From the NCBI GenBank assembly GCA_017616015.1, contig JAFZYY010000015.1, positions 62,001 to 126,000 of the forward strand: 64,000 nucleotides of DNA. The letters run 5' to 3'. Under the pieces are notes generated by a model, which did not search any database, was not told the origin of the DNA, and worked only from the letters and a program-made list of their open reading frames with translations. The stretch is from Alphaproteobacteria bacterium. GTDB lineage: Bacteria; Pseudomonadota; Alphaproteobacteria; CAAGCB01; CAG-977. The position numbers and the translations under genes were made by a program. Positions 1 to 64,000 of this stretch are shown here, piece after piece. How positions within the stretch are numbered: the first letter of the stretch is position 1; every line of letters starts with the position of its first letter.

Positions 1-48
1 TGTTTCCCGCCGGAAATGAAAGAAAAAATCGTCATCGAAAGAAAATAG
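1..48 (+). CDS. 3' end of an upstream gene (partial)
   Basis: The first frame is open from base 1 to a TAG at 46-48 and encodes 15 residues ending in KEKIVIERK. It is probably the tail of a gene that begins before the window, because it ends about 70 bp before the well-placed start of the next gene. The fragment is too short to assign a family, and chance read-through is possible. Confidence 0.4.
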   Translation, partial: CFPPEMKEKIVIERK

Positions 49-72
49 CTCTTTACGGAAAACCGCGACTAA

Positions 73-1320
<1,248 letters not shown>

Positions 1321-1328
1321 AGTTTTGT

Positions 1329-3401
1329 TTGACTTCGCCTTTCATTCTGATTCGGGAAAAAGTTCTTTCCTTTCTAAACGCCGAACTTGACCGGCTGACT
1401 TTATGGTTGCCGGTCGCGTTCGGAGCAGGGATCGGTTTTTATTTCTCGCTGTCCGCCGAACCGCTGTTATCAACGGGACTGGCGGCTTTTTTATGCGGCG
1501 GATTTTTATTGCGGGACACAAGAAAGAATCAAGCGCTCCGCCTGTTTGCCCTGTTTGTTTTCCTGTTCGTTTCGGGATTCTTTTTAACGCAGGTTCGCAC
1601 CAGAGCTTTAAGCGCGCCGCGCATCAAATATCCTTTGTCCGCCGTTCAAATCGCCGGAACGGTTGAAGATGTTTCCGATTTTTCCGAAGGCGCTCAGGTT
1701 ACTGTCGGCAACGTCAAAATAAAATCCCTGGCCGGCTGGAAAACGCCGCGGAAAATCCGACTGACTTTGCCCGAAAACGTCCCTGTGCCGCAAACCGGCG
1801 ATGAAATCGAAGCGGTTGCTTATCTGTCCGCCCCGAAAAATCCCGTCACGCCGACCGGATTTGACGCCGCCCGTCAGCTTTATTTTAAAAAAATCGGCGC
1901 AGTCGGAAGCCTTGAGGGAAATATTCAAATCGTCAAACCGGCAAAGACCTCCCCTCTTCGGGATAAAATCAACAAAAGAATTGATACTGTTCTGCCCGAC
2001 GACACACAGGGAATCGCGAAAGCTCTCGTCACCGGCGGATCAAAAAGCGTTCCGTCCGACATTGTTCAAACCTATAGAAACGCCGGCATCGCGCATATTC
2101 TGGCCGTATCCGGATTGCATATGTCTTTGCTGGCCGGTCTGATTTTCTTTGTAATCCGTTCCGTCCTGGCGTTAATCCCGAAAATCGCTCTGTACTACAA
2201 TACGAAAAAAATCGCCGCCGGCATCGCTTTAATCGCCTGCGCCGCTTACCTGCATATTTCCGGAGCATCGTTTGCCGCGCAGAGAGCGTTTATCATGGTC
2301 GCGTTTGTTCTGATTGCCGCTTTGCTGAACAGACGGGCTTTATCCGTCGTTTCGGTTGCGTGGGCGGCTTTTTTCATTTTACTGTTCAAACCGGAAGCGA
2401 TCCTGTCCGCCGGATTTCAGTTATCTTTTGCGGCCGTAACAACGCTGATTTGCGCTTATGAAAAAGGAAATAAAGAATACACGCGTTTCCTGGAAAAGCG
2501 CGAAGGCTTTTTGTTTTCTTTGCTTTCTGGCATTGTCGGCGTATTAATGGCCTCCGTCATCGCTTCCGCGGCCACGGCGCCTTTCGCTCTGTTCCATTTC
2601 AGACAACTTCCCCTCTATGCTGTTTTTATAAGCGCAATCGCAACAACGCTTACCGGTTTTTGGGTTATGCCCGCACTGACAATCGGTACGATACTGATGC
2701 CTTTCGACGCAGATAAACCGTTTTTGATTTCCGCTTCATACGGCATCAAAATCATCAATCGCATCGCCGAAACGGCCGCCGGCCTGCCGCACGCCGTTCT
2801 GTCCTGCCCGCCGATGCCCGTATGGGGATTAGCGTTCGCGGCTTTCGGCGGTTTGTGGTTTTGTTTATGGAAAGGGCGCGTCCGACTGTTCGGACTGATG
2901 GCTTTCGCACTTAGTCTTGTTTCTCCTTTTCTTACAACCGTGCCGGACGTTTATGTCGGTTTAAGAACCGCCGCGTTCAGAAATAATGACGGGCTTCTGG
3001 TTTTCAGAGAAAAACCATTGGATCGCCGCACCCGCCAAATCTGGTTAAACGAAAATCATCAGACGCGGCTTTTAACGACCGAATGCGCCTACGGGCTTTG
3101 CCTGTATGAAAAGAACGGTTATAAAATCGGCGTCGCAAATACCAAAATCGGCGCGTACGACGCCTGCGAAATGAAAGATCTGGATATTCTGTTTATTACG
3201 GTGAACTTTGACGGACAATGCGCGGCGAAACGAAAAGTCACCCGTTCGGAACTGTCCGAAGCCGGCGTTTACATGCTGACGCTCGCGCCGGAAAAAATCA
3301 TTGTCAAAACAGTTTCGGAAAACAAAGGCTTCCGCCCGTGGTCGACGTCTTACCCGTTCGTTTCGCTCATCGACGAATGGAAAGGCCTCAAGCCGCTTTA
3401 G
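1329..3401 (+). CDS. comEC: ComEC/Rec2-family DNA uptake channel
   Basis: Inner-membrane channel family that carries single-stranded DNA into the cytoplasm during natural transformation. The 690-residue protein has hydrophobic helices near 25-85, a soluble OB-fold-like DUF4131 segment to about 190, and the polytopic Competence domain at about 215-500 with the signature AGIAHILAVSGLHMSLLAGL. The C-terminal 150 residues sit where other ComEC proteins have a metallo-beta-lactamase-like domain, but no HxHxDH zinc motif is present. The start is a TTG 8 bp after aspC. No other competence gene lies nearby apart from pilin-like genes about 11 kb away. The 3' end overlaps the convergent phosphatase gene by 14 bp. 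Confidence 0.85.
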   Translation: MTSPFILIREKVLSFLNAELDRLTLWLPVAFGAGIGFYFSLSAEPLLSTGLAAFLCGGFLLRDTRKNQALRLFALFVFLFVSGFFLTQVRTRALSAPRIKYPLSAVQIAGTVEDVSDFSEGAQVTVGNVKIKSLAGWKTPRKIRLTLPENVPVPQTGDEIEAVAYLSAPKNPVTPTGFDAARQLYFKKIGAVGSLEGNIQIVKPAKTSPLRDKINKRIDTVLPDDTQGIAKALVTGGSKSVPSDIVQTYRNAGIAHILAVSGLHMSLLAGLIFFVIRSVLALIPKIALYYNTKKIAAGIALIACAAYLHISGASFAAQRAFIMVAFVLIAALLNRRALSVVSVAWAAFFILLFKPEAILSAGFQLSFAAVTTLICAYEKGNKEYTRFLEKREGFLFSLLSGIVGVLMASVIASAATAPFALFHFRQLPLYAVFISAIATTLTGFWVMPALTIGTILMPFDADKPFLISASYGIKIINRIAETAAGLPHAVLSCPPMPVWGLAFAAFGGLWFCLWKGRVRLFGLMAFALSLVSPFLTTVPDVYVGLRTAAFRNNDGLLVFREKPLDRRTRQIWLNENHQTRLLTTECAYGLCLYEKNGYKIGVANTKIGAYDACEMKDLDILFITVNFDGQCAAKRKVTRSELSEAGVYMLTLAPEKIIVKTVSENKGFRPWSTSYPFVSLIDEWKGLKPL

Positions 3402-4179
3402 CACACATATTGTCGCGCAGATACGCCCAAGCGTCTTTGTTCGGCGCGGAGATCAAATGATTAGCTCCGACAAACGGCGTATAGTCGGTTCCGTCAACGT
3501 AAGCGGTATAACCGCCGGCCTCGGCATGAAGCATTATGCCCGCCGCGTGATCCCACGGTTTAATAATCTTGGAACGGTAAGCGGAATAATGCGCCCCGCC
3601 GGAAATAATCATCATATAACCGAACGATGCGCTACCCCACCAAGCGGGTTGCGGCAAGCGGGAATCTTTAAAAGCGACGCGACGCCCGACCGAACCGGTC
3701 ATCTGATAAAATTCCTTAACCTCGGCAACTTTCAGGCGCTTGCCTTCATACCACGCGCCGCTGCCTTTTTCGCCCATAATCATTCGTTTAAAGACGGGAT
3801 TATACAGCCAGCCTGCCACCGTTTCGCCTTTATAGACCAAAGCGACAACCACGCCGATTTCAGAGCGTCCGTAAGCGAAATTCATTGTGCCGTCGATCGG
3901 ATCAATCACCCAAACGGGCTGTTCCGCTTTCAGACAATTCAAAACAGTGGGATCCCGAAAAGCGGCTTCCTCGCCGACGACAAGAGCTTCCGGCAAAAGA
4001 GCTGTCAGTTCCGCCGTTAATCTTTTTTCGGTCTGTGTATCCGCCGTTGTCACGTAATCTTCCGAAGAATTTTTCGTATCGACATCGGATACAGACAAAT
4101 GATTGAAACGGGGCAGGACTTCCTGTTCGGAAATCGTTTTAATAATTTCGGCCACCTGATGAAGATCGGGACTATGCAT
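3388..4179 (-). CDS. Inositol monophosphatase family protein
   Basis: Magnesium-dependent, lithium-sensitive-type sugar phosphatase fold, 263 residues. The metal-binding motifs are intact: GEE at 69-71, VWVIDPIDGTMNF around 89-101 and KPWDHAAG near 210. Members dephosphorylate inositol phosphates, histidinol phosphate, fructose-1,6-bisphosphate or PAP; the substrate cannot be told from the motifs. The start codon overlaps the end of hflX by 8 bp, so the two are probably translationally coupled as the last genes of the dusB-to-hflX block. Confidence 0.85.
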   Translation of the reverse strand: MHSPDLHQVAEIIKTISEQEVLPRFNHLSVSDVDTKNSSEDYVTTADTQTEKRLTAELTALLPEALVVGEEAAFRDPTVLNCLKAEQPVWVIDPIDGTMNFAYGRSEIGVVVALVYKGETVAGWLYNPVFKRMIMGEKGSGAWYEGKRLKVAEVKEFYQMTGSVGRRVAFKDSRLPQPAWWGSASFGYMMIISGGAHYSAYRSKIIKPWDHAAGIMLHAEAGGYTAYVDGTDYTPFVGANHLISAPNKDAWAYLRDNMCAKAA

Positions 4180-5455
4180 AAATCACCTGTGGAAAGTTGT
4201 TTTGAAACTTTGCGGCGTCTGCAGGGTCAAGGCGGACACGCACATGGCAAATCTGATCTGCGTCATGACGTTCCAACACCTCGCCGACACGATATAAATA
4301 CGCTAAAGCGGCACCGTCGGCAACAGAAATATTGACATTAATCTCCAGACGTCCCGCCGCCAGAGACTTTTCCAACAATGCCAGCAAATCCGGGATTCCC
4401 TCACCCGTCACGGCGGAAATCAACACTTGCTTTTCCTGACGGGAAACCGCGCTTTGCAGAGCCGAACGTTCCTGTTTGTCCATCAAATCGGATTTGTTCA
4501 AAACTTCGATTAATCCCTGATCAACCTGCTTTGACAAACCCAAAGCTTTCAGCACATTTTCGACATCGGCTTTCTGCGCCGTCGTGTCGGGGTGGGAAAT
4601 ATCCCGGATATGAAGAATCAGAGACGCTTCCAATACTTCTTCCAATGTTGCGCGAAAAGCGGCGACCAGCTCGGTCGGCAAATCTGAAATAAACCCGACC
4701 GTATCGGACAAAATAACCTGCCGCCCCGACGGCAGTTTCAACTGCCGCATCGTCGGATCCAGCGTCGCAAAAAGCATATCTTTGGCAAAGACGTTCGCGT
4801 TCGTCAGGCGGTTGAACAAAGTCGATTTGCCGGCATTCGTATACCCGACCAAAGCGATGACGGGAAACGGCACGCGCTGTCTGGCTTTGCGATGCAAGTG
4901 GCGGGTGCGCTTGACTTCCTCCAATTCTTTTTTCAGCTTGACGATGTTGTCGGTGATCACGCGGCGATCAAGCTCGATCTGCGTTTCGCCCGGACCGCCC
5001 AGAAAACCTTTGCCGCCGCGCTGACGCTCCAGATGCGTCCACCCGCGCACCAATCGCGAGCGCTGATAACTCAGATGCGCCAGCTCGACCTGAAGCACGC
5101 CTTCTTTCGTGCGGGCGCGCTCGCCGAAAATTTCGAGGATCAGAGCGGTGCGGTCGATGACTTTGCATTGCCACAGCTTTTCCAAATTGCGCTGCTGAAT
5201 CGGGGAAAGAGCCGTATTTACCACAGCCAGCGTGATTTCGTTTTCCTTAATGACGTCGCGGATTCGTTCAGCCGCGCCTTTGCCGATATACAGCGCCGCG
5301 TTCAGCCGGCTTAATAAAACGGATTCTGCCGCAACGACGGTCAGGTCTATTGCGGCAGTCAGATTTTTAATTTCTTCCAATCCCGCCCGATCGGAACGTT
5401 CCGTGTCGGTTTTTCCCTTTAAGACGGGATTCAGAACAAAAGTCTTTTCAGACAA
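4172..5455 (-). CDS. hflX: GTPase HflX, ribosome-associated
   Basis: GTPase that binds the 50S subunit and splits or rescues stalled ribosomes. The 427-residue protein has the HflX N-terminal domain with the glycine-rich linker GGKGFLGGPGETQIELDRR, then a G domain: P-loop GYTNAGKST, DTVGFISDLP (G3) and NKSD (G4). A TTG start 11 bp after the hfq stop is used, preceded by GGAAAG. The hfq-hflX pair is conserved across proteobacteria, which supports the call and the operon. Confidence 0.93.
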   Translation of the reverse strand: MSEKTFVLNPVLKGKTDTERSDRAGLEEIKNLTAAIDLTVVAAESVLLSRLNAALYIGKGAAERIRDVIKENEITLAVVNTALSPIQQRNLEKLWQCKVIDRTALILEIFGERARTKEGVLQVELAHLSYQRSRLVRGWTHLERQRGGKGFLGGPGETQIELDRRVITDNIVKLKKELEEVKRTRHLHRKARQRVPFPVIALVGYTNAGKSTLFNRLTNANVFAKDMLFATLDPTMRQLKLPSGRQVILSDTVGFISDLPTELVAAFRATLEEVLEASLILHIRDISHPDTTAQKADVENVLKALGLSKQVDQGLIEVLNKSDLMDKQERSALQSAVSRQEKQVLISAVTGEGIPDLLALLEKSLAAGRLEINVNISVADGAALAYLYRVGEVLERHDADQICHVRVRLDPADAAKFQNNFPQVIYA

Positions 5456-5466
5456 AGACAGCTTTC

Positions 5467-5724
5467 CTATTTTGTTTCGGCTTCGGCTTCCGTTCCCTCT
5501 TCGTCAAACAAAGAAACGGGAACCGACGGCATAATCGTCGACACGGCATGCTTGTAAACCAGCTGCGTATGACCGTCGCGGCGCAAAAGCATCGAAAAAT
5601 TGTCAAACCAGGTAATAATGCCCTGAAGCTTGACGCCGCAGATCAAATAAACGGTTACCGGTGTTTTTGTTTTCCGCAGGTGATTTAAAAACATATCCTG
5701 CACATTTTGATTTTTATCAGCCAT
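5467..5724 (-). CDS. hfq: RNA chaperone Hfq
   Basis: Sm-like hexameric RNA chaperone that pairs small RNAs with mRNAs. The 85-residue protein has the Sm1 stretch ([33 protein letters not shown]) and the Sm2 signature as [10 protein letters not shown]. The usual YKHAIST is conserved with Val for Ile. A short acidic tail ([12 protein letters not shown]) follows the core. It lies directly upstream of hflX, the standard arrangement. Confidence 0.97.
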
Positions 5725-5769
5725 TATCGTTCCCCTTGTTTAAAACCAAGCGCTTTCTTTCTAAATCAT

Positions 5770-6429
5770 TTAATCGCAAGAGTAAAGAACTGACAACAGT
5801 TCTTCGCAATTTTTTATCGTCAGCACATCGGAACCGTCTTTGTTTTCCTTAGCCATTCTGACGCGCAGGCAACCGGAAACGCGCGCGCATTCCATATCGG
5901 CGTCTCCGTCGCCCACAAACCAGACGGGAGCGGATAATTTTCCGTTTTCATACGCGATTCCGGTTCCTTCAAGCGCTTTAAAGACCGGATCGGCGGCCGG
6001 TTTATCACGTTCGGCGTCTCCCGCGCCGACAACGGAATAAAAATAAGACGACCACCCTAAATGATCTATTTCGGCGCGCAGAATCGAACTTGTTTTATTA
6101 CTGACGATTCCGACGCAACCCGTTTTTTGAAAAGCAAGTTCGACGACTTCGCGCGCTTTGTCAAACGGAGTCAGCATCGTCAGGTGATGCTCGCGGTAAG
6201 CGTCCAGATAGACCTGTTTGGCTTCTTCCCACTTATCGCCGAACAGATCGGGAAACGTTTCGCGCAAAGACAATCCCGTCAGTTTCTGATATTCCTCCAT
6301 GGAATATTCGGGCAGACCGTAATGCGCCTGCAAAACGCAATACGCCTTATACAAAATCGGCGTCGTGTCCATCAGCGTGTTGTCCCAATCGAACAGAATC
6401 GCTTTCGGGGAAGGATATGTTACGATCAT
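5770..6429 (-). CDS. HAD-superfamily phosphatase, phosphoglycolate-phosphatase-like
   Basis: A 219-residue HAD hydrolase. Motif I is FDWDNTLMDT with the nucleophile Asp, motif II lies in GIVSNKTS, motif III is the Lys in ERDKPAADP, and motif IV is WFVGDGDADMECAR. A helical cap sits between motifs I and II. Closest in appearance to Gph/YjjG-like phosphatases; the substrate is not determined. Its ATG shares one base with the trkA stop (TAATG), so translation is coupled. Alphaproteobacterial hfq loci usually do not have a HAD gene here, so its presence between trkA and hfq looks lineage-specific. Confidence 0.85.
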   Translation of the reverse strand: MIVTYPSPKAILFDWDNTLMDTTPILYKAYCVLQAHYGLPEYSMEEYQKLTGLSLRETFPDLFGDKWEEAKQVYLDAYREHHLTMLTPFDKAREVVELAFQKTGCVGIVSNKTSSILRAEIDHLGWSSYFYSVVGAGDAERDKPAADPVFKALEGTGIAYENGKLSAPVWFVGDGDADMECARVSGCLRVRMAKENKDGSDVLTIKNCEELLSVLYSCD

Positions 6430-7802
6430 TAGAAAAACTCCAGTCCGACGGAAAACATTTTTTCAACCTGCTTGACTGATTCCGCGTCAGCGAACAAAAC
6501 AAGCCGATCGTCTCTTTCAATCACGGTATCGCCGCGCAACGGCAACGGCGTTCCGTCTCTGACAATCGCGCCGATAATCACGCCGGCAGGCAGACGCACG
6601 TCGCGCAGAGCTTTGCCCGCATATTCGAACGTGTCGAATACGTCGGCTTCCAAAACTTCGCACAACCCCGAACGAATCGAATAGGCCGCGTAAATCTTTC
6701 CGCGGCGGACGTGCTGTAAAATAGAGGACACCATAATGTCTTTCGGATCGATGATCACGTCAATTCCCAGATTGACGACCAACTGCGAATAAAGCGGCTT
6801 TTCAATCACGGAAACGGTTTGTTCCACACCGTACCTTTTGGACATCAGCGATGCCAGAATGTTGTTTTCGTCTTTCGAGCTGACGGCAATGACCGTTTCC
6901 ACGATGTCGATGTCGGCTTCCTCCAATAAAACGGTATTCAGGAAATCTCCGTGAATGACGGTCGTATCGGTCAGCGTTTCGGCCAGAAACTTGGCGCGCT
7001 CCTCGTTCTCCTCAATCAAAGTCACGTGCATGTGAGACGCTTTCTCCAGATAGCTGGCCAGATACAGCCCGACATTATTGCCGCCCAGAATCAAAATGTT
7101 CTGCGCCCTTTCCTGATCGCGGCCGAACAATGTCAGAATACGGTGCACGGATTCGGACGGCACGATCACATACACGTCGTCACCCGCGCAAATGCGCGTG
7201 TTGCTGTCCGCGATGATCAGTTTTGAATCGCGCACCAGAGCCGCCACGACCGCATTCACGTCGGGAAAAAGCTCGGTCAACTGACGCAAAGGCGTATTGA
7301 TCATCGGGCAAACGTCGTCGCAATGAATGCCTAAAAGATACACTTTGTCCATTGCCAGAGGAATGACTTCAAACGCGCCCGGCAAAGAAATGTTGCGCCG
7401 GATCGAACGCGCGATTTCGACTTCCGGCGAGATAACGACGTCAATCGGCAAAGCGTCGTGAGTATAAAATTTGCGCCATTTCGGGTTCGTGTATTCGTTC
7501 GACCGCAGACGCGCGATCTTCATCGGCACTTTAAACAGCGAGTTCGCCGCCTGACACGTCACCATGTTGACTTCGTCGGACTCCGTCACCGCGATCAGCA
7601 TGTCCGCGTCCTGCGCGTTCGCCTGTTCCAGAACGGACGGATAAGATGCAAATCCGACGACCGGCCGCACTTCCATCGTCGAAGTCAGTTCCGTTAAAAG
7701 TTCCCCGTTCGTGTCAATCAAAACGACATCGTTGCCGTCTTCCGCCAAATAGCGCGCGATCGTCGATCCGACTCGTCCCGCGCCGCATACGATTACTCTC
7801 AT
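6429..7802 (-). CDS. trkA: Trk potassium uptake regulatory protein TrkA
   Basis: Peripheral NAD(H)-binding subunit of the Trk potassium importer. The 457 residues hold two RCK_N/RCK_C repeats: the first nucleotide fold starts with VIVCGAGRVGSTIARYLAEDGNDV, read here as GAGRVGS plus an acidic strand end, and the second near 232 has ILILGGNNVGLYLASYL. No trkH/trkG pore gene is in the window. It overlaps the upstream Fis-domain gene by 4 bp (ATGA). In many alphaproteobacteria trkA directly follows ntrX, which fits the context. Confidence 0.93.
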   Translation of the reverse strand: MRVIVCGAGRVGSTIARYLAEDGNDVVLIDTNGELLTELTSTMEVRPVVGFASYPSVLEQANAQDADMLIAVTESDEVNMVTCQAANSLFKVPMKIARLRSNEYTNPKWRKFYTHDALPIDVVISPEVEIARSIRRNISLPGAFEVIPLAMDKVYLLGIHCDDVCPMINTPLRQLTELFPDVNAVVAALVRDSKLIIADSNTRICAGDDVYVIVPSESVHRILTLFGRDQERAQNILILGGNNVGLYLASYLEKASHMHVTLIEENEERAKFLAETLTDTTVIHGDFLNTVLLEEADIDIVETVIAVSSKDENNILASLMSKRYGVEQTVSVIEKPLYSQLVVNLGIDVIIDPKDIMVSSILQHVRRGKIYAAYSIRSGLCEVLEADVFDTFEYAGKALRDVRLPAGVIIGAIVRDGTPLPLRGDTVIERDDRLVLFADAESVKQVEKMFSVGLEFF

Positions 7803-8104
7803 TTTCTTTTCCGTTTCCTGTACAGAGGCACAATCTCCGTTTTTTCTTTTTCAATCAACTTGTCGTCCAGATTCAACCGGCGCATTTTTTTCAGCAAAGT
7901 GTTCCGGTTCAACCCCAAAATTTTTGCCGTTTTCAGACGATTGCCCTGCGCGACTTCCAACGTGACGGAAATCAGGCGGCGTTCGACTTCGTCGATCACA
8001 GCGTCATAGACGTTCGTCAGTTCCACCGCTTCCGCCGTTTTGGCATAAAAGCGACGCAGATACTTTTCCACGACCGCTCCCAATCCCTCATTTTGATTCG
8101 TCAT
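7799..8104 (-). CDS. Stand-alone Fis-type DNA-binding protein, apparent relic of NtrC
   Basis: A 101-residue protein ending in a Fis/HTH_8 helix-turn-helix (VTLEVAQGNRLKTAKILG, then LNRNTLLKKMRRL), as found at the C terminus of NtrC-type activators. No receiver or AAA+ domain precedes it. It occupies the place between dusB and trkA where alphaproteobacteria usually carry ntrB-ntrC-ntrY-ntrX. The first 35 residues have no clear domain; the tail is highly basic (YRKRKRK). It overlaps dusB by 17 bp and trkA by 4 bp, so it is still translated in an operon and not obviously a pseudogene. It could act as a nucleoid-type Fis protein; that is inference. Confidence 0.75.
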   Translation of the reverse strand: MTNQNEGLGAVVEKYLRRFYAKTAEAVELTNVYDAVIDEVERRLISVTLEVAQGNRLKTAKILGLNRNTLLKKMRRLNLDDKLIEKEKTEIVPLYRKRKRK

Positions 8105-9068
8105 GTTTCCCGCCGAAAAAATCCCGTATCAGAGCCCGCATTGCCTCCGGTTCGTCCGTTTCGTTGATTAAACGGCGAAACGCCGCGCTGCCCGTTAAGC
8201 CTAAAGAATACCACGCAATATGCTTTCGCGCGATAAAAACCGCCTTATGTCCGTAATATTTTTCCATTTCATCGAAATGGTCAAGCGCCAAAGCCCCCAA
8301 ATCATCGACAACAGGCGGTTTTCCGCCGTTTAAAAAAGCGGAACACTCTGCCAAAACCCAAGGTTTTCCCAACAGTCCCCGCCCGATCATCACGCCGTCG
8401 GCACCCGTTTCGCTTAAACATTGCTTTGCCTGTTCCGGCGTGCGGACGTCCCCGTTCGCAATCACGGGAATATCAAGCGCCCGTTTCAATTCCGCAACGG
8501 CGCCCCAATCCGCTTTGCCCGAATAGAACTGCGTCCGTGTTCTGGCGTGCAAAGTCACCGCCGTAGCGCCGGCGTCCCGCATTCTTTTGCCGAAATCCGA
8601 GTATGTCAGGGAATCCTCGTCCCAGCCCGAGCGAAACTTCACCGTCACGGGCAAACGGACAGCGGTGACGACGGCTCTGACGATTGATTCCGCCAATTCG
8701 GGCGTATTCATCAGCGCCGCGCCGCCGCCGGCTTTGACAATCTTTGCGACGGGGCAGCCCATGTTGATGTCAATAAGCTGCGCGCGCTTCGTTTTTTCGA
8801 CGATCCGAGCCGCTTCCGCCATAACGTCGGGCTTTGTCCCTTCCAGCTGCACGGCAACAGGCGCGTCCGTTTCTTCGCAAAGCGCCATTTGCCGCGTCTG
8901 TTTGTGCGCATGAACCAAAGACGCCGCCAATACCATTTCCGTATGAAGCAACTCTTTGCCGAAGCGTCGGACTATCCGGCGGAAAGGAGCGTCCGTCACG
9001 CCTGCCATCGGCGCGCCGATAACGGGGGAAACGCTTAAATTTCCTATTTTTAACAAAGCGGACGTCAT
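8088..9068 (-). CDS. dusB: tRNA-dihydrouridine synthase DusB (NifR3 family)
   Basis: FMN-dependent enzyme reducing uridine to dihydrouridine in the tRNA D-loop. From the ATG at 9068 it has 326 residues. Motifs are VIGAPMAGVTDAPFRRI at the N terminus, the catalytic-Cys loop DINMGCPVAKI, TLHARTR, and the FMN phosphate-binding segments NGDV and GADGVMIGRG. An upstream in-frame extension to 9182 would add 38 low-complexity residues and run into the divergent ispDF gene, so it was rejected. It leads the minus-strand block; the 69 bp to ispDF should contain both promoters. Confidence 0.93.
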   Translation of the reverse strand: MTSALLKIGNLSVSPVIGAPMAGVTDAPFRRIVRRFGKELLHTEMVLAASLVHAHKQTRQMALCEETDAPVAVQLEGTKPDVMAEAARIVEKTKRAQLIDINMGCPVAKIVKAGGGAALMNTPELAESIVRAVVTAVRLPVTVKFRSGWDEDSLTYSDFGKRMRDAGATAVTLHARTRTQFYSGKADWGAVAELKRALDIPVIANGDVRTPEQAKQCLSETGADGVMIGRGLLGKPWVLAECSAFLNGGKPPVVDDLGALALDHFDEMEKYYGHKAVFIARKHIAWYSLGLTGSAAFRRLINETDEPEAMRALIRDFFGGKHDESK

Positions 9069-9137
9069 CTTCCTCTTTTCTAAAACGAAAATCTGTTTTA
9101 CTCTTGGTTTGGCAGAATTTAACAGGAGGGACAATCC

Positions 9138-10298
9138 ATGGTCAAGGGGGCTGTTATCATCGTCGCCGCCGGCAGAGGACACCGCTTCGGCGGGGAACTG
9201 CCGAAACAGTACAGAACGATCGGGGGACAGGCTGTTTTAAGGAAATCTCTGGCCGTGTTCTGCGCCCACCCGTCGATCCGGTACGTCCGCGCGGTCATTC
9301 ACCCCGACGACACGGCGCTGTATCAATGCGCGGCGGAAGGTTTGCCCGTCCTGCCGCCCGTATTCGGCGGTCCCACCCGTCAGGATTCCGTCCGTCTGGG
9401 ATTGGAAAGTCTGAAAGAAGAAGCGCCCGACTTTGTGCTGATTCACGACGGGGCGAGACCGTTTGTCGATTTCGGCGTGATCAACCGCGTGATTGCGGAA
9501 ATCAAAGAACATCAGGGGGCTATTCCCGCCCTGCCCGTCACGGACACGATCAAAGCCGGAACGACGGAAAACGGGAAAACGATCATCACACGCACGGTGG
9601 ATCGCGCGGGATTATGGCGCGTGCAGACGCCGCAGGGCTTCCCGTACGGGGAAATTCTCGCCGCGCACGAAGCCGTCAAAGGACAGGAGCTGACCGACGA
9701 CGCCTGCGTCGCCGAAAAAGCCGGTATGACCGTCGTTCTGACAAAAGGCAGTGAGGACAACTTCAAAATCACGACGCAGGAAGATTTAGTTCGCGCCGAA
9801 TTGCTGTTAAAAGGCAAAGGAACGGACATTCGCACGGCAACGGGTTTCGACGTGCACAAATTCTGCGACGGCTCTTTTGTCACGCTTTGCGGTGTTCAGG
9901 TGCCGCATGACAAAGGATTGGAAGGACACTCCGACGCCGACGTCGCTTTGCACGCGTTGACGGACGCTCTGCTGGGCGTTATCGGTTCGGGTGACATCGG
10001 ACTGCATTTTCCGCCGTCCGACATACGCTGGAAAGGCGCTGATTCCGTGATATTCCTGAAACACGCCGTTTCTTTGGTGAACGGTCTGGGCGGCAGGATT
10101 TTGAATGCGGACGTTACAATCATCTGCGAACGCCCGAAAATCGGCGCACACCGTCTGGAAATGAGCGAAAAACTCTCGGAAATTTTAGGTGTTTCCGCCT
10201 CTCGCATCAGCATTAAAGCGACAACGACGGAACAGCTCGGCTTTACGGGACGCAAGGAAGGCATCGCCGCGCAAGCCTGCGTCAGCGTTTCTTTCTAA
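9138..10298 (+). CDS. ispDF: Bifunctional IspD/IspF enzyme of the MEP isoprenoid pathway
   Basis: Fusion of 2-C-methyl-D-erythritol 4-phosphate cytidylyltransferase (IspD, about 1-225) and 2-C-methyl-D-erythritol 2,4-cyclodiphosphate synthase (IspF, about 230-386). IspD shows IIVAAGRGHRFGGELPKQY (CTP loop) and IHDGARPFV. IspF shows GFDVHKF with zinc-binding Asp/His, HSDADVALHALTDALLG and a C-terminal LGFTGRKEGIAAQA. The fusion is common in alphaproteobacteria, often next to dusB as here. An AGGAGGG site at 9122-9129 precedes the ATG. The enzyme catalyses the third and fifth pathway steps; the intervening IspE is not in this window. Confidence 0.96.
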   Translation: MVKGAVIIVAAGRGHRFGGELPKQYRTIGGQAVLRKSLAVFCAHPSIRYVRAVIHPDDTALYQCAAEGLPVLPPVFGGPTRQDSVRLGLESLKEEAPDFVLIHDGARPFVDFGVINRVIAEIKEHQGAIPALPVTDTIKAGTTENGKTIITRTVDRAGLWRVQTPQGFPYGEILAAHEAVKGQELTDDACVAEKAGMTVVLTKGSEDNFKITTQEDLVRAELLLKGKGTDIRTATGFDVHKFCDGSFVTLCGVQVPHDKGLEGHSDADVALHALTDALLGVIGSGDIGLHFPPSDIRWKGADSVIFLKHAVSLVNGLGGRILNADVTIICERPKIGAHRLEMSEKLSEILGVSASRISIKATTTEQLGFTGRKEGIAAQACVSVSF

Positions 10299-10310
10299 AA
10301 GGAAAAATCC

Positions 10311-11051
10311 ATGCCCGTCAAAAAATACGACGTCATTTTCAGTCTGGGAGCCGCCTGCCTTTGTTCACAAATGCTGCGCAAAAAGAATTTGCAGTTCTGT
10401 TCTTATCCTTTCGACTGGATAGCGGGCGGAGATTTTGCTTTTCGCATTGATTTGCTTGTTTCCGGTTTCAAAGACTTTTTCAACAAAGAGGATTTGGCAT
10501 TCACCGGCGAACAAAACGGCAGTGAAACACACCCGTGCGAAATCTGCCTGAACAAAAGAACGGAAATGAAATTTCCCCACGATTTCCCGACGGGCGTCGA
10601 TTTTGAAACGGCCTGGCCGGAAGCCAACGAAAAATACGCCCGCCGCATCAAACGGCTGATTAACGACATCGAAAACGGCAAAGACATTCTGATCGTTTAC
10701 GTCATGCCGCCGAAGGAAGCCGTTGACTCCGACGCGGTTTTACGGGAATGCCATGATAAAATCGTCCGGCGTTTTCCGGATAAGAACGTCGATATTCTGT
10801 ATATTTCCTGCGCCGAAAAATATTCCGAAACAAACATCGGAGAACACGTCAGGAAAATCGCTTTCGACTTTGACCGCCCGGACGGCGTCCCGCCGTACGA
10901 CGTCCGCAAATTAAGAACAGCCGTCAATAATTACCGGCTACGGCAGACACTGTCCGACCGGATACGGAATTTTAAATTCAAAATGAAGAAAAGAATCGGC
11001 CGTTGGAAAAAGAAAGCCTCGCGTTATTTGACTTTCCGCCCGTCGCTGTAA
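10311..11051 (+). CDS. DUF1796 family putative cysteine peptidase
   Basis: A 246-residue protein whose start, YDVIFSLGAACLCSQ followed by SYPFDWI, matches the conserved N terminus of DUF1796, a papain-fold family suggested but not shown to be cysteine peptidases. A later segment, DILIVYVMP, resembles the family's core strand. No signal peptide is visible. The C terminus is very basic (KMKKRIGRWKKK). It follows ispDF by 12 bp, so it may be co-transcribed, but no functional link is evident. Its end overlaps the convergent guanine deaminase gene by 28 bp. Confidence 0.7.
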   Translation: MPVKKYDVIFSLGAACLCSQMLRKKNLQFCSYPFDWIAGGDFAFRIDLLVSGFKDFFNKEDLAFTGEQNGSETHPCEICLNKRTEMKFPHDFPTGVDFETAWPEANEKYARRIKRLINDIENGKDILIVYVMPPKEAVDSDAVLRECHDKIVRRFPDKNVDILYISCAEKYSETNIGEHVRKIAFDFDRPDGVPPYDVRKLRTAVNNYRLRQTLSDRIRNFKFKMKKRIGRWKKKASRYLTFRPSL

Positions 11052-12289
11052 ACGGCGACGATGTCGCGCTTTGTCATCAGGTAAAGCGCGCGTTCAAAGC
11101 GTTCTTTGACCGACAACTCTTTGGCCGGTTTCGGAAAAGCCGCGTCGTCGACGACAACGGCGTGCAGGCCGTCGCCTTTGGCAAAACCGCCGGCCGCGCC
11201 GAAAAATTTTGCGCCCGCCGTCGTGCCGAGGTAAAACGCTTCCGCCACCGTTAAAAATTCGTCCGTCCAGTTTGTCTGGATTCGCTTCATCTTGGACGCG
11301 CGAATGGCGGACGTCACGACCTGCGGCATCGCCAGCAAAGCCCCGCCCGCTATATCGGAGCCGAGCGTCACGCGCAAGCCTTCGTTCATCATGACGCGCA
11401 CGGGCGCGATGCCGCTGATCAGATTGATGTTGGAATCCGGACAGTGTGCGATCCAGACGCCTTTTTCTTTCATCGCTTTTCTTTCGCGTTCGTCGGAATG
11501 GACGCAGTGCGCCATCACGGTGCGGTCGTTGAACAGCCCGTATTTATCATAGCTTTCCCAGTATTGCGCACAGTCCGGGTGAAGCTCTTTGACCCACGCG
11601 ATTTCGGAAGTGTTTTCGGATAAATGCGACTGCACGGGCAGGTTTCTTTCCTGCGCCAGCTTTCCTAAAAACGCCATCAGCTCGTTTGTGCAGGTCGGCG
11701 TAAAGCGCGGCGTCAGAATCGGCTTGATATGTTCGAATTTACCGGAAGATTCGTCCAGCCACGTCATCGTTTCGCGCATGGATTCTTCGGTCGTTTCCGT
11801 CAGAATGTCGCCGGAGTTGCGATCCATGTTGACTTTGCCGACGCAACCGGTCATGCCCGCCTTTTCGAATTCTTCCATCAGAACCATTGTGGATTCGCGG
11901 TGCAGAGAGGAAAAAGCGCAAACGCGCGTCGTGCCGTTATCGACCATTTCTCTGGCCAAAGCGCGATAGACTTCGCGGGCGTAACCGGTATCTTTGAAAG
12001 CGGCTTCCGTCTTAAAGGTGTACGTGTTCAGCCAGTCCAGCAAGGGCAGGTCCATTCCCATGCCCAGCATCGCGTATTGCGGCGCGTGCATATGCATATC
12101 GGAAAAAGACGGCATAACCAGACGGTCGCCGTAATCGGTTACGGACGCATCGGCATAAGCTTCGGGCAATTCTGTTAAAACGTTTGATATTTTTCCGTTT
12201 TCCAGAATCAAATATCCGTTTTCCGTGATTTTCAATTCACCGAAAGCGGGCGCGTCGACGATATGTCCTTTAATGATCTGCACGGTCAT
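11024..12289 (-). CDS. guaD: Guanine deaminase
   Basis: Zinc amidohydrolase converting guanine to xanthine and ammonia; cytosolic. About 421 residues. The metal site is visible as SDMHMHAPQYAM (HxH), QSHLSEN, HCVHSDERE and LGSDIAGG. The segment LGMGMDLPLLDWLNTYTF is characteristic of GuaD among amidohydrolases. The ATG at 12289 lies 8-9 bp after AGGAAAGG; the GTG at 12298 would sit almost on that site and was rejected. The 5' leader carries a guanine-type riboswitch and its own promoter, tying expression to the enzyme's substrate. No xanthine dehydrogenase is nearby, so released ammonia may be the benefit. Confidence 0.93.
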   Translation of the reverse strand: MTVQIIKGHIVDAPAFGELKITENGYLILENGKISNVLTELPEAYADASVTDYGDRLVMPSFSDMHMHAPQYAMLGMGMDLPLLDWLNTYTFKTEAAFKDTGYAREVYRALAREMVDNGTTRVCAFSSLHRESTMVLMEEFEKAGMTGCVGKVNMDRNSGDILTETTEESMRETMTWLDESSGKFEHIKPILTPRFTPTCTNELMAFLGKLAQERNLPVQSHLSENTSEIAWVKELHPDCAQYWESYDKYGLFNDRTVMAHCVHSDERERKAMKEKGVWIAHCPDSNINLISGIAPVRVMMNEGLRVTLGSDIAGGALLAMPQVVTSAIRASKMKRIQTNWTDEFLTVAEAFYLGTTAGAKFFGAAGGFAKGDGLHAVVVDDAAFPKPAKELSVKERFERALYLMTKRDIVAVYSDGRKVK

Positions 12290-12313
12290 ATTCTTCACCT
12301 TTCCTCAGAGCAT

Positions 12314-12348
12314 AAAAAAAGCTCAAAACGCCGTGTCAAACGGAGCTT
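12314..12348 (-). terminator. guaD: Candidate riboswitch-controlled intrinsic terminator before guaD
   Basis: On the minus strand AAGCTC (12348-12343) can pair with GAGCTT (12324-12319), with a weaker inner CG/CG pairing, followed by seven consecutive T (12320-12314) about 24 bp before the guaD ATG. The stem is imperfect and asymmetric, so strength is uncertain. Its position between aptamer and start codon suggests a transcriptional expression platform. Confidence 0.55.
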
Positions 12349-12424
12349 CAAGCACTCATAGCAGAACACGGTCCTGTTCAGTAGAAACTTCCTCCGGCTT
12401 TAAGAGGAATTATATGAGCCGTTT
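12338..12424 (-). promoter_or_regulatory. Guanine-class purine riboswitch with swapped L2-L3 pairs
   Basis: Minus-strand RNA reads as a purine aptamer. P1 is CTCATA (12418-12413) with TATGAG (12360-12355). The junction TAA is followed by P2 TTCCTCT/GGAGGAA (7 bp with one G-T), loop L2 TAAAGCC, the invariant J2/3 GTTTCTAC (12388-12381), P3 GAACA/TGTTC, L3 GGACCG and a junction ending C-T-A-T. The base at aptamer position 74 is C (12361), which selects guanine over adenine. The canonical L2 GG / L3 CC pairs are replaced by CC (12397-12396) and GG (12374-12373). An outer AAACGG (12424-12419) can pair with CCGTTT (12343-12338), which overlaps the terminator. Found by hand folding only. Confidence 0.82.
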
Positions 12425-12429
12425 TTGAT

Positions 12430-12458
12430 TCTATAAGGATTCTTTTTTGAAAAGTCAA
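12430..12458 (-). promoter_or_regulatory. guaD: Sigma-70-type promoter for guaD
   Basis: TTGACT (12458-12453), a 17-bp spacer and TATAGA (12435-12430) on the minus strand give a near-consensus promoter. The -35 element overlaps the stop codon of the upstream methyltransferase gene. Initiation would fall near 12423, so the RNA would begin at the strand that extends riboswitch helix P1. Confidence 0.7.
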
Positions 12459-13069
12459 GAGGACGCTTTGACGGCTATCCCGTCAACGAAATGACAAAGC
12501 CCGAAATAATCTTCCTCGGTTTCCGAAACAGCCGCCGTTTCAAATCCCGACAAAACGTCCGTCATGTATTCGGGACGGAAAAAGTGGCGCGTCCATTCGT
12601 CGAAATACATATCTTCGCCGACTTTTTCCCCGACGCCGTAAGATTTGTCCCTGACCGATTTGCAACGTATGAAAAACAACCCGCCCGCCCGCAAAGACCG
12701 ATGCACCTTGTCAATAACGGATCGCGTCACGGCGTCGCCGAAATAGTGCAAAGACAAACACGCGAACACCGCGTCGTAGCGTTCCGGCTCCAAGTCCGAT
12801 TTCGATACGTCCGCGCAAACCGTCCTGATTTTCGGGTGGCGCAAAGCTTCGACGGTTTTCAGGGCTTCGTCGGAAATGTCCATCGCCGTCACGTTCATGC
12901 CGTTCGCCGCGAAATACAAGCTGTTGCGCCCTTTTCCGCAGCCCAGATCCAAAACGTCGTGCATGTCTTTTATTTTCATCAGCTTAAACGCTTTTTCGGC
13001 AAACGGGGAAGGTTTGAAATCCTCTTTCCACGCCGCCCAGTTTTTATTCCAAACGCTTTGTTCCGTCAT
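12455..13069 (-). CDS. SAM-dependent class I methyltransferase
   Basis: A 204-residue Rossmann-fold methyltransferase. SAM-binding motif I is VLDLGCGKGRNSLYFA, the acidic end of strand 2 is AMDIS, and later strands read YDAVFACLSLHYF and GLFFIRC. Overall layout resembles TehB/YrrT-type small-molecule methyltransferases; the substrate is unknown. It lies upstream of guaD on the same strand, but guaD has its own promoter, so a functional link is not required. The start is 66 bp from the divergent thioesterase gene. Confidence 0.8.
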   Translation of the reverse strand: MTEQSVWNKNWAAWKEDFKPSPFAEKAFKLMKIKDMHDVLDLGCGKGRNSLYFAANGMNVTAMDISDEALKTVEALRHPKIRTVCADVSKSDLEPERYDAVFACLSLHYFGDAVTRSVIDKVHRSLRAGGLFFIRCKSVRDKSYGVGEKVGEDMYFDEWTRHFFRPEYMTDVLSGFETAAVSETEEDYFGLCHFVDGIAVKASS

Positions 13070-13134
13070 TTTACGCCTTTTATTTCGCCCGCTTTTATAT
13101 TAGCTTTTAAGAAATATACCAAACGGAGAAGAAA

Positions 13135-13866
13135 ATGGAAACGCTGGAATTGCCGCATACCGTGAAAGTCTACGAATCCGACCGCAAAGGCGAGTTGCAT
13201 CTGCGCAGTCTGTTCAACTTGCTGCAGGACGCCGCCGACAGACACGCGGACGCTTTAGGGTGCGGGTACGAATTCTGCCTGACGCGCGGCATCGGGTGGG
13301 TCGGCGCGAATTACCACCTGAAAATCAACCGCCTGCCACAACGGCACGAATCCTTTGTCTTAACGACATGGGCCAGCGGAAAAACCGCCGTGTGCGGTAT
13401 CCGCGATTTCAAAGCGGTCAACGAAAAGGGCGAATTGCTGTTCTGCGCGTCAAGCCAATGGGCGCTGATCGATTTAAACACCAAACGTCCCGTCAGCGTC
13501 GCCAAAAACCTGCCCGAATATCAACTGCACGAAGAGCGCATGATCGACACGAAATTTCCGGCAATCGCTTTTCCGGAAACGCCCGAAACGGAAATCCGCT
13601 TTCCCGTCCGGTACGAGGAAATAGACCTGAACAATCACGTCAACAACGCCGTTTATCCGGTCTGGGCGGCGGAAAGCGTGCCACACGACTTCCGTCTGGC
13701 TTGCGACATCGCGGAAATGGAAATCGCATTCAAAAAGCCCGCCGTTTTCGATGACGAAATCGTCGTTTTCACGCAAACGGACGGGTCGACAACGACGCAC
13801 AGAATTGCTTCGCCCGACAAGGAAAAAGAATTTTCCCGCGTACGGATTTCGTGGAAAAAAGCCTGA
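13135..13866 (+). CDS. Acyl-ACP thioesterase
   Basis: Double hot-dog thioesterase (PF01643-like) releasing fatty acids from acyl carrier protein; 243 residues. The N-terminal hot dog has SLFNLLQDAADRHADALG with helix residues typical of the family, plus RGIGWVGANYHLKI. The second has the catalytic-type segment EEIDLNNHVNNAVYP, with Asn and His placed as in plant FatA/FatB and bacterial homologues. GGAGAAGAAA precedes the ATG. Bacterial members are common in anaerobes and may tune lipid chain release; the chain-length preference cannot be inferred. Confidence 0.85.
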   Translation: METLELPHTVKVYESDRKGELHLRSLFNLLQDAADRHADALGCGYEFCLTRGIGWVGANYHLKINRLPQRHESFVLTTWASGKTAVCGIRDFKAVNEKGELLFCASSQWALIDLNTKRPVSVAKNLPEYQLHEERMIDTKFPAIAFPETPETEIRFPVRYEEIDLNNHVNNAVYPVWAAESVPHDFRLACDIAEMEIAFKKPAVFDDEIVVFTQTDGSTTTHRIASPDKEKEFSRVRISWKKA

Positions 13867-13892
13867 AATATAAAAAAAAGCATCACGAAAAT

Positions 13893-13988
13893 ATGACTAA
13901 AGTTATATTCAATATGAGGTTTTACAGGCTTGTTATTATGAATTTTTGGCTGTTAGAATAAAGGTAAAGTTAGCAATGGAGGATTATC
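13893..13988 (+). promoter_or_regulatory. Upstream control region of pilin copy 1
   Basis: This leader is nearly the same as the one before pilin copy 3 and more distantly like that of copy 2. It carries the palindrome-like motif TATAT-TCA-ATATG at 13904-13916, ending 73 bp before the ATG, then a conserved GTTTTACAGGCTTG-type block and a possible -10, TAGAAT, near 13955. A GGAGGA ribosome site precedes the ATG. The motif's conservation suggests a regulator site; which one is unknown. Confidence 0.5.
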
Positions 13989-14627
13989 ATGAAAAATATT
14001 TACACACAGGAATCCGGCCGTTCCATGATCGAAATGCTGGGCGTTCTGGCAATCATCGGCGTGTTATCGGTTGGCGGTATCGCGGGATATTCTCAGGCGA
14101 TGTCGAAATTTAAAGTCAGCAAAACGACAGACCAAATTCAGACGATGGTGCAAAACATTCGCACACTGTTTTCATCGCAGAAAAACTATGACGGTTTGAA
14201 AACGAGCAACTCAAAGCTTCTTTATGCAGCGGGCATTCTGACCGATGAAAACTGCCCTGACAGCTCGGCCTGCACCACCCCGATGAATCCGTACGGCGGT
14301 ACTATCAAAATCGAATACACGAACGATGACGAAGGTCGTGCCAAAAGAGCTTTTGCCGTTACGTACAACGGTTTGCCGTCAGACGCCTGCGTCCGTTTGG
14401 CAACGCAGGGTTGGGGTGATACGGCGTCCGGTCTGATTGCTGTTCAGGCTAACAAGGAAGAGACCACCCCGACTGCGGGTATGGATATACCTGAGGAAGA
14501 TTTAGCCACAGAGGGTGCTACCGTGTCCTATACTAAAACCGCTCACGTTCCCATATCCTTTGAATCCGCGACAAAAGGCTGCGGCACGGGCGGAAGCGCG
14601 TCCAGTCTGACGCTGTACTATAAATAG
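13989..14627 (+). CDS. Type IV pilin-like protein, copy 1
   Basis: A 212-residue class III prepilin. The short leader MKNIYTQESG ends in Gly10 and is followed by RSMIE, giving the required Glu at mature position 5. The hydrophobic helix LGVLAIIGVLSVGGIAG follows. The globular part has four cysteines (ENCPD, SSACTT, SDACVRL, KGCGTGG), probably two disulfides, and ends SSLTLYYK. It resembles PilS-type major pilins. No assembly ATPase, prepilin peptidase or secretin is in the window, so the machinery must lie elsewhere. First of three tandem paralogues, each with its own leader and terminator. Confidence 0.87.
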   Translation: MKNIYTQESGRSMIEMLGVLAIIGVLSVGGIAGYSQAMSKFKVSKTTDQIQTMVQNIRTLFSSQKNYDGLKTSNSKLLYAAGILTDENCPDSSACTTPMNPYGGTIKIEYTNDDEGRAKRAFAVTYNGLPSDACVRLATQGWGDTASGLIAVQANKEETTPTAGMDIPEEDLATEGATVSYTKTAHVPISFESATKGCGTGGSASSLTLYYK

Positions 14628-14644
14628 TCGTTATTCTTTATTCC

Positions 14645-14676
14645 AAAAAAGGCGGGATTTTTATCCCGCCTTTTTT
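14645..14676 (+). terminator. Intrinsic terminator after pilin copy 1
   Basis: GGCGGGAT (14651-14658) and ATCCCGCC (14663-14670) form an 8-bp GC-rich stem followed by six T. The A-run before the stem would also let it work in the reverse direction. Confidence 0.9.
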
Positions 14677-14695
14677 ATTTTTCCGGCAAAACATT

Positions 14696-14806
14696 ATGAC
14701 TAAAGACATATCAGATATGTGTTTCTATAGGCTTGCGTACATTGCCTTTTAGCGGTAGGATAAAATAAGGCAGAAGGAGAATCCAGAAACGGAGGAGGGC
14801 GTTATC
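14696..14806 (+). promoter_or_regulatory. Upstream control region of pilin copy 2
   Basis: It shares GACTAAAG and the palindrome CATAT-CAG-ATATG (14707-14719) with the other two pilin leaders. The rest has diverged and is 15 bp longer: the motif ends 88 bp before the ATG instead of 73. GGAGGAGG lies before the start. Confidence 0.45.
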
Positions 14807-15514
14807 ATGAAAAACATTCATGCACAGGAATCCGGTCGTTCCATGATCGAAATACTAGGCGTTTTGGCCGTTATCGGCGTGCTGTCGGTCGGCGGTATCG
14901 CGGGTTATTCCCATGCGATGTCGAAATATAAAATCAATAAAACGATAGACCAGATGCAAACGATGGCTCAGAACATTCGCACACTGTTTGCATCGCAGAA
15001 AAATTACGAAGGCGTAGACTCGAAAGCCAATCCAAAGATGCTGTATGCCGCCGGCATTCTGACTGATGAAAACTGCCCTGACGGTTGCTCTACCACTCCG
15101 ATAAATCCGTACGGCGGAGTAATCGCTATCGGTTTTACAAAAGATGACGAAAATCATTCCAAAAGAGGTTTTGCCATCGCATTCAGCGGTTTGCCGTCAG
15201 ATGTCTGTACCCGTTTGGCGACACAGAATTGGGGGGACGCGACCTCCGGCTTGATTGCTGTGGAAGCCAAAAGCACAAACGTTGCTTCCATATCCAAAGA
15301 CGCCTCTATCCCCGGAAACGAAAAACCGCAGAATAATAATAACATAGCCCTTCCTTTCCAAAAATCGGTAGTAGCGAAGGTAGCGCCAATGGAAACGACA
15401 GGTTCCAGCGTAGCCCTCACGAAAAACGCCGCTGTTCCGATGTCCTTATCGGCGGCGACAACAGGTTGCGGCACGGGCGGAAATACATCAAGTCTGACGC
15501 TGTACTATAAATAA
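14807..15514 (+). CDS. Type IV pilin-like protein, copy 2
   Basis: A 235-residue prepilin with leader MKNIHAQESG, then RSMIE (Glu at +5) and a helix closely matching copies 1 and 3. It carries four globular cysteines like its paralogues (ENCPDG, GCSTT, SDVCTRL, TGCGTGG). The variable C-terminal third is longer, with an Asn/Pro-rich linker (KPQNNNN) around residues 165-200 before the shared TSSLTLYYK end. Its leader differs more from the other two than they do from each other, so it is the oldest or most diverged copy. Role as alternative major pilin or minor pilin cannot be decided. Confidence 0.87.
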   Translation: MKNIHAQESGRSMIEILGVLAVIGVLSVGGIAGYSHAMSKYKINKTIDQMQTMAQNIRTLFASQKNYEGVDSKANPKMLYAAGILTDENCPDGCSTTPINPYGGVIAIGFTKDDENHSKRGFAIAFSGLPSDVCTRLATQNWGDATSGLIAVEAKSTNVASISKDASIPGNEKPQNNNNIALPFQKSVVAKVAPMETTGSSVALTKNAAVPMSLSAATTGCGTGGNTSSLTLYYK

Positions 15515-15534
15515 CCGTTATTCTTTATTTCAAA

Positions 15535-15567
15535 AAAGGCGGGGTTTTTATCCCGCTTTTTTTATTT
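15535..15567 (+). terminator. Intrinsic terminator after pilin copy 2
   Basis: GCGGG and CCCGC around a short T-rich loop, followed by eight T. It is an eroded version of the terminators after copies 1 and 3. Confidence 0.85.
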
Positions 15568-15580
15568 TTCCGGCAGAATA

Positions 15581-15677
15581 TATAACTAAAGGCATATCAT
15601 ATATGAGGTTTTACAGGCTTGTTTTTATGGATTTTTGGTTGTTAGAATAAAGGTAGAGTCAGCAATGGAGGATTATC
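15581..15677 (+). promoter_or_regulatory. Upstream control region of pilin copy 3
   Basis: Near-duplicate of the copy 1 leader. The motif CATAT-CAT-ATATG lies at 15593-15605, ending 73 bp before the ATG, exactly as in copy 1. The GTTAGAATAAAGGTAGAG block and GGAGGA site are also shared. Confidence 0.5.
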
Positions 15678-16307
15678 ATGACAAACATTCATACACAGGA
15701 ATCCGGTCGTTCCATGATCGAAATGCTGGGCGTTCTGGCAATTATCGGCGTGTTGTCGGTCGGCGGTATCGCGGGATATTCTCAGGCGATGTCGAAATTT
15801 AAAGTCAGCAAAACGACAGACCAAATTCAGACGATGGTGACAAACATTCGTACATTGTTTTCATCACAGAAAAACTATGACGGGTTGGATACGGCTAATT
15901 CTGAACTTCTGTATTCCGCCGGCATTCTGACCGATGAAAACTGCCCTGACGGTTCGTCCTGCTCAACCCCGATGAATCCGTACGGCGGTACAATCGTAAT
16001 TAAGTATACGAAAGATGACCAGGCTCGTGTTAAAAGAGCTTTTGCTATCATATACAACGGCTTGCCGTCAGACGCCTGCGTTCGTTTGGCGTCGCAAAAC
16101 TGGGGCGATACGGCGTCCGGTTTGATAGCCGTGCATGCCAAAAGCTCGGTAGGTACCGTACCCGACACTATTCCCGGCGAAGCTACATCAGCAGGAACTT
16201 CGGTGAACTACACCAAAACGGCTCATGTTCCCGTGTCCTTTTCAAACGCATCAACGGGTTGCGGCACGGGCGGAAGCGCTTCCAGTATTACGCTGTTCTA
16301 TAAATAG
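15678..16307 (+). CDS. Type IV pilin-like protein, copy 3
   Basis: A 209-residue prepilin; leader MTNIHTQESG, then RSMIE and the same hydrophobic helix as copy 1. The first 60 residues differ from copy 1 at only a few positions, while the region from about 65 on, especially around 150-185, is divergent. Four cysteines are conserved. This pattern of a conserved N terminus with a variable surface region fits duplication and diversification, possibly recombination between copies. It is followed by its own GC-rich terminator. Confidence 0.87.
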   Translation: MTNIHTQESGRSMIEMLGVLAIIGVLSVGGIAGYSQAMSKFKVSKTTDQIQTMVTNIRTLFSSQKNYDGLDTANSELLYSAGILTDENCPDGSSCSTPMNPYGGTIVIKYTKDDQARVKRAFAIIYNGLPSDACVRLASQNWGDTASGLIAVHAKSSVGTVPDTIPGEATSAGTSVNYTKTAHVPVSFSNASTGCGTGGSASSITLFYK

Positions 16308-16324
16308 TCGTTATTCTTTATTTC

Positions 16325-16354
16325 AAAAGGCGGGATTTTCTCCCGCCTTTTTTT
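16325..16354 (+). terminator. Intrinsic terminator after pilin copy 3
   Basis: GGCGGGA and TCCCGCC form a stem around TTTTC, followed by seven T. Same design as the terminators after copy 1 and after aspS. Confidence 0.9.
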
Positions 16355-16394
16355 GTTGCTTTTTTATTTTTTCTGCCGATTGGCAGAATCCAAT

Positions 16395-16449
16395 CCCCGC
16401 CGGGAAGGCGTTATGCCCGTGGCGCCGCCACCCCCGCCGGGAGGGCGTT
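16395..16449 (+). repeat. Short GC-rich direct repeat
   Basis: The 18-bp unit CCCCGCCGGGARGGCGTT occurs at 16395-16412 and again at 16432-16449, differing by one base. It lies between pilin copy 3 and the rubrerythrin gene and is more GC-rich than its surroundings. No coding capacity or terminator is apparent; it may be a small dispersed repeat. Confidence 0.5.
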
Positions 16450-16477
16450 TTCCCCCTACGGGGAGTAGTCCCTACGG

Positions 16478-17053
16478 CTAGTAGTTTTCGGCGGCGATTT
16501 CGTAATACGCCTGTTCGTGCAGACAGGACGGACAGATCGCCGGCGCTTCGTTGCCTTCATGGACATAGCCGCACTTGCGGCAACGCCATTTCTTGGGCTC
16601 GTCGCGCTTAAAGACTTGTTCTTTCTGTATGTTCTCCTGCAATTTGCGGTATCTCTGACCGTGGAAGATCTCCGCGACGATCACGGCGCGGTACATCTGC
16701 GCGACTTCGGGGAATCCTTCCGCTTCCGCCATTTCAGCGCACATCGGATAAAGCTCCTTGTATTCGTGCTCTTCGCCTTTTGCCGCTTCCTCAAGATTTT
16801 CCAACGTCGAACGAATCTGACCCGCCGGATAAGTGCCGCTGATTTCGACGTCTCCGCCCTCTAAGAATTTGAACATACGCTCGGCATGTTCCTTTTCCTG
16901 ATCCGCCGTTTCCGTAAAAATCGCGGCGATTTGCTGATAGCCTTCCTTTTCGGCAACGCGCGCCCAATACGTGTAACGCATTCTGGCCTGAGATTCGCCC
17001 GCAAACGTCATCAACAGATTTTTTTCGGTTTTCGTTCCTTTGACAGATTTCAT
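16478..17053 (-). CDS. rbr: Rubrerythrin
   Basis: Non-haem iron peroxidase that reduces hydrogen peroxide, typical of anaerobes. The 191-residue protein has an N-terminal ferritin-like four-helix domain with the di-iron ligands in TFAGESQARMRYTYWA, ETADQEKEHAERMF, YKELYPMCAEMAEAEGF and VAEIFHGQRY. The C-terminal rubredoxin-like domain has two CxxC knuckles (CRKCGYVH and CPSC). Single gene, upstream of which lies the PTS block on the same strand, 29 bp away. Confidence 0.96.
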   Translation of the reverse strand: MKSVKGTKTEKNLLMTFAGESQARMRYTYWARVAEKEGYQQIAAIFTETADQEKEHAERMFKFLEGGDVEISGTYPAGQIRSTLENLEEAAKGEEHEYKELYPMCAEMAEAEGFPEVAQMYRAVIVAEIFHGQRYRKLQENIQKEQVFKRDEPKKWRCRKCGYVHEGNEAPAICPSCLHEQAYYEIAAENY

Positions 17054-17082
17054 TTTTTTGCTCTCCTTTGAAGTTAAAAAAA

Positions 17083-18855
17083 TTACGGAATAAACGGCGA
17101 CAGATAGATCAGCCCGTTATCGATTTTAAACATCATTTCGACACCGGCTTCGCGCAGCTTCTTTTCGTCCATCAGCGCCTGATTTTTCAGCCGGACATGC
17201 AAGCCGCCGTCCGCCGCATGCTCGCCGCTTTCGATGTTGTTTTCTCCGCCCAACGCCTTCTTTATCGCTTCGGAAAAGGAAAACGTCTTTTCAGCGACGG
17301 GAATATCGCGCGAATGAGTGCGCAGGTATTCCTCCATATCGGTTTTCAGATTTTCCGACGCCGTGCCGAACACCGCCTGCACGCCCGATCCGATGTGCAT
17401 GACGCCCGTCGCGCCCAGCTCTTTCAGCTTTGCATCATCGGCTTTATCCGGATCGTTCAGAATCAATCGCAAACGGGTAATGCAAGCGTCAAGATTCTTG
17501 ATGTTTTCGCGCCCGCCGAACGCTTCGACCAACTTCGCCGCCATTTTCATTTTATCCCCGTGCCGCGCCGGAGCCGCCGCCTGCGCCGCGGGAACGGCGG
17601 CAGAGTCTTCGTCGCGGCCGGGAGTCTTCATATTAAACGCCGTGATGACAGAGCGGAAAACGACGTAATACAAAACGGCGTATATCGGCCCCAGAATAAA
17701 GACGACCCACGGCTTCGTATCCAGAGGATAGAATAAAATGAAGTCGATTGCCCCCTGCGAAAACGTATAGCCGATGTGCGCGCCGACAAGATTGATCAGC
17801 GCAAAAGCGGAACCGACCATGACGGCATGAATGAAATACAGCATCGGCGCGACGAACAGGAACGTGAATTCCAGCGGTTCCGTGATACCCGTCAGAAAAG
17901 AAGTCAACGCCGCGGACGCCATAATGCCGCCGACTCTCAGACGGTTTTCGGGCTTGGCCGTATGCAGGATCGCCAGCGCCGCCGCGGGCAGGCCGAACAT
18001 CTTGATTAAGAACCCGCCGCCCAAAATGCCGGCCGTCTTGTCGCCCGCGAAAAAGCGGGGAATGTCGCCCGTGACGACTTCGCCCAGCTTGTTCGTATAA
18101 GACCCGATTTCAAAAAAGAACGGCACGTTCCAGATATGATGCAGTCCGAACGGAAGCAACAGTCTTTCGACAAAGCCGTACGTCGCTCCCGCGACCGTCG
18201 GCGCGCTGTACGCCGCCCACATCGAAAATTCGTTGATTTTTTCCTGAATCGGCGGCCAGAACAGGCTTAAAAACACGCCTAAAGCAATCGCTACCAAAGA
18301 GGTAATGATTGGCACGGAACGCTTGCCCGCGAAGAATCCCAGATAAGGCGGCAACTGGATTCTGTAAAACCGTTTATAGATATGCGCCGCGACGACACCG
18401 ACGAACAAGCCGCCGAAAACGCCCGTTTCGATTGTTTTAATCCCCATGTTCGTCGCCACGATTTTCCGGGCAAACGCGACGTCGTAATCCAACGACTGCG
18501 CCAAAACGCCCAGCGTTTCCTGTCCTTCGGAAACGTGGAACCACAGCACGTCCGCCATCACGCCCATCGTCGCCAGCATCACGATGAATCCCGTGACCGC
18601 CGCCAACGCCGCGACGCCGTCGTTGTCCGTCAGCCCCAACGTCGTGCCAATAGCGAAAATCAGCGGCATATTCGCGAAAATCACGTTGCCGCTCTGACTC
18701 ATGATTTGAGGAATGATCGGAGGAATCCAAGAGATTTCCGCCGTCAAAAGCCCCGACCCTATGCCTAAAAGCAATCCCGCAACCGGCAGGACGGCGACCG
18801 GCAGCATCAGGGATTTCCCGATTTGTTGCAAGAACATAAACGCTTGTCTGACCAT
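17083..18855 (-). CDS. PTS sugar permease IIC-IIB (glucose/N-acetylglucosamine family)
   Basis: Membrane permease that takes up and phosphorylates a hexose. In 590 residues: an EIIC domain (about 1-390) with [15 protein letters not shown] and [18 protein letters not shown]; an EIIB domain near 425-505 with phospho-accepting Cys458 in [10 protein letters not shown]; and a second EIIB-like copy at about 525-590 ([11 protein letters not shown]) in which the Cys-containing motif is replaced. The Glc/GlcNAc family fit is clear; the sugar is not. No nagA, nagB or glucose enzymes are adjacent. It starts 3 bp after the IIA-HPr-EI gene, giving a self-contained two-gene PTS. Confidence 0.9.
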
Positions 18856-18858
18856 GAT

Positions 18859-21393
18859 TTATTCCCCCTGATCGGCTGAAAATTCTTCGATGATTTTGCG
18901 AACGGCGGCTGTACTTTCCTGAGCGACGGCAAGCCTTGCCAAATCCTGACACTTTGCAAAAGAAAGCGACCGGATTTGCGCTTTAATCGCCGGAATCAAC
19001 GGCGGCACGACGCTTAATTCCTTAACGCCCAGACCGGTCAACACGGGAACGGCCTTTTCCTCGCCCGCCATCGCGCCGCAGACGCCGACCCATTTCCCGT
19101 GTTTTTTCGCGCCCTCGACCGTCATTTGAATCATGCGCAAAACGGCGGGGTGAAGGCCGTCGGACAGCTCCGCCAACAGCGGATTGCCACGGTCGGACGC
19201 CATCACATATTGAGTCAAATCGTTCGTACCGATCGAAAAGAAATCAACATAAGGCGCAAGAATGTCCGCCGTCACCGCCGCTGCGGGAACTTCGATCATA
19301 ATGCCCGCTTCAACCGCCGGAGCGCTCATCAGTTCCTGCTCTTCCGTAACAATCTGTTTTGCAAGTTTCAATTCTTCAAGCGTTGTGACCATCGGAAACA
19401 TGATGCGGATTTTCGTTTTGTCCGCCGCTTTCAGAATCGCCCTGATTTGAGAACGGAACAAATCCTGATGCCGCAGGCTTAAACGCAGACCGCGCACACC
19501 GAGGAACGGATTTGCCTCCGCGGGTTCTTTGATATAGGGCAGTTCTTTATCGCCGCCGACGTCCAGCGTCCGAACGATAACGGAGCGGTTTTTGCCAGCG
19601 ATTTCGGCTATTTTGCCGTAAACAGCGGCCTGTTCGGGTTCGCTCGGGGCTTCCTGCCGGCTTAAGAACAAAAATTCGGAACGCAAAAGTCCGATAGCTT
19701 CCCCGCCGGAAGAAACGACGCGACCGGCGTCCTCGGCGCTGCCGATATTGCCGGCGATTTCCAGACGCACGCCGTCCGTCGTGATCGCCGGCTCGTTTCT
19801 TTTTTCAAACAGTTCCGCCTGTGTTTGATGCTCGGATTCCTTATGATGAATGGCGGCTTTCGTTTCCTTTTCATCGGGATAAAGACGCACTTCCCCTTTT
19901 GTCCCGTTCAGCAAAACCGGCGTTCCGTTCAACACGTTCAAAATATCGGCCGACACGCCGGCGACGGCAGGCAGCATCATCGAACGCGCCAAAATCGCGG
20001 CGTGAGAGGACGCTCCGCCGCCGACGGTAACAAAGCCCGCCACCTTTTCCCTATCAAGCAAAGTCGTGTCGGTCGGCGTCAGCTCCCGCGCGATGATGAC
20101 GGCGTTTTCGGGCAGACAGACTTTTTGTTCCGCTCCGCCGGTCAACAATCGCAGAACTCTTTTGCCGACGTCCTGCAAATCCGCCGCGCGCCCCGCCAAT
20201 AAAGAGTTTTTCATTTCGGAAAACAGCCTTGCCTGTTTATTAATCGTCTGTTGCCACGCGAAAGCGGCGCTGCGTCCTTCGTCAATCAGTTTTTGCGCGT
20301 TTTCAAGCAGTTCAGGATCTTCCAACAATTCCTGATGCGCGGCAAAGATGGCGGCTTTGTCGGACTCCGCCTTTTTCATCATTTTTTCCTGCAAGTCGGA
20401 AAGTTCGTCGGACGCTTCGGACAAAGCGTTCATCAGTTTTTCCTTTTCTTTCGAAGGCGGCGCGCCGAACTCTTCGACGTCAAAAGCCGCGTCCTGCAGT
20501 TGAACCGCCACGCCGACCGCCGTTCCCGGGGAAGCCGCAATGCCGAAAAACAGATTTTCCCCGTCCTGTTTTTTCGAAGTGTTTTCTTCCGTCAGAACGG
20601 GAGCTTGTGTCAACTCTTCCCCCAAGCCGGTTTCAATCAGAGGAATCAGTGTTTTCATTGCGTCGGCCGCGTCATAGCCGTCTGCCGTCAAACAAACAAG
20701 ATCGCCTTTTTTAATGTCCAATCCCATCACGGCGGTCAGACTTTTCGCGTTCGCTTTTTTATCCCCGCAAACCAGATCTATGCCGCAATTAAACCGCTTG
20801 GCCGAATTGACCAGAACGGCGGCGGGACGGGCATGCAGTCCGACCGGATTTTTAATCTCGATTTGCCAGGACTGCGCCTTCATTCCTTTGACGGACGGCA
20901 GCGGAATGATTTCGGCTTCCTTTTTCAAAGCCACCGTTAAAACAACATCTTTTCCCGCCGTCACATTTTTGTTTGTCATTGCCATCACGCCCGTCGTCCG
21001 GTCCATATTCGCGACGACGATTTCCGTTAAAAGGCTCTTACCGTTCTTTTCAATGACTTCGGGCTGGAAAGCAATCAGGCAATCCCCTTTTCTGACCGTT
21101 TGCCCGACGGAGACCTTTACGTCGAATCCCGATCCTTTCAACAAAACGGTGTCCAGTCCGACATGCATTAAAATCTCGATGCCCTGATTCGTCCGCATCG
21201 TCAACGCGTGCTTTGAAGAATGAATGTTCACGATCGTTCCGTCGCACGGCGCACACAGCACAAACGACGACGGCGCAATCGAAATGCCGTCCCCGATCGT
21301 TTTTTGCGCGAACACCATGTCCGGCACGGTTTCGATAGATTGAGTCTTTCCCGAAACGGGGGCGTATAGTTCCAAAACTTTATCTTTGATCAT
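18859..21393 (-). CDS. PTS multiphosphoryl transfer protein IIA-HPr-EI
   Basis: Phosphorelay fusion carrying all soluble PTS domains in 844 residues. IIA of the glucose type (1-155) has its His near 77 in ILMHVGLD. HPr (about 175-260) has His187 in NPVGLHARPAA. Enzyme I (281-844) has His464 in GGGASSHAAILAR and the catalytic-Cys segment CGAMAGEE near its end. Phosphate passes from PEP to EI, HPr and IIA, then to IIB in the downstream permease. The ATG at 21393 follows GGGAG; an upstream TTG extension of five residues was rejected. The domain order matches NagF/FruB-like fusions. Confidence 0.93.
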   Translation of the reverse strand: MIKDKVLELYAPVSGKTQSIETVPDMVFAQKTIGDGISIAPSSFVLCAPCDGTIVNIHSSKHALTMRTNQGIEILMHVGLDTVLLKGSGFDVKVSVGQTVRKGDCLIAFQPEVIEKNGKSLLTEIVVANMDRTTGVMAMTNKNVTAGKDVVLTVALKKEAEIIPLPSVKGMKAQSWQIEIKNPVGLHARPAAVLVNSAKRFNCGIDLVCGDKKANAKSLTAVMGLDIKKGDLVCLTADGYDAADAMKTLIPLIETGLGEELTQAPVLTEENTSKKQDGENLFFGIAASPGTAVGVAVQLQDAAFDVEEFGAPPSKEKEKLMNALSEASDELSDLQEKMMKKAESDKAAIFAAHQELLEDPELLENAQKLIDEGRSAAFAWQQTINKQARLFSEMKNSLLAGRAADLQDVGKRVLRLLTGGAEQKVCLPENAVIIARELTPTDTTLLDREKVAGFVTVGGGASSHAAILARSMMLPAVAGVSADILNVLNGTPVLLNGTKGEVRLYPDEKETKAAIHHKESEHQTQAELFEKRNEPAITTDGVRLEIAGNIGSAEDAGRVVSSGGEAIGLLRSEFLFLSRQEAPSEPEQAAVYGKIAEIAGKNRSVIVRTLDVGGDKELPYIKEPAEANPFLGVRGLRLSLRHQDLFRSQIRAILKAADKTKIRIMFPMVTTLEELKLAKQIVTEEQELMSAPAVEAGIMIEVPAAAVTADILAPYVDFFSIGTNDLTQYVMASDRGNPLLAELSDGLHPAVLRMIQMTVEGAKKHGKWVGVCGAMAGEEKAVPVLTGLGVKELSVVPPLIPAIKAQIRSLSFAKCQDLARLAVAQESTAAVRKIIEEFSADQGE

Positions 21394-21578
21394 AGAAATC
21401 TCCCGCAAAAAATTCCTCTCAAGTCTAAGAAAAAAAATTTGTCCTTCCCAGACGGCAACAAGGCTATAAACCTCTCGGTTACGGCGGCTTTCGGAGCGGA
21501 AATTTAAATTGCTTTCTTTTCGCCGCGTTTACAGGTAAAAGAATAAAAAGCAGGAAAAAATAATAAGGTCGTGCCGCT

Positions 21579-23030
21579 ATGGAAATCAGAGATAACGCCA
21601 AGTATTTCAGACGGGAAATTCTCATTCGCCTGATCCGCTCTTTTTTGAAAAACCGGCTGATTTTGGACGTGGATAAAATCCCCGTCGATATCCTGCCGAC
21701 ACGTCAGGCCGCCTATCGTTGCTGCATCTATAAGGAACGCGCGATTTTACGGACGCGCTGTCTGGCCGCTTTGGGATTCAGGGTAGAAGAAGACGACGAA
21801 GTCACACCTTTATCCGAATACGCCCGCCGCGCTTTACAGCGCGATAAACCGACGCCGCCCGTGATGACCGTTTTGGACATTGCGTGCAATGAATGCGTCA
21901 CCTCGCGCTATGTCGTCACCGAATTGTGCCAGAGCTGTCTGGCCAGATCCTGCGCTCTGGCGTGCCCGTTTGACGCGATCGACATATCCAAAGGCCCCGC
22001 CCGCATTGATCCCGACAAATGCAAAAGCTGCGGCAAATGTAAAGATGCCTGCCCGTATCAGGCGATTATGAAACGCGTCGTGCCGTGCGAAAACGTATGC
22101 CCCGTCGGCGCAATCCGGCGCGGAACGGCGGGACGGGCGGAAATCGACTTTACCAAATGCGTTTCCTGCGGCCAGTGCATGCGCGCCTGTCCGTTCGGCG
22201 CGGTCGTTGAACGCAGCCAGATAATCGACATTTTAAAAGCGATGCTGACCGAAAAGAAAAAAATGGTTGCCATGGTTGCGCCCGCGATCGCCGGACAGTT
22301 TTCGGGAACGGTCAGACAAGTCGTTTCCGCGTTAAAAGCAATCGGTTTTTCAAGCGTGATAGAAGTTGCCGTCGGCGCGGACATCACGACCCGAAACGAA
22401 GCCAAGGAATTTATCGAACGCATGGAGCGCGGAGACGCTTTTATGACAACATCGTGCTGTCCGGGGTATATCGAAACGGTAAAACGGCACGTTCCCGAAT
22501 TAAAACAATTCGTTTCCGATACGGCAACACCGATGCACTACACGGCGGAGCTGGCCAAAAAAGATCCGGAAGCCGTTACCGTTTTTATCGGTCCCTGCGT
22601 CGCGAAACGGTACGAAGGCTTAAACGATCCTTTGATCGATTTCGTTATGACGTTTGAGGAACTGGACGCTTTGTTTGAAGCGACCCAAATCAGCGTTTCC
22701 GACTTTACGCAAGCCGACTTTGACGTCCTGCCTTCCGCTCAGGGGCGGGGTTTTGCAGTCACGGGCGGCGTCGCGGCGGCGGTTAACGCGGTTGTCAACG
22801 GACGCGCCGAAATCAAGCCGGTGTGCATCAACGGCATCAAGCCCGCGATGTTGCGGCTGTTCAAAACGTATCCGAACGGAAAGGCTCCCGGCAACCTGAT
22901 TGAAATGATGACGTGCGAAGGCGGGTGTATCGCCGGCGCGGGAGTCGTTTGCCCCGAGAAAAAGACGATAAAGGACGTTGAAAAATTCGCCGCCGAAGCC
23001 GCGCCTATCAACGAAAAAGACAACGAATAA
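21579..23030 (+). CDS. Monomeric [FeFe]-hydrogenase-like iron-sulfur protein (group B-like)
   Basis: A 483-residue protein with an N-terminal region of unknown fold (1-100), a cysteine-rich Fe-S region at about 110-215 with ferredoxin-type motifs (CKSCGKCKDACP and CVSCGQCMRACP plus extra CxxC pairs), and an H-cluster domain. The three H-cluster motifs are TTSCCPGY, GPCVAKRYE and MTCEGGCIAGAG. All cluster cysteines are present, but the second motif has Gly for the usual Met (MPC), as in group B-type enzymes. Likely to evolve, oxidise or sense hydrogen with ferredoxin as partner; function of this group is less certain than group A. No hydE, hydF or hydG maturase is nearby. Confidence 0.85.
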   Translation: MEIRDNAKYFRREILIRLIRSFLKNRLILDVDKIPVDILPTRQAAYRCCIYKERAILRTRCLAALGFRVEEDDEVTPLSEYARRALQRDKPTPPVMTVLDIACNECVTSRYVVTELCQSCLARSCALACPFDAIDISKGPARIDPDKCKSCGKCKDACPYQAIMKRVVPCENVCPVGAIRRGTAGRAEIDFTKCVSCGQCMRACPFGAVVERSQIIDILKAMLTEKKKMVAMVAPAIAGQFSGTVRQVVSALKAIGFSSVIEVAVGADITTRNEAKEFIERMERGDAFMTTSCCPGYIETVKRHVPELKQFVSDTATPMHYTAELAKKDPEAVTVFIGPCVAKRYEGLNDPLIDFVMTFEELDALFEATQISVSDFTQADFDVLPSAQGRGFAVTGGVAAAVNAVVNGRAEIKPVCINGIKPAMLRLFKTYPNGKAPGNLIEMMTCEGGCIAGAGVVCPEKKTIKDVEKFAAEAAPINEKDNE

Positions 23031-23033
23031 TTG

Positions 23034-23061
23034 TTGACTTTTCCTCTTTTTTGTATATAAT
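23034..23061 (+). promoter_or_regulatory. Sigma-70-type promoter
   Basis: TTGACT (23034-23039), a 16-bp spacer and TATAAT (23056-23061) just downstream of the hydrogenase stop codon. It should start transcription about 20 bp before the ribosome site GGAGGA of the next gene. Confidence 0.8.
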
Positions 23062-23089
23062 TTAGACAAATTTTTATGGAGGATTCACG

Positions 23090-23851
23090 ATGGCCTTAAG
23101 TGTCGATTTTAAAAACGAACGCGTTTCTTTGTCTAAAGAACAGACTTACGAAGCTTTAAACGCTTATTTGGAAAACGCCTCTTTTATAACCAGCGAAAAG
23201 ACGCGCTCGCAATGGGAAACCTGGGAACGCAACTTAAAGGATTCTCCGTATTTTGAAGAAACCTATCAGCGCGTTTTAAAAGAACGGACGGAAGAACTGA
23301 AAAAACGCAATACGCTGATGGCGCGCCTTGATGTAAAGCTCAATCGTCTGGAACAGCATCAGGAGCAGATTCCCGAAGAAAAGAAGCAGAAAAAGACGTT
23401 GAAACAAAAAGCGAAAGAGGCCTTTAACTGCGCGAATCCGTATTTAGCCGCCGGCATTGCCGGAGCCGTGTTAACCACAGGCGTTTTGGCCGGCACCTCT
23501 TTGTGGGGCGCCATCAATGGCGTTGACGCGCAGTTCTGCGCTTCCGTTCTGGTAAAAGGAGCCGTAGCCGGCGGAAAAGTGTTGGCCGCCGGAACTGCCG
23601 TAACGGCCGCCCGCATGACGTTAAGCGCCGCTTTTGCGAATAAAGGCGGAAAAGAATTATTGGAAGCAAAAGAAGCTTTGAGAAACCTGAGTGCTTTGAA
23701 AAGAGCTTTTGCCATTATCGAAGAAAAAGACAGAGTCAAAACCGGAAAAATTTCCGCAAAAGAACAGCCGCAAGTCTCTGCTCCCGCTGCGGAAAAACAG
23801 AAGCTTTCTCCGGTAATGCTGAACAGATTAAAGGCCGGTAAAGCTTACTAA
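23090..23851 (+). CDS. Unrecognised protein with coiled coil and Gly/Ala-rich membrane segments
   Basis: No family recognised. The 253 residues divide into a charged helical N-terminal part (1-110) with a strongly coiled-coil-like stretch around 55-108 (EELKKRNTLMARLDVKLNRL), a Gly/Ala-rich hydrophobic part at about 115-185 that could form two or three membrane helices (LAAGIAGAVLTTGVLAGTS), and a basic, Pro/Ala-containing tail. No signal peptide. The gene has its own strong promoter and a good GGAGGA site, and ends 4 bp from the convergent uvrC. It could be a membrane-anchored structural protein, but nothing fixes a role. Confidence 0.75.
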   Translation: MALSVDFKNERVSLSKEQTYEALNAYLENASFITSEKTRSQWETWERNLKDSPYFEETYQRVLKERTEELKKRNTLMARLDVKLNRLEQHQEQIPEEKKQKKTLKQKAKEAFNCANPYLAAGIAGAVLTTGVLAGTSLWGAINGVDAQFCASVLVKGAVAGGKVLAAGTAVTAARMTLSAAFANKGGKELLEAKEALRNLSALKRAFAIIEEKDRVKTGKISAKEQPQVSAPAAEKQKLSPVMLNRLKAGKAY

Positions 23852-23855
23852 GCCT

Positions 23856-25727
23856 TTATTTTAAAGCGTCAAAAATTTGTTGCGCCAAAGTCGGACTGAT
23901 TCCTTCGACTTTGGCGATTTCTTTTGCGCTGACGGCTTTAATCGCTTTAACCGATCCGAAATGCTGCAATAAAGCCTTTTTGCGTTTTGCCCCGATGCCG
24001 CCGATCGAATCCAGCGCCGACACCAGCGTGTCGTTGCGCCGCTTGGTTCTGTGCGTGCCGATGACAAAGCGGTGCGCTTCGTCCCTTAAACGCTGGATAT
24101 AGTGCAAAAGAGGATTATCAAATTCCAGCTTCAATGGCGGTCTGTCCGCAAAGTGCAACGTTTCCTTACCCGCGTTGCGGTCTTCCCCTTTGGCGACGCC
24201 GATCGCGACTACGTCGGAAATATTCAGCTCTTTCAGCACTTCCAAAGCGACTTTCAGCTGTATCTCCCCGCCGTCGATTAAAATAATGTCGGGCAGATTG
24301 TTTTCCTCCATTCCCCTCTTAAACCGACGCGTCAGCACTTCGCGCATCATGCCGAAATCGTCGCCCGGAGTGAACGAATTCCACGAGATGTTGAATTTGC
24401 GATACGATTTCTTGTCAAAGCCTTCCGGTGTCGCGACAACCATCGCGCCGACCGCATGTGCCCCCTGAATATGGCTGTTATCGTATGTTTCAATCCGGCG
24501 GACAGGAGTTTTTATTCCGGCAAGTTCACGCAGTTGCTCCAATAATTCCGCGCGAGAAGATCCTTCCATACGCTTGCGAATCAGCGCTTCTTTCGCGTTC
24601 ATTGCCGCCCGTTCAACCAGCCTGCGGCGGTTGGCTCGGACGTTATCGGCGATTTTCACGATGTGTCCGGCTTTATCGCTTAAAGCCTGTGAAACAATAT
24701 CCTGTTCCGGCAGAGACATTGACACAAGAATCTCGTTCGGAACGGCATGCGTCATATAAAACTGGCCGATAAAAGCCTGCAATATTTCGCCGTCCGTCCG
24801 ATCTTCCGTCCGCGGAAGAAAAGAAGCGAAATTCCCGCACGACCGTCCGCCGCGATAAAAAAACATCTGAACGCAACTCTGCCCTTTATCCGTAAACACA
24901 GCGGCAATGTCGCAGTCCGCAATGCCGTCCAGATCGCTACTCTGGCTCTGAATCTGATTCAAAGCGCGGATACGGTCGCGGTAAACGGCCGCCTCTTCGT
25001 AGCGCATGGCTTCGCTCGCCTCTTCCATTTTCGCCGCCAAATCCGATTGCACGCGCGTGCTTTTGTTGTGCATGAAATCGCAGACCTGCCCGACTAAAGA
25101 CAAATAGTCCTCTTTGGAAATTTTTCCGGCGCACGGCGCGCTACACCGCTTAATCTGGTGCAACAGGCAAGGGCGCGTGCGATGGTAAAACACGTTGTCC
25201 GTACACGACCGCAGTAAAAAAGCCTTCTGCAATACCGCCAGCGTTTCATTCACCGTCAACGCCGACGCGAAAGGCCCGAAATATTCGCCTTTTTTCGTCC
25301 TCGCCCCGCGGTGTTTCAGCATTTGCGGCCATTCGTCTTTTGTCGTAATCAGAATATGAGGAAACGTTTTGTCGTCTTTTAACAAAATATTGTAATAAGG
25401 CTTCAGTTTTTTAATCAGATCGTTTTCCAATAAAAACGCTTCCGCCTCCGTTTTGGTTTCGATGATTTCGATTCGCTCGATTTCGGAAATCATGCGCTGG
25501 ATTCGCATGCACGTCCGTTCGGGGTGCGCGTAGTTTTCCAACCGGCGGCGCAAGCTTTTCGCTTTGCCGACATATAGTATTTTTCCCTGACCGTTCAGCA
25601 TGCGATATACGCCGGGACGTTCGGGAAATAAGGATAAATGCGCCGCCACATACGCGGCTCCTTTCAGGGTTTGTGCGGATTCGCCTGATTCGGAAAGCCG
25701 GGAACTATCATTTTTTTTATCTATCAT
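23856..25727 (-). CDS. uvrC: Excinuclease ABC subunit C (UvrC)
   Basis: Nuclease subunit of nucleotide excision repair, making both incisions in the UvrB-DNA complex. In 623 residues: GIY-YIG domain (PGVYRMLNGQGKILYVGKAKSLRRRL), a zinc-type cysteine cluster (RPCLLHQIKRCSAPCAG), UVR motif (RYEEAAVYRDRI), RNase H-like domain (ETYDNSHIQGAHAVGAMV, ILIDGG) and C-terminal helix-hairpin-helix (DSIGGIGAKRKKALL). The N terminus has about 28 extra polar residues. Start taken as the ATG at 25727; the upstream gap holds the candidate origin. Confidence 0.97.
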   Translation of the reverse strand: MIDKKNDSSRLSESGESAQTLKGAAYVAAHLSLFPERPGVYRMLNGQGKILYVGKAKSLRRRLENYAHPERTCMRIQRMISEIERIEIIETKTEAEAFLLENDLIKKLKPYYNILLKDDKTFPHILITTKDEWPQMLKHRGARTKKGEYFGPFASALTVNETLAVLQKAFLLRSCTDNVFYHRTRPCLLHQIKRCSAPCAGKISKEDYLSLVGQVCDFMHNKSTRVQSDLAAKMEEASEAMRYEEAAVYRDRIRALNQIQSQSSDLDGIADCDIAAVFTDKGQSCVQMFFYRGGRSCGNFASFLPRTEDRTDGEILQAFIGQFYMTHAVPNEILVSMSLPEQDIVSQALSDKAGHIVKIADNVRANRRRLVERAAMNAKEALIRKRMEGSSRAELLEQLRELAGIKTPVRRIETYDNSHIQGAHAVGAMVVATPEGFDKKSYRKFNISWNSFTPGDDFGMMREVLTRRFKRGMEENNLPDIILIDGGEIQLKVALEVLKELNISDVVAIGVAKGEDRNAGKETLHFADRPPLKLEFDNPLLHYIQRLRDEAHRFVIGTHRTKRRNDTLVSALDSIGGIGAKRKKALLQHFGSVKAIKAVSAKEIAKVEGISPTLAQQIFDALK

Positions 25728-26048
25728 ATTGATATTAAACCATTTTTACAGTTTTTACCCCTATTCCGAAAGTTTTCCCCAAACCTGTGGATAACTCTGT
25801 GCAAACGCATTTTCTACTAACTTTTGATTAAGAGTTTCCCTTGTCTTCTTCCTTTTTGCCTATTTTTTAGGCAAACTCGTTAAGTTTTTGTTTTTACAAT
25901 ATTTTTTATAATCAAGCATTATTTTTAAATTTTTTTTATAACTTCCTCTTGATTTATTTTTCTGCTTGGAATAGCCGCCCTTGCCTGTGGATAACTTCGG
26001 ATAAACGCGAATGACTCGTTGATATACAAAGGATTACGAAAAAAACGA
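25728..26048. other. Candidate chromosomal replication origin (AT-rich, DnaA boxes)
   Basis: This is the only gap over 300 bp in the window and holds no recognisable gene. It contains two perfect DnaA boxes in the same orientation, TGTGGATAAC at 25786-25795 and 25986-25995, exactly 200 bp apart, plus a near match TTCGGATAA at 25996-26004. Between them is a strongly AT-rich stretch (about 25875-25965) with long T runs suitable for unwinding. A perfect 8-bp inverted repeat TTTGCCTA/TAGGCAAA lies at 25855-25875. dnaA is not in the window. It may instead be a DnaA-regulated region. Confidence 0.5.
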
Positions 26049-27914
26049 TTAGAAAAGACTCGTCTTTTTTTCCGACGAACCGCCCATATCTATTTTTAAA
26101 ACCTGCCCTGAAACCAAAGGATTTTCGGCCAAAAAGCAAGTCGTTTCGGCGATTTTCCGGAATTGCGAATCGTCCGTCGGCGTGCCGGCAACGGCTAACC
26201 CGTTGATTCTGATTTTATTTTTGTACGCTTCAGCCGCCAACGCCGTTAATCCGGATAACGATGAACAGGACAACGCGTATGAAGACAACTCTTGCGGCGC
26301 CTGCGCAAACACGGAAACGACAGTTCCTTCCTTTCCTTTCGGCAGACTGAGCGCGAACAAACGCGTCAAAAGGAACGGCGCGCGCAAATTGACCGCCATG
26401 TTTTCATTCCACCCCTGTTCCGATTCGTCTTTGACAAACGCAAAAGCATGACAAACCAAAACGTCTATCACACCGTACGTTTTCGTGACGGACGGAATTA
26501 AATCCGCCGTTTCTTCGTAAGAATTAAAATCAGCCCTGAAATAAGACGCTTTAACGCCGTATTTCTGCTGCAAATCCTCAACCAAGTGCGTTGCCTGCGC
26601 CACAGCCGTATTGCAATGGATAATCACGTTATATCCGCAGGCTGCAAACGCATGCGCGACGGCACTGCCGCGTTTGCAAGCGCCGCCCGTAATCAAAACG
26701 GTTTTGCCGTTCGGCTTTTTAACGGCGGACGGAACGGCGACGGGCTGTGTTAAAAACGACGGCAAATCGTCTGTCGAACCTTTCGGCAAAGGCAGAATAT
26801 CGGCGATCCCTCTCGGCGGCAATTCTTTTTCGGAAGGAAAGGTCTTCGGCAAAGTCAGACCCGCCGGCACGTCTTCCCCCTGCGCTTTTTCAGAGAAAAT
26901 ATCGGCTTGTCCCGTCACGGCGTATTCTTCTTTTTCCGTTTTAAAAATAACGCGGACATCGCATTTTGCGGCGGCCGACGCAGCCGTTTTGATTTTAACG
27001 CGGGAAAGCAGTCCTTCATAAACGCCCGAATCCGCTTCGCCCGTAATCACCAATCGGTTTGTACCGCTTCCTTCCGTCACGAAAGATACACCCGCATCGG
27101 TCAGTTTCTTTTGGTCTTCATATCCTTCAATATAAAGGGTATCTTCAAACTCATCAGGAATTTCGATAACAACGGAAGAAATCGCCGTTTCAATCTTCGG
27201 CAACGTCAATGCCGAAACGATACGGTTGCATATTAACGCTTTAAAGTTGCGCTCTCCGATTTGCAAATTAAACGACAATTCTTTTGTCTGCGAAGGAACA
27301 TCAATAAAATCAAGTTCGACGGAAGAACCGTCTTCCTGCGGCACGACACAAAAGCGATGCTGCTGATCCGGATTTAACTGAGCATGCGAACCGTATCCCT
27401 GACTGTGGAAAATACGGCCTTTTGCGACATACACCTGAGCATCGTTTGACTGCCAGACTAAAACGGGACATTTTGTGTTTAAATCCGCGTCCTGTGCGTC
27501 TTCTATTGCTTCGCCGTTCTGTTTCCGCCAGATGATTTTTCCCTGATGCAGTGCGGGAATCGCGTCTTTTTGAGACGCCGGCTTTAAAAATTTCCAGGAA
27601 CCGCCGTGCCCTGTCGCCGCTTCCCGAAACCAGGCTTCATCTCTGTTCAGGATATGGCCGTTTTCCATTACAAAGAAAACGGGCGTTTTATCATTCAGGC
27701 GACTGCCCAGAAAAACGGAACTGACGCCCGGAATTAAAACGTCCGCGCCGACATGGGCGAACAAGGCTTTAACGTCTTGAAAAACCCCGTCCGTCATAGA
27801 ATAAAAGCCGACAAAATGACCGCTGTTGCCTGCGTTTAAAAAAGTGACTTTAACCGGCGCGCCGTCGCTGATTCGCAGAACGGAAGCATCTAAAGAGCAA
27901 GCTTTATCAGACAT
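26049..27914 (-). CDS. Chimeric protein: DUF4114-like N terminus, linker, short-chain dehydrogenase domain
   Basis: A 621-residue protein with an unusual build. Residues about 10-110 resemble DUF4114 domains of secreted calcium-binding proteins (GHFVGFYSMTDG, LGSRLNDKTPVFFVMENG). Residues 110-330 look like further beta-rich, cadherin/VCBS-like material. A Pro-rich linker (350-390) leads to a Rossmann SDR domain (about 395-615) beginning VLITGGACKRGSAVAHAFAA. In the SDR the active-site YxxxK reads YALSC, so the catalytic Lys is missing. No signal peptide is visible. It starts 3 bp after the DprE2-like gene. It may be a pseudoenzyme or scaffold; this is inference. Confidence 0.75.
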   Translation of the reverse strand: MSDKACSLDASVLRISDGAPVKVTFLNAGNSGHFVGFYSMTDGVFQDVKALFAHVGADVLIPGVSSVFLGSRLNDKTPVFFVMENGHILNRDEAWFREAATGHGGSWKFLKPASQKDAIPALHQGKIIWRKQNGEAIEDAQDADLNTKCPVLVWQSNDAQVYVAKGRIFHSQGYGSHAQLNPDQQHRFCVVPQEDGSSVELDFIDVPSQTKELSFNLQIGERNFKALICNRIVSALTLPKIETAISSVVIEIPDEFEDTLYIEGYEDQKKLTDAGVSFVTEGSGTNRLVITGEADSGVYEGLLSRVKIKTAASAAAKCDVRVIFKTEKEEYAVTGQADIFSEKAQGEDVPAGLTLPKTFPSEKELPPRGIADILPLPKGSTDDLPSFLTQPVAVPSAVKKPNGKTVLITGGACKRGSAVAHAFAACGYNVIIHCNTAVAQATHLVEDLQQKYGVKASYFRADFNSYEETADLIPSVTKTYGVIDVLVCHAFAFVKDESEQGWNENMAVNLRAPFLLTRLFALSLPKGKEGTVVSVFAQAPQELSSYALSCSSLSGLTALAAEAYKNKIRINGLAVAGTPTDDSQFRKIAETTCFLAENPLVSGQVLKIDMGGSSEKKTSLF

Positions 27915-27917
27915 TTA

Positions 27918-28673
27918 TCAAGCGTCCTTAACATGTGGAGATTTGTTCAAGCTCAACAAAAAGCGCCTGAACAAAACAGACAGAGATGTATACCACGGAA
28001 AATAACGGGTTTTGACGCCTTTTTGCGCATAACGCAGACAGGCTTCGGCGCACGCCTGCGGATTGATCGGTTTTTGCCAGAAAGAATAACGGCGCGTTCC
28101 GACCGTATCCCAGTCGTCCGCTTTAATCGTCGTAACGGAAACATGACTTTGCGCCATCTGTGTTTGGAATCCCTGCAACCAGACATGCAACGCCGCTTTC
28201 GTCGAACCGAACGCATAGTTATCCGGCATTCCGTATTCACCGGCGGCAGAACCTAACACGATGATTTCCCCGCAGCCCTGCTTTTGCAAAACAGACGCCA
28301 TCGCCGATAAAAAGTAGACCTGTGAAAAATAATTGATCTGGAACATGTTTTTGATTTTGCCCAAATCTTTGCCGCATTCTTTTTGCGTATATACCGTTTC
28401 CAACGCGGAAAAAACGCTGATAATATTTTTAGCGGCTTCCTCGCATTGTTCCGCCGTTTTTGCCAGAGACTCCAAATTACCCGTGTCCAACGGCAGCGTC
28501 ATCACTTCAACATCGGGATAACGCGCGCGTATATCGTTCGCGGACAACAGCAAATCGTCATCGTCCTTGCCCAGCAAAACCACGTCGTTTCCGGCTTTCG
28601 CGACTTCGCGAGCAAAAGCGCGGCCGATCACGCAAGTCCCGCCTAAAACAACCCAAGTGCGTTTATTGTTCAT
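27918..28673 (-). CDS. DprE2-like short-chain dehydrogenase
   Basis: A 251-residue SDR. The cofactor motif is VVLGGTCVIGRAFA and the active site keeps Ser (VLGSAAGEYG) and Tyr/Lys in YAFGSTKAAL, so it should be catalytically competent. The C-terminal PWYTSLSVLFRRFLLSL is hydrophobic, as in DprE2, the NADH reductase that finishes epimerisation of decaprenylphosphoryl ribose to arabinose. Pairing by a 4-bp overlap with a DprE1-like oxidase is the main reason for this call. Other membrane-associated SDR activities are possible. Confidence 0.75.
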   Translation of the reverse strand: MNNKRTWVVLGGTCVIGRAFAREVAKAGNDVVLLGKDDDDLLLSANDIRARYPDVEVMTLPLDTGNLESLAKTAEQCEEAAKNIISVFSALETVYTQKECGKDLGKIKNMFQINYFSQVYFLSAMASVLQKQGCGEIIVLGSAAGEYGMPDNYAFGSTKAALHVWLQGFQTQMAQSHVSVTTIKADDWDTVGTRRYSFWQKPINPQACAEACLRYAQKGVKTRYFPWYTSLSVLFRRFLLSLNKSPHVKDA

Positions 28674-29995
28674 GCTTTTTTCTCCCCCGCGAACAGGCGA
28701 CGCCCGAAATCGGAATCAAACTTTCTTTGCGGATCAAACGTATTTCTGGCTTTAACAAATTTCTCCAGATTCTTGTACATCGTTACCAAATGACGGTGCT
28801 CCAACAAAGCGTCGTCCTGCAAAGAAACACGCCCGTTGTGTTCTCCCGCGACCATAATCAGATGCTTTAAGAAATCTTCCAATCCCTTGCGACGGAAAAA
28901 GTCCAGACAGAGCGTATAACCGCGAACGACCGACCCCAGATAGGAAATCGAGTCCTCTTTTGTCAGCGTCAATTCCGCGCGGCAGGCATCAATCCGCGTC
29001 TGCGCCAATTCGGTCAATATTCTCCGGATTGCCTGCGGTCCTTCGGCTTCGGAAAAAGAAATCTGCAGCTGATATATCCCCTTGGTGGAAAACACCCGCA
29101 CAGTATCGGAAGAATATAAAAATTTTTCATACGGCTCGATTTTTGCGCTTTCCTTTGCCGCCATACGGTAACGCAGATTCTTTAATAACGGCATTGACGC
29201 GACATGCAACGCCAAATGCGGCAACATCATTTTGATTTTCGGCAATGAAAACGAAGAGACCGGCGCAATCTCTTTTGTAAAAACCGCCGTTTTTAAAATA
29301 CCGCGGCCGACCGCGTCCGGCTTGGCGGACGTATCAATCCAAACCGAACAAAAATCAGCCGTTTTCCGAACGGATTTCAGCGTGTTCATCAATTCGTCCA
29401 GATTAGCGACCCTGCGTTTTTCAACCAAAACGTTTTCCTGCGGACGCTTCAGCAGCGTAATCGAAACCAGACTGATAATGCCGACCAAACCTTGTCCGCC
29501 GACAATCGCTTTAAACAACGTGTCGTTTTCTTTTTCGCTTGCCCGAACGGTTGTTCCGTCAGCCAGAACGACATCGATCCAGTTGACAGATTTAGCTAAA
29601 GACATACGCTTGTGCCCGTTCAGCCCGATGATATTCGCGGCGATTGCTCCGCCCAACGTATACTGTCCCGAATCCGGCGCCGTCGCCAGCATAAATCCTT
29701 GCGGCGCATAAATTTCCGTAATCGTTTTCAGCATAATCCCCGGCTCGCAGATCAGTTCGCCCGTATGAGCATCAAAAGAACGAATGCAATCCAAACGTTT
29801 CGACAGCATTACTGCTCCGTCGGAATTCAGCGCCTGATCCGCGTAGCTGCAGCCGGAACCGCGAACGATAATACCGTTTTTGCCGACCTGTTCGAGATAC
29901 TTGGCTATATCCGCGACACGTTCCGGACGACAAACCTGAGAAACGCCGGAATTCGTCTGTCCCCGACTGCCCACTTTCATTTCATACCAATGCAT
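28670..29995 (-). CDS. DprE1-like FAD-dependent oxidase
   Basis: A 441-residue FAD-binding type 4 oxidoreductase. The flavin site is visible as VRGSGCSYADQALN and DSGQYTLGGAIAANIIGLNGHK, matching the layout of DprE1, which oxidises decaprenylphosphoryl ribose at C2. An ALO-like substrate domain follows, and the C terminus has RNTFDPQRKFDSDFGRRL. The ATG at 29995 is 8 bp after GGGGAG; an upstream GTG adds three residues. With the overlapping DprE2-like gene it probably makes a lipid-linked arabinose donor for a surface glycan. No arabinosyltransferase is in the window. Confidence 0.8.
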   Translation of the reverse strand: MHWYEMKVGSRGQTNSGVSQVCRPERVADIAKYLEQVGKNGIIVRGSGCSYADQALNSDGAVMLSKRLDCIRSFDAHTGELICEPGIMLKTITEIYAPQGFMLATAPDSGQYTLGGAIAANIIGLNGHKRMSLAKSVNWIDVVLADGTTVRASEKENDTLFKAIVGGQGLVGIISLVSITLLKRPQENVLVEKRRVANLDELMNTLKSVRKTADFCSVWIDTSAKPDAVGRGILKTAVFTKEIAPVSSFSLPKIKMMLPHLALHVASMPLLKNLRYRMAAKESAKIEPYEKFLYSSDTVRVFSTKGIYQLQISFSEAEGPQAIRRILTELAQTRIDACRAELTLTKEDSISYLGSVVRGYTLCLDFFRRKGLEDFLKHLIMVAGEHNGRVSLQDDALLEHRHLVTMYKNLEKFVKARNTFDPQRKFDSDFGRRLFAGEKKA

Positions 29996-30070
29996 TGCGC
30001 GCACTCCCCGTTAAACAGGGGATAGTTTACTCGAAAAACAAAAAGAAATGAAGCAGTTTCAGCGTTAATT

Positions 30071-31093
30071 TTACGGACGCACACTGTCCAGATACGACTT
30101 CAGCTCCAACGCCAAAGATTTTTCCGGCCGGCCGCCCCAGATACGAATGATTTCCGCCGCCGTCAACGCCGCCAACTTACCCGCGGCGGGCAGGCTCATT
30201 CCCTGAGAAAGTCCGTATAAAAATCCGCCGGCGAAAGCGTCCCCGGCGCCCGTGCTGTCCACAATTGCCTGATGGTTTTCGGAAGCGACCGTCGCTATGC
30301 CCTGATCGGAGAAAACGCAGGCGCCCTTAGAGCCGCGCGTCATCGCCAAAACCTGACGGCGATCCGACAGAACATTCATGAAAGCGTCCATATCCGTCAC
30401 GCTGCGATCAATTTCGAAACAGCCGCGAATTTCGCGTTCGTTGCCGATTAAAATATCGGCCTGAGAGCGGATCGTTTCAATGACTTCCTGCACGGCAACC
30501 GCGCGGAAATTCAAATCGTGCATATTAAAAGCGACTTTAACGCCCGCCTGTTTTGCCGTATTCAACGCCGTCATCACAGCCTGACGGGCGCGGCGGGAAA
30601 CAAGCATCTGTCCTTCGATAAACAGGATTTTTGAATCGAGAATCGTTCGGACGTCGATATCCTCTTCATCAATTTCTTCACAAATTCCCATGTTAAAAGC
30701 GAACGTGCGATCGTGATCCGGCGTCACCATCACCAAACAGCGAGCCGTCGCTCGATCGATTTCACGGTCGAATTTCACCAAAGGAACACAGGATTTGATA
30801 CCGGATTTATCAAAAGCTTCCTTGAATTTTTCCCCCATCGTATCTTCGCAGGCTTTACCGATGAACGCGGCTTTTCCGCCCAACGACGCCACATTGGACA
30901 TCGCGTTTGCCGCCGTGCCGCCCGGAATGACGCGGGAATCCATCAGATTTTTGCGGATTTCGCGCAAAACGGCAATCGGCAGGGTATTACCCTGTCCTTT
31001 GGTCAGCGAGTAATTTTGCAGGAATTCTTCCGTGACATTGGCCACAACGTCCACAAAAGCCACGCCGATAGCGGTTACGTCAAAAGTAGTCAT
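30071..31093 (-). CDS. PfkB-family sugar or nucleoside kinase (adenosine kinase-like)
   Basis: A 340-residue ribokinase-fold kinase. The family signatures are the N-terminal GGTAANAMSNVASLGGKAAFIGK and the C-terminal DSTGAGDAFAGGF, whose Asp is the catalytic base. The N terminus (DVTAIGVAFVDVVANV) resembles alphaproteobacterial adenosine kinase-like proteins; ribokinase and other sugars remain possible. The ATG at 31093 has GGAG upstream, while 17 further in-frame residues lack family resemblance. It is 75 bp upstream of the DprE1-like gene on the same strand and may share a transcript. Confidence 0.85.
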   Translation of the reverse strand: MTTFDVTAIGVAFVDVVANVTEEFLQNYSLTKGQGNTLPIAVLREIRKNLMDSRVIPGGTAANAMSNVASLGGKAAFIGKACEDTMGEKFKEAFDKSGIKSCVPLVKFDREIDRATARCLVMVTPDHDRTFAFNMGICEEIDEEDIDVRTILDSKILFIEGQMLVSRRARQAVMTALNTAKQAGVKVAFNMHDLNFRAVAVQEVIETIRSQADILIGNEREIRGCFEIDRSVTDMDAFMNVLSDRRQVLAMTRGSKGACVFSDQGIATVASENHQAIVDSTGAGDAFAGGFLYGLSQGMSLPAAGKLAALTAAEIIRIWGGRPEKSLALELKSYLDSVRP

Positions 31094-31271
31094 GAGGGGT
31101 CTCCGTATGAATCGCGTTATCGGAATTTCTTTATATCGACACAAGATGTAAAAGGCGAGTCAAAAATAAATAAATTTTTAAAGCCAGAAAAAGCAAGGCG
31201 TTGAGAAGACATTGCCGCCGCGCGTCTTCCTGTTAAAACGATAAAAAAGCCATATACGGAAACGATTCGCT

Positions 31272-33527
31272 TTAAAGCAACATCAATTCCTCTTCGCCCC
31301 GTCTGCTTTTTTTCTTCACCGGCGGACGACATATCAAAGAAAGCTTTCCGTTTTTGGCGCTCAGCCGAACCGTGCCGCCGTGAACCAGATTCCCGAACAG
31401 AATTTCTTCGGCCAACGGCTTCTTAATCTGCTCCTGAATGACACGCGCCAACGGTCTCGCGCCGTTTTGCGGGTCGAATCCTTTTTTGATCAGCCAGTCT
31501 TTCGCCGAATAGTTCACTTCCAGAACGATTTTTTTATCTGTCAGGCTCTTCTTCAATTCGTTAAGGAATTTGTCCGCGACACGCCCCATGATTTCCGAAT
31601 CCAACCGCACAAAAGGAATAATCGCGTCCAGACGGTTTCTGAATTCCGGCGTAAACAGACGCTCGATCGCTTCTTTGTCTTCGCCGACACGCTCCGTTCG
31701 ACCGAAACCCATTGCGGGTTTGGCCATATCCGCCGCGCCGGCGTTCGTCGTCATAATCAGAATCACGTTGGAAAAATCGATTCTCTTACCGTTTGAATCC
31801 GTCAGTTTGCCGTAATCCATCACCTGCAACAGAACATTAAACAAATCCTGATGCGCTTTTTCGATTTCATCTAATAAAAGAACAGCGTAAGGGTGCTGAT
31901 CGACAGCGTCCGTCAACAACCCGCCCTGATCGAATCCGACATATCCGGGCGGTGTGCCAATCAGCTTTGAAATCGAATGCTTTTCCATATATTCCGACAT
32001 ATCAAAACGCAACAGCTCCACGCCCAAAGACTTCGCCAGTTGGCGGGCGACTTCCGTTTTACCGACGCCGGTGGGCCCCGAAAACAGATAGGAGCCGATC
32101 GGTTTTTCCGGCTCGCGCAATCCCGCCCGCGCCATTTTAATTGAAGATGTCAACGCCTCTATTGCTTTATTCTGACCGAAGACGGAAGCTTTCAAGTCCT
32201 TTTCCAGATTCCGCAACGCTTCCGTATCGTCGACGGAAACCGTTTTAGCCGGAACATGCGCCATTGCAGAGACAACCTCTTCAATATCCTGCGCCGTGAT
32301 TTGCTTTTTCTTGCGTCCGGTCTGTAAAGTCCGCACCGCGCCGGCTTCGTCAAGAACGTCGATCGCCTTGTCCGGCAGCTTTTTATCGTGCAGATAGCGC
32401 ACAGACAATTCAACGGCGGCCTTGATCGCTTCCGCCGTATACGTTACGCGATGGTGGCGTTCGTATTCGTCTTTGATGCCGCGCAATATCTCTATCGTTT
32501 CGGCAACGCTCGGCTCTTTAATGTCGATTTTCTGAAAACGGCGCAGAAACGCTCTGTCTTTTTCCATATGATTGCGAAATTCTTTATACGTCGTCGATCC
32601 GATGCAGCGCAACGATCCGTCCGACAAAGCCGGCTTTAATAAATTGGAAGCGTCCATTGTGCCGCCCGATACCGCGCCCGCGCCGATAACCGTATGAATT
32701 TCATCTATAAACAGAATCGCGTTCGGATCGCCTTCCAACATATTCAGAATGTTTTTCAGCCGTTCTTCAAAATCGCCGCGATACCGCGTCCCCGCCAGCA
32801 AAGCTCCCATATCCAACTGATAAATGACGGCTTCGGCCAATTGCGGCGGTACTTTTCCTTCAACGATGCGCAGAGCCAATCCTTCGGCCATCATTGTCTT
32901 GCCGACACCGGGATCGCCGACCAGAAGAGGATTGTTTTTCGTGCGCCGGCATAGCACCTGCATCATTCTGTTTAATTCCGGCTGCCGGCCGATCAGTGCG
33001 TCCGTCCTGCCTGCCAGAGCTTTTTCATTCAGATTGCGGCAATACGCCGCCAGCGCTTCCTCTTCGTCCAAAGCTTCGTCATCATCAACGCCGGAAACGG
33101 TTGTATTACGACTCAAAAAAGTCACCACGTCCAATTTAGAAAGACCGTATTTGCTCAACAAATAAACGGCGTAAGATTCTTCTTCCGAAAACATGGCTAC
33201 GATCAAATGCGGCGCGATAACGACATCTCGTCCGCTCGACTGAACCTGCAAAGCTGCCCGCTGCAAAACGCGCTGAAACGCTATGGTCGGTTTCGGCTCG
33301 CGCGGATTGTTTTTCTGAACCAGATAGCTCAAGTCCTTGTTGATAAAGGAAAGCAACTCTTTTTCCATTTCCGGCGCTTTGCGGCAATATTTGCGGAACA
33401 GAGTCACGCAGTCCGCATCGTCCATAATTGCCAACAGCAAATGTTCCAAAGTGGCGAATTCGTGCCCTCTTTCCGCGGCAAACAGCAACGCTTTTTGCAG
33501 AGTTTCTTCCAATTCCGGCGATAACAT
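31272..33527 (-). CDS. clpA: ATP-dependent Clp protease ATP-binding subunit ClpA
   Basis: AAA+ unfoldase feeding ClpP. In 751 residues: N domain (1-140) that binds ClpS, D1 ATPase with Walker A GDPGVGKT and Walker B ILFIDEIH, then D2 with GPTGVGKT and LLLDEIEKAH. Length and absence of a long middle coiled coil separate it from ClpB and ClpC. It follows clpS by 2 bp, the standard arrangement. clpP is not in the window. Confidence 0.97.
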   Translation of the reverse strand: MLSPELEETLQKALLFAAERGHEFATLEHLLLAIMDDADCVTLFRKYCRKAPEMEKELLSFINKDLSYLVQKNNPREPKPTIAFQRVLQRAALQVQSSGRDVVIAPHLIVAMFSEEESYAVYLLSKYGLSKLDVVTFLSRNTTVSGVDDDEALDEEEALAAYCRNLNEKALAGRTDALIGRQPELNRMMQVLCRRTKNNPLLVGDPGVGKTMMAEGLALRIVEGKVPPQLAEAVIYQLDMGALLAGTRYRGDFEERLKNILNMLEGDPNAILFIDEIHTVIGAGAVSGGTMDASNLLKPALSDGSLRCIGSTTYKEFRNHMEKDRAFLRRFQKIDIKEPSVAETIEILRGIKDEYERHHRVTYTAEAIKAAVELSVRYLHDKKLPDKAIDVLDEAGAVRTLQTGRKKKQITAQDIEEVVSAMAHVPAKTVSVDDTEALRNLEKDLKASVFGQNKAIEALTSSIKMARAGLREPEKPIGSYLFSGPTGVGKTEVARQLAKSLGVELLRFDMSEYMEKHSISKLIGTPPGYVGFDQGGLLTDAVDQHPYAVLLLDEIEKAHQDLFNVLLQVMDYGKLTDSNGKRIDFSNVILIMTTNAGAADMAKPAMGFGRTERVGEDKEAIERLFTPEFRNRLDAIIPFVRLDSEIMGRVADKFLNELKKSLTDKKIVLEVNYSAKDWLIKKGFDPQNGARPLARVIQEQIKKPLAEEILFGNLVHGGTVRLSAKNGKLSLICRPPVKKKSRRGEEELMLL

Positions 33528-33529
33528 GA

Positions 33530-33847
33530 CTAAACTTTCTCCACTTCACAGCGTAAAGGGTGCTGACTGCGGCGGGCGATTTCTATGACCTGCGCGGCTT
33601 TCATTTCGGCAACTTCGTAAGTATATACGCCGCAGACACCGACACCGCTGCGATGAATTTGCAGCATGATTTCGGTTGCTTCCTGCGCCGTCTTGTCAAA
33701 GAGACTCTGCAACAAAGAAACGACAAAATCCATCGGTGTAAAATCGTCGTTAAGCATAATCACCTTATACAACGACGGCTTTTTGATTTTAGGCTTAGTC
33801 GCCACGCCTTCCCACGGTTGTTCCTGCTTTAAAGGCTTTTTTGCCAT
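33530..33847 (-). CDS. clpS: ClpA adaptor protein ClpS
   Basis: Adaptor that delivers N-end-rule substrates to ClpAP. The 105-residue protein has a disordered basic N terminus and the ClpS core: [20 protein letters not shown], with the Asn-Asp-Asp substrate-binding segment, then [23 protein letters not shown]. Start ATG at 33847, with the 136-bp divergent region to the D,D-carboxypeptidase upstream. Confidence 0.96.
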
Positions 33848-33983
33848 AGTTTTCAGTCCCTAAAAAATACAAAATCGAGCGTATTTAATCATAACTTTGT
33901 TAAGAATATGTATGTTATCACATTCTTTGTTTTAAATATATAAATTGGTAGCGTCTTAAATAAAATAGCCTATAATGTCCGAC

Positions 33984-35003
33984 ATGAAAACCGTTCGCTT
34001 TTTTCTGTTTTTGTTTTTAACGCTTCTGCCCGCGGGATTACGGGCGGAATCGTCGCGCGTGTCGTCCCTGCTGGTCGAAGCGGAAACGGGACGCGTCCTG
34101 TTTTCAGAAAACGCCGCCGAAAAAAGATACCCGGCCTCTTTGACAAAAATGATGACTTTGTATCTGGTTTTCGACGCGTTGGAAAAAGGCGAAATCCAAA
34201 TGGATCAACTGTTGACCGTTTCCAAAAAAGCCGCGGGCATGCCGCGTTCGAGAATGGGGCTGAAAGAAAACTCCACTATTTCAGTAGAGAATGCAATTTT
34301 TGCGATGATTTCGCGTTCGGCAAACGACGCGGCCGTCGTTGTCGCCGAAGGTCTGGCAGGATCGGAAGCGCAGTTCGCCGACAAGATGACGCGCGTTGCC
34401 CGCGAGCTCGGCATGAAGAATACCCGCTTTAAAAATGCTTCGGGTCTGCACAACAAAGATCAAGTTACGACCGCGCAGGATATGGCTATTCTGTCAACGG
34501 CTCTGATTCAGCATTTTCCCGAATACTACAAACTGTTTTCCGTGCGCGGCTTCCGCTATGGCAAGCGCTATTACGGCAACCATAATCTGGTCGCCCGTTT
34601 TTACAAAGGCGGGGACGGCTTGAAAACGGGATACGTCGACGCGTCCGGCTATCACGTCGTCGGTTCGGCCGTTCGTGACGGCAAGCGGCTGATTGGCGTT
34701 GTCATGGGACGCAATTCCGTGCGTGAACGGGACAGACATATTTTCAAACTGCTGGATTCGGGATTTGCTTCTTTAAAAAACAAAAAAAACACGATTGACA
34801 CTTTGACGCAAACGCCGTTTTTCGCTCCGATGAAAGAGGAAAAAGCAGGCTCGAATGAAGCCGAACACAGGGAATTGAAAATCGCTGCGGAAAAACTGTC
34901 CGAAAGCCTTGACCGCATTTCTTCCATCAAGCAAAGTCTGGAAACCGAACAAAACGCCAATGTTGTTAAAAACGCGATTATCGATTGGGGCAAAAAGAAG
35001 TAA
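33984..35003 (+). CDS. D-alanyl-D-alanine carboxypeptidase (penicillin-binding protein 5/6 type)
   Basis: Periplasmic serine DD-peptidase trimming peptidoglycan pentapeptides. About 339 residues: signal peptide MKTVRFFLFLFLTLLPAGLRA, then SxxK in ASLTKMM, SxN in SRSANDA and KTG in DGLKTGY. The C-terminal region is Lys/Glu-rich with coiled-coil-like segments, not a typical PBP5 anchor. An ATG at 33975 adds three residues, but a TATAAT at 33971-33976 overlaps it. If that is the -10 box, the transcript would start at about the ATG at 33984 and be leaderless. The -35 side is weak, so this is uncertain. Confidence 0.92.
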   Translation: MKTVRFFLFLFLTLLPAGLRAESSRVSSLLVEAETGRVLFSENAAEKRYPASLTKMMTLYLVFDALEKGEIQMDQLLTVSKKAAGMPRSRMGLKENSTISVENAIFAMISRSANDAAVVVAEGLAGSEAQFADKMTRVARELGMKNTRFKNASGLHNKDQVTTAQDMAILSTALIQHFPEYYKLFSVRGFRYGKRYYGNHNLVARFYKGGDGLKTGYVDASGYHVVGSAVRDGKRLIGVVMGRNSVRERDRHIFKLLDSGFASLKNKKNTIDTLTQTPFFAPMKEEKAGSNEAEHRELKIAAEKLSESLDRISSIKQSLETEQNANVVKNAIIDWGKKK

Positions 35004-35008
35004 CCGCC

Positions 35009-35968
35009 ATGGAAATGCCCGCCGTTTTAAGACAGCTTCTTGACGAACTGACTGCCGGACTGAAACAAAATGCCGTCAGAAAAAGCGCGGAACGGCTCAG
35101 TCGCCGTTACAGAACGGAAACAAGAAACGGACAAAACCTGATTGATGATAAAACGGCTTCCGTCGCTTATGCCGCAAGCCGCATGCCGGCAACATTCGGA
35201 TCGTTTTCTTTTGTTTTCGGACAAGCCGCCGCGTTGCCCGATTTTTTGCCGAAAACGATGATTGATGTCGGCGCGGGCACCGGCAGCGCCTGTTGGGCGG
35301 CTTCATGCTTTTTCGATTTGCAAAGCGTCGTCTGTCTGGAACGCAGCCCTGACATGCGCGCCATCGGAAAAGAGCTGACAGGAAAGACTCAAAGCTTTTT
35401 TTCCGCACCGCCCGAATGGCGGGATTTCGATTTGATTCAGAACGCTTTGCCGGAAGCGGACTTAGTCACCGCCGGATATGTTTTAAACGAACTGAACGAA
35501 CGGGAAAGAAAAAACGCTTTACTGAAACTGTGGAATGCGGCGCAAATCGCTCTTGTTCTGATAGAACCCGCGACGCCTGAAAATTTTCGTCAGATGACAA
35601 TTTATCGAAAAGCTTTGATCGAAAACGGCGCTTTCATCGCCGCGCCCTGTCCGCATCAGGACGAATGCTTAAACGAATGGTGCCACTTCGGCTGCCGCGT
35701 CTCGCGATCAAAACTGCATCGCCTGACGAAAGGAGGAGAAGCGCCGTTTGAAGACGAAAAATTCTGCTATCTGATCGCGACGCGTCGAAAATACGATCCG
35801 GCCGCCGCGCGCGTTTTGCGCCGTCCCGTGATAAAAACGGGAAACGTTACGCTTTCTTTGTGCGCAAAAGAAGGAATAACGGAAAAAACTTTTTCCAAAA
35901 AAGACGGCGACGCGTATAAAGCCGCCCGCCGGATCAAATGGGGCGACGCTTTTATTCCCAAGGCATAA
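35009..35968 (+). CDS. Rsm22 family methyltransferase-like protein
   Basis: Homologue of mitochondrial Rsm22/METTL17, linked to assembly of the small ribosomal subunit. The 319 residues have a class I methyltransferase core with TMIDVGAGTGSACWAA and VTAGYVLNELNE, and a cysteine cluster (CPHQDECLNEWCHFGC) that in relatives binds an iron-sulfur cluster. The ATG at 35009 follows the carboxypeptidase stop by 5 bp; an earlier ATG at 34985 lies inside that gene. The C-terminal 17 bp overlap the convergent zinc-ribbon gene. Confidence 0.87.
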   Translation: MEMPAVLRQLLDELTAGLKQNAVRKSAERLSRRYRTETRNGQNLIDDKTASVAYAASRMPATFGSFSFVFGQAAALPDFLPKTMIDVGAGTGSACWAASCFFDLQSVVCLERSPDMRAIGKELTGKTQSFFSAPPEWRDFDLIQNALPEADLVTAGYVLNELNERERKNALLKLWNAAQIALVLIEPATPENFRQMTIYRKALIENGAFIAAPCPHQDECLNEWCHFGCRVSRSKLHRLTKGGEAPFEDEKFCYLIATRRKYDPAAARVLRRPVIKTGNVTLSLCAKEGITEKTFSKKDGDAYKAARRIKWGDAFIPKA

Positions 35969-36386
35969 TGCTGTCGATCTCAAGATTCCGGCGTTGGCAT
36001 TTCGGGCACAGAATCGTGTGTTTTAACGGCACTTTTTCCAACACCCGGCCGCAATCCAGACAAGTAAACGACGGCGTGTAATCCCCGTTTTTAAAAACGA
36101 AATGATACGTAAAGCGATTATACAACCGGGCGCAATGAGGACAAACATACGGCTGATGTTCCCACGTTTTCAGAATGACAGGACGGTGTTCGCGGATTAA
36201 TTGGCGAATAAAGACCAGTTCATGCGGATTGTCGACGATATACTGCGAAAAATTAACGCCGACCTCTTTTTCCTCTTCGGACGGGAAATCTTTGGTTCCC
36301 GCCGCCAGATCGGTTTTGCCGATACCGTACTTTGCGACAAACCGAAAATCACAATCGGGACAAGACAAATGAACCAGTTTTCCCAT
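35952..36386 (-). CDS. CpXC-type zinc-ribbon protein of unknown function
   Basis: A 144-residue protein with four CPxC or CxxC knuckles: LSCPDCDF near 8-13, YVCPHCARLY near 82, FTCLDCG near 109 and ILCPKCQRR near 127, enough for two zinc ribbons. The layout matches CpXC-domain proteins, whose role is unknown. No enzyme motif, signal peptide or membrane helix. The start is 151 bp from the divergent transketolase gene. Confidence 0.7.
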   Translation of the reverse strand: MGKLVHLSCPDCDFRFVAKYGIGKTDLAAGTKDFPSEEEKEVGVNFSQYIVDNPHELVFIRQLIREHRPVILKTWEHQPYVCPHCARLYNRFTYHFVFKNGDYTPSFTCLDCGRVLEKVPLKHTILCPKCQRRNLEIDSIMPWE

Positions 36387-36537
36387 AGCAGTCCTCCAAA
36401 TCGAAAATGTTTTACAACTGTGGCATATTTCTCTTTTTGATTAAACAAAAAAAAGAAGTCTTTTTTTATCGGCCGTAAATGTGCTATACAGGATAAAATT
36501 TATTTTTCACTTTAATTATCCCTTATAAGGAGGATCT

Positions 36538-38511
36538 ATGGTTGCTCATAAAGATTTAGCGAATGCGTTGCGTTTCCTGGCTGCCGAAGGCGTGCAGAAA
36601 GCCAATTCCGGCCACCCCGGCATGCCGATGGGAATGGCGGACGTCGCGACCGTTCTGTTTTCCAAATTTCTGAAATTTGACGCGAAAGCGCCGCACTGGG
36701 CCGACCGCGACCGCTTTGTGCTGTCCGCCGGTCACGGTTCGATGTTGCTGTACAGCCTGCTGTATCTGACGGGCTACGAACAGGCGACCATGGATCAGCT
36801 GAAAAATTTCCGCCAGCTCGGCTCCCGTTGTGCCGGCCACCCCGAATACGGCCATCTGGAAGGCATTGAAACGACGACCGGTCCTCTGGGACAGGGCATT
36901 TCCACCGCCGTTGGCATGGCGATCGCCGAAAAGCTGTTGTCCGCCCGCTTTGGCAAAGACATCGTCGACCACTACACTTATGTGATTTGCGGCGACGGCT
37001 GTTTGATGGAAGGCATTTCCGAAGAAGCGATTTCTTTGGCCGGCCATCTGCGTCTGAACAAGATGATCGTTCTGTGGGACGACAACAAGATCACGATCGA
37101 CGGCTCGACTTCCGTCGCGACCTCGACCAATCAGCGCAAGCGCTTTGAGGCTAACGGCTGGAACACGGACGAATGCGACGCTTATAAGCCCGATGAAATC
37201 GAAGCCGCCATCGCACGCGCCAAGAAATCCGATAAGCCGACATTGATCGCCTGCCATTCCGTCATCGGTTACGGCGCGGCGAAAGAAGGCACAAGCAAAG
37301 TCCACGGCTCGCCCATCGGTGTCGAAGACCTGTTGGCCGCCCGCAAACGTTTGGGCTTTGAATACGCTCCGTTTGAAGTGCCTCAGGACATTTTGGACGA
37401 ATGGCGTTCCTTCGGCAAGAGAGGCGTCGCCGAACATGAAGCCTGGGAAAAACGCTTTGCCGGCATGGACTCCGCGAAGAAAGCCGAATTCGAACGCACC
37501 GTTTTGAATCACGCCCTGCCCGCCGGCTGGAAAGAAAAAATGCAGGCGTACAAGGAACAGTTGTTGGCCGACAAGCCGAAAGTCGCGACCCGTAAAGCTT
37601 CTCAAATGGCTTTGGAAGTTCTGGTTCCCGCCATTCCGGAATTGCTGGGCGGCTCCGCGGACTTGACCGCGTCCAACCTGACAAACGCCAAAGCGTCCGT
37701 TTCCGTGACGCCCGACAACTTTGAAGGCAACTACATGCACTACGGCATTCGCGAACACGCGATGGCCGCGGCGATGAACGGCATTTCCCTGCACGGCGGA
37801 TTCATTCCGTACTCCGGCGCGTTCCTCGTGTTCATGGATTACCTGAAACCGTCCCTGCGTCTGGCCGCTTTAATGGGTATCCGCGTAATCTACGTTTTAA
37901 CGCATGACTCTATCGGCGTCGGCGAAGACGGTCCGACGCATCAGCCGATCGAACATCTGGCGTCCATGCGCGCGATTCCGAACGTCAACGTATTCCGTCC
38001 CTGCGACGTAATCGAAACGGCGGAATGCTGGGAATTGGCGATTGAAGCCGAACACACCCCGTCCGTTTTGGCGCTGTCCCGTCAGAACCTGCCGACTTTG
38101 CGCACGAGCGTGAAAGAAAATCTGTCCGCGAAAGGCGCTTATGTCCTGTCCGACTGCGAAGGCAAGCGCGACGTGACGTTGCTGGCGACTGGATCCGAAG
38201 TTGAAATCGCCGTCAAAGCGCAAGCTCTGTTGGCCGAAAAGAACGTCAAGGCCGCCGTCGTTTCCATGCCGTCATGGGAATTGTTCGACAAGCAGGACGC
38301 CGCTTACAAGAAAGCTGTTCTGGGTGACTGCCCGCGCGTTGCCGTTGAATCTCAGGGCGCGTTCGGTTGGGAAAAATACACCGGTTTTGAAGGCGCTATT
38401 GTCGCGATGCGCGGTTTCGGCGCTTCCGCTCCGGCCGAACAACTGTACGAACACTTCGGCATCACGCCGAACGCCGTCGCTTCCGCGGCCATGGGTTGCT
38501 TGAAGAAATAA
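36538..38511 (+). CDS. tkt: Transketolase
   Basis: Thiamine-diphosphate enzyme of the pentose phosphate pathway moving two-carbon units between sugar phosphates. The 657 residues show AEGVQKANSGHPGMPMG, the ThDP/Mg motif CGDGCLMEGISEEAISLAGHLRLNKMIVLWDDN, the transketolase signature DSIGVGEDGPTHQPIEHLASMRA and a C-terminal Rossmann-like domain. AAGGAGG is 6-7 bp before the ATG. fba follows at 24 bp, so the two are probably one operon. Confidence 0.96.
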   Translation: MVAHKDLANALRFLAAEGVQKANSGHPGMPMGMADVATVLFSKFLKFDAKAPHWADRDRFVLSAGHGSMLLYSLLYLTGYEQATMDQLKNFRQLGSRCAGHPEYGHLEGIETTTGPLGQGISTAVGMAIAEKLLSARFGKDIVDHYTYVICGDGCLMEGISEEAISLAGHLRLNKMIVLWDDNKITIDGSTSVATSTNQRKRFEANGWNTDECDAYKPDEIEAAIARAKKSDKPTLIACHSVIGYGAAKEGTSKVHGSPIGVEDLLAARKRLGFEYAPFEVPQDILDEWRSFGKRGVAEHEAWEKRFAGMDSAKKAEFERTVLNHALPAGWKEKMQAYKEQLLADKPKVATRKASQMALEVLVPAIPELLGGSADLTASNLTNAKASVSVTPDNFEGNYMHYGIREHAMAAAMNGISLHGGFIPYSGAFLVFMDYLKPSLRLAALMGIRVIYVLTHDSIGVGEDGPTHQPIEHLASMRAIPNVNVFRPCDVIETAECWELAIEAEHTPSVLALSRQNLPTLRTSVKENLSAKGAYVLSDCEGKRDVTLLATGSEVEIAVKAQALLAEKNVKAAVVSMPSWELFDKQDAAYKKAVLGDCPRVAVESQGAFGWEKYTGFEGAIVAMRGFGASAPAEQLYEHFGITPNAVASAAMGCLKK

Positions 38512-38534
38512 GAAATTAAGGAGAATAAAAACAA

Positions 38535-39590
38535 ATGTCTATGATCAGTATGCGTCAGCTGTTGGATCATGCCGCCGAATACGGTTACGGCATGCCGGCT
38601 TTCAACATCAATAACATGGAACAGATTTTGGCCGTGATGGCCGCGGCGAAGAAAACGAATTCGCCCGTCATCGTTCAAACGTCCAAAGGCGCCCGCAGCT
38701 ACGCCGGCGATTTGATGATTCGCAATATGGTCGCGGCTGTCGCGGAAATGTATCCCGATATTCCGGTGTGTCTGCATCAGGATCACGGCTCGTCCGTTGA
38801 AACGTGCGTTACCGCTTTGGGCAACGGCTGGACGTCCGTGATGATGGACGGTTCCTTAAAAGACGGCAAACCCGCTTCTCACGAATACAACGCCGAAGTG
38901 TCCGGCACAGTCGCGAAATTCGCGCACATGATGGGGGCTTCCGTTGAAGCGGAATTGGGCTGCATCGGCTCTTTGGAAACCGGAAAAGGCGAAAAGGAAG
39001 ACGGTCACGGCTTTGAAGGCGCCATCGACAAGAAACAGCTCCTGACAGACCCAGACGAAGCCTACGAATTCGTCAAAGCGACCAACATTGACGCTCTGGC
39101 GGTCGCCATCGGCACGTCCCACGGCGCTTACAAGTTCACACGCAAACCGGACGGCGCGATTTTGTCGATCGACACAATCAAGAAAATCCACGCCAAAATT
39201 CCGACCGTTCATCTGGTCATGCACGGTTCTTCCTCGGTTCCGCAGGAATTGCAGGACATGATCAACGAATTCGGCGGCAAGATTCCGCAGACCTACGGCG
39301 TGCCCATAGAGGAAATTCAGGAAGGCATCAAGTACGGCGTGCGCAAAGTCAACGTCGACACGGACTGCCGTATGGCGATGACGGGCGCGATCCGCAAAAT
39401 CTTTGCGACGAAGCCGGAAGAATTCGACGTCCGCAAGTACATGGGTCCCGCGATGGAAGAAATGCAGAAAGTCTGCGAAGCGCGTTACGAACAATTCGGC
39501 GCGGCAGGCATGGCTTCGAAAATCAAACCGATTTCCTTGGCAGATATGGCGAAGCGTTACAAATCCGGCGAACTGGATCATATGCTTTAA
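38535..39590 (+). CDS. fba: Fructose-bisphosphate aldolase, class II
   Basis: Zinc aldolase interconverting fructose-1,6-bisphosphate with two triose phosphates. The 351 residues have the zinc-binding CLHQDHGSSVETC, the signature SVEAELGCIGSLE, GTSHGAYKF and VMHGSSSVPQE, and KVNVDTDCRMAMTGA. Most like the CbbA/long class II type. It follows transketolase and ends in a strong terminator. Confidence 0.95.
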   Translation: MSMISMRQLLDHAAEYGYGMPAFNINNMEQILAVMAAAKKTNSPVIVQTSKGARSYAGDLMIRNMVAAVAEMYPDIPVCLHQDHGSSVETCVTALGNGWTSVMMDGSLKDGKPASHEYNAEVSGTVAKFAHMMGASVEAELGCIGSLETGKGEKEDGHGFEGAIDKKQLLTDPDEAYEFVKATNIDALAVAIGTSHGAYKFTRKPDGAILSIDTIKKIHAKIPTVHLVMHGSSSVPQELQDMINEFGGKIPQTYGVPIEEIQEGIKYGVRKVNVDTDCRMAMTGAIRKIFATKPEEFDVRKYMGPAMEEMQKVCEARYEQFGAAGMASKIKPISLADMAKRYKSGELDHML

Positions 39591-39606
39591 TTTTTCTTTT
39601 CATAAA

Positions 39607-39638
39607 AGAAGCCCTTTCGGAAACGGAAGGGCTTTTTC
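39607..39638 (+). terminator. Intrinsic terminator after fba
   Basis: AGCCCTT (39610-39616) pairs with AAGGGCT (39627-39633) around CGGAAACGG, followed by five T. It ends the tkt-fba transcript. Confidence 0.88.
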
Positions 39639-39693
39639 CTTTATTAAAAGCGGGAAAAGGCTTATTATTCTTTTCCGAAAGGACGTGATTTTT

Positions 39694-39966
39694 ATGCAGT
39701 TCGGAAAATTCGTTTTAAACTTTATAATGATTTTCTTTTTGCTGATGTTCATTGTTTGGGCGGGAACGGCATTCGACAATGAAATGACATTCACTTGGTA
39801 TTCTTATACGATTGTCGGCGTTCTGAGCACTTTCTATGCTTGGACGAAAAGCGTGAACATGAACCAAATCGCCGGAGAAACGCCTGCGGCCGGTCGGGAA
39901 CAGCATCATGTTGTCCATCATCACCGGCCGGAACACGTCAATCATTCTCACCGACCGATGCCGTAA
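39694..39966 (+). CDS. Small membrane protein with histidine-rich tail
   Basis: A 90-residue protein not matched to a family. Residues 5-25 form one hydrophobic helix (FVLNFIMIFFLLMFIVWAG) and a second weaker one lies at about 35-50 (YSYTIVGVLSTFYAW). The C-terminal 25 residues are His-rich (HHVVHHHRPEHVNHSHRP) and could bind metal. ATG at 39694 has AAAGGA about 10 bp upstream. It lies alone between the fba terminator and a convergent gene. Confidence that it is expressed is moderate. Confidence 0.6.
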   Translation: MQFGKFVLNFIMIFFLLMFIVWAGTAFDNEMTFTWYSYTIVGVLSTFYAWTKSVNMNQIAGETPAAGREQHHVVHHHRPEHVNHSHRPMP

Positions 39967-39971
39967 CGGTC

Positions 39972-40835
39972 TTATTTCTGAAACGCCTTGCGGATTTCTG
40001 CGGTCAGCTTTTCCGCGCCCTGCCGGTTCAGATGATCGGCATCGGCAAAATCCTCTTTGGTGAAATCTTCGCTACGATAGCAATTCAGGTACAATACGTC
40101 CTTATATTTTTCCGTTACTTTTTCCAGCGCTTCAAAAACATTTACGTCCACCGGCATATAAGACCTGTACTCTGCCGAAGCAGGCGGAACGACAATCAGC
40201 AATTTGACTGCGTCGGCGTCGGTCGCCCGTATCAGCTTTTCGACAAACGCCGTCTGATTGTTGTCCCGAAGCGCGTTTATCAAATGCTTTTCCGCCACCG
40301 TTTTAATTCCTTGAGGCGTAGTCAGATCCGGCGCGTAAAACGGGAAAGGATACGGATCGTCAAACGTGAATTCTTTGATTTCAAAGGGAGCAAATTTCAA
40401 ATTCGTATCCATATTCTTTTCCGCGTATAAAAGCGGATTTTTCGGCGGTATGCCGAAGTACTGGTTATACTTCAGCGTTTCAAATATCATTTGGGAGCGC
40501 TCTTCCTCAATTCCGGCGTAAAATTCGGAATAAAACAAAACGACCCGCTTTAAGTTCGGCAGCATCAGACGGCACTTCATATACAGCTGATACGAATAAT
40601 ACAAATCCTGAGAGGCCACCCCTAAATTCAGGTCTTGTTTCGTTTCCACAAAACCGCATTGCGCGTGCGAAGACCCCAAAACGATCGTTTCGATTTGCGG
40701 TGCCAAAAGCAAAGCTTTTTTCGCTTTATAATAAAAGACCTTATCGAAATTCCCCCTGACTCTGATGCGCAATCTGCGGGAAGGAATAAAGCAACATGCC
40801 GCCTTTAATAAAAATTTTTTAAATTTCGCTTTCAT
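39972..40835 (-). CDS. SGNH-hydrolase-like protein
   Basis: A 287-residue protein with a basic N terminus (MKAKFKKFLLKAACCFIPSRR) that could be a signal anchor. IETIVLGSSHAQCGF resembles the GDS(S) block with Ser, and DADHLNRQGAEKLT supplies an Asp-x-x-His pair near the C terminus, as in SGNH/GDSL hydrolases. Such proteins often add or remove acyl groups on cell-surface glycans. No glycan genes adjoin it, so the substrate is unknown. Confidence 0.65.
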   Translation of the reverse strand: MKAKFKKFLLKAACCFIPSRRLRIRVRGNFDKVFYYKAKKALLLAPQIETIVLGSSHAQCGFVETKQDLNLGVASQDLYYSYQLYMKCRLMLPNLKRVVLFYSEFYAGIEEERSQMIFETLKYNQYFGIPPKNPLLYAEKNMDTNLKFAPFEIKEFTFDDPYPFPFYAPDLTTPQGIKTVAEKHLINALRDNNQTAFVEKLIRATDADAVKLLIVVPPASAEYRSYMPVDVNVFEALEKVTEKYKDVLYLNCYRSEDFTKEDFADADHLNRQGAEKLTAEIRKAFQK

Positions 40836-40954
40836 TTAAACACCTTTAAAAAAGATTTTTTAATATACTTTGCCGGTAAAGAAAAGCTTTTTCCTTGTAT
40901 TCACCGAACAGCCCGTTAAAATAAATCCATTCGTTTTTTTCGAAGAGATTTCCG

Positions 40955-41872
40955 ATGAGTTACGGTCTTCTTCTTTTGGGGTTTGTTTTGCTGGTCAAAG
41001 GCGCGGACATCTTCGTCGACGGCGCGTCAGCACTGGCACGCTTGTTCGGCGTATCCCCGACCGTCATCGGTCTGACCGTCGTCGCCATAGGAACGAGCGC
41101 GCCCGAAATCGCCGTCAGCGTAACATCGGCCTTGCAAGGAAACGGCGACATCGCGTTAAGCAACGCCATCGGGTCGAATTTGTGCAATATCCTTCTGATC
41201 TTAGGGTTTTGCGCCGTTGTTCGTCCCGTGCCGAGCGATCGCGGATTACTCCGTTTCGACATTCCCGTATGCATCGCAACGACGGTTTTCCTGCAATATA
41301 TGCTTTCGGACGGAACAGCCGATCGGTACGAAGGCTTTTTGTTGTTGACAGGATTGGGAGCTTATCTGACGGTCGTTCTGCGCTCCGCGATGAAGAACAA
41401 GCCCGAAAATCCGGAAAAGCCCGCCGTTTCGTTTTGGAAAAGCGGATTTTACATTCTGTTCGGTTTGGCCGCGGTCGTTTACGGCGGAGATCTGGTCGTC
41501 GGAAACGCCTGCCGGATCGCCGAAACGATGGGCGTCAGTCAGACGTTGATCGGCCTGACCGTCGTTGCTGTCGGAACGTCCCTGCCCGAATTGGTCACCT
41601 CCGTCGCCGCCGCAAGGAAAGGCGAAACGGAGTTGGCGCTCGGAAACGTTGTCGGATCGAACCTGTTTAATATTTTGCTCGTCGTCGGTTCCGCAGTGTC
41701 CGTTTCTCCCGTTTCCGTATCGGCGAATTACACCGTCGACTGCCTTGTTTTATTGGCGACCAGCATTCTGATGTATATCTTTTCCCTTACGCATCACACG
41801 ATTTCCCGCGCGGAAGGCGTCTGTTGTCTGCTGATTTACGCGATATATACGGGGTATATCATCGCCCGATGA
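40955..41872 (+). CDS. Calcium/sodium antiporter, CaCA family (YrbG-like)
   Basis: Inner-membrane cation/calcium exchanger; 305 residues and about ten helices. The two inverted halves each carry the alpha-repeat motif: GTSAPEIAVSVTSAL with SNAIGSNLCNILL, and GTSLPELVTSVAAA with GNVVGSNLFNILL. The Glu residues in these motifs coordinate the ion. The ATG at 40955 follows AGAGAT; rpe starts 82 bp downstream. Confidence 0.93.
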   Translation: MSYGLLLLGFVLLVKGADIFVDGASALARLFGVSPTVIGLTVVAIGTSAPEIAVSVTSALQGNGDIALSNAIGSNLCNILLILGFCAVVRPVPSDRGLLRFDIPVCIATTVFLQYMLSDGTADRYEGFLLLTGLGAYLTVVLRSAMKNKPENPEKPAVSFWKSGFYILFGLAAVVYGGDLVVGNACRIAETMGVSQTLIGLTVVAVGTSLPELVTSVAAARKGETELALGNVVGSNLFNILLVVGSAVSVSPVSVSANYTVDCLVLLATSILMYIFSLTHHTISRAEGVCCLLIYAIYTGYIIAR

Positions 41873-41954
41873 AACGGAGCGTAACGAAAAAGGTTTGTCA
41901 GAACGTTTTTTCGGTCTAATATAAACAAACAACTTTTTATGGAGGTTTGTAACC

Positions 41955-42593
41955 GTGATAAAAATCGCCCCCAGCATTCTTTCCGCCGATTTTTCCCGTC
42001 TGGGCGAAGAAGTCAAAGCCGTTGCCGACGCCGGCGCGGATTATATCCATATTGATGTGATGGACGGTCACTTCGTGCCGAACATCACTTTCGGCTCGGC
42101 TGTCGTCAAAGCGATCCGGCCTTATACCGACAAAGTGTTTGACGTGCACTTGATGATCGAGCCGGTCACGCCTTATATCGAAGCTTTTGCCAAAGCCGGC
42201 GCGAACATTATCACCGTCCATGCCGAAGCCGACAAGCATCTTGACCGCTTACTACAATACGTCAAGTCGTTCGGCGTCAAAGCGGGCGTTTCGTTAAATC
42301 CGGCCACTCCCGAAAACGTTTTGGAATATGTGCTGGACAAAGTCGATTTAATTCTGGTGATGACGGTCAATCCCGGTTTCGGCGGGCAGAGTTTCATTTC
42401 TTCGCAGCTGGAAAAAATGAAGCGGATCAAAGCGATGATCGGCGTCCGTCCGATCGAACTGGAAGTCGACGGCGGCGTCAATCCGGAAACGGCAAAGCTG
42501 TGCGTAGCGGCCGGCGCGAACGTTCTGGTCGCGGGCAGCGCGGTGTTTAACAACGGAAAGTACGCCGAAAACATACAAAAATTAAAGTCATGA
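41955..42593 (+). CDS. rpe: Ribulose-phosphate 3-epimerase
   Basis: TIM-barrel enzyme interconverting ribulose-5-phosphate and xylulose-5-phosphate in the pentose phosphate pathway. The 212 residues have [41 protein letters not shown], the phosphate-binding [10 protein letters not shown] and the catalytic-Asp strand [11 protein letters not shown]. Start codon is GTG or the near ATG in frame at 41955; GGAGG precedes it by 8-9 bp. Functionally linked to tkt and fba 2.4 kb upstream. Confidence 0.96.
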
Positions 42594-42647
42594 TTTTTTA
42601 ATCGTTTTATTTTATAATAAAGACCTTCGCTAAAAAAAGGAATGCCC

Positions 42648-43376
42648 ATGACCGATAAAATTATGATTGTTGAAGACGAAGAAGATATCGTCACTCTTTT
42701 GCGTTACAATCTGGAAAAAGAAGGCTTTGAAACCTGTTTCGTTATGGACGGGGAAAAGGCTTTCAGCGCGATTAAAATTAATCAGCCGACTTTGATTTTA
42801 TTGGACTGGATGTTGCCCGGCATGAGCGGCGTGGATATTTGCAAACAAATCCGTTATGACAACGATTTGCGCACCGTTCCGATTATTATGCTGACTGCCC
42901 GCGGCGAAGAAGCGGATAAAATCCGAGGTCTGACAGTCGGCGCGGACGATTACATGACGAAGCCGTTTTCCGTCCCCGAACTGATCGCCCGCATCAAAGC
43001 GTTGCTGCGCCGCGTTCAGCCGACAAAGACTAAAGGCGAACTGGCGTTTGAAGATATTAAAATGGATCTGGCCACCTGCCGTGTTTTCCGCGGTTCCCGT
43101 TTTGTGCATCTGGGGCCGACGGAATTCCGTCTGTTGCAATTCCTGATGGAGCAGCCGCGCCACGTCTTTCCGCGCGAACAGCTGTTGAAAGAAGTCTGGG
43201 GCGCCGATATTCACGTCGAACTGCGCACGGTCGATGTTCATATCCGCCGATTGCGCAAAGCGATGAATGAAGGCGGCGAAAAAGATCTGATCCGCACCGT
43301 GCGCGCCGTCGGTTATTCGATCGACACCCGCGAACCGGAAGGCGCGGAAGAATCCGATCCTGCCGACGAAGAATAA
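42648..43376 (+). CDS. phoB: PhoB/OmpR-family response regulator
   Basis: Two-component transcription factor of 242 residues. The receiver domain (1-120) has the acidic pair in IVEDEEDIV, the phospho-acceptor Asp in LILLDWMLPG and the Lys in DDYMTKPFS. The C-terminal winged helix (about 140-230) has the recognition part TVDVHIRRLRKAMN and VRAVGYSID. It looks most like PhoB. No phoR, phoU or pst genes are adjacent, so the partner kinase must be elsewhere. ATG at 42648 is preferred over 42642 because AAGG would otherwise be too close. Confidence 0.88.
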   Translation: MTDKIMIVEDEEDIVTLLRYNLEKEGFETCFVMDGEKAFSAIKINQPTLILLDWMLPGMSGVDICKQIRYDNDLRTVPIIMLTARGEEADKIRGLTVGADDYMTKPFSVPELIARIKALLRRVQPTKTKGELAFEDIKMDLATCRVFRGSRFVHLGPTEFRLLQFLMEQPRHVFPREQLLKEVWGADIHVELRTVDVHIRRLRKAMNEGGEKDLIRTVRAVGYSIDTREPEGAEESDPADEE

Positions 43377-43507
43377 TCCGCCTTTTCTTTTCCGAAGATA
43401 AATCCTGTTTTTTTGTGTAAAACTCAACAGATTTTCTGTTGACCGGAAACACGCCCGAAACTAATATACACAGGATTGTTTTTTTACTTTAACAAAGGAT
43501 TTTTTCC

Positions 43508-45295
43508 ATGCATACATATCGTTCGCATACCTGCGGTCAGCTGCGTGCTTCGGACGCGGGAAAACAAGCCCGTCTGTCCGGTTGGATTCATCGCAAACGC
43601 GACCACGGGAACCTTGTTTTCATCGACTTGCGCGACCATTACGGCATTACGCAGTGTGTCGTCGATATTTCCAGTCCGGTTTTTAAAGTATTGGAAAAAT
43701 GCCGCCCTGAAAGCGTCATTTGCGTAACCGGCGAAGTTGTCATGCGCGGCGGGGAAAACGTCAACCCGAACCTGCCGACCGGCGAAATCGAACTGTCCGT
43801 AACACAAGCCGAAGTCCTTTCCGAAGCCGACATTCTGCCGTTGCAGGTTGCCGCCGACTTCGAACAGCCGGAAGAAACGCGTCTGCGCTACCGCTTCTTA
43901 GACTTGCGCCGTGAAAAACTGCACAAGAACATGCTGTTGCGTTCTCAGGTGATAGCCTCCTGCCGCCGCCGCATGATCGAACAGGGCTTTGTCGAATACC
44001 AGACGCCGATTCTGACCGCCTCCAGTCCGGAAGGCGCCAGAGACTTTTTGGTGCCGTCCCGTCTGCACCCCGGTCAGTTCTATGCTCTGCCGCAGGCTCC
44101 GCAGCAATTCAAACAGCTGTTGATGGTCTCCGGTTTCGACCGCTATTTCCAGATCGCGCCGTGCTTCCGCGACGAGGACAGCCGCGCCGACCGTTCGCCC
44201 GGCGAATTTTATCAGCTGGACTTTGAAATGGCTTTCGTCACGCAGGAAGACGTGTTCGCCGCAATCGAACCCGTTTTGCAGGGCGTCTTTGAAGAATTTG
44301 CCAACGGTCGCAAAGTGACGCCGGCTCCGTTCCCGCGCATTCCGTACGCGGAAGCGATGTTGAAGTACGGTTCCGATAAACCCGACCTGCGCAACCCGCT
44401 GTTGATTACGGACGTCACCGACATCTTCACCGGTTCCGGCTTCGGCATTTTCGCGAACGCAATCGAACGCGGCGCTGTTGTCCGCGCGATTCCGGCTCCG
44501 GGAGCCGCGACGAAACCGCGCAGCTGGTTTGACAAGATGAATGCCTGGGCGCGTGAAATCGGTCTGCCCGGTATCGGCTTCATCACCTACACGACCGAAG
44601 GGCCGAAAGGCGCGATCGCCAAGAATTTGGACGAAGACCGCATTAACGACCTGAAAACCGCCGTCGGCGTCAAAGACGGCGATGTGATCTTCTTTGTCTG
44701 CGAAAAGAAGGGCAAAGTCGAAAAGTTTGCCGGACAGGTTCGCACAAAGATTTGCGAACAGTTGGAATTGTTGGAAAAAGACATTTTCAAATTCTGCTGG
44801 ATCACCGACTTCCCGATGTTCGAAATGGACGAAGAAACAAAGCAAATCATCTTTTCGCACAACCCGTTCTCGATGCCGCAGGGCGGAATGGACGCGTTGC
44901 TGAACAAAGATCCGTTGGAAATCAACGCTTATCAGTACGACATCGTTTGCAACGGGATCGAGCTGTCCTCCGGCGCGATCCGCAACCACAGACCCGACAT
45001 TATGTACAAAGCGTTTGAAATCGCGGGCTACGGCCCCGAAGTCGTCGAACACAAATTCGGCGGCATGCTGAGCGCGTTCAAGTACGGCGCTCCTCCCCAC
45101 GGCGGTGCGGCTCCGGGTATCGACCGCATGGTCATGTTGTTGGCGGACGAACCGAACATTCGCGAAGTCATTCTGTTCCCGATGAACGGCATGGCGCAGG
45201 ATTTGATGATGCAGGCGCCGTGCGAAGTCACGCCGCAGCAGCTGAAAGAACTGCACATTCGGGTCGAATTGCCGAAAACGATCGAAAAGAAATAA
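43508..45295 (+). CDS. aspS: Aspartyl-tRNA synthetase
   Basis: Class IIb synthetase charging tRNA-Asp. The 595 residues have the OB-fold anticodon domain ([22 protein letters not shown]), class II motif 2 ([22 protein letters not shown]), the bacterial GAD insertion domain (about 280-410) and motif 3 ([13 protein letters not shown]). Both bacterial length and GAD insertion are intact. Whether it also charges tRNA-Asn cannot be told here. A strong terminator follows. Confidence 0.97.
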
Positions 45296-45301
45296 AAACG
45301 G

Positions 45302-45332
45302 AAAAGGCGGGATAAAAATCCCGCCTTTTTTA
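45302..45332 (+). terminator. Intrinsic terminator after aspS
   Basis: AAAGGCGGGAT and ATCCCGCCTTT form an 11-bp stem around AAAA, followed by a T-rich run. The stem is nearly the same as in the pilin terminators. Confidence 0.9.
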
Positions 45333-45392
45333 TTTTAGAAAGAATATCTTATATCGAAAGCTGCCTGATTATTTCCCACTTTATTTTAAATA

Positions 45393-45965
45393 CTAGCGGA
45401 ATTGTTTTTCCCGAATTGCGGTTACCGTATAATCGCCGCCGTACTTATATAACAAGACACACGCCCGATGCTGACCGTCAAGAAGAACATTGTCTCTTCT
45501 TAAAATAATAACGCATTTCGACGGATCGTATCCGTTTTCATTCATGGATTCGATTAAAGTGTCAAACTTTGTCGTTGACTTGTCGTAATCAGCGGGCAAG
45601 ATTCCGAGATCAATATGTTTTTGAATATAGTTCGCGTAAACGTCCTTGTCTTTCGTTTGCAAGTATTTGAAAGGGGAACATTCTTCAAGCCGGTACAATT
45701 TTCCGTTCCATTCGCGGCGAAGAACTTTAAGCGGGACATGAACTATTTCGGCATCATCTATCAGAACGCTTGCTTCAAACGGCAAAGAAATGCCGACTGT
45801 TTTAAACTTTTCAGATAATTTTTGAAAATTCTGGTATCTGTATATTTCACGTATCATGTAACGGTATTTCCAGATCGTCCACCTGATGTTAAAGAAACGT
45901 ATTTCTTTGCAGATTTTTGTCTTATGAACGGAAAAAAGTTTTTTCAAAAGCTTTCGTGACATTTC
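45393..45965 (-). CDS. ParB-like nuclease-domain protein of unknown function
   Basis: About 190 residues. The C-terminal half has the ParB/Srx-type core VILRRDNVLLDGQHRACVLLYKYG, seen also in proteins near surface-glycan genes. The N-terminal 70 residues are basic and aromatic and lack a recognised domain. The ATG at 45965 has AGGAT upstream; in-frame extension to 46007 has no support. Lower GC than its neighbours, with an inverted-repeat element 60 bp upstream, so acquisition or decay of a larger locus is possible. Confidence 0.6.
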   Translation of the reverse strand, partial: EMSRKLLKKLFSVHKTKICKEIRFFNIRWTIWKYRYMIREIYRYQNFQKLSEKFKTVGISLPFEASVLIDDAEIVHVPLKVLRREWNGKLYRLEECSPFKYLQTKDKDVYANYIQKHIDLGILPADYDKSTTKFDTLIESMNENGYDPSKCVIILRRDNVLLDGQHRACVLLYKYGGDYTVTAIREKQFR

Positions 45966-46027
45966 TGAAATCCTGTTTGTTAAAGTTAAACGAAACCCGC
46001 TATTCACAAGGAAAAGCGGGCGGATTT

Positions 46028-46167
46028 TCAGAAACCGTACTATACAAAACGGCTCGGCTTATTCAGCACACAGCCTTATTCGCCGAAATCCGCCCGTTTA
46101 AGGACAGATTCGGCATATAATTTATTAGCCGCCATACACAATGCGACTGTATAGTAAGGGTTTCTGA
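46028..46167. repeat. 140-bp element bounded by 19/20-bp inverted repeats
   Basis: TCAGAAACCGTACTATACA at 46028-46046 is matched by TGTATAGTAAGGGTTTCTGA at 46148-46167, whose reverse complement differs by one substitution and one extra base. The enclosed 100 bp have no complete gene. No flanking target duplication is obvious. It could be a small non-autonomous transposable element or the footprint of one. Confidence 0.5.
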
Positions 46168-46252
46168 CGCCCTGAACCTGCCGTTTAAGACAAGCTCAAC
46201 ATCAGATTATCAAAAACAAGATTATTTTCAAGCCATAATCAAAAAAGGCTTT

Positions 46253-47584
46253 TTACGCAAAATGATAAACGGCTTTGTATTTTCGGAAAAAATAAAGCGC
46301 CATGACGAAAGACAGCGTTTCCGCCGCCGGAATGGACAGCCAAACGCCGGTCATTCCCCAAAAATACGGCAAAAGAAACAAGGCCGTTGTCACAAATAAA
46401 AACGTCCTGCAAAACGACAACGCCGCCGATACTTTGCCGTTGGAAAACGCCGTAAATAACGCCGAAGCAAAAATATTCAGCCCCATGAACAAAAAGCACG
46501 GCGCAAACAACCTGCTTCCTCCCAGAGCCATTTCATAAACCGTCGTTTGCGGTTCGACAAACAATTTTATCAGCAGATCGGCTTTAAAAAAGCACAGCAA
46601 AAACACTATAACGGAAACGCATGACAGCATTTTGATGCTGCGGAAAAAAATCCGTTTCAAACGGTCTGTTTCTCTTTTGCCGTAATTATAACTGATCAGC
46701 GGAGAAACGCCGATCGAATAACCGAAACAGGCCGATGTCAGCGATGTTTGCATATACAAAATAATGGTAATCGCCGCCACGCCGTCGGAGCCGGTCAGAC
46801 GCATTACGATGTTGTTCATTAAAATCGTTACAACGCAAACGGACAGGTTTGTCACCATTTCCGACAGCCCGTTTGTGCAGGCTTTCATAATCACATACGG
46901 TCTGAATTTCGGACGGACGAAATAAACTGCATTCTTTCGGTTCAGGTAAAAATAAACAAATCCAAACACGCCAATCAGAGAATAGCCTATTCCCATCGCC
47001 ATTCCGGCTCCGCGCAATCCCATGCCGTACATACCGATAAAAACGTAATCCAGAACGATATGAATCAGTCCGCCCGAAGTGGCAACAAGCATACCGAGAA
47101 CCGCTTTTCCGCAGGTGATGTAAAACATCGAAAAAACGCAGGGAAACAAAGCAAGCGGAATAAAAAATGAATAGACAAACGTAAAGTCGCGGCAATAGGG
47201 CAAAAGTTTTTCGTCCGCCCCTAAAAGAAACAAAATCGGCTCCAGAAACAAAAACATAAAAACGGAAAAGGCTATCCCCGTTCCTAACGCGGCCCACACA
47301 ATCAAAGAAAAATTCTGCCGCGCGTCCGTTTCCCTTTTCTGTCCGAGCTGGCGGGCAACCAACGCGTTTCCGCCCGCGCCGAACATGGAACCGATAGCGA
47401 TCACGCCCAAAACGACGGGAAACGTTATATTCAACGCAGACAAAGCTTCCGTTCCGATCAAATGAACAACGAAAAGCCCGTCGATAATGCCGAAGACTTC
47501 CAGCAAAATCATGCCGAGGATCGTCGGCGCGGCGAAACGCAACAATCCGGTTGTCGAGATTTTTTGATCCAGAGTTGTAACCAT
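46253..47584 (-). CDS. MATE-family multidrug/polyspecific exporter
   Basis: Twelve-helix cation-coupled exporter of the MATE family, about 443 residues. The two halves begin with ILGMILLEVFGIIDGLFVVHLIG and EMVTNLSVCVVTILMNNIVM, and GAGGNALVARQLGQKR is the conserved loop after helix 2. The MepA-like branch fits best. ATG at 47584 preferred; a TTG 36 bp upstream lies inside the lipoprotein gene. It follows the lipoprotein gene by 10 bp, so it is probably the last gene of the envelope operon. Substrate unknown. Confidence 0.88.
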   Translation of the reverse strand: MVTTLDQKISTTGLLRFAAPTILGMILLEVFGIIDGLFVVHLIGTEALSALNITFPVVLGVIAIGSMFGAGGNALVARQLGQKRETDARQNFSLIVWAALGTGIAFSVFMFLFLEPILFLLGADEKLLPYCRDFTFVYSFFIPLALFPCVFSMFYITCGKAVLGMLVATSGGLIHIVLDYVFIGMYGMGLRGAGMAMGIGYSLIGVFGFVYFYLNRKNAVYFVRPKFRPYVIMKACTNGLSEMVTNLSVCVVTILMNNIVMRLTGSDGVAAITIILYMQTSLTSACFGYSIGVSPLISYNYGKRETDRLKRIFFRSIKMLSCVSVIVFLLCFFKADLLIKLFVEPQTTVYEMALGGSRLFAPCFLFMGLNIFASALFTAFSNGKVSAALSFCRTFLFVTTALFLLPYFWGMTGVWLSIPAAETLSFVMALYFFRKYKAVYHFA

Positions 47585-47594
47585 TGATATTACT

Positions 47595-48233
47595 TTAAAA
47601 ACGCGCGACAGCTTCGGCAAAGGAAACGGGATCCGTTTTCCGACTTAATAACAGAGAAAGCTCGTCTTCCGTTTGACCCGACAATCCGGCCAATGCCGTC
47701 AATGTTTCCCGATCCCCCTTCACCAAAGACGGATACATTTTCAACGCGAAATTTTTAATCTGATAATTGCGGAAAACATCAACGGCCGCTTTTTGACGAT
47801 TCGACGGCACCATTTCCACATAAAACGAATTCGGCATATATTCAATCCAATATCCGTTTAAAAACATCGTCCCGTCCGTTACGGTGGAAAGCGGCAAAGA
47901 AACAAACATTGTCAAAACCATCGGCGCTTCCATATTTTCGTCTTCGGAAGAAAGGCCTTCCTGAGTATATTCGCTGGTCAGCGGTCCCGCTTTGCGGCTG
48001 TATACCTTTTCGACCGGCACTTTAACCGTATCATACCCTTGTTTTTTCAGCGTCAGACTGCCGATGTCTCCGCGCGCCACTTTACCGATATACGGCGTTT
48101 CGCCCAAACGCTTTTCCCCCTGATACACAAAAGCGGCCACATTGGAATCAATAACCACAAGCTGCGGTTCCTGATACGAACAGCCCTCCAATCCTAAAAA
48201 CAAAAAGATGACAAAAAGAAATTTCAGCTTCAT
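47595..48233 (-). CDS. Lipoprotein with PEGA-like segment
   Basis: A 212-residue lipoprotein. Signal MKLKFLFVIFLFLGLEGC has the lipobox LEGC at 15-18. Residues 22-75 (VVIDSNVAAFVYQGEKRLGETPYIGKVARGD) look like one diverged PEGA repeat. The rest, with NGYWIEYMPNSFYVEMVP, is unassigned, and a helical tail follows. It sits 6 bp after the triple-PEGA gene and 10 bp before the MATE gene on the same strand, pointing to a shared cell-envelope role. Confidence 0.75.
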   Translation of the reverse strand: MKLKFLFVIFLFLGLEGCSYQEPQLVVIDSNVAAFVYQGEKRLGETPYIGKVARGDIGSLTLKKQGYDTVKVPVEKVYSRKAGPLTSEYTQEGLSSEDENMEAPMVLTMFVSLPLSTVTDGTMFLNGYWIEYMPNSFYVEMVPSNRQKAAVDVFRNYQIKNFALKMYPSLVKGDRETLTALAGLSGQTEDELSLLLSRKTDPVSFAEAVARF

Positions 48234-48239
48234 TCTTTC

Positions 48240-50135
48240 TTACTTCCTCTTCGTCACATAGGGATTATCTATCGGCGTTCCTTCCGCTATTTTGATAACG
48301 ACACGGCTGATGTCGGCGGGATTTAAATTCGGCGCTTCAACGACAGAAACAAAGCTTTCAAAGCCGTCTTCAAACGCGGGCATAAAAATGACGTTTCTGT
48401 TTTTATCCGTCGTAAATTTCGCAATCGACAGCGTATCGACATTTACAACTCTTTGTCTGCCGGATCGATCATAAACCGATAAAATGATTTTATGCCGTTC
48501 ATAAGGACGCACGCGATCGCGCCGGCCGTCTGCGGACGTCATCAGGATAAAGCGTTCAAACTCCGTTTTGTCGGAAAAAAATCCGTGTTTAACCGGAGCG
48601 GCTTTAATCAGAACCGTATCCGACCGCTTCAACGCCGGAGCGGAGCACGAAATCTGACCGTACGTTTTGTCTTCGTATTGGCATTTGATTTTTTTTGTTT
48701 CCCTTCCTTTTCTTTCGGAAACGTTTTTCAAAGCCTTAACCGCGGGATTCAGAAACAGCTTTTGATAGTTTTCTTCGTCAAACGAAAAGAACAACGCGAA
48801 AAACGTCCCCTTTCCTTTGGCTTTATAGGATACGCGCGCGCGGATAAAGTTGGACGGATAAGACCACTTCATCAACGCCAGCAAAACATCTTCACCGTCG
48901 GAAGCGCCTCCCAGATTCAAACGGTTCTTAGGCGGCGTTTCTTCTTCATAGCGATGGAATTTATCGCTGGCGCCCGGCATCAGAACGGTTGTCTTTTTCG
49001 AAGAAACCGTCTGGATTGCCGTTAATGTCCTCAGTTCGACCGTTTCGCTCACCTTTGCCCCGCCTTTTGCCGCCAAAGACCGCGTCACAGGTTCATAACC
49101 GTCTTTTTCCACCGTAAACGTATGCGAACCGCGGGAAATCGGAAAATCCCTTACGGGAGTCGAGCCTATCCGTTTTTTATCGATAAAGACGTCCGCGCCG
49201 GAAGGAAACGAAAAAACGGAAAACGAAGCAGACTTTTCAGGCAAAACGATATTAATCGGTCGCGTTTCGTTTTTTTTCAGCTTTAACGGGACGGACATCG
49301 TTTCCATTTCGGCATGACGCAGACTAAGCGTGATTTCTTCTTCGACAGGAATACGGTCATACTTTAAAGGAGCCGTTCCCAAAGGCTTTCCGTCAATAAA
49401 CACTTCGGCACTGACGGGCTCCGTGGAAACGGAAACCGTTGCAAAAGCGGGAATCAGCGTTTTTTTGATTTTCAGTGTTTTTCCGGGAACGACAATAATA
49501 TCCTCCGTCACCGTCTGATAGCGCTGATGATCGATCCGCAAAGAATGTTTGCCCGCCGTCAAAGCCCCGTACAGCGTCATCGGCGTTTGACCGTACCTGT
49601 CGCCGTCAATGTAAACGGCGGCTCCGTCCGTCGGCGTTGTTTCAACGATCAGAACGCCTTTGGACGCATCAGACTTGTTGCCGAAAACGGACATTTGTTC
49701 TTTTTTGCTCCGATCTACGGCAAGGGTTTTTAATCGCGATTTTTCCTGTGCAATCGCGTTTTTGGAAAACTTGTAGAGTAACTTAACGGTATAACCGTTT
49801 TTTGTTTTTTGAATAAATTCGTCTTCTTTCTCAAAACCGTCAAAACGGGCGGAAATACCTGAAAAAATAGTTCTTTCCGTTAAATAAGACGACTTTTCTG
49901 TTTGATAAATATCGGCCTGATAAGAATATTCGGCGGGAAAGTTTTCTCTGGCCGCCTGATCGTAAGCATCTTTAACAGCCTGATTAAACGCTTCTTTTTC
50001 GGAAGAAGCCTCTCCGCGGCCGACGTAATATTTGTACCCGGAATCGGCTTTGGGCGTTGCCTCTGTCCATGACGGCCCCGCTTCAGCAAAGAACGTTGTC
50101 ATCAAAACGGACAGAAACGCCGCCCAAAGTTTCAT
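48240..50135 (-). CDS. Periplasmic protein with three PEGA repeats
   Basis: A 631-residue exported protein. Signal peptide MKLWAAFLSVLMTTFFAEA; residues 30-130 resemble LPP20-type domains (YYVGRGEASSEKEAFNQAVKDAYDQAA, read in parts). Three PEGA repeats lie at about 165-232, 233-300 and 302-370, each with the strand pattern DGAAVYIDG or SAEVFIDGKPLG and GSTPV. A unique C-terminal half (390-631) has no known domain. PEGA repeats are linked to surface-layer or peptidoglycan attachment. Operon with LPP20-like and second lipoprotein genes. Confidence 0.8.
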   Translation of the reverse strand: MKLWAAFLSVLMTTFFAEAGPSWTEATPKADSGYKYYVGRGEASSEKEAFNQAVKDAYDQAARENFPAEYSYQADIYQTEKSSYLTERTIFSGISARFDGFEKEDEFIQKTKNGYTVKLLYKFSKNAIAQEKSRLKTLAVDRSKKEQMSVFGNKSDASKGVLIVETTPTDGAAVYIDGDRYGQTPMTLYGALTAGKHSLRIDHQRYQTVTEDIIVVPGKTLKIKKTLIPAFATVSVSTEPVSAEVFIDGKPLGTAPLKYDRIPVEEEITLSLRHAEMETMSVPLKLKKNETRPINIVLPEKSASFSVFSFPSGADVFIDKKRIGSTPVRDFPISRGSHTFTVEKDGYEPVTRSLAAKGGAKVSETVELRTLTAIQTVSSKKTTVLMPGASDKFHRYEEETPPKNRLNLGGASDGEDVLLALMKWSYPSNFIRARVSYKAKGKGTFFALFFSFDEENYQKLFLNPAVKALKNVSERKGRETKKIKCQYEDKTYGQISCSAPALKRSDTVLIKAAPVKHGFFSDKTEFERFILMTSADGRRDRVRPYERHKIILSVYDRSGRQRVVNVDTLSIAKFTTDKNRNVIFMPAFEDGFESFVSVVEAPNLNPADISRVVIKIAEGTPIDNPYVTKRK

Positions 50136-50151
50136 CGAAAAAAAGCTCCGA

Positions 50152-50757
50152 TTATTCGCTTACCATTTTATCCCAGTTGGCATTGACAGTTTTTGCGAAA
50201 TCTTCGGAAATACCCTTCTTGCCGGAATTGCGTTTGATCGCTTCTTCGATAGCCTTTTTGAAATCGGCTTCGGGCATGGCAAGGCGGACATAGATACGAT
50301 AGACGACTTCGCGCCGGCCGTCAGCGTCAACAACACGGGAAACCTTTTCCCAATAACGCTTGTCCGGGCGAATGGCGGAAGCGGTCAGCTTGCTTGTTTC
50401 ACCGCCGATGAAACGTGTCTGCTCGGCACCCATTTCATCGCCTTCTTCGGCGTTCTGGAAAATGAAGTTCAACTTCTGTTCAATAGCACCGGAAAATCCC
50501 GCTTTCGCGTTGTTTTCGGCGATACGGTAACCGGTCGTCAGACGCTTGCCTACGACAGGCATTTCATGGAAGCCCAGAATATAAACATTGTCTTTTTCAA
50601 TCGTGAACGTGCTTTCTTCCTTTGCCCACTTAGGACGGGAAGTCAGGTCATCGGAACGAGCCAAGACTTCGTCTTTCATGGCGGAAGCACAACCGGAAAG
50701 CGCTATAATCGCGAACAGAGCATAAAAAATACGTGCTGTTTTTTTCATTTTTTTCAT
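50152..50757 (-). CDS. LPP20-like outer-membrane lipoprotein
   Basis: About 201 residues: a lipoprotein signal with lipobox LSGC, then an LPP20-family-like domain (VYILGFHEMPVVGKRLTTGYR, AENNAKAGFSGAIEQKL) and a helical end. Two ATGs compete: 50757 is 2 bp after AGAGG and 50748 is 11 bp after it; the first is listed. It leads the LPP20 / PEGA / lipoprotein / MATE operon. In some bacteria LPP20 homologues (FlgP) surround the flagellar motor, but no flagellar gene is present here. Confidence 0.75.
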   Translation of the reverse strand: MKKMKKTARIFYALFAIIALSGCASAMKDEVLARSDDLTSRPKWAKEESTFTIEKDNVYILGFHEMPVVGKRLTTGYRIAENNAKAGFSGAIEQKLNFIFQNAEEGDEMGAEQTRFIGGETSKLTASAIRPDKRYWEKVSRVVDADGRREVVYRIYVRLAMPEADFKKAIEEAIKRNSGKKGISEDFAKTVNANWDKMVSE

Positions 50758-50921
50758 AACCTCTTTAAAAAGTAAAACCGCGGTTAGTGTAAAACAATCA
50801 GATGTACACTTCAAGGTTTATTAATCATTTGTTAACATCTTCCGGGAAAAAAAGGTGGCAATCGCGGCCGCCTGCTGTTAAATTAAGGAAAATTGATTTT
50901 ATTTGAGGATATTTTCGATTC

Positions 50922-52427
50922 ATGTTGCGCTTAAAACACTTGCCGATCGACACCGGTAAAGAAAACATCGCTTTTATCAGCAAGCGATGCGCGGAATTTC
51001 AGGCCGAAGAAAATGGCGGAACCTCTAATCGGATCGAAATACACGGCGGGTTGCAGCCGTTGTTCGTCAGCATTTACGTCTGCGAAGACGACGCGCTTGT
51101 CAGACCCGATGAAATCGCTTTGACGGATCAGGCTTTCCGTCTGATCAACCTGCCGGAAGGATCAGAAGTGGCCGTTTCTCCGGCGACGGCTCCGGCCAGC
51201 ATCGATTCCGTGCGGCGCAAAATCAACGGCGGAATCCTCAGCGCCAAAGAATACAGAAGCATTATTTCAGATCTTTCCACTTATCGTTATACGCCGATCG
51301 AACTGGCCGCCTTTTTGGTGTCGAACGCCAGCTTTATGTCCCCGCAGGAAGTCCTGTCCATGACGGAAGCTCTGGTTGAACAGCGTCAGCCCACCGATTG
51401 GGGAATCGATCTGGTCGTGGACGAACACTGTATCGGCGGCATTCCCGCAAACCGGACAAAAATGATCGTCCTGCCGATCGCAATCGCTTACGGGTTATGC
51501 ATGCCCGGCACAACAACGCGCAGCGTCACTTCCTGTTCAAGCGCGGCGGACGCCATGGAAGTGCTGACCGGCGTCGAACTGTCCGAAACGGAAGTCGCCA
51601 AAACGGTTAATGAAATCGGCGGCTGTCTGGTTCTGGACGGAAAGCGGCTCGCCATGTCCGCTACCGAAGATTTGCTGATGACGTTAGAGCGCGCTTTGGG
51701 CATCAGCACGCCGCAACAGATTGTCGCAACCATTCTGTCCAGCAAAATCGCGATGGGCATCACGCACCTGCTGGTTGATATTCCGGTCGGAAAAACGGCG
51801 AAGATTCGCACGATGAGCGAAGCGATGAGTCTGCGCAAACTGTTCGAATACGTCGGCGATATGCTGTCGATGAAAATCGATGTCATCGTTACGGACGGTT
51901 CCGAACCGGTCGGCAACGGCATCGGCCCCGTACTGGAAGCCCGCGACGTCATGAAAGTTTTGCGCTGCCGCGAAGACGCTCCGCAGGATCTGCGCGAAAA
52001 GGCTTTATTCATGGCGGGCAAAGTGTTGGAATTCGATCCGCGGTTACGGGGAGGACAAGGCTATTATCAGGCGCGTGAAATTTTGGATTCGGGTCGCGCT
52101 TTGGAAGTAATGAGTCAAATTGTTCACGCTCAAGGCAAACAAACCCCGCCTCCCTTGGGGCAACTGACCCGGGACGTAACGGCGCAGACTTCCGGCGTTA
52201 TTTCGGAAATAGACGGGCAACAGTTAAACCGCATTGCGATGACCGCCGGCGCGCCGCATAACAAAGGCGCGGGCATTGATTTGATGAAAAAAGTCGGCGA
52301 TCGGGTCGAACAGGGCGAAGTCCTTTACCGTATTTATTCATGCAAGCCGACTTCTTTTGCTTTTGCCAACGGCCTGGCGGAAGGAGCCAACGGCTACAAA
52401 ATCATGTCGTCGGGCATCACTTATTAG
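50922..52427 (+). CDS. Thymidine/AMP phosphorylase family protein
   Basis: A 501-residue nucleoside phosphorylase homologue of the long AMP-phosphorylase / putative thymidine phosphorylase type. An N-terminal extension of about 85 residues precedes the family core: GGILSAKEYRSIISDL, then LVVDEHCIGGIPANRTKM where the usual motif is DKHSxGG, then TTTRSVTSCSSAADAMEVL and a C-terminal domain with TAGAPHNKGAGIDL. The Lys of DKHS is Glu here, so catalysis may be altered. Substrate could be AMP, thymidine or another nucleoside. It shares 4 bp with the convergent feoC. Confidence 0.82.
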   Translation: MLRLKHLPIDTGKENIAFISKRCAEFQAEENGGTSNRIEIHGGLQPLFVSIYVCEDDALVRPDEIALTDQAFRLINLPEGSEVAVSPATAPASIDSVRRKINGGILSAKEYRSIISDLSTYRYTPIELAAFLVSNASFMSPQEVLSMTEALVEQRQPTDWGIDLVVDEHCIGGIPANRTKMIVLPIAIAYGLCMPGTTTRSVTSCSSAADAMEVLTGVELSETEVAKTVNEIGGCLVLDGKRLAMSATEDLLMTLERALGISTPQQIVATILSSKIAMGITHLLVDIPVGKTAKIRTMSEAMSLRKLFEYVGDMLSMKIDVIVTDGSEPVGNGIGPVLEARDVMKVLRCREDAPQDLREKALFMAGKVLEFDPRLRGGQGYYQAREILDSGRALEVMSQIVHAQGKQTPPPLGQLTRDVTAQTSGVISEIDGQQLNRIAMTAGAPHNKGAGIDLMKKVGDRVEQGEVLYRIYSCKPTSFAFANGLAEGANGYKIMSSGITY

Positions 52428-52645
52428 TTTTCTTTCCAAAAATACATCGCGCCGCAGGGAGAAGAACAGCAAGAACAATTCTTTCCGCAAGGCGCTTTTT
52501 CGGCCTGAGCGATTTTGCCTTTGCGTTCCCAATGCGCCAACATTTCCTTTGCGACGTCTTCCGTTAAATCAAACTTTGTGGCGACATCTTTCAAAGACGC
52601 CCGCTTTTGTTCTTTCAGATATTCTTTAATCTCAAGCAAAATCAT
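52424..52645 (-). CDS. feoC: FeoC-like winged-helix protein
   Basis: A 73-residue partner of the ferrous iron transporter FeoB. The N-terminal winged helix (ILLEIKEYLKEQKRASLKDVA, read in parts) is followed by the cysteine cluster CGKNCSCCSSPC, which could hold an iron-sulfur cluster as in other FeoC proteins. The ATG at 52645 overlaps feoB by 14 bp; an upstream in-frame start adds only seven residues. Confidence 0.85.
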   Translation of the reverse strand: MILLEIKEYLKEQKRASLKDVATKFDLTEDVAKEMLAHWERKGKIAQAEKAPCGKNCSCCSSPCGAMYFWKEN

Positions 52646-54767
52646 TGCCGACCTTCTTTCCCGCAAAGCGCAGGCCGGATATAATCAGCACTTCCGCCAA
52701 CAAAATGCCGGCAATCCAGAAAACGGAATAAGAAACATGCCGACTCATCACAGCTGTCTGATAAAACAATGTCGAAATCAAATAAGCCTGCATTGTCGTC
52801 CACAAAGCCACAACGCCCGCCCATTTCAGACCGAACTCTTTGGCAATCGCGCCCAGAGCCGACAAACACGGCGTATAAAGCAGAATAAACAGCAAATAGG
52901 CAAACGCTCCGATTCTTCCGTCAAAAAAGACTGCCAGCCTCTGTGTTGAAGACTCGCCCGCGGCAATTCCGGCATACAAAGCGTCCAACGTTCCGATTAA
53001 AGCCTCTTTAGCCATAACGCCCGTAAACAGCCCGACCGTCGCCGGCCAGTTTTGTTCGGAAATCCCCATCGGTTCAAAAACGGGCGTAACGGATTTCCCG
53101 ATCGAGGACAAAACGGAATGCTGCGGCGTTTCGGGAATATAGTTCCCTTTAAAATCAACCGAATTCATCAAATTCAAAACGACCACAAGAGGCACAATCA
53201 ACACGCCTGCCCGGACGATAAAGCCGTGCAGTCGATCCCACGTTCTGATCGCCATATTTCTGATCGTCGGAATATGATACGGCGGCATTTCCAAAATCAA
53301 CGGCACGGGCTTTCCTTCAAAAAGCGTCTTTTTAAAAACGACGCCTGTCAGAACTGCGATAATAATTCCGATACTGTACAGACCGAACACGATTTCCGTT
53401 CCGTAATCGCTGAAAAAAGCCGTCGCGAACAGCGCGTAAACCGGCAGTCTGGCGCCGCAGGACATAAACGGAGTCATCATCAGTGTCACCAAACGATCCC
53501 GTCTGGAAGACAAAATTCTGGTTCCCATAACCGCCGGCACCGTGCACCCGAATGCGACGATCATCGGCACAAACGCCGTGCCCGGCAGCCCCAGCCCGCG
53601 CATCAGTCTGTCCATGACGAAGGCGCCGCGGGACATATAGCCGGAATCTTCCAAAGCGGACAAAAACAAAAACAGGAAACCAATCGGCGGAATAAAAGTA
53701 ATCACCGTCGCAATGCCCCGCCCGACTCCGGCGGACAGAAAGATGTTCAGGACTTTCGGCGCGTTCAGTCGCGTCAGTAGCGCTCCGAATCCGTCGACCA
53801 GATATTCGTCCCCGAAATCGGCGATCGGCTCGATCAGCACGTTGCCCAGCGAAATCGTCCACAGAAACATCAGATACATCATCAGCAAAAACACGGGAAT
53901 TCCGGTATATTTTCCCAAAGCAATCCGATCTAAACGTTCCGTGATATTCCGAGCCAGTCTGTCCGACCGCGAGATAATCTGTCCGGCTATATTCGTAATA
54001 AAGCCGTAACGGCCGTCCGCGATCAGCGTATCGGGTTCTTCCTGTTCTTTTTCTTCAAAAAAGCGACGCAAAGAATCCGCTTTTTCAGCGCTTTCAGAGG
54101 ATCCCGACACCCTTGAATCCGCATCGCCGTCCAACAAATGAACGGCCAGCCAACGATCAGACCACCCGTTCTTTTCCGCCGTCGGCGCCACAACGGGCAG
54201 GAATTGCTCCACCGCCGCTTCAACCGCCGGCGCATAAGGAATTCGGAAGTCTTTATTTACGGGCGGCACCGGTTGCAAAATCTGTTCTTTCAGTTCTTTA
54301 ATTCCTTCTGTTTTGGAAGCAATCATCGGAATAACCGGCACGTTGAACAACCGCGCCAAAGCCTCGACGTCGATTTTAATTTTTGCCGCGCGCGCCGTAT
54401 CCATCATGTTCAAGACCAAGATAACGGGCAGATGCATTTCAAACAGCTGAACCGTCATATACAGATTGCGTTCCAGATTGGAAGCGTCCAAAATGTTAAC
54501 CACGCAATCGGGCTTATCAAAAAGCAAATAATCTCTGGCGATTTTTTCGTCTTCGGACGTTGCCGAAATCACGCTTAAAGAATAAACGCCTGGCAAATCG
54601 ACGACTTCGATTTTTTTTCCGTCCTTTTCAAAAAAGCCGGACTTTTTTTCAACAGTGACGCCCGGCCAGTTGCCCACGTACTGATGAGCCCCCGTCAAAG
54701 CGTTAAAGATAGTCGTCTTTCCGCAGTTCGGATTTCCGATCAGCGCAACCGTTTTATCAAAAGACAT
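52632..54767 (-). CDS. feoB: Ferrous iron transporter FeoB
   Basis: Inner-membrane Fe(II) transporter with a GTPase domain. The 711 residues have the N-terminal G domain with GNPNCGKTT (G1), DLPGVYSL (G3) and LNMMDTA (G4), a helical spacer to about 280, then two Gate segments and the FeoB membrane core, including GCTVPAVMGTRIL and SCGARLPVYALF, containing the conserved Cys. It lies between feoA and feoC on one transcript. Confidence 0.97.
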   Translation of the reverse strand: MSFDKTVALIGNPNCGKTTIFNALTGAHQYVGNWPGVTVEKKSGFFEKDGKKIEVVDLPGVYSLSVISATSEDEKIARDYLLFDKPDCVVNILDASNLERNLYMTVQLFEMHLPVILVLNMMDTARAAKIKIDVEALARLFNVPVIPMIASKTEGIKELKEQILQPVPPVNKDFRIPYAPAVEAAVEQFLPVVAPTAEKNGWSDRWLAVHLLDGDADSRVSGSSESAEKADSLRRFFEEKEQEEPDTLIADGRYGFITNIAGQIISRSDRLARNITERLDRIALGKYTGIPVFLLMMYLMFLWTISLGNVLIEPIADFGDEYLVDGFGALLTRLNAPKVLNIFLSAGVGRGIATVITFIPPIGFLFLFLSALEDSGYMSRGAFVMDRLMRGLGLPGTAFVPMIVAFGCTVPAVMGTRILSSRRDRLVTLMMTPFMSCGARLPVYALFATAFFSDYGTEIVFGLYSIGIIIAVLTGVVFKKTLFEGKPVPLILEMPPYHIPTIRNMAIRTWDRLHGFIVRAGVLIVPLVVVLNLMNSVDFKGNYIPETPQHSVLSSIGKSVTPVFEPMGISEQNWPATVGLFTGVMAKEALIGTLDALYAGIAAGESSTQRLAVFFDGRIGAFAYLLFILLYTPCLSALGAIAKEFGLKWAGVVALWTTMQAYLISTLFYQTAVMSRHVSYSVFWIAGILLAEVLIISGLRFAGKKVGNDFA

Positions 54768-54779
54768 GTTCTTTTATCC

Positions 54780-55034
54780 TTAAGCCGCGTCGGAAACGGA
54801 AATCAAAGCCGCCTCTTCGCGCCGCAACGAAACCAAATAACCGCGCACCTGAATTTCAACGGGATCGCCCAACGGAGCCACACGCACGACTTTAAACGGC
54901 GTCCCCGGCGTAATTCCCATCGCCAACAGTTTTTTGCGATAAGAATCCTTGCCTTTAAGAAATCCGGTGACAATCGCGTTGTCTCCCGCTTTTAAATTCT
55001 CAAATCCGCCAAGCGTGTTCTTTCCGTCAGTCAT
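54780..55034 (-). CDS. feoA: Ferrous iron transport protein FeoA
   Basis: SH3-fold accessory protein of FeoB, 84 residues. The family pattern is clear: LKAGDNAIVTGFLKG, then KKLLAMGITPGTPFKVVRVAPLGDPVEIQVRGYLVSLRREEA, read in parts. It heads the feoABC operon, 12 bp before feoB. The 177-bp gap to the divergent ccmF-like gene should contain its promoter; no convincing Fur box was visible. Confidence 0.96.
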   Translation of the reverse strand: MTDGKNTLGGFENLKAGDNAIVTGFLKGKDSYRKKLLAMGITPGTPFKVVRVAPLGDPVEIQVRGYLVSLRREEAALISVSDAA

Positions 55035-55211
55035 CTAAAGTTTTCCTAATCAAACTTTTTATATAGATGTATACTAACATTATAAGTTTCAAGAGGCAAA
55101 CATTTTTAATTTCTTTTTCGGTAAAAAAAGAAACCGGACTCTTTTGTTTCTTGCAAAAAGAAGCAGAGTTTTTTAACCTGACTGAAAGAATGGTTGATAA
55201 CAAGGCGCACC

Positions 55212-57116
55212 ATGCTGATCGAATTGGCACATTATACTCTTTTATTCGCGTTGACGGTCGTTGGTTTGCAGACATTTCTGCTGTGTCCGACATTATGGTC
55301 CGGCGGATCGGCCATCGCCATCAAACTGGGATTTCGCGGAATTTTCTTTACGACGGCGCTGTTGTTTTTTTCTTTTTCCGTTCTTTTGACCGGCTTTGCT
55401 TTTCATGATTTTTCACTGGCAATCGTTTTTGAATCCTTCGATTCTCAAAGCGATTCTTTTTACGCTTTGCCGGCACTTTGCTCTTCCCGCGAAGGTTTCT
55501 TTTTCACTTTCATTATTACGCTGAGCATCATTTTTCTGGTCAACTTTTCCAAAAACGAACTGGCTACTTATCAGGAACGCGGACGGTATCTGTTCGCCGG
55601 CGGCAGTATTATTTTCGCTTTGCTGGTTTTAATGATTGTTTCTGCCAATCCTTTCGTTCGGATAGAAGATCCGCCGTTTGAAGGCGTCGGCTTTGATCCG
55701 ATGTGGCGGCAACCTTACAGAATACTGTCCGTTCTGTTTTCCTTTTTATCCTGCGCCGTTTTGACCGTTTCTTTTATCAAATCCGTCTGCATGTATTCGA
55801 AAGGGCGTTTTTTCGTCGTTTCAGCCCTGCGCGGCAGTTTAATTTCCTCGATTGCGCTGTTATGCGCGGCAGGCATAGAACTTGCGACCGGTTTCACGGC
55901 CGCCAACAACGGAAACCTGTGGCAATGGGCGCCCGGCAATTCGTTGCTTCTATCTGTTCTTCTGCTAACAGCGGGACAGATCGTTTTAGCGTTTTTCTGC
56001 CTGTCTTCCCGCGTTTTCACCAACTGGATTATCACCTTTTCTTTTCTGGGCGCCGTTCTTTCAAACGCCAGTTTCTTTGCAACGGAATACAAACTTTTTT
56101 CCTCCTCCGTATCGGAAACCTATTTTCCAAATCCCGTCACGGCGTTAAGCGCTTTCGCGGGACTGACCTGCTTTTTATTGTTTTTATGCTCCGTTACTTT
56201 AAAAAAGCCCTTCAAAGAAAACAGCTTTTCCCTGTTTTCCCGGGAAAGCTTTATCGGTCTGGCCGCAGCGGCTTTATTGGCTGCAGGCATCAGCATCGGC
56301 GTATTGGCGTTATTACCGACTTTATTCATGTTTTTGCCGGATATTCCCTTGCGCCTGTTGCCCGATTTGTTCAAAAGTATTTTACTGGGAGCAATTCCGG
56401 CTTTTTCGGTTTTCTTTTTTATCGCGTTCAAGCGTCAATCCGTAAAAAAAGGCTGGTCCGCCACCTGCCGAAAGAACACACTTTTGTTTTTGGGATTTTT
56501 GTGCGTATTGGCCGGCGTATGCCTGTATAAAACGGAACACGGCCGTCAAATTCTTTTGTATTCTTTGCCGGCCATACTGTTTTTGGAAGCGACCGTCGGC
56601 AAAACGCCTTTTAAAATACCGAGCTCTTTTAAGGAAGCAAAACTGATATTTAAATCCGTTTCCTCTTTTAAATACGGAGCTTTTCTCTGCGCTTTCGGTT
56701 TTCTGGTTTTTTCGATGGCTCTGGCCGGCGCCGTGTTTGAGCGGACAGAAAACGTTTCAACGATAAAAATACAAGATGTCGTTTCCGAAAAAAGCGACTT
56801 TCCCTGCTCTGTCGAACAACTTTCGGGAAAATCGGGAACGTTAGCCGCGCAATACCGCCTGATTTGTAAAAAACAAGCTCAATTATTAACCGGCAACCCT
56901 AATTTTCAGTGGCGCGAAAAAGAATTAAAAGCCGGCTTTTTGCAAACAACGTTTTTTTCAACCCGCCTGATCCGAATCGACCAACCTCAGGAAGACGCTT
57001 TGCGTTTGCGCGTTATTGACTATCCGGTTCTGCGCCTGGCGGGTTCCGGCATCTTTTTAATTTGTCTGGGAATATTATTTCTTCTGTTTTCCGTCAAAAA
57101 GGAACAAGCCTCATGA
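55212..57116 (+). CDS. ccmF: Degenerate CcmF-like cytochrome c biogenesis protein
   Basis: A polytopic 634-residue membrane protein whose length, helix pattern and place before ccmG-ccmH-ccmI identify it as CcmF, which joins haem to apocytochrome c. The tryptophan-rich WWD motif, normally W-x-W-D-P-V-E-N, reads LWQWAPGNS, losing the Asp and Glu. The conserved His near the start of this half (normally SHEG) reads SREG, and the HPPLLY motif reads YRILSVL. The haem-handling residues are therefore mostly lost. The ATG at 55212 follows AAGGCG. It may have a new role or be decaying; it is still a long open frame. Confidence 0.7.
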   Translation: MLIELAHYTLLFALTVVGLQTFLLCPTLWSGGSAIAIKLGFRGIFFTTALLFFSFSVLLTGFAFHDFSLAIVFESFDSQSDSFYALPALCSSREGFFFTFIITLSIIFLVNFSKNELATYQERGRYLFAGGSIIFALLVLMIVSANPFVRIEDPPFEGVGFDPMWRQPYRILSVLFSFLSCAVLTVSFIKSVCMYSKGRFFVVSALRGSLISSIALLCAAGIELATGFTAANNGNLWQWAPGNSLLLSVLLLTAGQIVLAFFCLSSRVFTNWIITFSFLGAVLSNASFFATEYKLFSSSVSETYFPNPVTALSAFAGLTCFLLFLCSVTLKKPFKENSFSLFSRESFIGLAAAALLAAGISIGVLALLPTLFMFLPDIPLRLLPDLFKSILLGAIPAFSVFFFIAFKRQSVKKGWSATCRKNTLLFLGFLCVLAGVCLYKTEHGRQILLYSLPAILFLEATVGKTPFKIPSSFKEAKLIFKSVSSFKYGAFLCAFGFLVFSMALAGAVFERTENVSTIKIQDVVSEKSDFPCSVEQLSGKSGTLAAQYRLICKKQAQLLTGNPNFQWREKELKAGFLQTTFFSTRLIRIDQPQEDALRLRVIDYPVLRLAGSGIFLICLGILFLLFSVKKEQAS

Positions 57117-57655
57117 GATGGTACGGATTCTTTGTGATTTTTTTAGTATCGACTGTTTTTTGCAATCTTTTATTGACCGTCAGATGGGACGCGCCCGAAG
57201 AAGATTTGGTCGTAAAGAATTTCTCTTTGCCGCAAGGGAGCCTGAAGATTTTAGACCGCCCCGAAAGCGCCGGCTTATCAAGAGAAACGATGCCCAAGCA
57301 ACCTTTGATACTTTTCTTCTTCGCGTCCTGGTGCCGTCCCTGTCAGGCTGAAGCGCCGGTCATCGCAAAATTATCCGAACGCCATGACGCTCTTTTTATC
57401 GGAATTGCGGTACGGGACAATATCAAGGAATTAAAAGCGTTTCTAAAAAAAACAAACAATCCGTTTTTATTTGTCGCTTTGGATCCCAAAATGGAATGGA
57501 CGGACGCGATGTACGCCAACAAACTGCCGACCGCGTTTATCCTGAACGAAAAAAGCGAAGTCGTCGCCAAAATCAACGGTTTTTTGACCGAAGATTTCTA
57601 TTTTCAAAAAATTCTTCCTTTCATACAGGAATTAAAACATGAATCCGTTCGTTAA
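57113..57655 (+). CDS. ccmG: Thioredoxin-like protein CcmG/DsbE
   Basis: Membrane-anchored periplasmic thiol reductant for apocytochrome c. The 180 residues have an N-terminal anchor (FFVIFLVSTVFCNLLL), the strand LILFFFASWC and redox CRPC at about 79-82, followed by Q-A-E-A-P. The cis-Pro segment is KLPTAF. It overlaps the upstream ccmF-like gene by 4 bp (ATGA). Confidence 0.88.
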   Translation: MRWYGFFVIFLVSTVFCNLLLTVRWDAPEEDLVVKNFSLPQGSLKILDRPESAGLSRETMPKQPLILFFFASWCRPCQAEAPVIAKLSERHDALFIGIAVRDNIKELKAFLKKTNNPFLFVALDPKMEWTDAMYANKLPTAFILNEKSEVVAKINGFLTEDFYFQKILPFIQELKHESVR

Positions 57656-58031
57656 AATCCTGCTTTTCACAGCTTTATTACTTAGTCCTCTGCGCGGACA
57701 GACCAACGATGTTCTGTCCGTCGAAACGGAAGCTTTGGAAATAGCCGACAGGCTGCGCTGTCTGGTTTGTTCGGACGAAAATATTGAAACGGCAAAAGAC
57801 GAAACCGCAAAAGACATGCGTTTTTTTATTCGCCGCCATTTAACCGAGGGAAAAACGCAGGATCTGGTCGTTCATTTACTGCTTGCCCAATACGGAGACA
57901 TGATTTCTTTGGAAGACTCGCCTCTTCCGAACACAGAAAAGGAAGAAGTTTTCGTTTTCATCTCCGCCGGATTGAGTTTCGCGGCAATGGCGTTTTATAT
58001 TTACCGGCGTTCGCGTCACTTTAAAGCTTAA
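57639..58031 (+). CDS. ccmH: Cytochrome c biogenesis protein CcmH
   Basis: A 130-residue membrane-anchored thiol reductase for apocytochrome c. After a signal segment it has ADRLRCLVCSDENIETA with the CxxC pair, matching the family signature LRCxxCQNQSI except for Asp-Glu-Asn. A C-terminal helix (VFVFISAGLSFAAMAFYIY) anchors it. It overlaps ccmG by 17 bp. Confidence 0.88.
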   Translation: MNPFVKILLFTALLLSPLRGQTNDVLSVETEALEIADRLRCLVCSDENIETAKDETAKDMRFFIRRHLTEGKTQDLVVHLLLAQYGDMISLEDSPLPNTEKEEVFVFISAGLSFAAMAFYIYRRSRHFKA

Positions 58032-58043
58032 GGCGAAACAAAG

Positions 58044-58766
58044 ATGGTTCTGTTTTTAATTGCTTTACTGCTTTTAACGATTGGCGCGCTCAGCCTGTTC
58101 ATTTTTCCCATTTTGCCCTTGCGCAAAAATCAGGACAGGCACATCAGAATAAAGCAGCTTTATATTTGTTTTGTCTTTTTCCTGTTCGCCGTTTTGGTTC
58201 CCGTACTGTACGGCCGGCAGGGAAAAATGCTGATGCCGGATTATCCGCTGGCTTCCAGAGATATTTTGCAGGCCGAAGAAAAAACGCACAGTATGGCGCA
58301 AATCCGCAGACTGGAAAGATATTTGGAATCGAACGCAAACGATGAAATCGTCTGGAAACAGCTGGCTCAAACTTACCGTTCCGCCGGCTATTACGACAAA
58401 GCCGCGATGGCTTACCGCAACGCGATTGAATGGGGAATCCCCGAAGACATTACAGGCTGGCATTCTTTGGCGGAAACACTGATTCAGGCAAATAACGGGA
58501 AAATCACCGGAGAAGCTCAAAAAGCACTGGAAAACGTTTTGCGTTACCGCCCCGACGATCCCAAAGCGATTTATTTTCTGGGATTGGCCAGACTGCAAAA
58601 CAAAGAACCGCAAAAAGCTTTGGCCCTATGGCGCTATCTGGAACAAAGCCTGCCTGCTGAAGATCCTTGGCTGACCGTCATTCACGAAAGAATGGAAACG
58701 TTGCAGAAACTGTTGCAAATTGACGCAAGAACTATCAAGCCTCAGGCTCCCTCGCCCGTTCACTAA
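58044..58766 (+). CDS. ccmI: CcmI-like TPR protein of cytochrome c biogenesis
   Basis: A 240-residue protein with two N-terminal helices (VLFLIALLLLTIGALSLFIFPIL and YICFVFFLFAVLVPVLYG, read in parts) and a periplasmic TPR region at about 90-230 (WKQLAQTYRSAGYYDKAAMAYRNAIEWG, PDDPKAIYFLGLARLQ). CcmI helps deliver apocytochrome c to the CcmF/CcmH complex. It follows ccmH by 12 bp. Confidence 0.8.
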   Translation: MVLFLIALLLLTIGALSLFIFPILPLRKNQDRHIRIKQLYICFVFFLFAVLVPVLYGRQGKMLMPDYPLASRDILQAEEKTHSMAQIRRLERYLESNANDEIVWKQLAQTYRSAGYYDKAAMAYRNAIEWGIPEDITGWHSLAETLIQANNGKITGEAQKALENVLRYRPDDPKAIYFLGLARLQNKEPQKALALWRYLEQSLPAEDPWLTVIHERMETLQKLLQIDARTIKPQAPSPVH

Positions 58767-58770
58767 AAAA

Positions 58771-60492
58771 TTAAACGCCTGTTCCCGCCGTCGGCAACGA
58801 AGCGTTCAGCGTATTTTCCTGCCTTAACACGGCAGCTGTTTCACGAATACGATCTTCGTCCCCTTCCAGACTGAGAATGGTCGCCGCCGCCAAACGAATG
58901 CCGCATTCCTGCGTTTCGGAAATAACGCCCGTCGCGCCCAGACGTACCAGCTCGCTCCAACGCGCATCATCATTACAGCGGATAAACACCGGAATAGTCG
59001 AAGACATTTCCCGTACAGCCTGCAACACGCGAATAGCCGATTGCAAACCGCTGATGCAAATCATGACCGCTTTGGCTTTGGAAATGTTCGCGGCCTCCAA
59101 AATCCGCACGTTACCGGCATTTCCGAACATGTATTCGCGATTATTTTTCTTCGCCCGTTCAATATGCGCAACGTCCGTATCCATAACCAGAAACGGAATT
59201 TCATTACGAGTCAGCATACGCGCCGCCGCCTGACCGACACGGCCGTAACCGATCAGCAACACATGATTTTCCATTTCCTTTTCATCTTCAATATCTTCGG
59301 GAACCGCCGCGTTTTTGGCGTCTTCCTGTTTAGCGCGTTTTTTATCCAACTGTTTCAGAACATACGAGCTGACAAACGGCGTCAAAGACATGGATAAAGC
59401 GATAACCACCTGCAATATTGAAGAAACTTTGGGACTGATTAAATGAAAATTCTGCGCGGCCAGATTGAAAACAACAAAGCCGAACTCGCCCGCCTGACAC
59501 AAGAAAACGGAAGACGTCATGGAACCGTTGCGGTCGACTTTCATCTGACGTTCGATCACATATAAAACGGCAAACTTGGTGCCCATAACGCCAATCGTCA
59601 GCAAAACAATCTGAACGATATGCTTCCATACGTAATGAATATCTATCATCATACCGACGGAAAGGAAGAAAATCCCCAAAAGCATACCGCTGAAAGAAGC
59701 TATCTCCGCTTCAACTTCGTGGCCGAAATCCGTTTCGGCGATCAGCATGCCCGCCAGAAACGCTCCCAAAGAAATGGACAGTCCGGCCATATTCGTCGCC
59801 CAGGCGGTCGCCAGAAACGTAAAGAAGACAACTGCGGTAAAAGCTTCCGTGTTTTTAGTGGAAACAACAATTCTGAACAACGGCTTGACCAACATGCGCC
59901 CGACAACCATGATCAACGTTACGGCGCCGACCGCCTGCGTAAAAGCCTGCCCCAAATTACCGATAGCCGTTGCGTCCGTCTCCGCCATACGCGGCAGCAA
60001 AACCAAAATCGGGATAACCGCCAAATCCTGCATTAGCAAAATACCGACGGTCGCGCGTCCGGCGCCCGTATGCAACTCGCCGCGCTCCTGTATCAGTTTT
60101 AACGCGATCGCCGTTGACGACATAGCCAAAGCCAGACCGATAATAATCGCTTCGTCCAGCGTTCTGTGCATAAAGTACGCCGCCACGCCGATCACCGCCG
60201 CCGTAACGAACAGCTGCAAACAGCCAAAGCCGAAAATATACAGACGCATCGCTTTGAATCTGTGGAACGACAAATCTAGACCGATTGTGAACATCAGGAA
60301 CAATAACCCGACTTCGCCGATATTTTCGGTGACTTCGGTATCTTTGATCATTCTCAGACCGTGAGGTCCCAAAACAATGCCGGCCACAATGAAAGCCAAA
60401 AGGGGATTGACTTTCAGTCGGTAAAAAATAGGAATAAAAATAACGACTGCGGCTAAAAACGCCAGTATTTCCCAAACCTGATCACCACTCAC
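58771..60492 (-). CDS. Monovalent cation:proton antiporter-2 (KefB/C-like) with RCK domain
   Basis: CPA2 family transporter, about 573 residues: twelve to thirteen helices (1-390) with PLLAFIVAGIVLGPHGLR and IGLALAMSSTAIALKLI, then a linker and a TrkA_N/RCK nucleotide fold (about 430-550) with LLIGYGRVGQAAA. It resembles KefB/KefC and YbaL potassium-proton exchangers. The GTG at 60492 has AAGGGG 8 bp upstream; extension to 60540 adds residues without family resemblance. It ends 4 bp from the convergent ccmI. Confidence 0.88.
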   Translation of the reverse strand: MSGDQVWEILAFLAAVVIFIPIFYRLKVNPLLAFIVAGIVLGPHGLRMIKDTEVTENIGEVGLLFLMFTIGLDLSFHRFKAMRLYIFGFGCLQLFVTAAVIGVAAYFMHRTLDEAIIIGLALAMSSTAIALKLIQERGELHTGAGRATVGILLMQDLAVIPILVLLPRMAETDATAIGNLGQAFTQAVGAVTLIMVVGRMLVKPLFRIVVSTKNTEAFTAVVFFTFLATAWATNMAGLSISLGAFLAGMLIAETDFGHEVEAEIASFSGMLLGIFFLSVGMMIDIHYVWKHIVQIVLLTIGVMGTKFAVLYVIERQMKVDRNGSMTSSVFLCQAGEFGFVVFNLAAQNFHLISPKVSSILQVVIALSMSLTPFVSSYVLKQLDKKRAKQEDAKNAAVPEDIEDEKEMENHVLLIGYGRVGQAAARMLTRNEIPFLVMDTDVAHIERAKKNNREYMFGNAGNVRILEAANISKAKAVMICISGLQSAIRVLQAVREMSSTIPVFIRCNDDARWSELVRLGATGVISETQECGIRLAAATILSLEGDEDRIRETAAVLRQENTLNASLPTAGTGV

Positions 60493-60595
60493 GCGCGTTC
60501 CCCTTGAAAAGCTTAGTTTTTTAAGCCTCTTATAAAACAAAATAGTAAAAAAAACAATAATTTAAAAAACTTAATATTAAATAATTCAATTTACA

Positions 60596-60624
60596 TTGAC
60601 GGTTTGCCTCAGCTTTGGCATCAT
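60596..60624 (+). promoter_or_regulatory. ihfB: Candidate sigma-70-type promoter of ihfB
   Basis: TTGACG (60596-60601), a 17-bp spacer and CATCAT (60619-60624) lie about 35 bp before the ihfB ATG. The -35 element is strong and the -10 element weak. Confidence 0.5.
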
Positions 60625-60657
60625 GGGAAGGATTATTTTTATCAGCGGAGGTTAATA

Positions 60658-60942
60658 ATGACAAAATCTGAACTGATTGCGCGTATTGCCGAAATCAATC
60701 CGCACTTGTATCAAAGCGACGCGGAAAAAATCGTCACGACGGTTTTTGACGGTATTGCTGAAGCTTTATCCAAAGGTCAGCGCGTTGAATTGCGCGGCTT
60801 CGGTGTATTTTCCGTTCGCACCAGAAAAGCGCGTGCGGGACGTAATCCCAGAACCGGTGAAAAAGTCAGCGTCGCGGCTAAAACAGTTCCTTTTTTCAAA
60901 GCCGGCAAAAAATTAAAAGATCGCTTAAACACTGAAGGATAA
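60658..60942 (+). CDS. ihfB: Integration host factor subunit beta
   Basis: DNA-bending protein of the HU/IHF family; 94 residues. The arm-to-core segment [28 protein letters not shown], with Pro-containing arm tip, and [15 protein letters not shown] are typical. The alphaproteobacterial IhfB call rests on these and on the lapA neighbour. The ATG at 60658 follows GGAGG by 6 bp; an extension to 60604 is unsupported. Confidence 0.92.
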
Positions 60943-60954
60943 AGGATTAAGCTC

Positions 60955-61242
60955 TTGAAAATCGTTCATTTTATTTTCAGCTGTATTGTACTGTTCTTTA
61001 CAGTTTCTTTTGCTGTTTCCAATAAACAGATTTTCCCGCTGACGTTATGGCCGTTTCCTTTCGAGATAAATCTGCCGGTCAGTTTTATCGTCCTTGTTTT
61101 TGCTTTGCTGTTTTTCATTTTCGGCGGTTTTTACAGCTGGCTGCTTTCCGTTCCGGTACGAAACGAACGCTATACTCAAGCCAAAAAAATCAAAGAGTTA
61201 ACCCAGAAAATCGCCGAACTGGAAGCCAAAAAGGAAGAGTAA
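60955..61242 (+). CDS. lapA: LapA-domain membrane protein
   Basis: A 95-residue LapA_dom (DUF1049) protein with two helices (IVHFIFSCIVLFFTVSFAV and LPVSFIVLVFALLFFIFGGFYSWLL, read in parts) and a C-terminal coiled coil (KIKELTQKIAELEAKKEE). In proteobacteria LapA works with LapB in lipopolysaccharide control. A TTG start 12 bp after ihfB is used. The ihfB-lapA pairing is standard in alphaproteobacteria. Confidence 0.85.
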   Translation: MKIVHFIFSCIVLFFTVSFAVSNKQIFPLTLWPFPFEINLPVSFIVLVFALLFFIFGGFYSWLLSVPVRNERYTQAKKIKELTQKIAELEAKKEE

Positions 61243-61317
61243 AACTTTTTAATCGCTTTCCTGATTGTTTTCTGCTAAAAGAATATCCTGAATAAATTTT
61301 TTGAAACGAGAGCTCCG

Positions 61318-62211
61318 ATGAACTGGTTGACGAGTTATGTGCGCCCTAAACTGCAAAGCTTAGTCGGTACGAAAGAAATTCCGGATAACTTATGGGAAAA
61401 ATGTCCTTCCTGCGGCGCGATGGTGTATCATCGCGAACTGGAACAGAATTTCCGGATTTGCCCGCAATGCAACCATCATATGCGCCTGAGCCCCGAAAAA
61501 CGGCTGGAAATGCTGTTTGACGAAGGCGCTTACACGTTAATCGAGCTACCCGAAGTCAAAGAGGATCCCTTAAATTTCTCGGATTTAAAAGACTATTCGG
61601 ACAGATTGAAAGAGGCTCGCAAAAAAACAAAACAGGAAGACGCCATTCTGGTCGCTTCCGGTAAAATGGGCGGCATGAATGTCGTCGCGGGTATTCTGAA
61701 TTTCGATTTTATGGGCGGATCTATGGGAACCGCCGTCGGCGAAAGCATCATTGCCGCAGTCGAGCTGGCTCTTTTACAGGAAGCCTCCCTTTTGCTGATT
61801 CCCGCTTCCGGCGGCGCCCGCATGCAGGAAGGCATATTGTCTTTAATGCAAATGGCCAGAACGACAATGGCCGTTCGCCGGTTGAAAGAAAAAGGATTGC
61901 CTTATTTTGTTTTGCTGACCGACCCGACCATGGGCGGCGTTTCAGCCTCCTTTGCCATGTTGGGCGATATTGCGATCGCCGAGCCCGGCGCTTTAATCGG
62001 TTTTGCCGGAGCCCGCGTTATTGAACAGACGATCCGAACCAGCCTGCCCGAAGGTTTCCAAAAAGCCGAATATCTGATGGAACACGGCATGGTCGACATG
62101 GTCGTGGATCGCCGTAAAATCAGATCGACTCTTATCAACCTGATCGACTTGTTGCGCAATCCGCACCCCGCATCGGACCCCATTCCCTTTGTCCGCAAAA
62201 ACGAATCTTAG
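61318..62211 (+). CDS. accD: Acetyl-CoA carboxylase carboxyltransferase subunit beta
   Basis: Zinc-containing beta subunit making malonyl-CoA for fatty acid synthesis; 297 residues. The N-terminal zinc ribbon CPSCGAMVYHRELEQNFRICPQC has four Cys in two CxxC pairs. The crotonase fold shows MGGSMGTAVGE, PASGGARMQEGILSLMQMA and TDPTMGGVSASFA. Directly downstream of lapA; in many relatives trpF-trpB-trpA would lie in between. Confidence 0.96.
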   Translation: MNWLTSYVRPKLQSLVGTKEIPDNLWEKCPSCGAMVYHRELEQNFRICPQCNHHMRLSPEKRLEMLFDEGAYTLIELPEVKEDPLNFSDLKDYSDRLKEARKKTKQEDAILVASGKMGGMNVVAGILNFDFMGGSMGTAVGESIIAAVELALLQEASLLLIPASGGARMQEGILSLMQMARTTMAVRRLKEKGLPYFVLLTDPTMGGVSASFAMLGDIAIAEPGALIGFAGARVIEQTIRTSLPEGFQKAEYLMEHGMVDMVVDRRKIRSTLINLIDLLRNPHPASDPIPFVRKNES

Positions 62212-62242
62212 CTTTCCTATATAAAATGAAAGGTCTTTCCGA

Positions 62243-63436
62243 ATGACACAGACAAAACCGCTGTCCGGAATTAAAGTCTTGGACTTAACGCGTGTATTAT
62301 CCGGCCCCTATTGCGCGCAAATGCTGTTCGACATGGGAGCGGAAGTTTTAAAAATCGAAAATCCCGCTTGGGGCGATGATGCCCGCCTGTTTCAGCCGTA
62401 TGTGGAGAACAGAAGCCTCTATTTTGAATTTGTAAACGGCGGTAAAAAAAGTCTGACGTTAAACCTGAAAAAGCCAAAAGCGGCCGAAATACTGAAATCA
62501 CTGATTGCCGACGCCGACGTATTGGTCGAAAACTTCCGTCCCGGAATTATGAAAAAATTTGGTTTGGACTATGAAAGCGTCAAAAAAATCAATCCGAGAC
62601 TGATTTACGCTTCCATTTCGGGATTCGGACAAACAGGCCCTGACGCGTTAAAACCCGCTTACGACATTCTGACGCAGGCGCGTGGCGGCATTATGAGCCT
62701 GACCGGTTATCCGGAAGGTGAACCGGTGTTAATCGGCGTTTCCTTCAGCGATATGATTGCCGGCGTTTTTGCCATGACCGCAATCACAACCGCTCTTTAT
62801 CAGCGCGAAAAAACAAATGAAGGGCAGCAAATTGATATTTCCATGTTGGACTGCCAGATTTCTTTGCTGGAAAGCTCAATGATGCGTTATCAAAAAACAA
62901 AAGTCGCGCCGAAACCGGTCGGTTGCCGTCACCCGACGGAAGCTCCGTTTCAATCTTTTGACGCCTCCGACCGTCCTTTTGTCGTTGCGGCAATCGGAGA
63001 TGCCACATTCACGCGTTTTTGCGAAATTCTCGGCTGTCCGGAAGTCAGCTCCGATCCGAAGTTTAATTCGACAGCCGCGCGGCATGAGAATCTTGACGAA
63101 CTTGGCGCTCTTTTGCAAAAGATTTTTATTACTAAAACAGCGGCCGAATGGGTGCAATTACTACAGGAAAATTCCATTCCCGTTTCTTTGATTCAGGATT
63201 TGGACGAAGTTTGTCACGATCCGCAGGTCAAAGCGCGGCATATGCTGATTAAATCCGAAGCACCGGAATTAAGCGATATTGAATTGATGGCTACGCCGAT
63301 TAAAATGACTTCCCTGCCGGAGCAAACGTCACGTCCCGCAGCGCCTCTTTTGGGACAAGATACTATCGATGTGCTGCACGGATTGGGAATGAACGATCAA
63401 CAAATCGAAGAACTGAAAAAAGAAGGCGTTGTTTAA
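62243..63436 (+). CDS. Class III CoA-transferase (CaiB/BaiF family)
   Basis: A 397-residue family III CoA-transferase moving CoA between carboxylic acids. Motifs are VLDLTRVLSGPYCAQMLFDMGAEVLKIENP, VENFRPGIMKKFGLDYESVKKINPRLIYASISGFGQTGP and DILTQARGGIMSLTGYPEG, read in parts; the nucleophile Asp lies in one of the latter segments. The substrate (oxalate, carnitine, succinate and others) is not determined. It takes the place downstream of accD where folC is common. It ends inside a perfect terminator palindrome. Confidence 0.88.
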   Translation: MTQTKPLSGIKVLDLTRVLSGPYCAQMLFDMGAEVLKIENPAWGDDARLFQPYVENRSLYFEFVNGGKKSLTLNLKKPKAAEILKSLIADADVLVENFRPGIMKKFGLDYESVKKINPRLIYASISGFGQTGPDALKPAYDILTQARGGIMSLTGYPEGEPVLIGVSFSDMIAGVFAMTAITTALYQREKTNEGQQIDISMLDCQISLLESSMMRYQKTKVAPKPVGCRHPTEAPFQSFDASDRPFVVAAIGDATFTRFCEILGCPEVSSDPKFNSTAARHENLDELGALLQKIFITKTAAEWVQLLQENSIPVSLIQDLDEVCHDPQVKARHMLIKSEAPELSDIELMATPIKMTSLPEQTSRPAAPLLGQDTIDVLHGLGMNDQQIEELKKEGVV

Positions 63437-63453
63437 ACAACGCCTTCTTTTTT
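63416..63453. terminator. Bidirectional terminator, perfect 38-bp palindrome
   Basis: A perfect inverted repeat centred on GTTT/AAAC at 63434/63435 with A- and T-runs on its arms. It includes the last codons and stop of the CoA-transferase gene. Confidence 0.85.
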
Positions 63454-63466
63454 TTAATTCAGACAT

Positions 63467-63491
63467 AAAAAAGAGCGCCTTTCGGCGCTCT
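63467..63491 (-). terminator. Intrinsic terminator of the rightmost minus-strand gene
   Basis: On the minus strand GAGCGCC and GGCGCTC pair around GAAA, followed by six T. It lies 14 bp beyond the stop of the partial gene at the window's right edge. Confidence 0.85.
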
Positions 63492-63504
63492 CTTCTTTGG
63501 CTTA

Positions 63505-64000
63505 TTACATGGATTGTCCACCCATTTGTTTAAGAATAGCCGGATTTACACGATTATGTCTCTTGCCACCGTGTTTACCACCGTGCTTACCACCGTGTTT
63601 TCCGCCTTTTTTACCGCCCTTATAGCCGCCGTTACCGCCATTGCCGCCTCTGCCGGCCGCTTCACGGTCTTTCTTAGACTGTAAAATCTTTTCATATTCA
63701 ACTTCTTTGACTTGTTCCCATTTTTTGGAAACAGGATTGAATACTTCCTGAATGTAGCGGAAGTCCGGATTCATGAAATCATCGTTTTCATCAATAACCG
63801 CAAAGCGGGTAGCTTTACCGATGGTCGGAGAGACTTTAACTTCGCCCTCAGACACGACAACCTTCTGCGCGTTGGTGATGTGTTCGACTTTCTGACCTTT
63901 GGCTTCGAAAATAGCTTCCGTCGCTTTTGTCTGGGTTTCGTTGCCGTGAATACCGATAAAGGTGCACGGACGACCCGCCGGCTGATTCTGAGCGGCGATT
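63505..64000 (-). CDS. C-terminal part of an unrecognised protein with Lys/Gly/His repeat tail
   Basis: The minus-strand frame is open to the window edge, giving at least 164 codons, so the gene starts outside; the in-frame GTG at 63855 is not the real start. Upstream residues (PAGRPCTFIGIHGNETQT, KVEHITNAQKVVV) and the middle (NPDFRYIQEVFNPVSKKWEQVKEV) are not recognised. The tail from about 40-20 residues before the end has Gly-Asn-Gly, then three KHGG units and RHNR. A cationic nucleic-acid- or surface-binding tail is plausible; function unknown. Two terminators follow. Confidence 0.7.
   Translation of the reverse strand, partial: IAAQNQPAGRPCTFIGIHGNETQTKATEAIFEAKGQKVEHITNAQKVVVSEGEVKVSPTIGKATRFAVIDENDDFMNPDFRYIQEVFNPVSKKWEQVKEVEYEKILQSKKDREAAGRGGNGGNGGYKGGKKGGKHGGKHGGKHGGKRHNRVNPAILKQMGGQSM

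What the first reader, a model, noticed from the sequence alone, without database searches (positions are those of the whole stretch)
12338..12424. Guanine riboswitch with an inverted loop-loop base-pair set
All junction bases of a purine aptamer are present, including the J2/3 GTTTCTAC and C at position 74 (guanine-type). The tertiary kissing pairs normally formed by L2 G37-G38 with L3 C60-C61 are exchanged as a set: L2 has CC at 37-38 and L3 has GG at 60-61. A compensatory double swap is strong evidence for a real fold and an unusual variant; purine riboswitches are mostly known from Firmicutes. L3 is also one base short.
Basis: partly seen in the sequence, partly recalled or inferred. Interest (0 to 1): 0.75.

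Follow-up and report, generated by a model that had tools for sequence, protein, structure and literature searches.

The report
Guanine riboswitch with altered loop contact
A gut or rumen alphaproteobacterium carries, in front of its guanine-degrading enzyme gene, an RNA sensor that looks like the guanine riboswitch of Firmicutes and was probably acquired with that gene, and its whole genus has lost the loop-to-loop letters that every Firmicutes copy sampled here keeps.

Summary
On the minus strand, window 12354-12419 is a purine-riboswitch three-way junction: J1/2 UAA, J2/3 GUUUCUAC, C74, L2 ending CC and L3 starting GG. Rfam RF00167 scores it 33.2 bits, below the gathering score of 37. It is the only hit in the genome and lies between a sigma70-type promoter and guaD (guanine deaminase), with a terminator in between. 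All seven genus members have it in the same place. About 34 of 36 P1/junction/inner-P2 columns are invariant, against 10% of four-fold sites in guaD. GuaD nests inside Firmicutes guaD that carry a guanine riboswitch (100/99), and no other Pseudomonadota sampled has a close GuaD, so gene and riboswitch probably came together from Firmicutes.

All 46 non-genus aptamers compared keep L2 GG and L3 CC; the genus has none. The CC/GG exchange occurs only in the window's species and two sisters; the other four species have neither form. Alone it is a 1.6-6% coincidence, and here it amounts to two weak pairs. The loop contact is better described as replaced or lost than cleanly inverted. Guanine is the likely ligand. 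Direction is ON in Firmicutes relatives, unresolved here. New variant of a known kind.

The parts
12453..12458 (-). -35 element TTGACT
   Evidence: TTGACN at the same place with a 17-nt spacer in all seven genus species; coordinates; the tool's strict sigma70 scan does not list it because the -10 ends in A
12430..12435 (-). -10 element TATAGA (TATAAA in relatives); predicted RNA start near 12423, just before P1
12354..12419 (-). Guanine-type aptamer core (P1-P2-P3 three-way junction)
   Evidence: RF00167 33.2 bits; same element in all seven genus species
12413..12419 (-). P1 5' strand GCUCAUA
   Evidence: pairs with 12354-12360 UAUGAGU, 7 bp
12396..12402 (-). L2 UAAAGCC, with C37 C38 at 12397 and 12396 (GG in all Firmicutes relatives)
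12381..12388 (-). J2/3 GUUUCUAC (U47, U51 ligand-contacting positions)
12369..12374 (-). L3 GGACCG, with G60 G61 at 12374 and 12373 (CC in all Firmicutes relatives); 6 nt
12361..12362 (-). J3/1 G73 C74; C74 specifies guanine-type recognition; G73 replaces the usual A73
12314..12353 (-). Intrinsic terminator GCUUGAAGC-U-CCGU(UUGAC)ACGG-C-GUUUUGAGC followed by U7; abuts P1 without overlap
   Evidence: -15.3 kcal/mol; probability 0.98 or more with or without the aptamer forced
12298..12306 (-). Shine-Dalgarno-like GAGGAAAGG
11024..12289 (-). guaD, guanine deaminase (ATG at 12289; a longer GTG-start ORF begins at 12298)
   Evidence: TIGR02967 354.8 bits, E 6e-106, slightly below its cut-off of 375.4; PF01979

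Best explanation
This is the leader of the guaD mRNA in an uncultured rumen/gut alphaproteobacterium. It holds a guanine-binding aptamer of the guanine-I (purine) type, followed directly by an intrinsic terminator. Guanine binding to the conserved pocket should change how the terminator competes during transcription, and so set guanine deaminase output by the guanine level. guaD and the riboswitch were acquired together from a Firmicutes donor (well supported). In the Firmicutes relatives the 3' strand of P1 is part of the terminator, so guanine would switch guaD ON. In this genus the overlap has shrunk to 4 nt or to none, so ON is the likeliest direction only by descent and by metabolic logic (inferred, about 55%). 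Since the transfer, the L2-L3 contact has changed in the whole genus: the canonical GG/CC letters are gone, three species including this one have CC/GG instead, and four have neither. Shown here: aptamer anatomy, conservation, gene context, ancestry, loss of the canonical loop letters. Inferred: ligand, switch direction, and any loop-loop contact in three dimensions.
For: RF00167 hit in the window and in five further genus members, one hit per genome, each ahead of guaD; the seventh member (G001) has it too but was missed by RF00167. P1 and junction columns nearly invariant (about 34 of 36) while only 10% of four-fold sites in guaD are invariant across the same seven species, so the pocket is under strong selection. 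Pocket bases J1/2 UAA, J2/3 GUNUCUAC and C74 as in the non-genus guanine aptamers. Stem covariation between genus and Firmicutes in P2 and P3: 5 pairs with changes on both sides, 16 cells against 6.5 in shuffles, 0 of 500 shuffles as high. A promoter with 17-nt spacing places the RNA start at P1 in all seven. GuaD tree: this family sits inside Firmicutes guaD genes with a guanine riboswitch, 100/100 and 100/99. GuaD is 54-61% identical to those (full-length comparisons) but 33-34% to other alphaproteobacteria; no other Pseudomonadota of 269 sampled matches at 1e-80; 20 further Firmicutes guaD at 36-46% have no aptamer nearby. ON architecture in Firmicutes L012, L022 and L024: forcing the aptamer abolishes terminator pairs.
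Against: RF00167 score below its gathering cut-off. In the window's species the terminator forms equally with and without the aptamer at equilibrium (0.98 against 1.00), so no switching is predicted by simple thermodynamics. One species (G004) lacks a U-tract after the hairpin, and relatives in the sister genus have guaD without any aptamer, so the system may be degenerating. UUCG tetraloops in place of L2/L3 abolished hypoxanthine binding in the B. subtilis aptamer (PMC5480868), so loss of the loop contact could weaken binding.
Confidence: 0.82

Rival explanations
1. Inverted kissing loop: a true guanine riboswitch whose L2-L3 Watson-Crick pairs are exchanged as a set, C37-G61 and C38-G60, in the canonical geometry.
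For: CC in L2 and GG in L3 at the canonical positions in three species that form one clade (100/100); L2 outside GCC varies among them; cognate loop duplexes -6.5 kcal/mol (G001) and -3.3 (G002). Under the MAFFT alignment column pair 23-47 (37-61) is C-G in three and U-A in three of seven species.
Against: Only -0.5 kcal/mol in the window's own species; the permutation test over loop pairs is not significant, P 0.10; P2 in G001/G002 is predicted as 8 bp with a tetraloop, using the second C, and L3 GG can pair inside a shifted P3 in G000/G001; loop and stem lengths differ from canonical (L3 6 or 5 nt; G002 P3-L3 15 nt against 18-21 as a rule); sister species have neither form.
Confidence: 0.3
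2. OFF switch in this species: ligand-bound P1 stacks on an unimpeded terminator, and without guanine J2/3 (GUUUC) plus the 5' end (AAACGG) pair with the terminator's 5' arm (GAAGC, CCGUUU) as an antiterminator.
For: P1 and terminator do not overlap in G000, G001 and G002; the transcript cut before the terminator's 3' arm has this antiterminator as its minimum-energy fold at -22.9 (G000) and -26.1 kcal/mol (G001), with P1 at about 0.5.
Against: In G002 the truncated leader keeps P1 (0.94) and the full-length terminator is at 0.98-1.0 in all three; shutting off guanine deaminase when guanine is abundant is metabolically odd; the Firmicutes relatives are ON.
Confidence: 0.25
3. Decaying relic: the riboswitch is losing function in this lineage (loop contact lost, P1-terminator overlap lost, terminator lost in G004, whole element absent in the sister genus).
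For: Canonical loop letters absent in all seven; G004 lacks a U-tract; the sister genus has guaD without the aptamer, in G009 with the same upstream gene and promoter spacing.
Against: Pocket and P1 are almost invariant over a divergence at which 90% of four-fold sites have changed at least once, which relics do not show.
Confidence: 0.12
4. Chance resemblance: an AU-rich hairpin cluster that matches the purine model by accident.
For: Score below the gathering cut-off; spurious AU-rich purine hits are known (PMC2258182).
Against: Seven of seven species, the same place, all pocket bases, and an evolutionary link to guanine-riboswitch-bearing guaD.
Confidence: 0.01

Closest known systems
Guanine-I (purine) riboswitch, Rfam RF00167, e.g. 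B. subtilis xpt and yxjA
   Same: Three-way junction; J1/2 UAA, J2/3 GUUUCUAC, U22, U47, U51, C74; cis position ahead of a purine gene; intrinsic terminator downstream.
   Different: Scores 33.2 bits against a cut-off of 37; L2 lacks GG and L3 lacks CC at the canonical places in all seven genus members; G73 for A73; U54.U72 mismatch; found in Alphaproteobacteria.
Firmicutes guanine riboswitches ahead of guaD or purine-catabolic genes (L011, L012, L014, L015, L020, L022, L024, L028 here)
   Same: G73, short P3, CUCAUA/UAUGGG-like P1, the same guaD family, terminator next to P1; probable ancestor type.
   Different: They keep GG/CC in the loops and, in L012, L022 and L024, have P1 inside the terminator (ON design).
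Guanine-II and xanthine-II variants (PMC9295807)
   Same: Derived from the guanine-I scaffold; linked to purine salvage or degradation; predicted ON.
   Different: Those have insertions in J2/3 or J3/1 and, in xanthine-II, U51G; none of that is present here.
Guanine riboswitch laboratory mutant G37A/C61U (PMC5480868)
   Same: A changed L2-L3 pair with the pocket intact; its binding becomes Mg2+-dependent.
   Different: Engineered, a single pair; here the whole canonical loop motif is gone in a natural lineage.

Membership tests
Purine riboswitch RF00167 (guanine-I type) | Covariance-model score at or above the curated gathering score (37 bits) | tested here: not met
   33.2 bits; 26.9-35.7 in other genus members, G001 not detected
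Purine riboswitch RF00167 (guanine-I type) | P1, P2 and P3 around a three-way junction | tested here: met
   91% of stem cells paired over 11 sequences, covariation above all 500 shuffles
Purine riboswitch RF00167 (guanine-I type) | J1/2 U22 A23 and J2/3 G46 U47 N48 U49 C50 U51 A52 C53 | tested here: met
   All seven genus members
Purine riboswitch RF00167 (guanine-I type) | C74 for guanine (U74 for adenine) | tested here: met
   C74 in all seven
Purine riboswitch RF00167 (guanine-I type) | L2 G37 G38 and L3 C60 C61 kissing pairs, reported universally conserved (PMC3764141) | tested here: not met
   0 of 7 genus members against 46 of 46 other aptamers
Purine riboswitch RF00167 (guanine-I type) | Binding of guanine | not testable with these tools
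   Needs in-line probing or calorimetry
Xanthine-II riboswitch | U51G and insertions in J2/3 and J3/1 | tested here: not met
   U51 kept and no insertions; features from PMC9295807
Guanine-II riboswitch | One-nucleotide insertion in J2/3 with other guanine-II changes | tested here: not met
   J2/3 is exactly GUUUCUAC; features from PMC9295807
Adenine riboswitch | U74 | tested here: not met
   C74
ON-type transcriptional riboswitch | P1 3' strand shared with the terminator so that the ligand-bound aptamer excludes it | tested here: inconclusive
   0 nt shared in G000-G002, 4 nt in G003, G005 and G006, 7 nt in Firmicutes L012, L022 and L024

The most novel reading that the evidence does not exclude
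After transfer from Firmicutes, a guanine riboswitch lineage discarded the otherwise universal L2-L3 kissing motif and, within one genus, replaced it in at least two ways (C37-G61/C38-G60 in one clade; weak or no contact, possibly C33-G66/G34-C65, in the others), while the ligand pocket stayed frozen. This would be a natural demonstration that the kissing loop is replaceable or dispensable for function.
Probability: 0.35. Interest if true: 0.65.

Novelty: new variant of a known kind. Interest (0 to 1): 0.45.

Why it matters
The loop-loop contact of the purine riboswitch is a textbook example of a remote tertiary contact needed to pre-organise a ligand pocket, and it is reported as universally conserved. 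A natural genus-wide set of guanine aptamers without its letters, with the pocket intact and a recognisable Firmicutes ancestor type, makes the question of how much that contact is needed directly testable. It also documents transfer of a riboswitch with its gene from Firmicutes into Alphaproteobacteria, and it shows that curated covariance-model cut-offs miss this lineage.

Tried and rejected
Chance similarity: rejected by conservation in seven species. Xanthine-II, guanine-II and adenine types: rejected by pocket letters. Alternative kissing between L2 (C/U)GG and L3 CCG at the 3' side of L3: considered because the letters are often complementary, but the GG lies in P2 and no consistent register was found. 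Extended P1 (AAACGG/CCGUUU) as an ON device in the window's species: possible on paper, but the terminator (-15.3 kcal/mol) outcompetes it at equilibrium. Class-wide search with RF00167 under strict filters missed even the window's own hit, so it was repeated with a model built here. That model contains the genus sequences, so its scores for them are circular and are not used as evidence. Literature searches for a purine riboswitch with guanine deaminase in Alphaproteobacteria returned nothing.

Full report
WHAT IS THERE. The order 5'->3' is: promoter TTGACT-17 nt-TATAGA (12430-12458), aptamer core 12354-12419, terminator 12314-12353 with U7, Shine-Dalgarno-like GAGGAAAGG, and guaD from ATG 12289 to 11024. 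guaD matches TIGR02967 guanine deaminase at E 6e-106, 354.8 bits, slightly under its cut-off of 375.4. RF00167 (Purine) matches 12339-12437(-) with 33.2 bits, under its gathering score of 37, and is the only purine match in the 2.09 Mb genome at E<=10. The default Rfam scan therefore reports nothing in the window.

RELATIVES. All seven genomes of the genus have the element directly ahead of guaD: six found with RF00167, the seventh (G001) by a DNA pattern and by reading upstream of its guaD. Named records are rumen alphaproteobacterial MAGs ('uncultured Rhodospirillales' RUG12246; RGIG5000 from roe deer rumen, RGIG6957 from sheep rumen) and BRZ bins of 'uncultured Alphaproteobacteria'. The promoter spacing is 17 nt in every species and puts the predicted RNA start at P1. 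Three genomes of a sister genus have guaD (67-72% identity) without any aptamer. One of them, G009, has the same upstream methyltransferase gene and a TTGATT-17-TATAAA promoter, with the riboswitch missing in between.

SELECTION. In the alignment of the seven cores the P1 strands, junctions and inner P2 are nearly invariant: about 34 of 36 columns, the exceptions being the naturally variable position 48 and one A-to-G in P1. Of 120 four-fold degenerate sites in the same seven guaD genes only 10% are invariant. The pocket is thus held by selection, whereas L2 and L3 change in sequence and length. Between genus and Firmicutes guaD aptamers P2 and P3 covary (five pairs with changes on both sides, 16 cells against 6.5 in shuffles; covariation score above all 500 shuffles). 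Within the genus the stems hardly vary, so they say little by themselves.

ORIGIN. GuaD of this family is 54-61% identical to GuaD in Firmicutes loci that carry a guanine aptamer, but only 33-34% to GuaD of other alphaproteobacteria. No other genome of 269 sampled Pseudomonadota matches at E<=1e-80. In the tree the ten family members form one clade nested in the Firmicutes riboswitch-bearing GuaD clade (100/100 for the whole clade, 100/99 and 100/98 on the way in). Twenty other Firmicutes guaD genes (36-46%) lie outside that clade and have no aptamer nearby. Acquisition of guaD together with its riboswitch from Firmicutes, with loss in the sister genus, is the simplest account. Caveat: the Firmicutes riboswitch-bearing loci were found by an aptamer pattern, so their clustering is partly ascertained. 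In 385 class-wide genomes only this genus and one genome of an unrelated family (G116, ahead of purL, RF00167 58.6 bits) gave hits.

THE LOOPS. In the 46 non-genus aptamers compared (Clostridia, Bacilli, Thermotogae and others) L2 ends in GG and L3 begins with CC without exception (in a few, CC follows one extra stem-closing base); in the genus none of seven does. PMC3764141 lists these positions as universally conserved. The window's species has CC and GG instead. G001 and G002, which form a 100/100 clade with it, also have GCC in L2 and GG in L3. The other four species have L2 GCGUAU, GCGUAC, GCGUUGU or CCGUCG and L3 GAGUCCG or AAGUCCG: neither form, at best C33-G66 and G34-C65. Loop-loop duplex energies are -0.5 (G000), -6.5 (G001), -3.3 (G002) and near zero or above in the rest; cognate pairs are not significantly better than permuted pairs (P 0.10). 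In G001 and G002 the predicted P2 is 8 bp with a tetraloop and its last pair uses the second C, and in G000 and G001 the L3 GG can pair in a shifted P3. Hence CC/GG is real as letters and may be a contact in one clade, but it is not a clean, genus-wide inversion. A G37A mutant still binds guanine and a G37A/C61U mutant binds hypoxanthine only with Mg2+, whereas UUCG loops abolish hypoxanthine binding (PMC5480868). Guanine binding with a weakened contact is therefore plausible.

SPECIFICITY. U22, U47, U51 and C74 are those of guanine-I. There is no J2/3 or J3/1 insertion and no U51G, so it is neither guanine-II nor xanthine-II as described in PMC9295807. G73 replaces A73, but Firmicutes aptamers also have G73 (the pattern scan required it, and two of the best Clostridia hits from the model search have it too). 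Guanine is the most likely ligand, as the enzyme's substrate.

DIRECTION. In Firmicutes L012, L022 and L024 P1 shares 7 nt with the terminator and forcing the aptamer removes terminator pairs: an ON switch. In G003, G005 and G006 the overlap is 4 nt and only the pairs next to the U-tract are lost. In G000, G001 and G002 there is no overlap and the terminator is at 0.98-1.00 with or without the aptamer. In G004 there is no U-tract. For the window's species the direction cannot be decided from energies; ON is favoured by descent and metabolism, while OFF through a J2/3 antiterminator is a live rival.

VERDICT. A guanine-type riboswitch in a lineage where it was not expected, missed by curated cut-offs, with the canonical loop contact replaced or lost. 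It works like a guanine riboswitch (inferred) and descends from one (supported), but fails two tests used to file canonical members (gathering score, loop motif), so it is called a variant.

Noticed in passing
L039 (G116:C7:59286-59383, +): A second, unrelated alphaproteobacterial genome (another family) has a strong canonical purine riboswitch (RF00167 58.6 bits, loops GG/CC) ahead of purL (TIGR01857), divergent from a purH-like gene. The genome's placement and possible contamination were not checked.
   Followed up: partly
L002 (G004), leader of guaD: The aptamer is intact but the hairpin after it has no U-tract; control may be translational or lost.
   Followed up: partly
L036, L037, L038 (sister genus, G010, G009, G011): guaD without any aptamer; in G009 the same upstream methyltransferase gene and promoter spacing are kept, so the riboswitch was lost from, or never present at, the place between promoter and gene.
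   Followed up: partly
L011, L014, L015, L028: Firmicutes guanine aptamers with G73 stand ahead of apparent hydantoinase/dihydropyrimidinase-like genes with guaD further downstream: possible guanine-induced purine-degradation operons. The hydantoinase naming is by eye, not tested.
   Followed up: no
window 13989-16307 (+): Three tandem pilin-like paralogues of about 210-235 aa with near-identical N-termini (SMIE-LGVLA-IGVLSVGGIAGYS) and diverged C-termini; the first gives only weak prepilin hits.
   Followed up: no
window 17083-18855 (-): Glucose-specific PTS transporter IIBC (NF008301 656.8 bits), unusual for an alphaproteobacterium and possibly another gene acquired in the gut.
   Followed up: no
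window 13135-13866 (+): Acyl-ACP thioesterase (PF01643/PF20791) next to the guaD locus.
   Followed up: no
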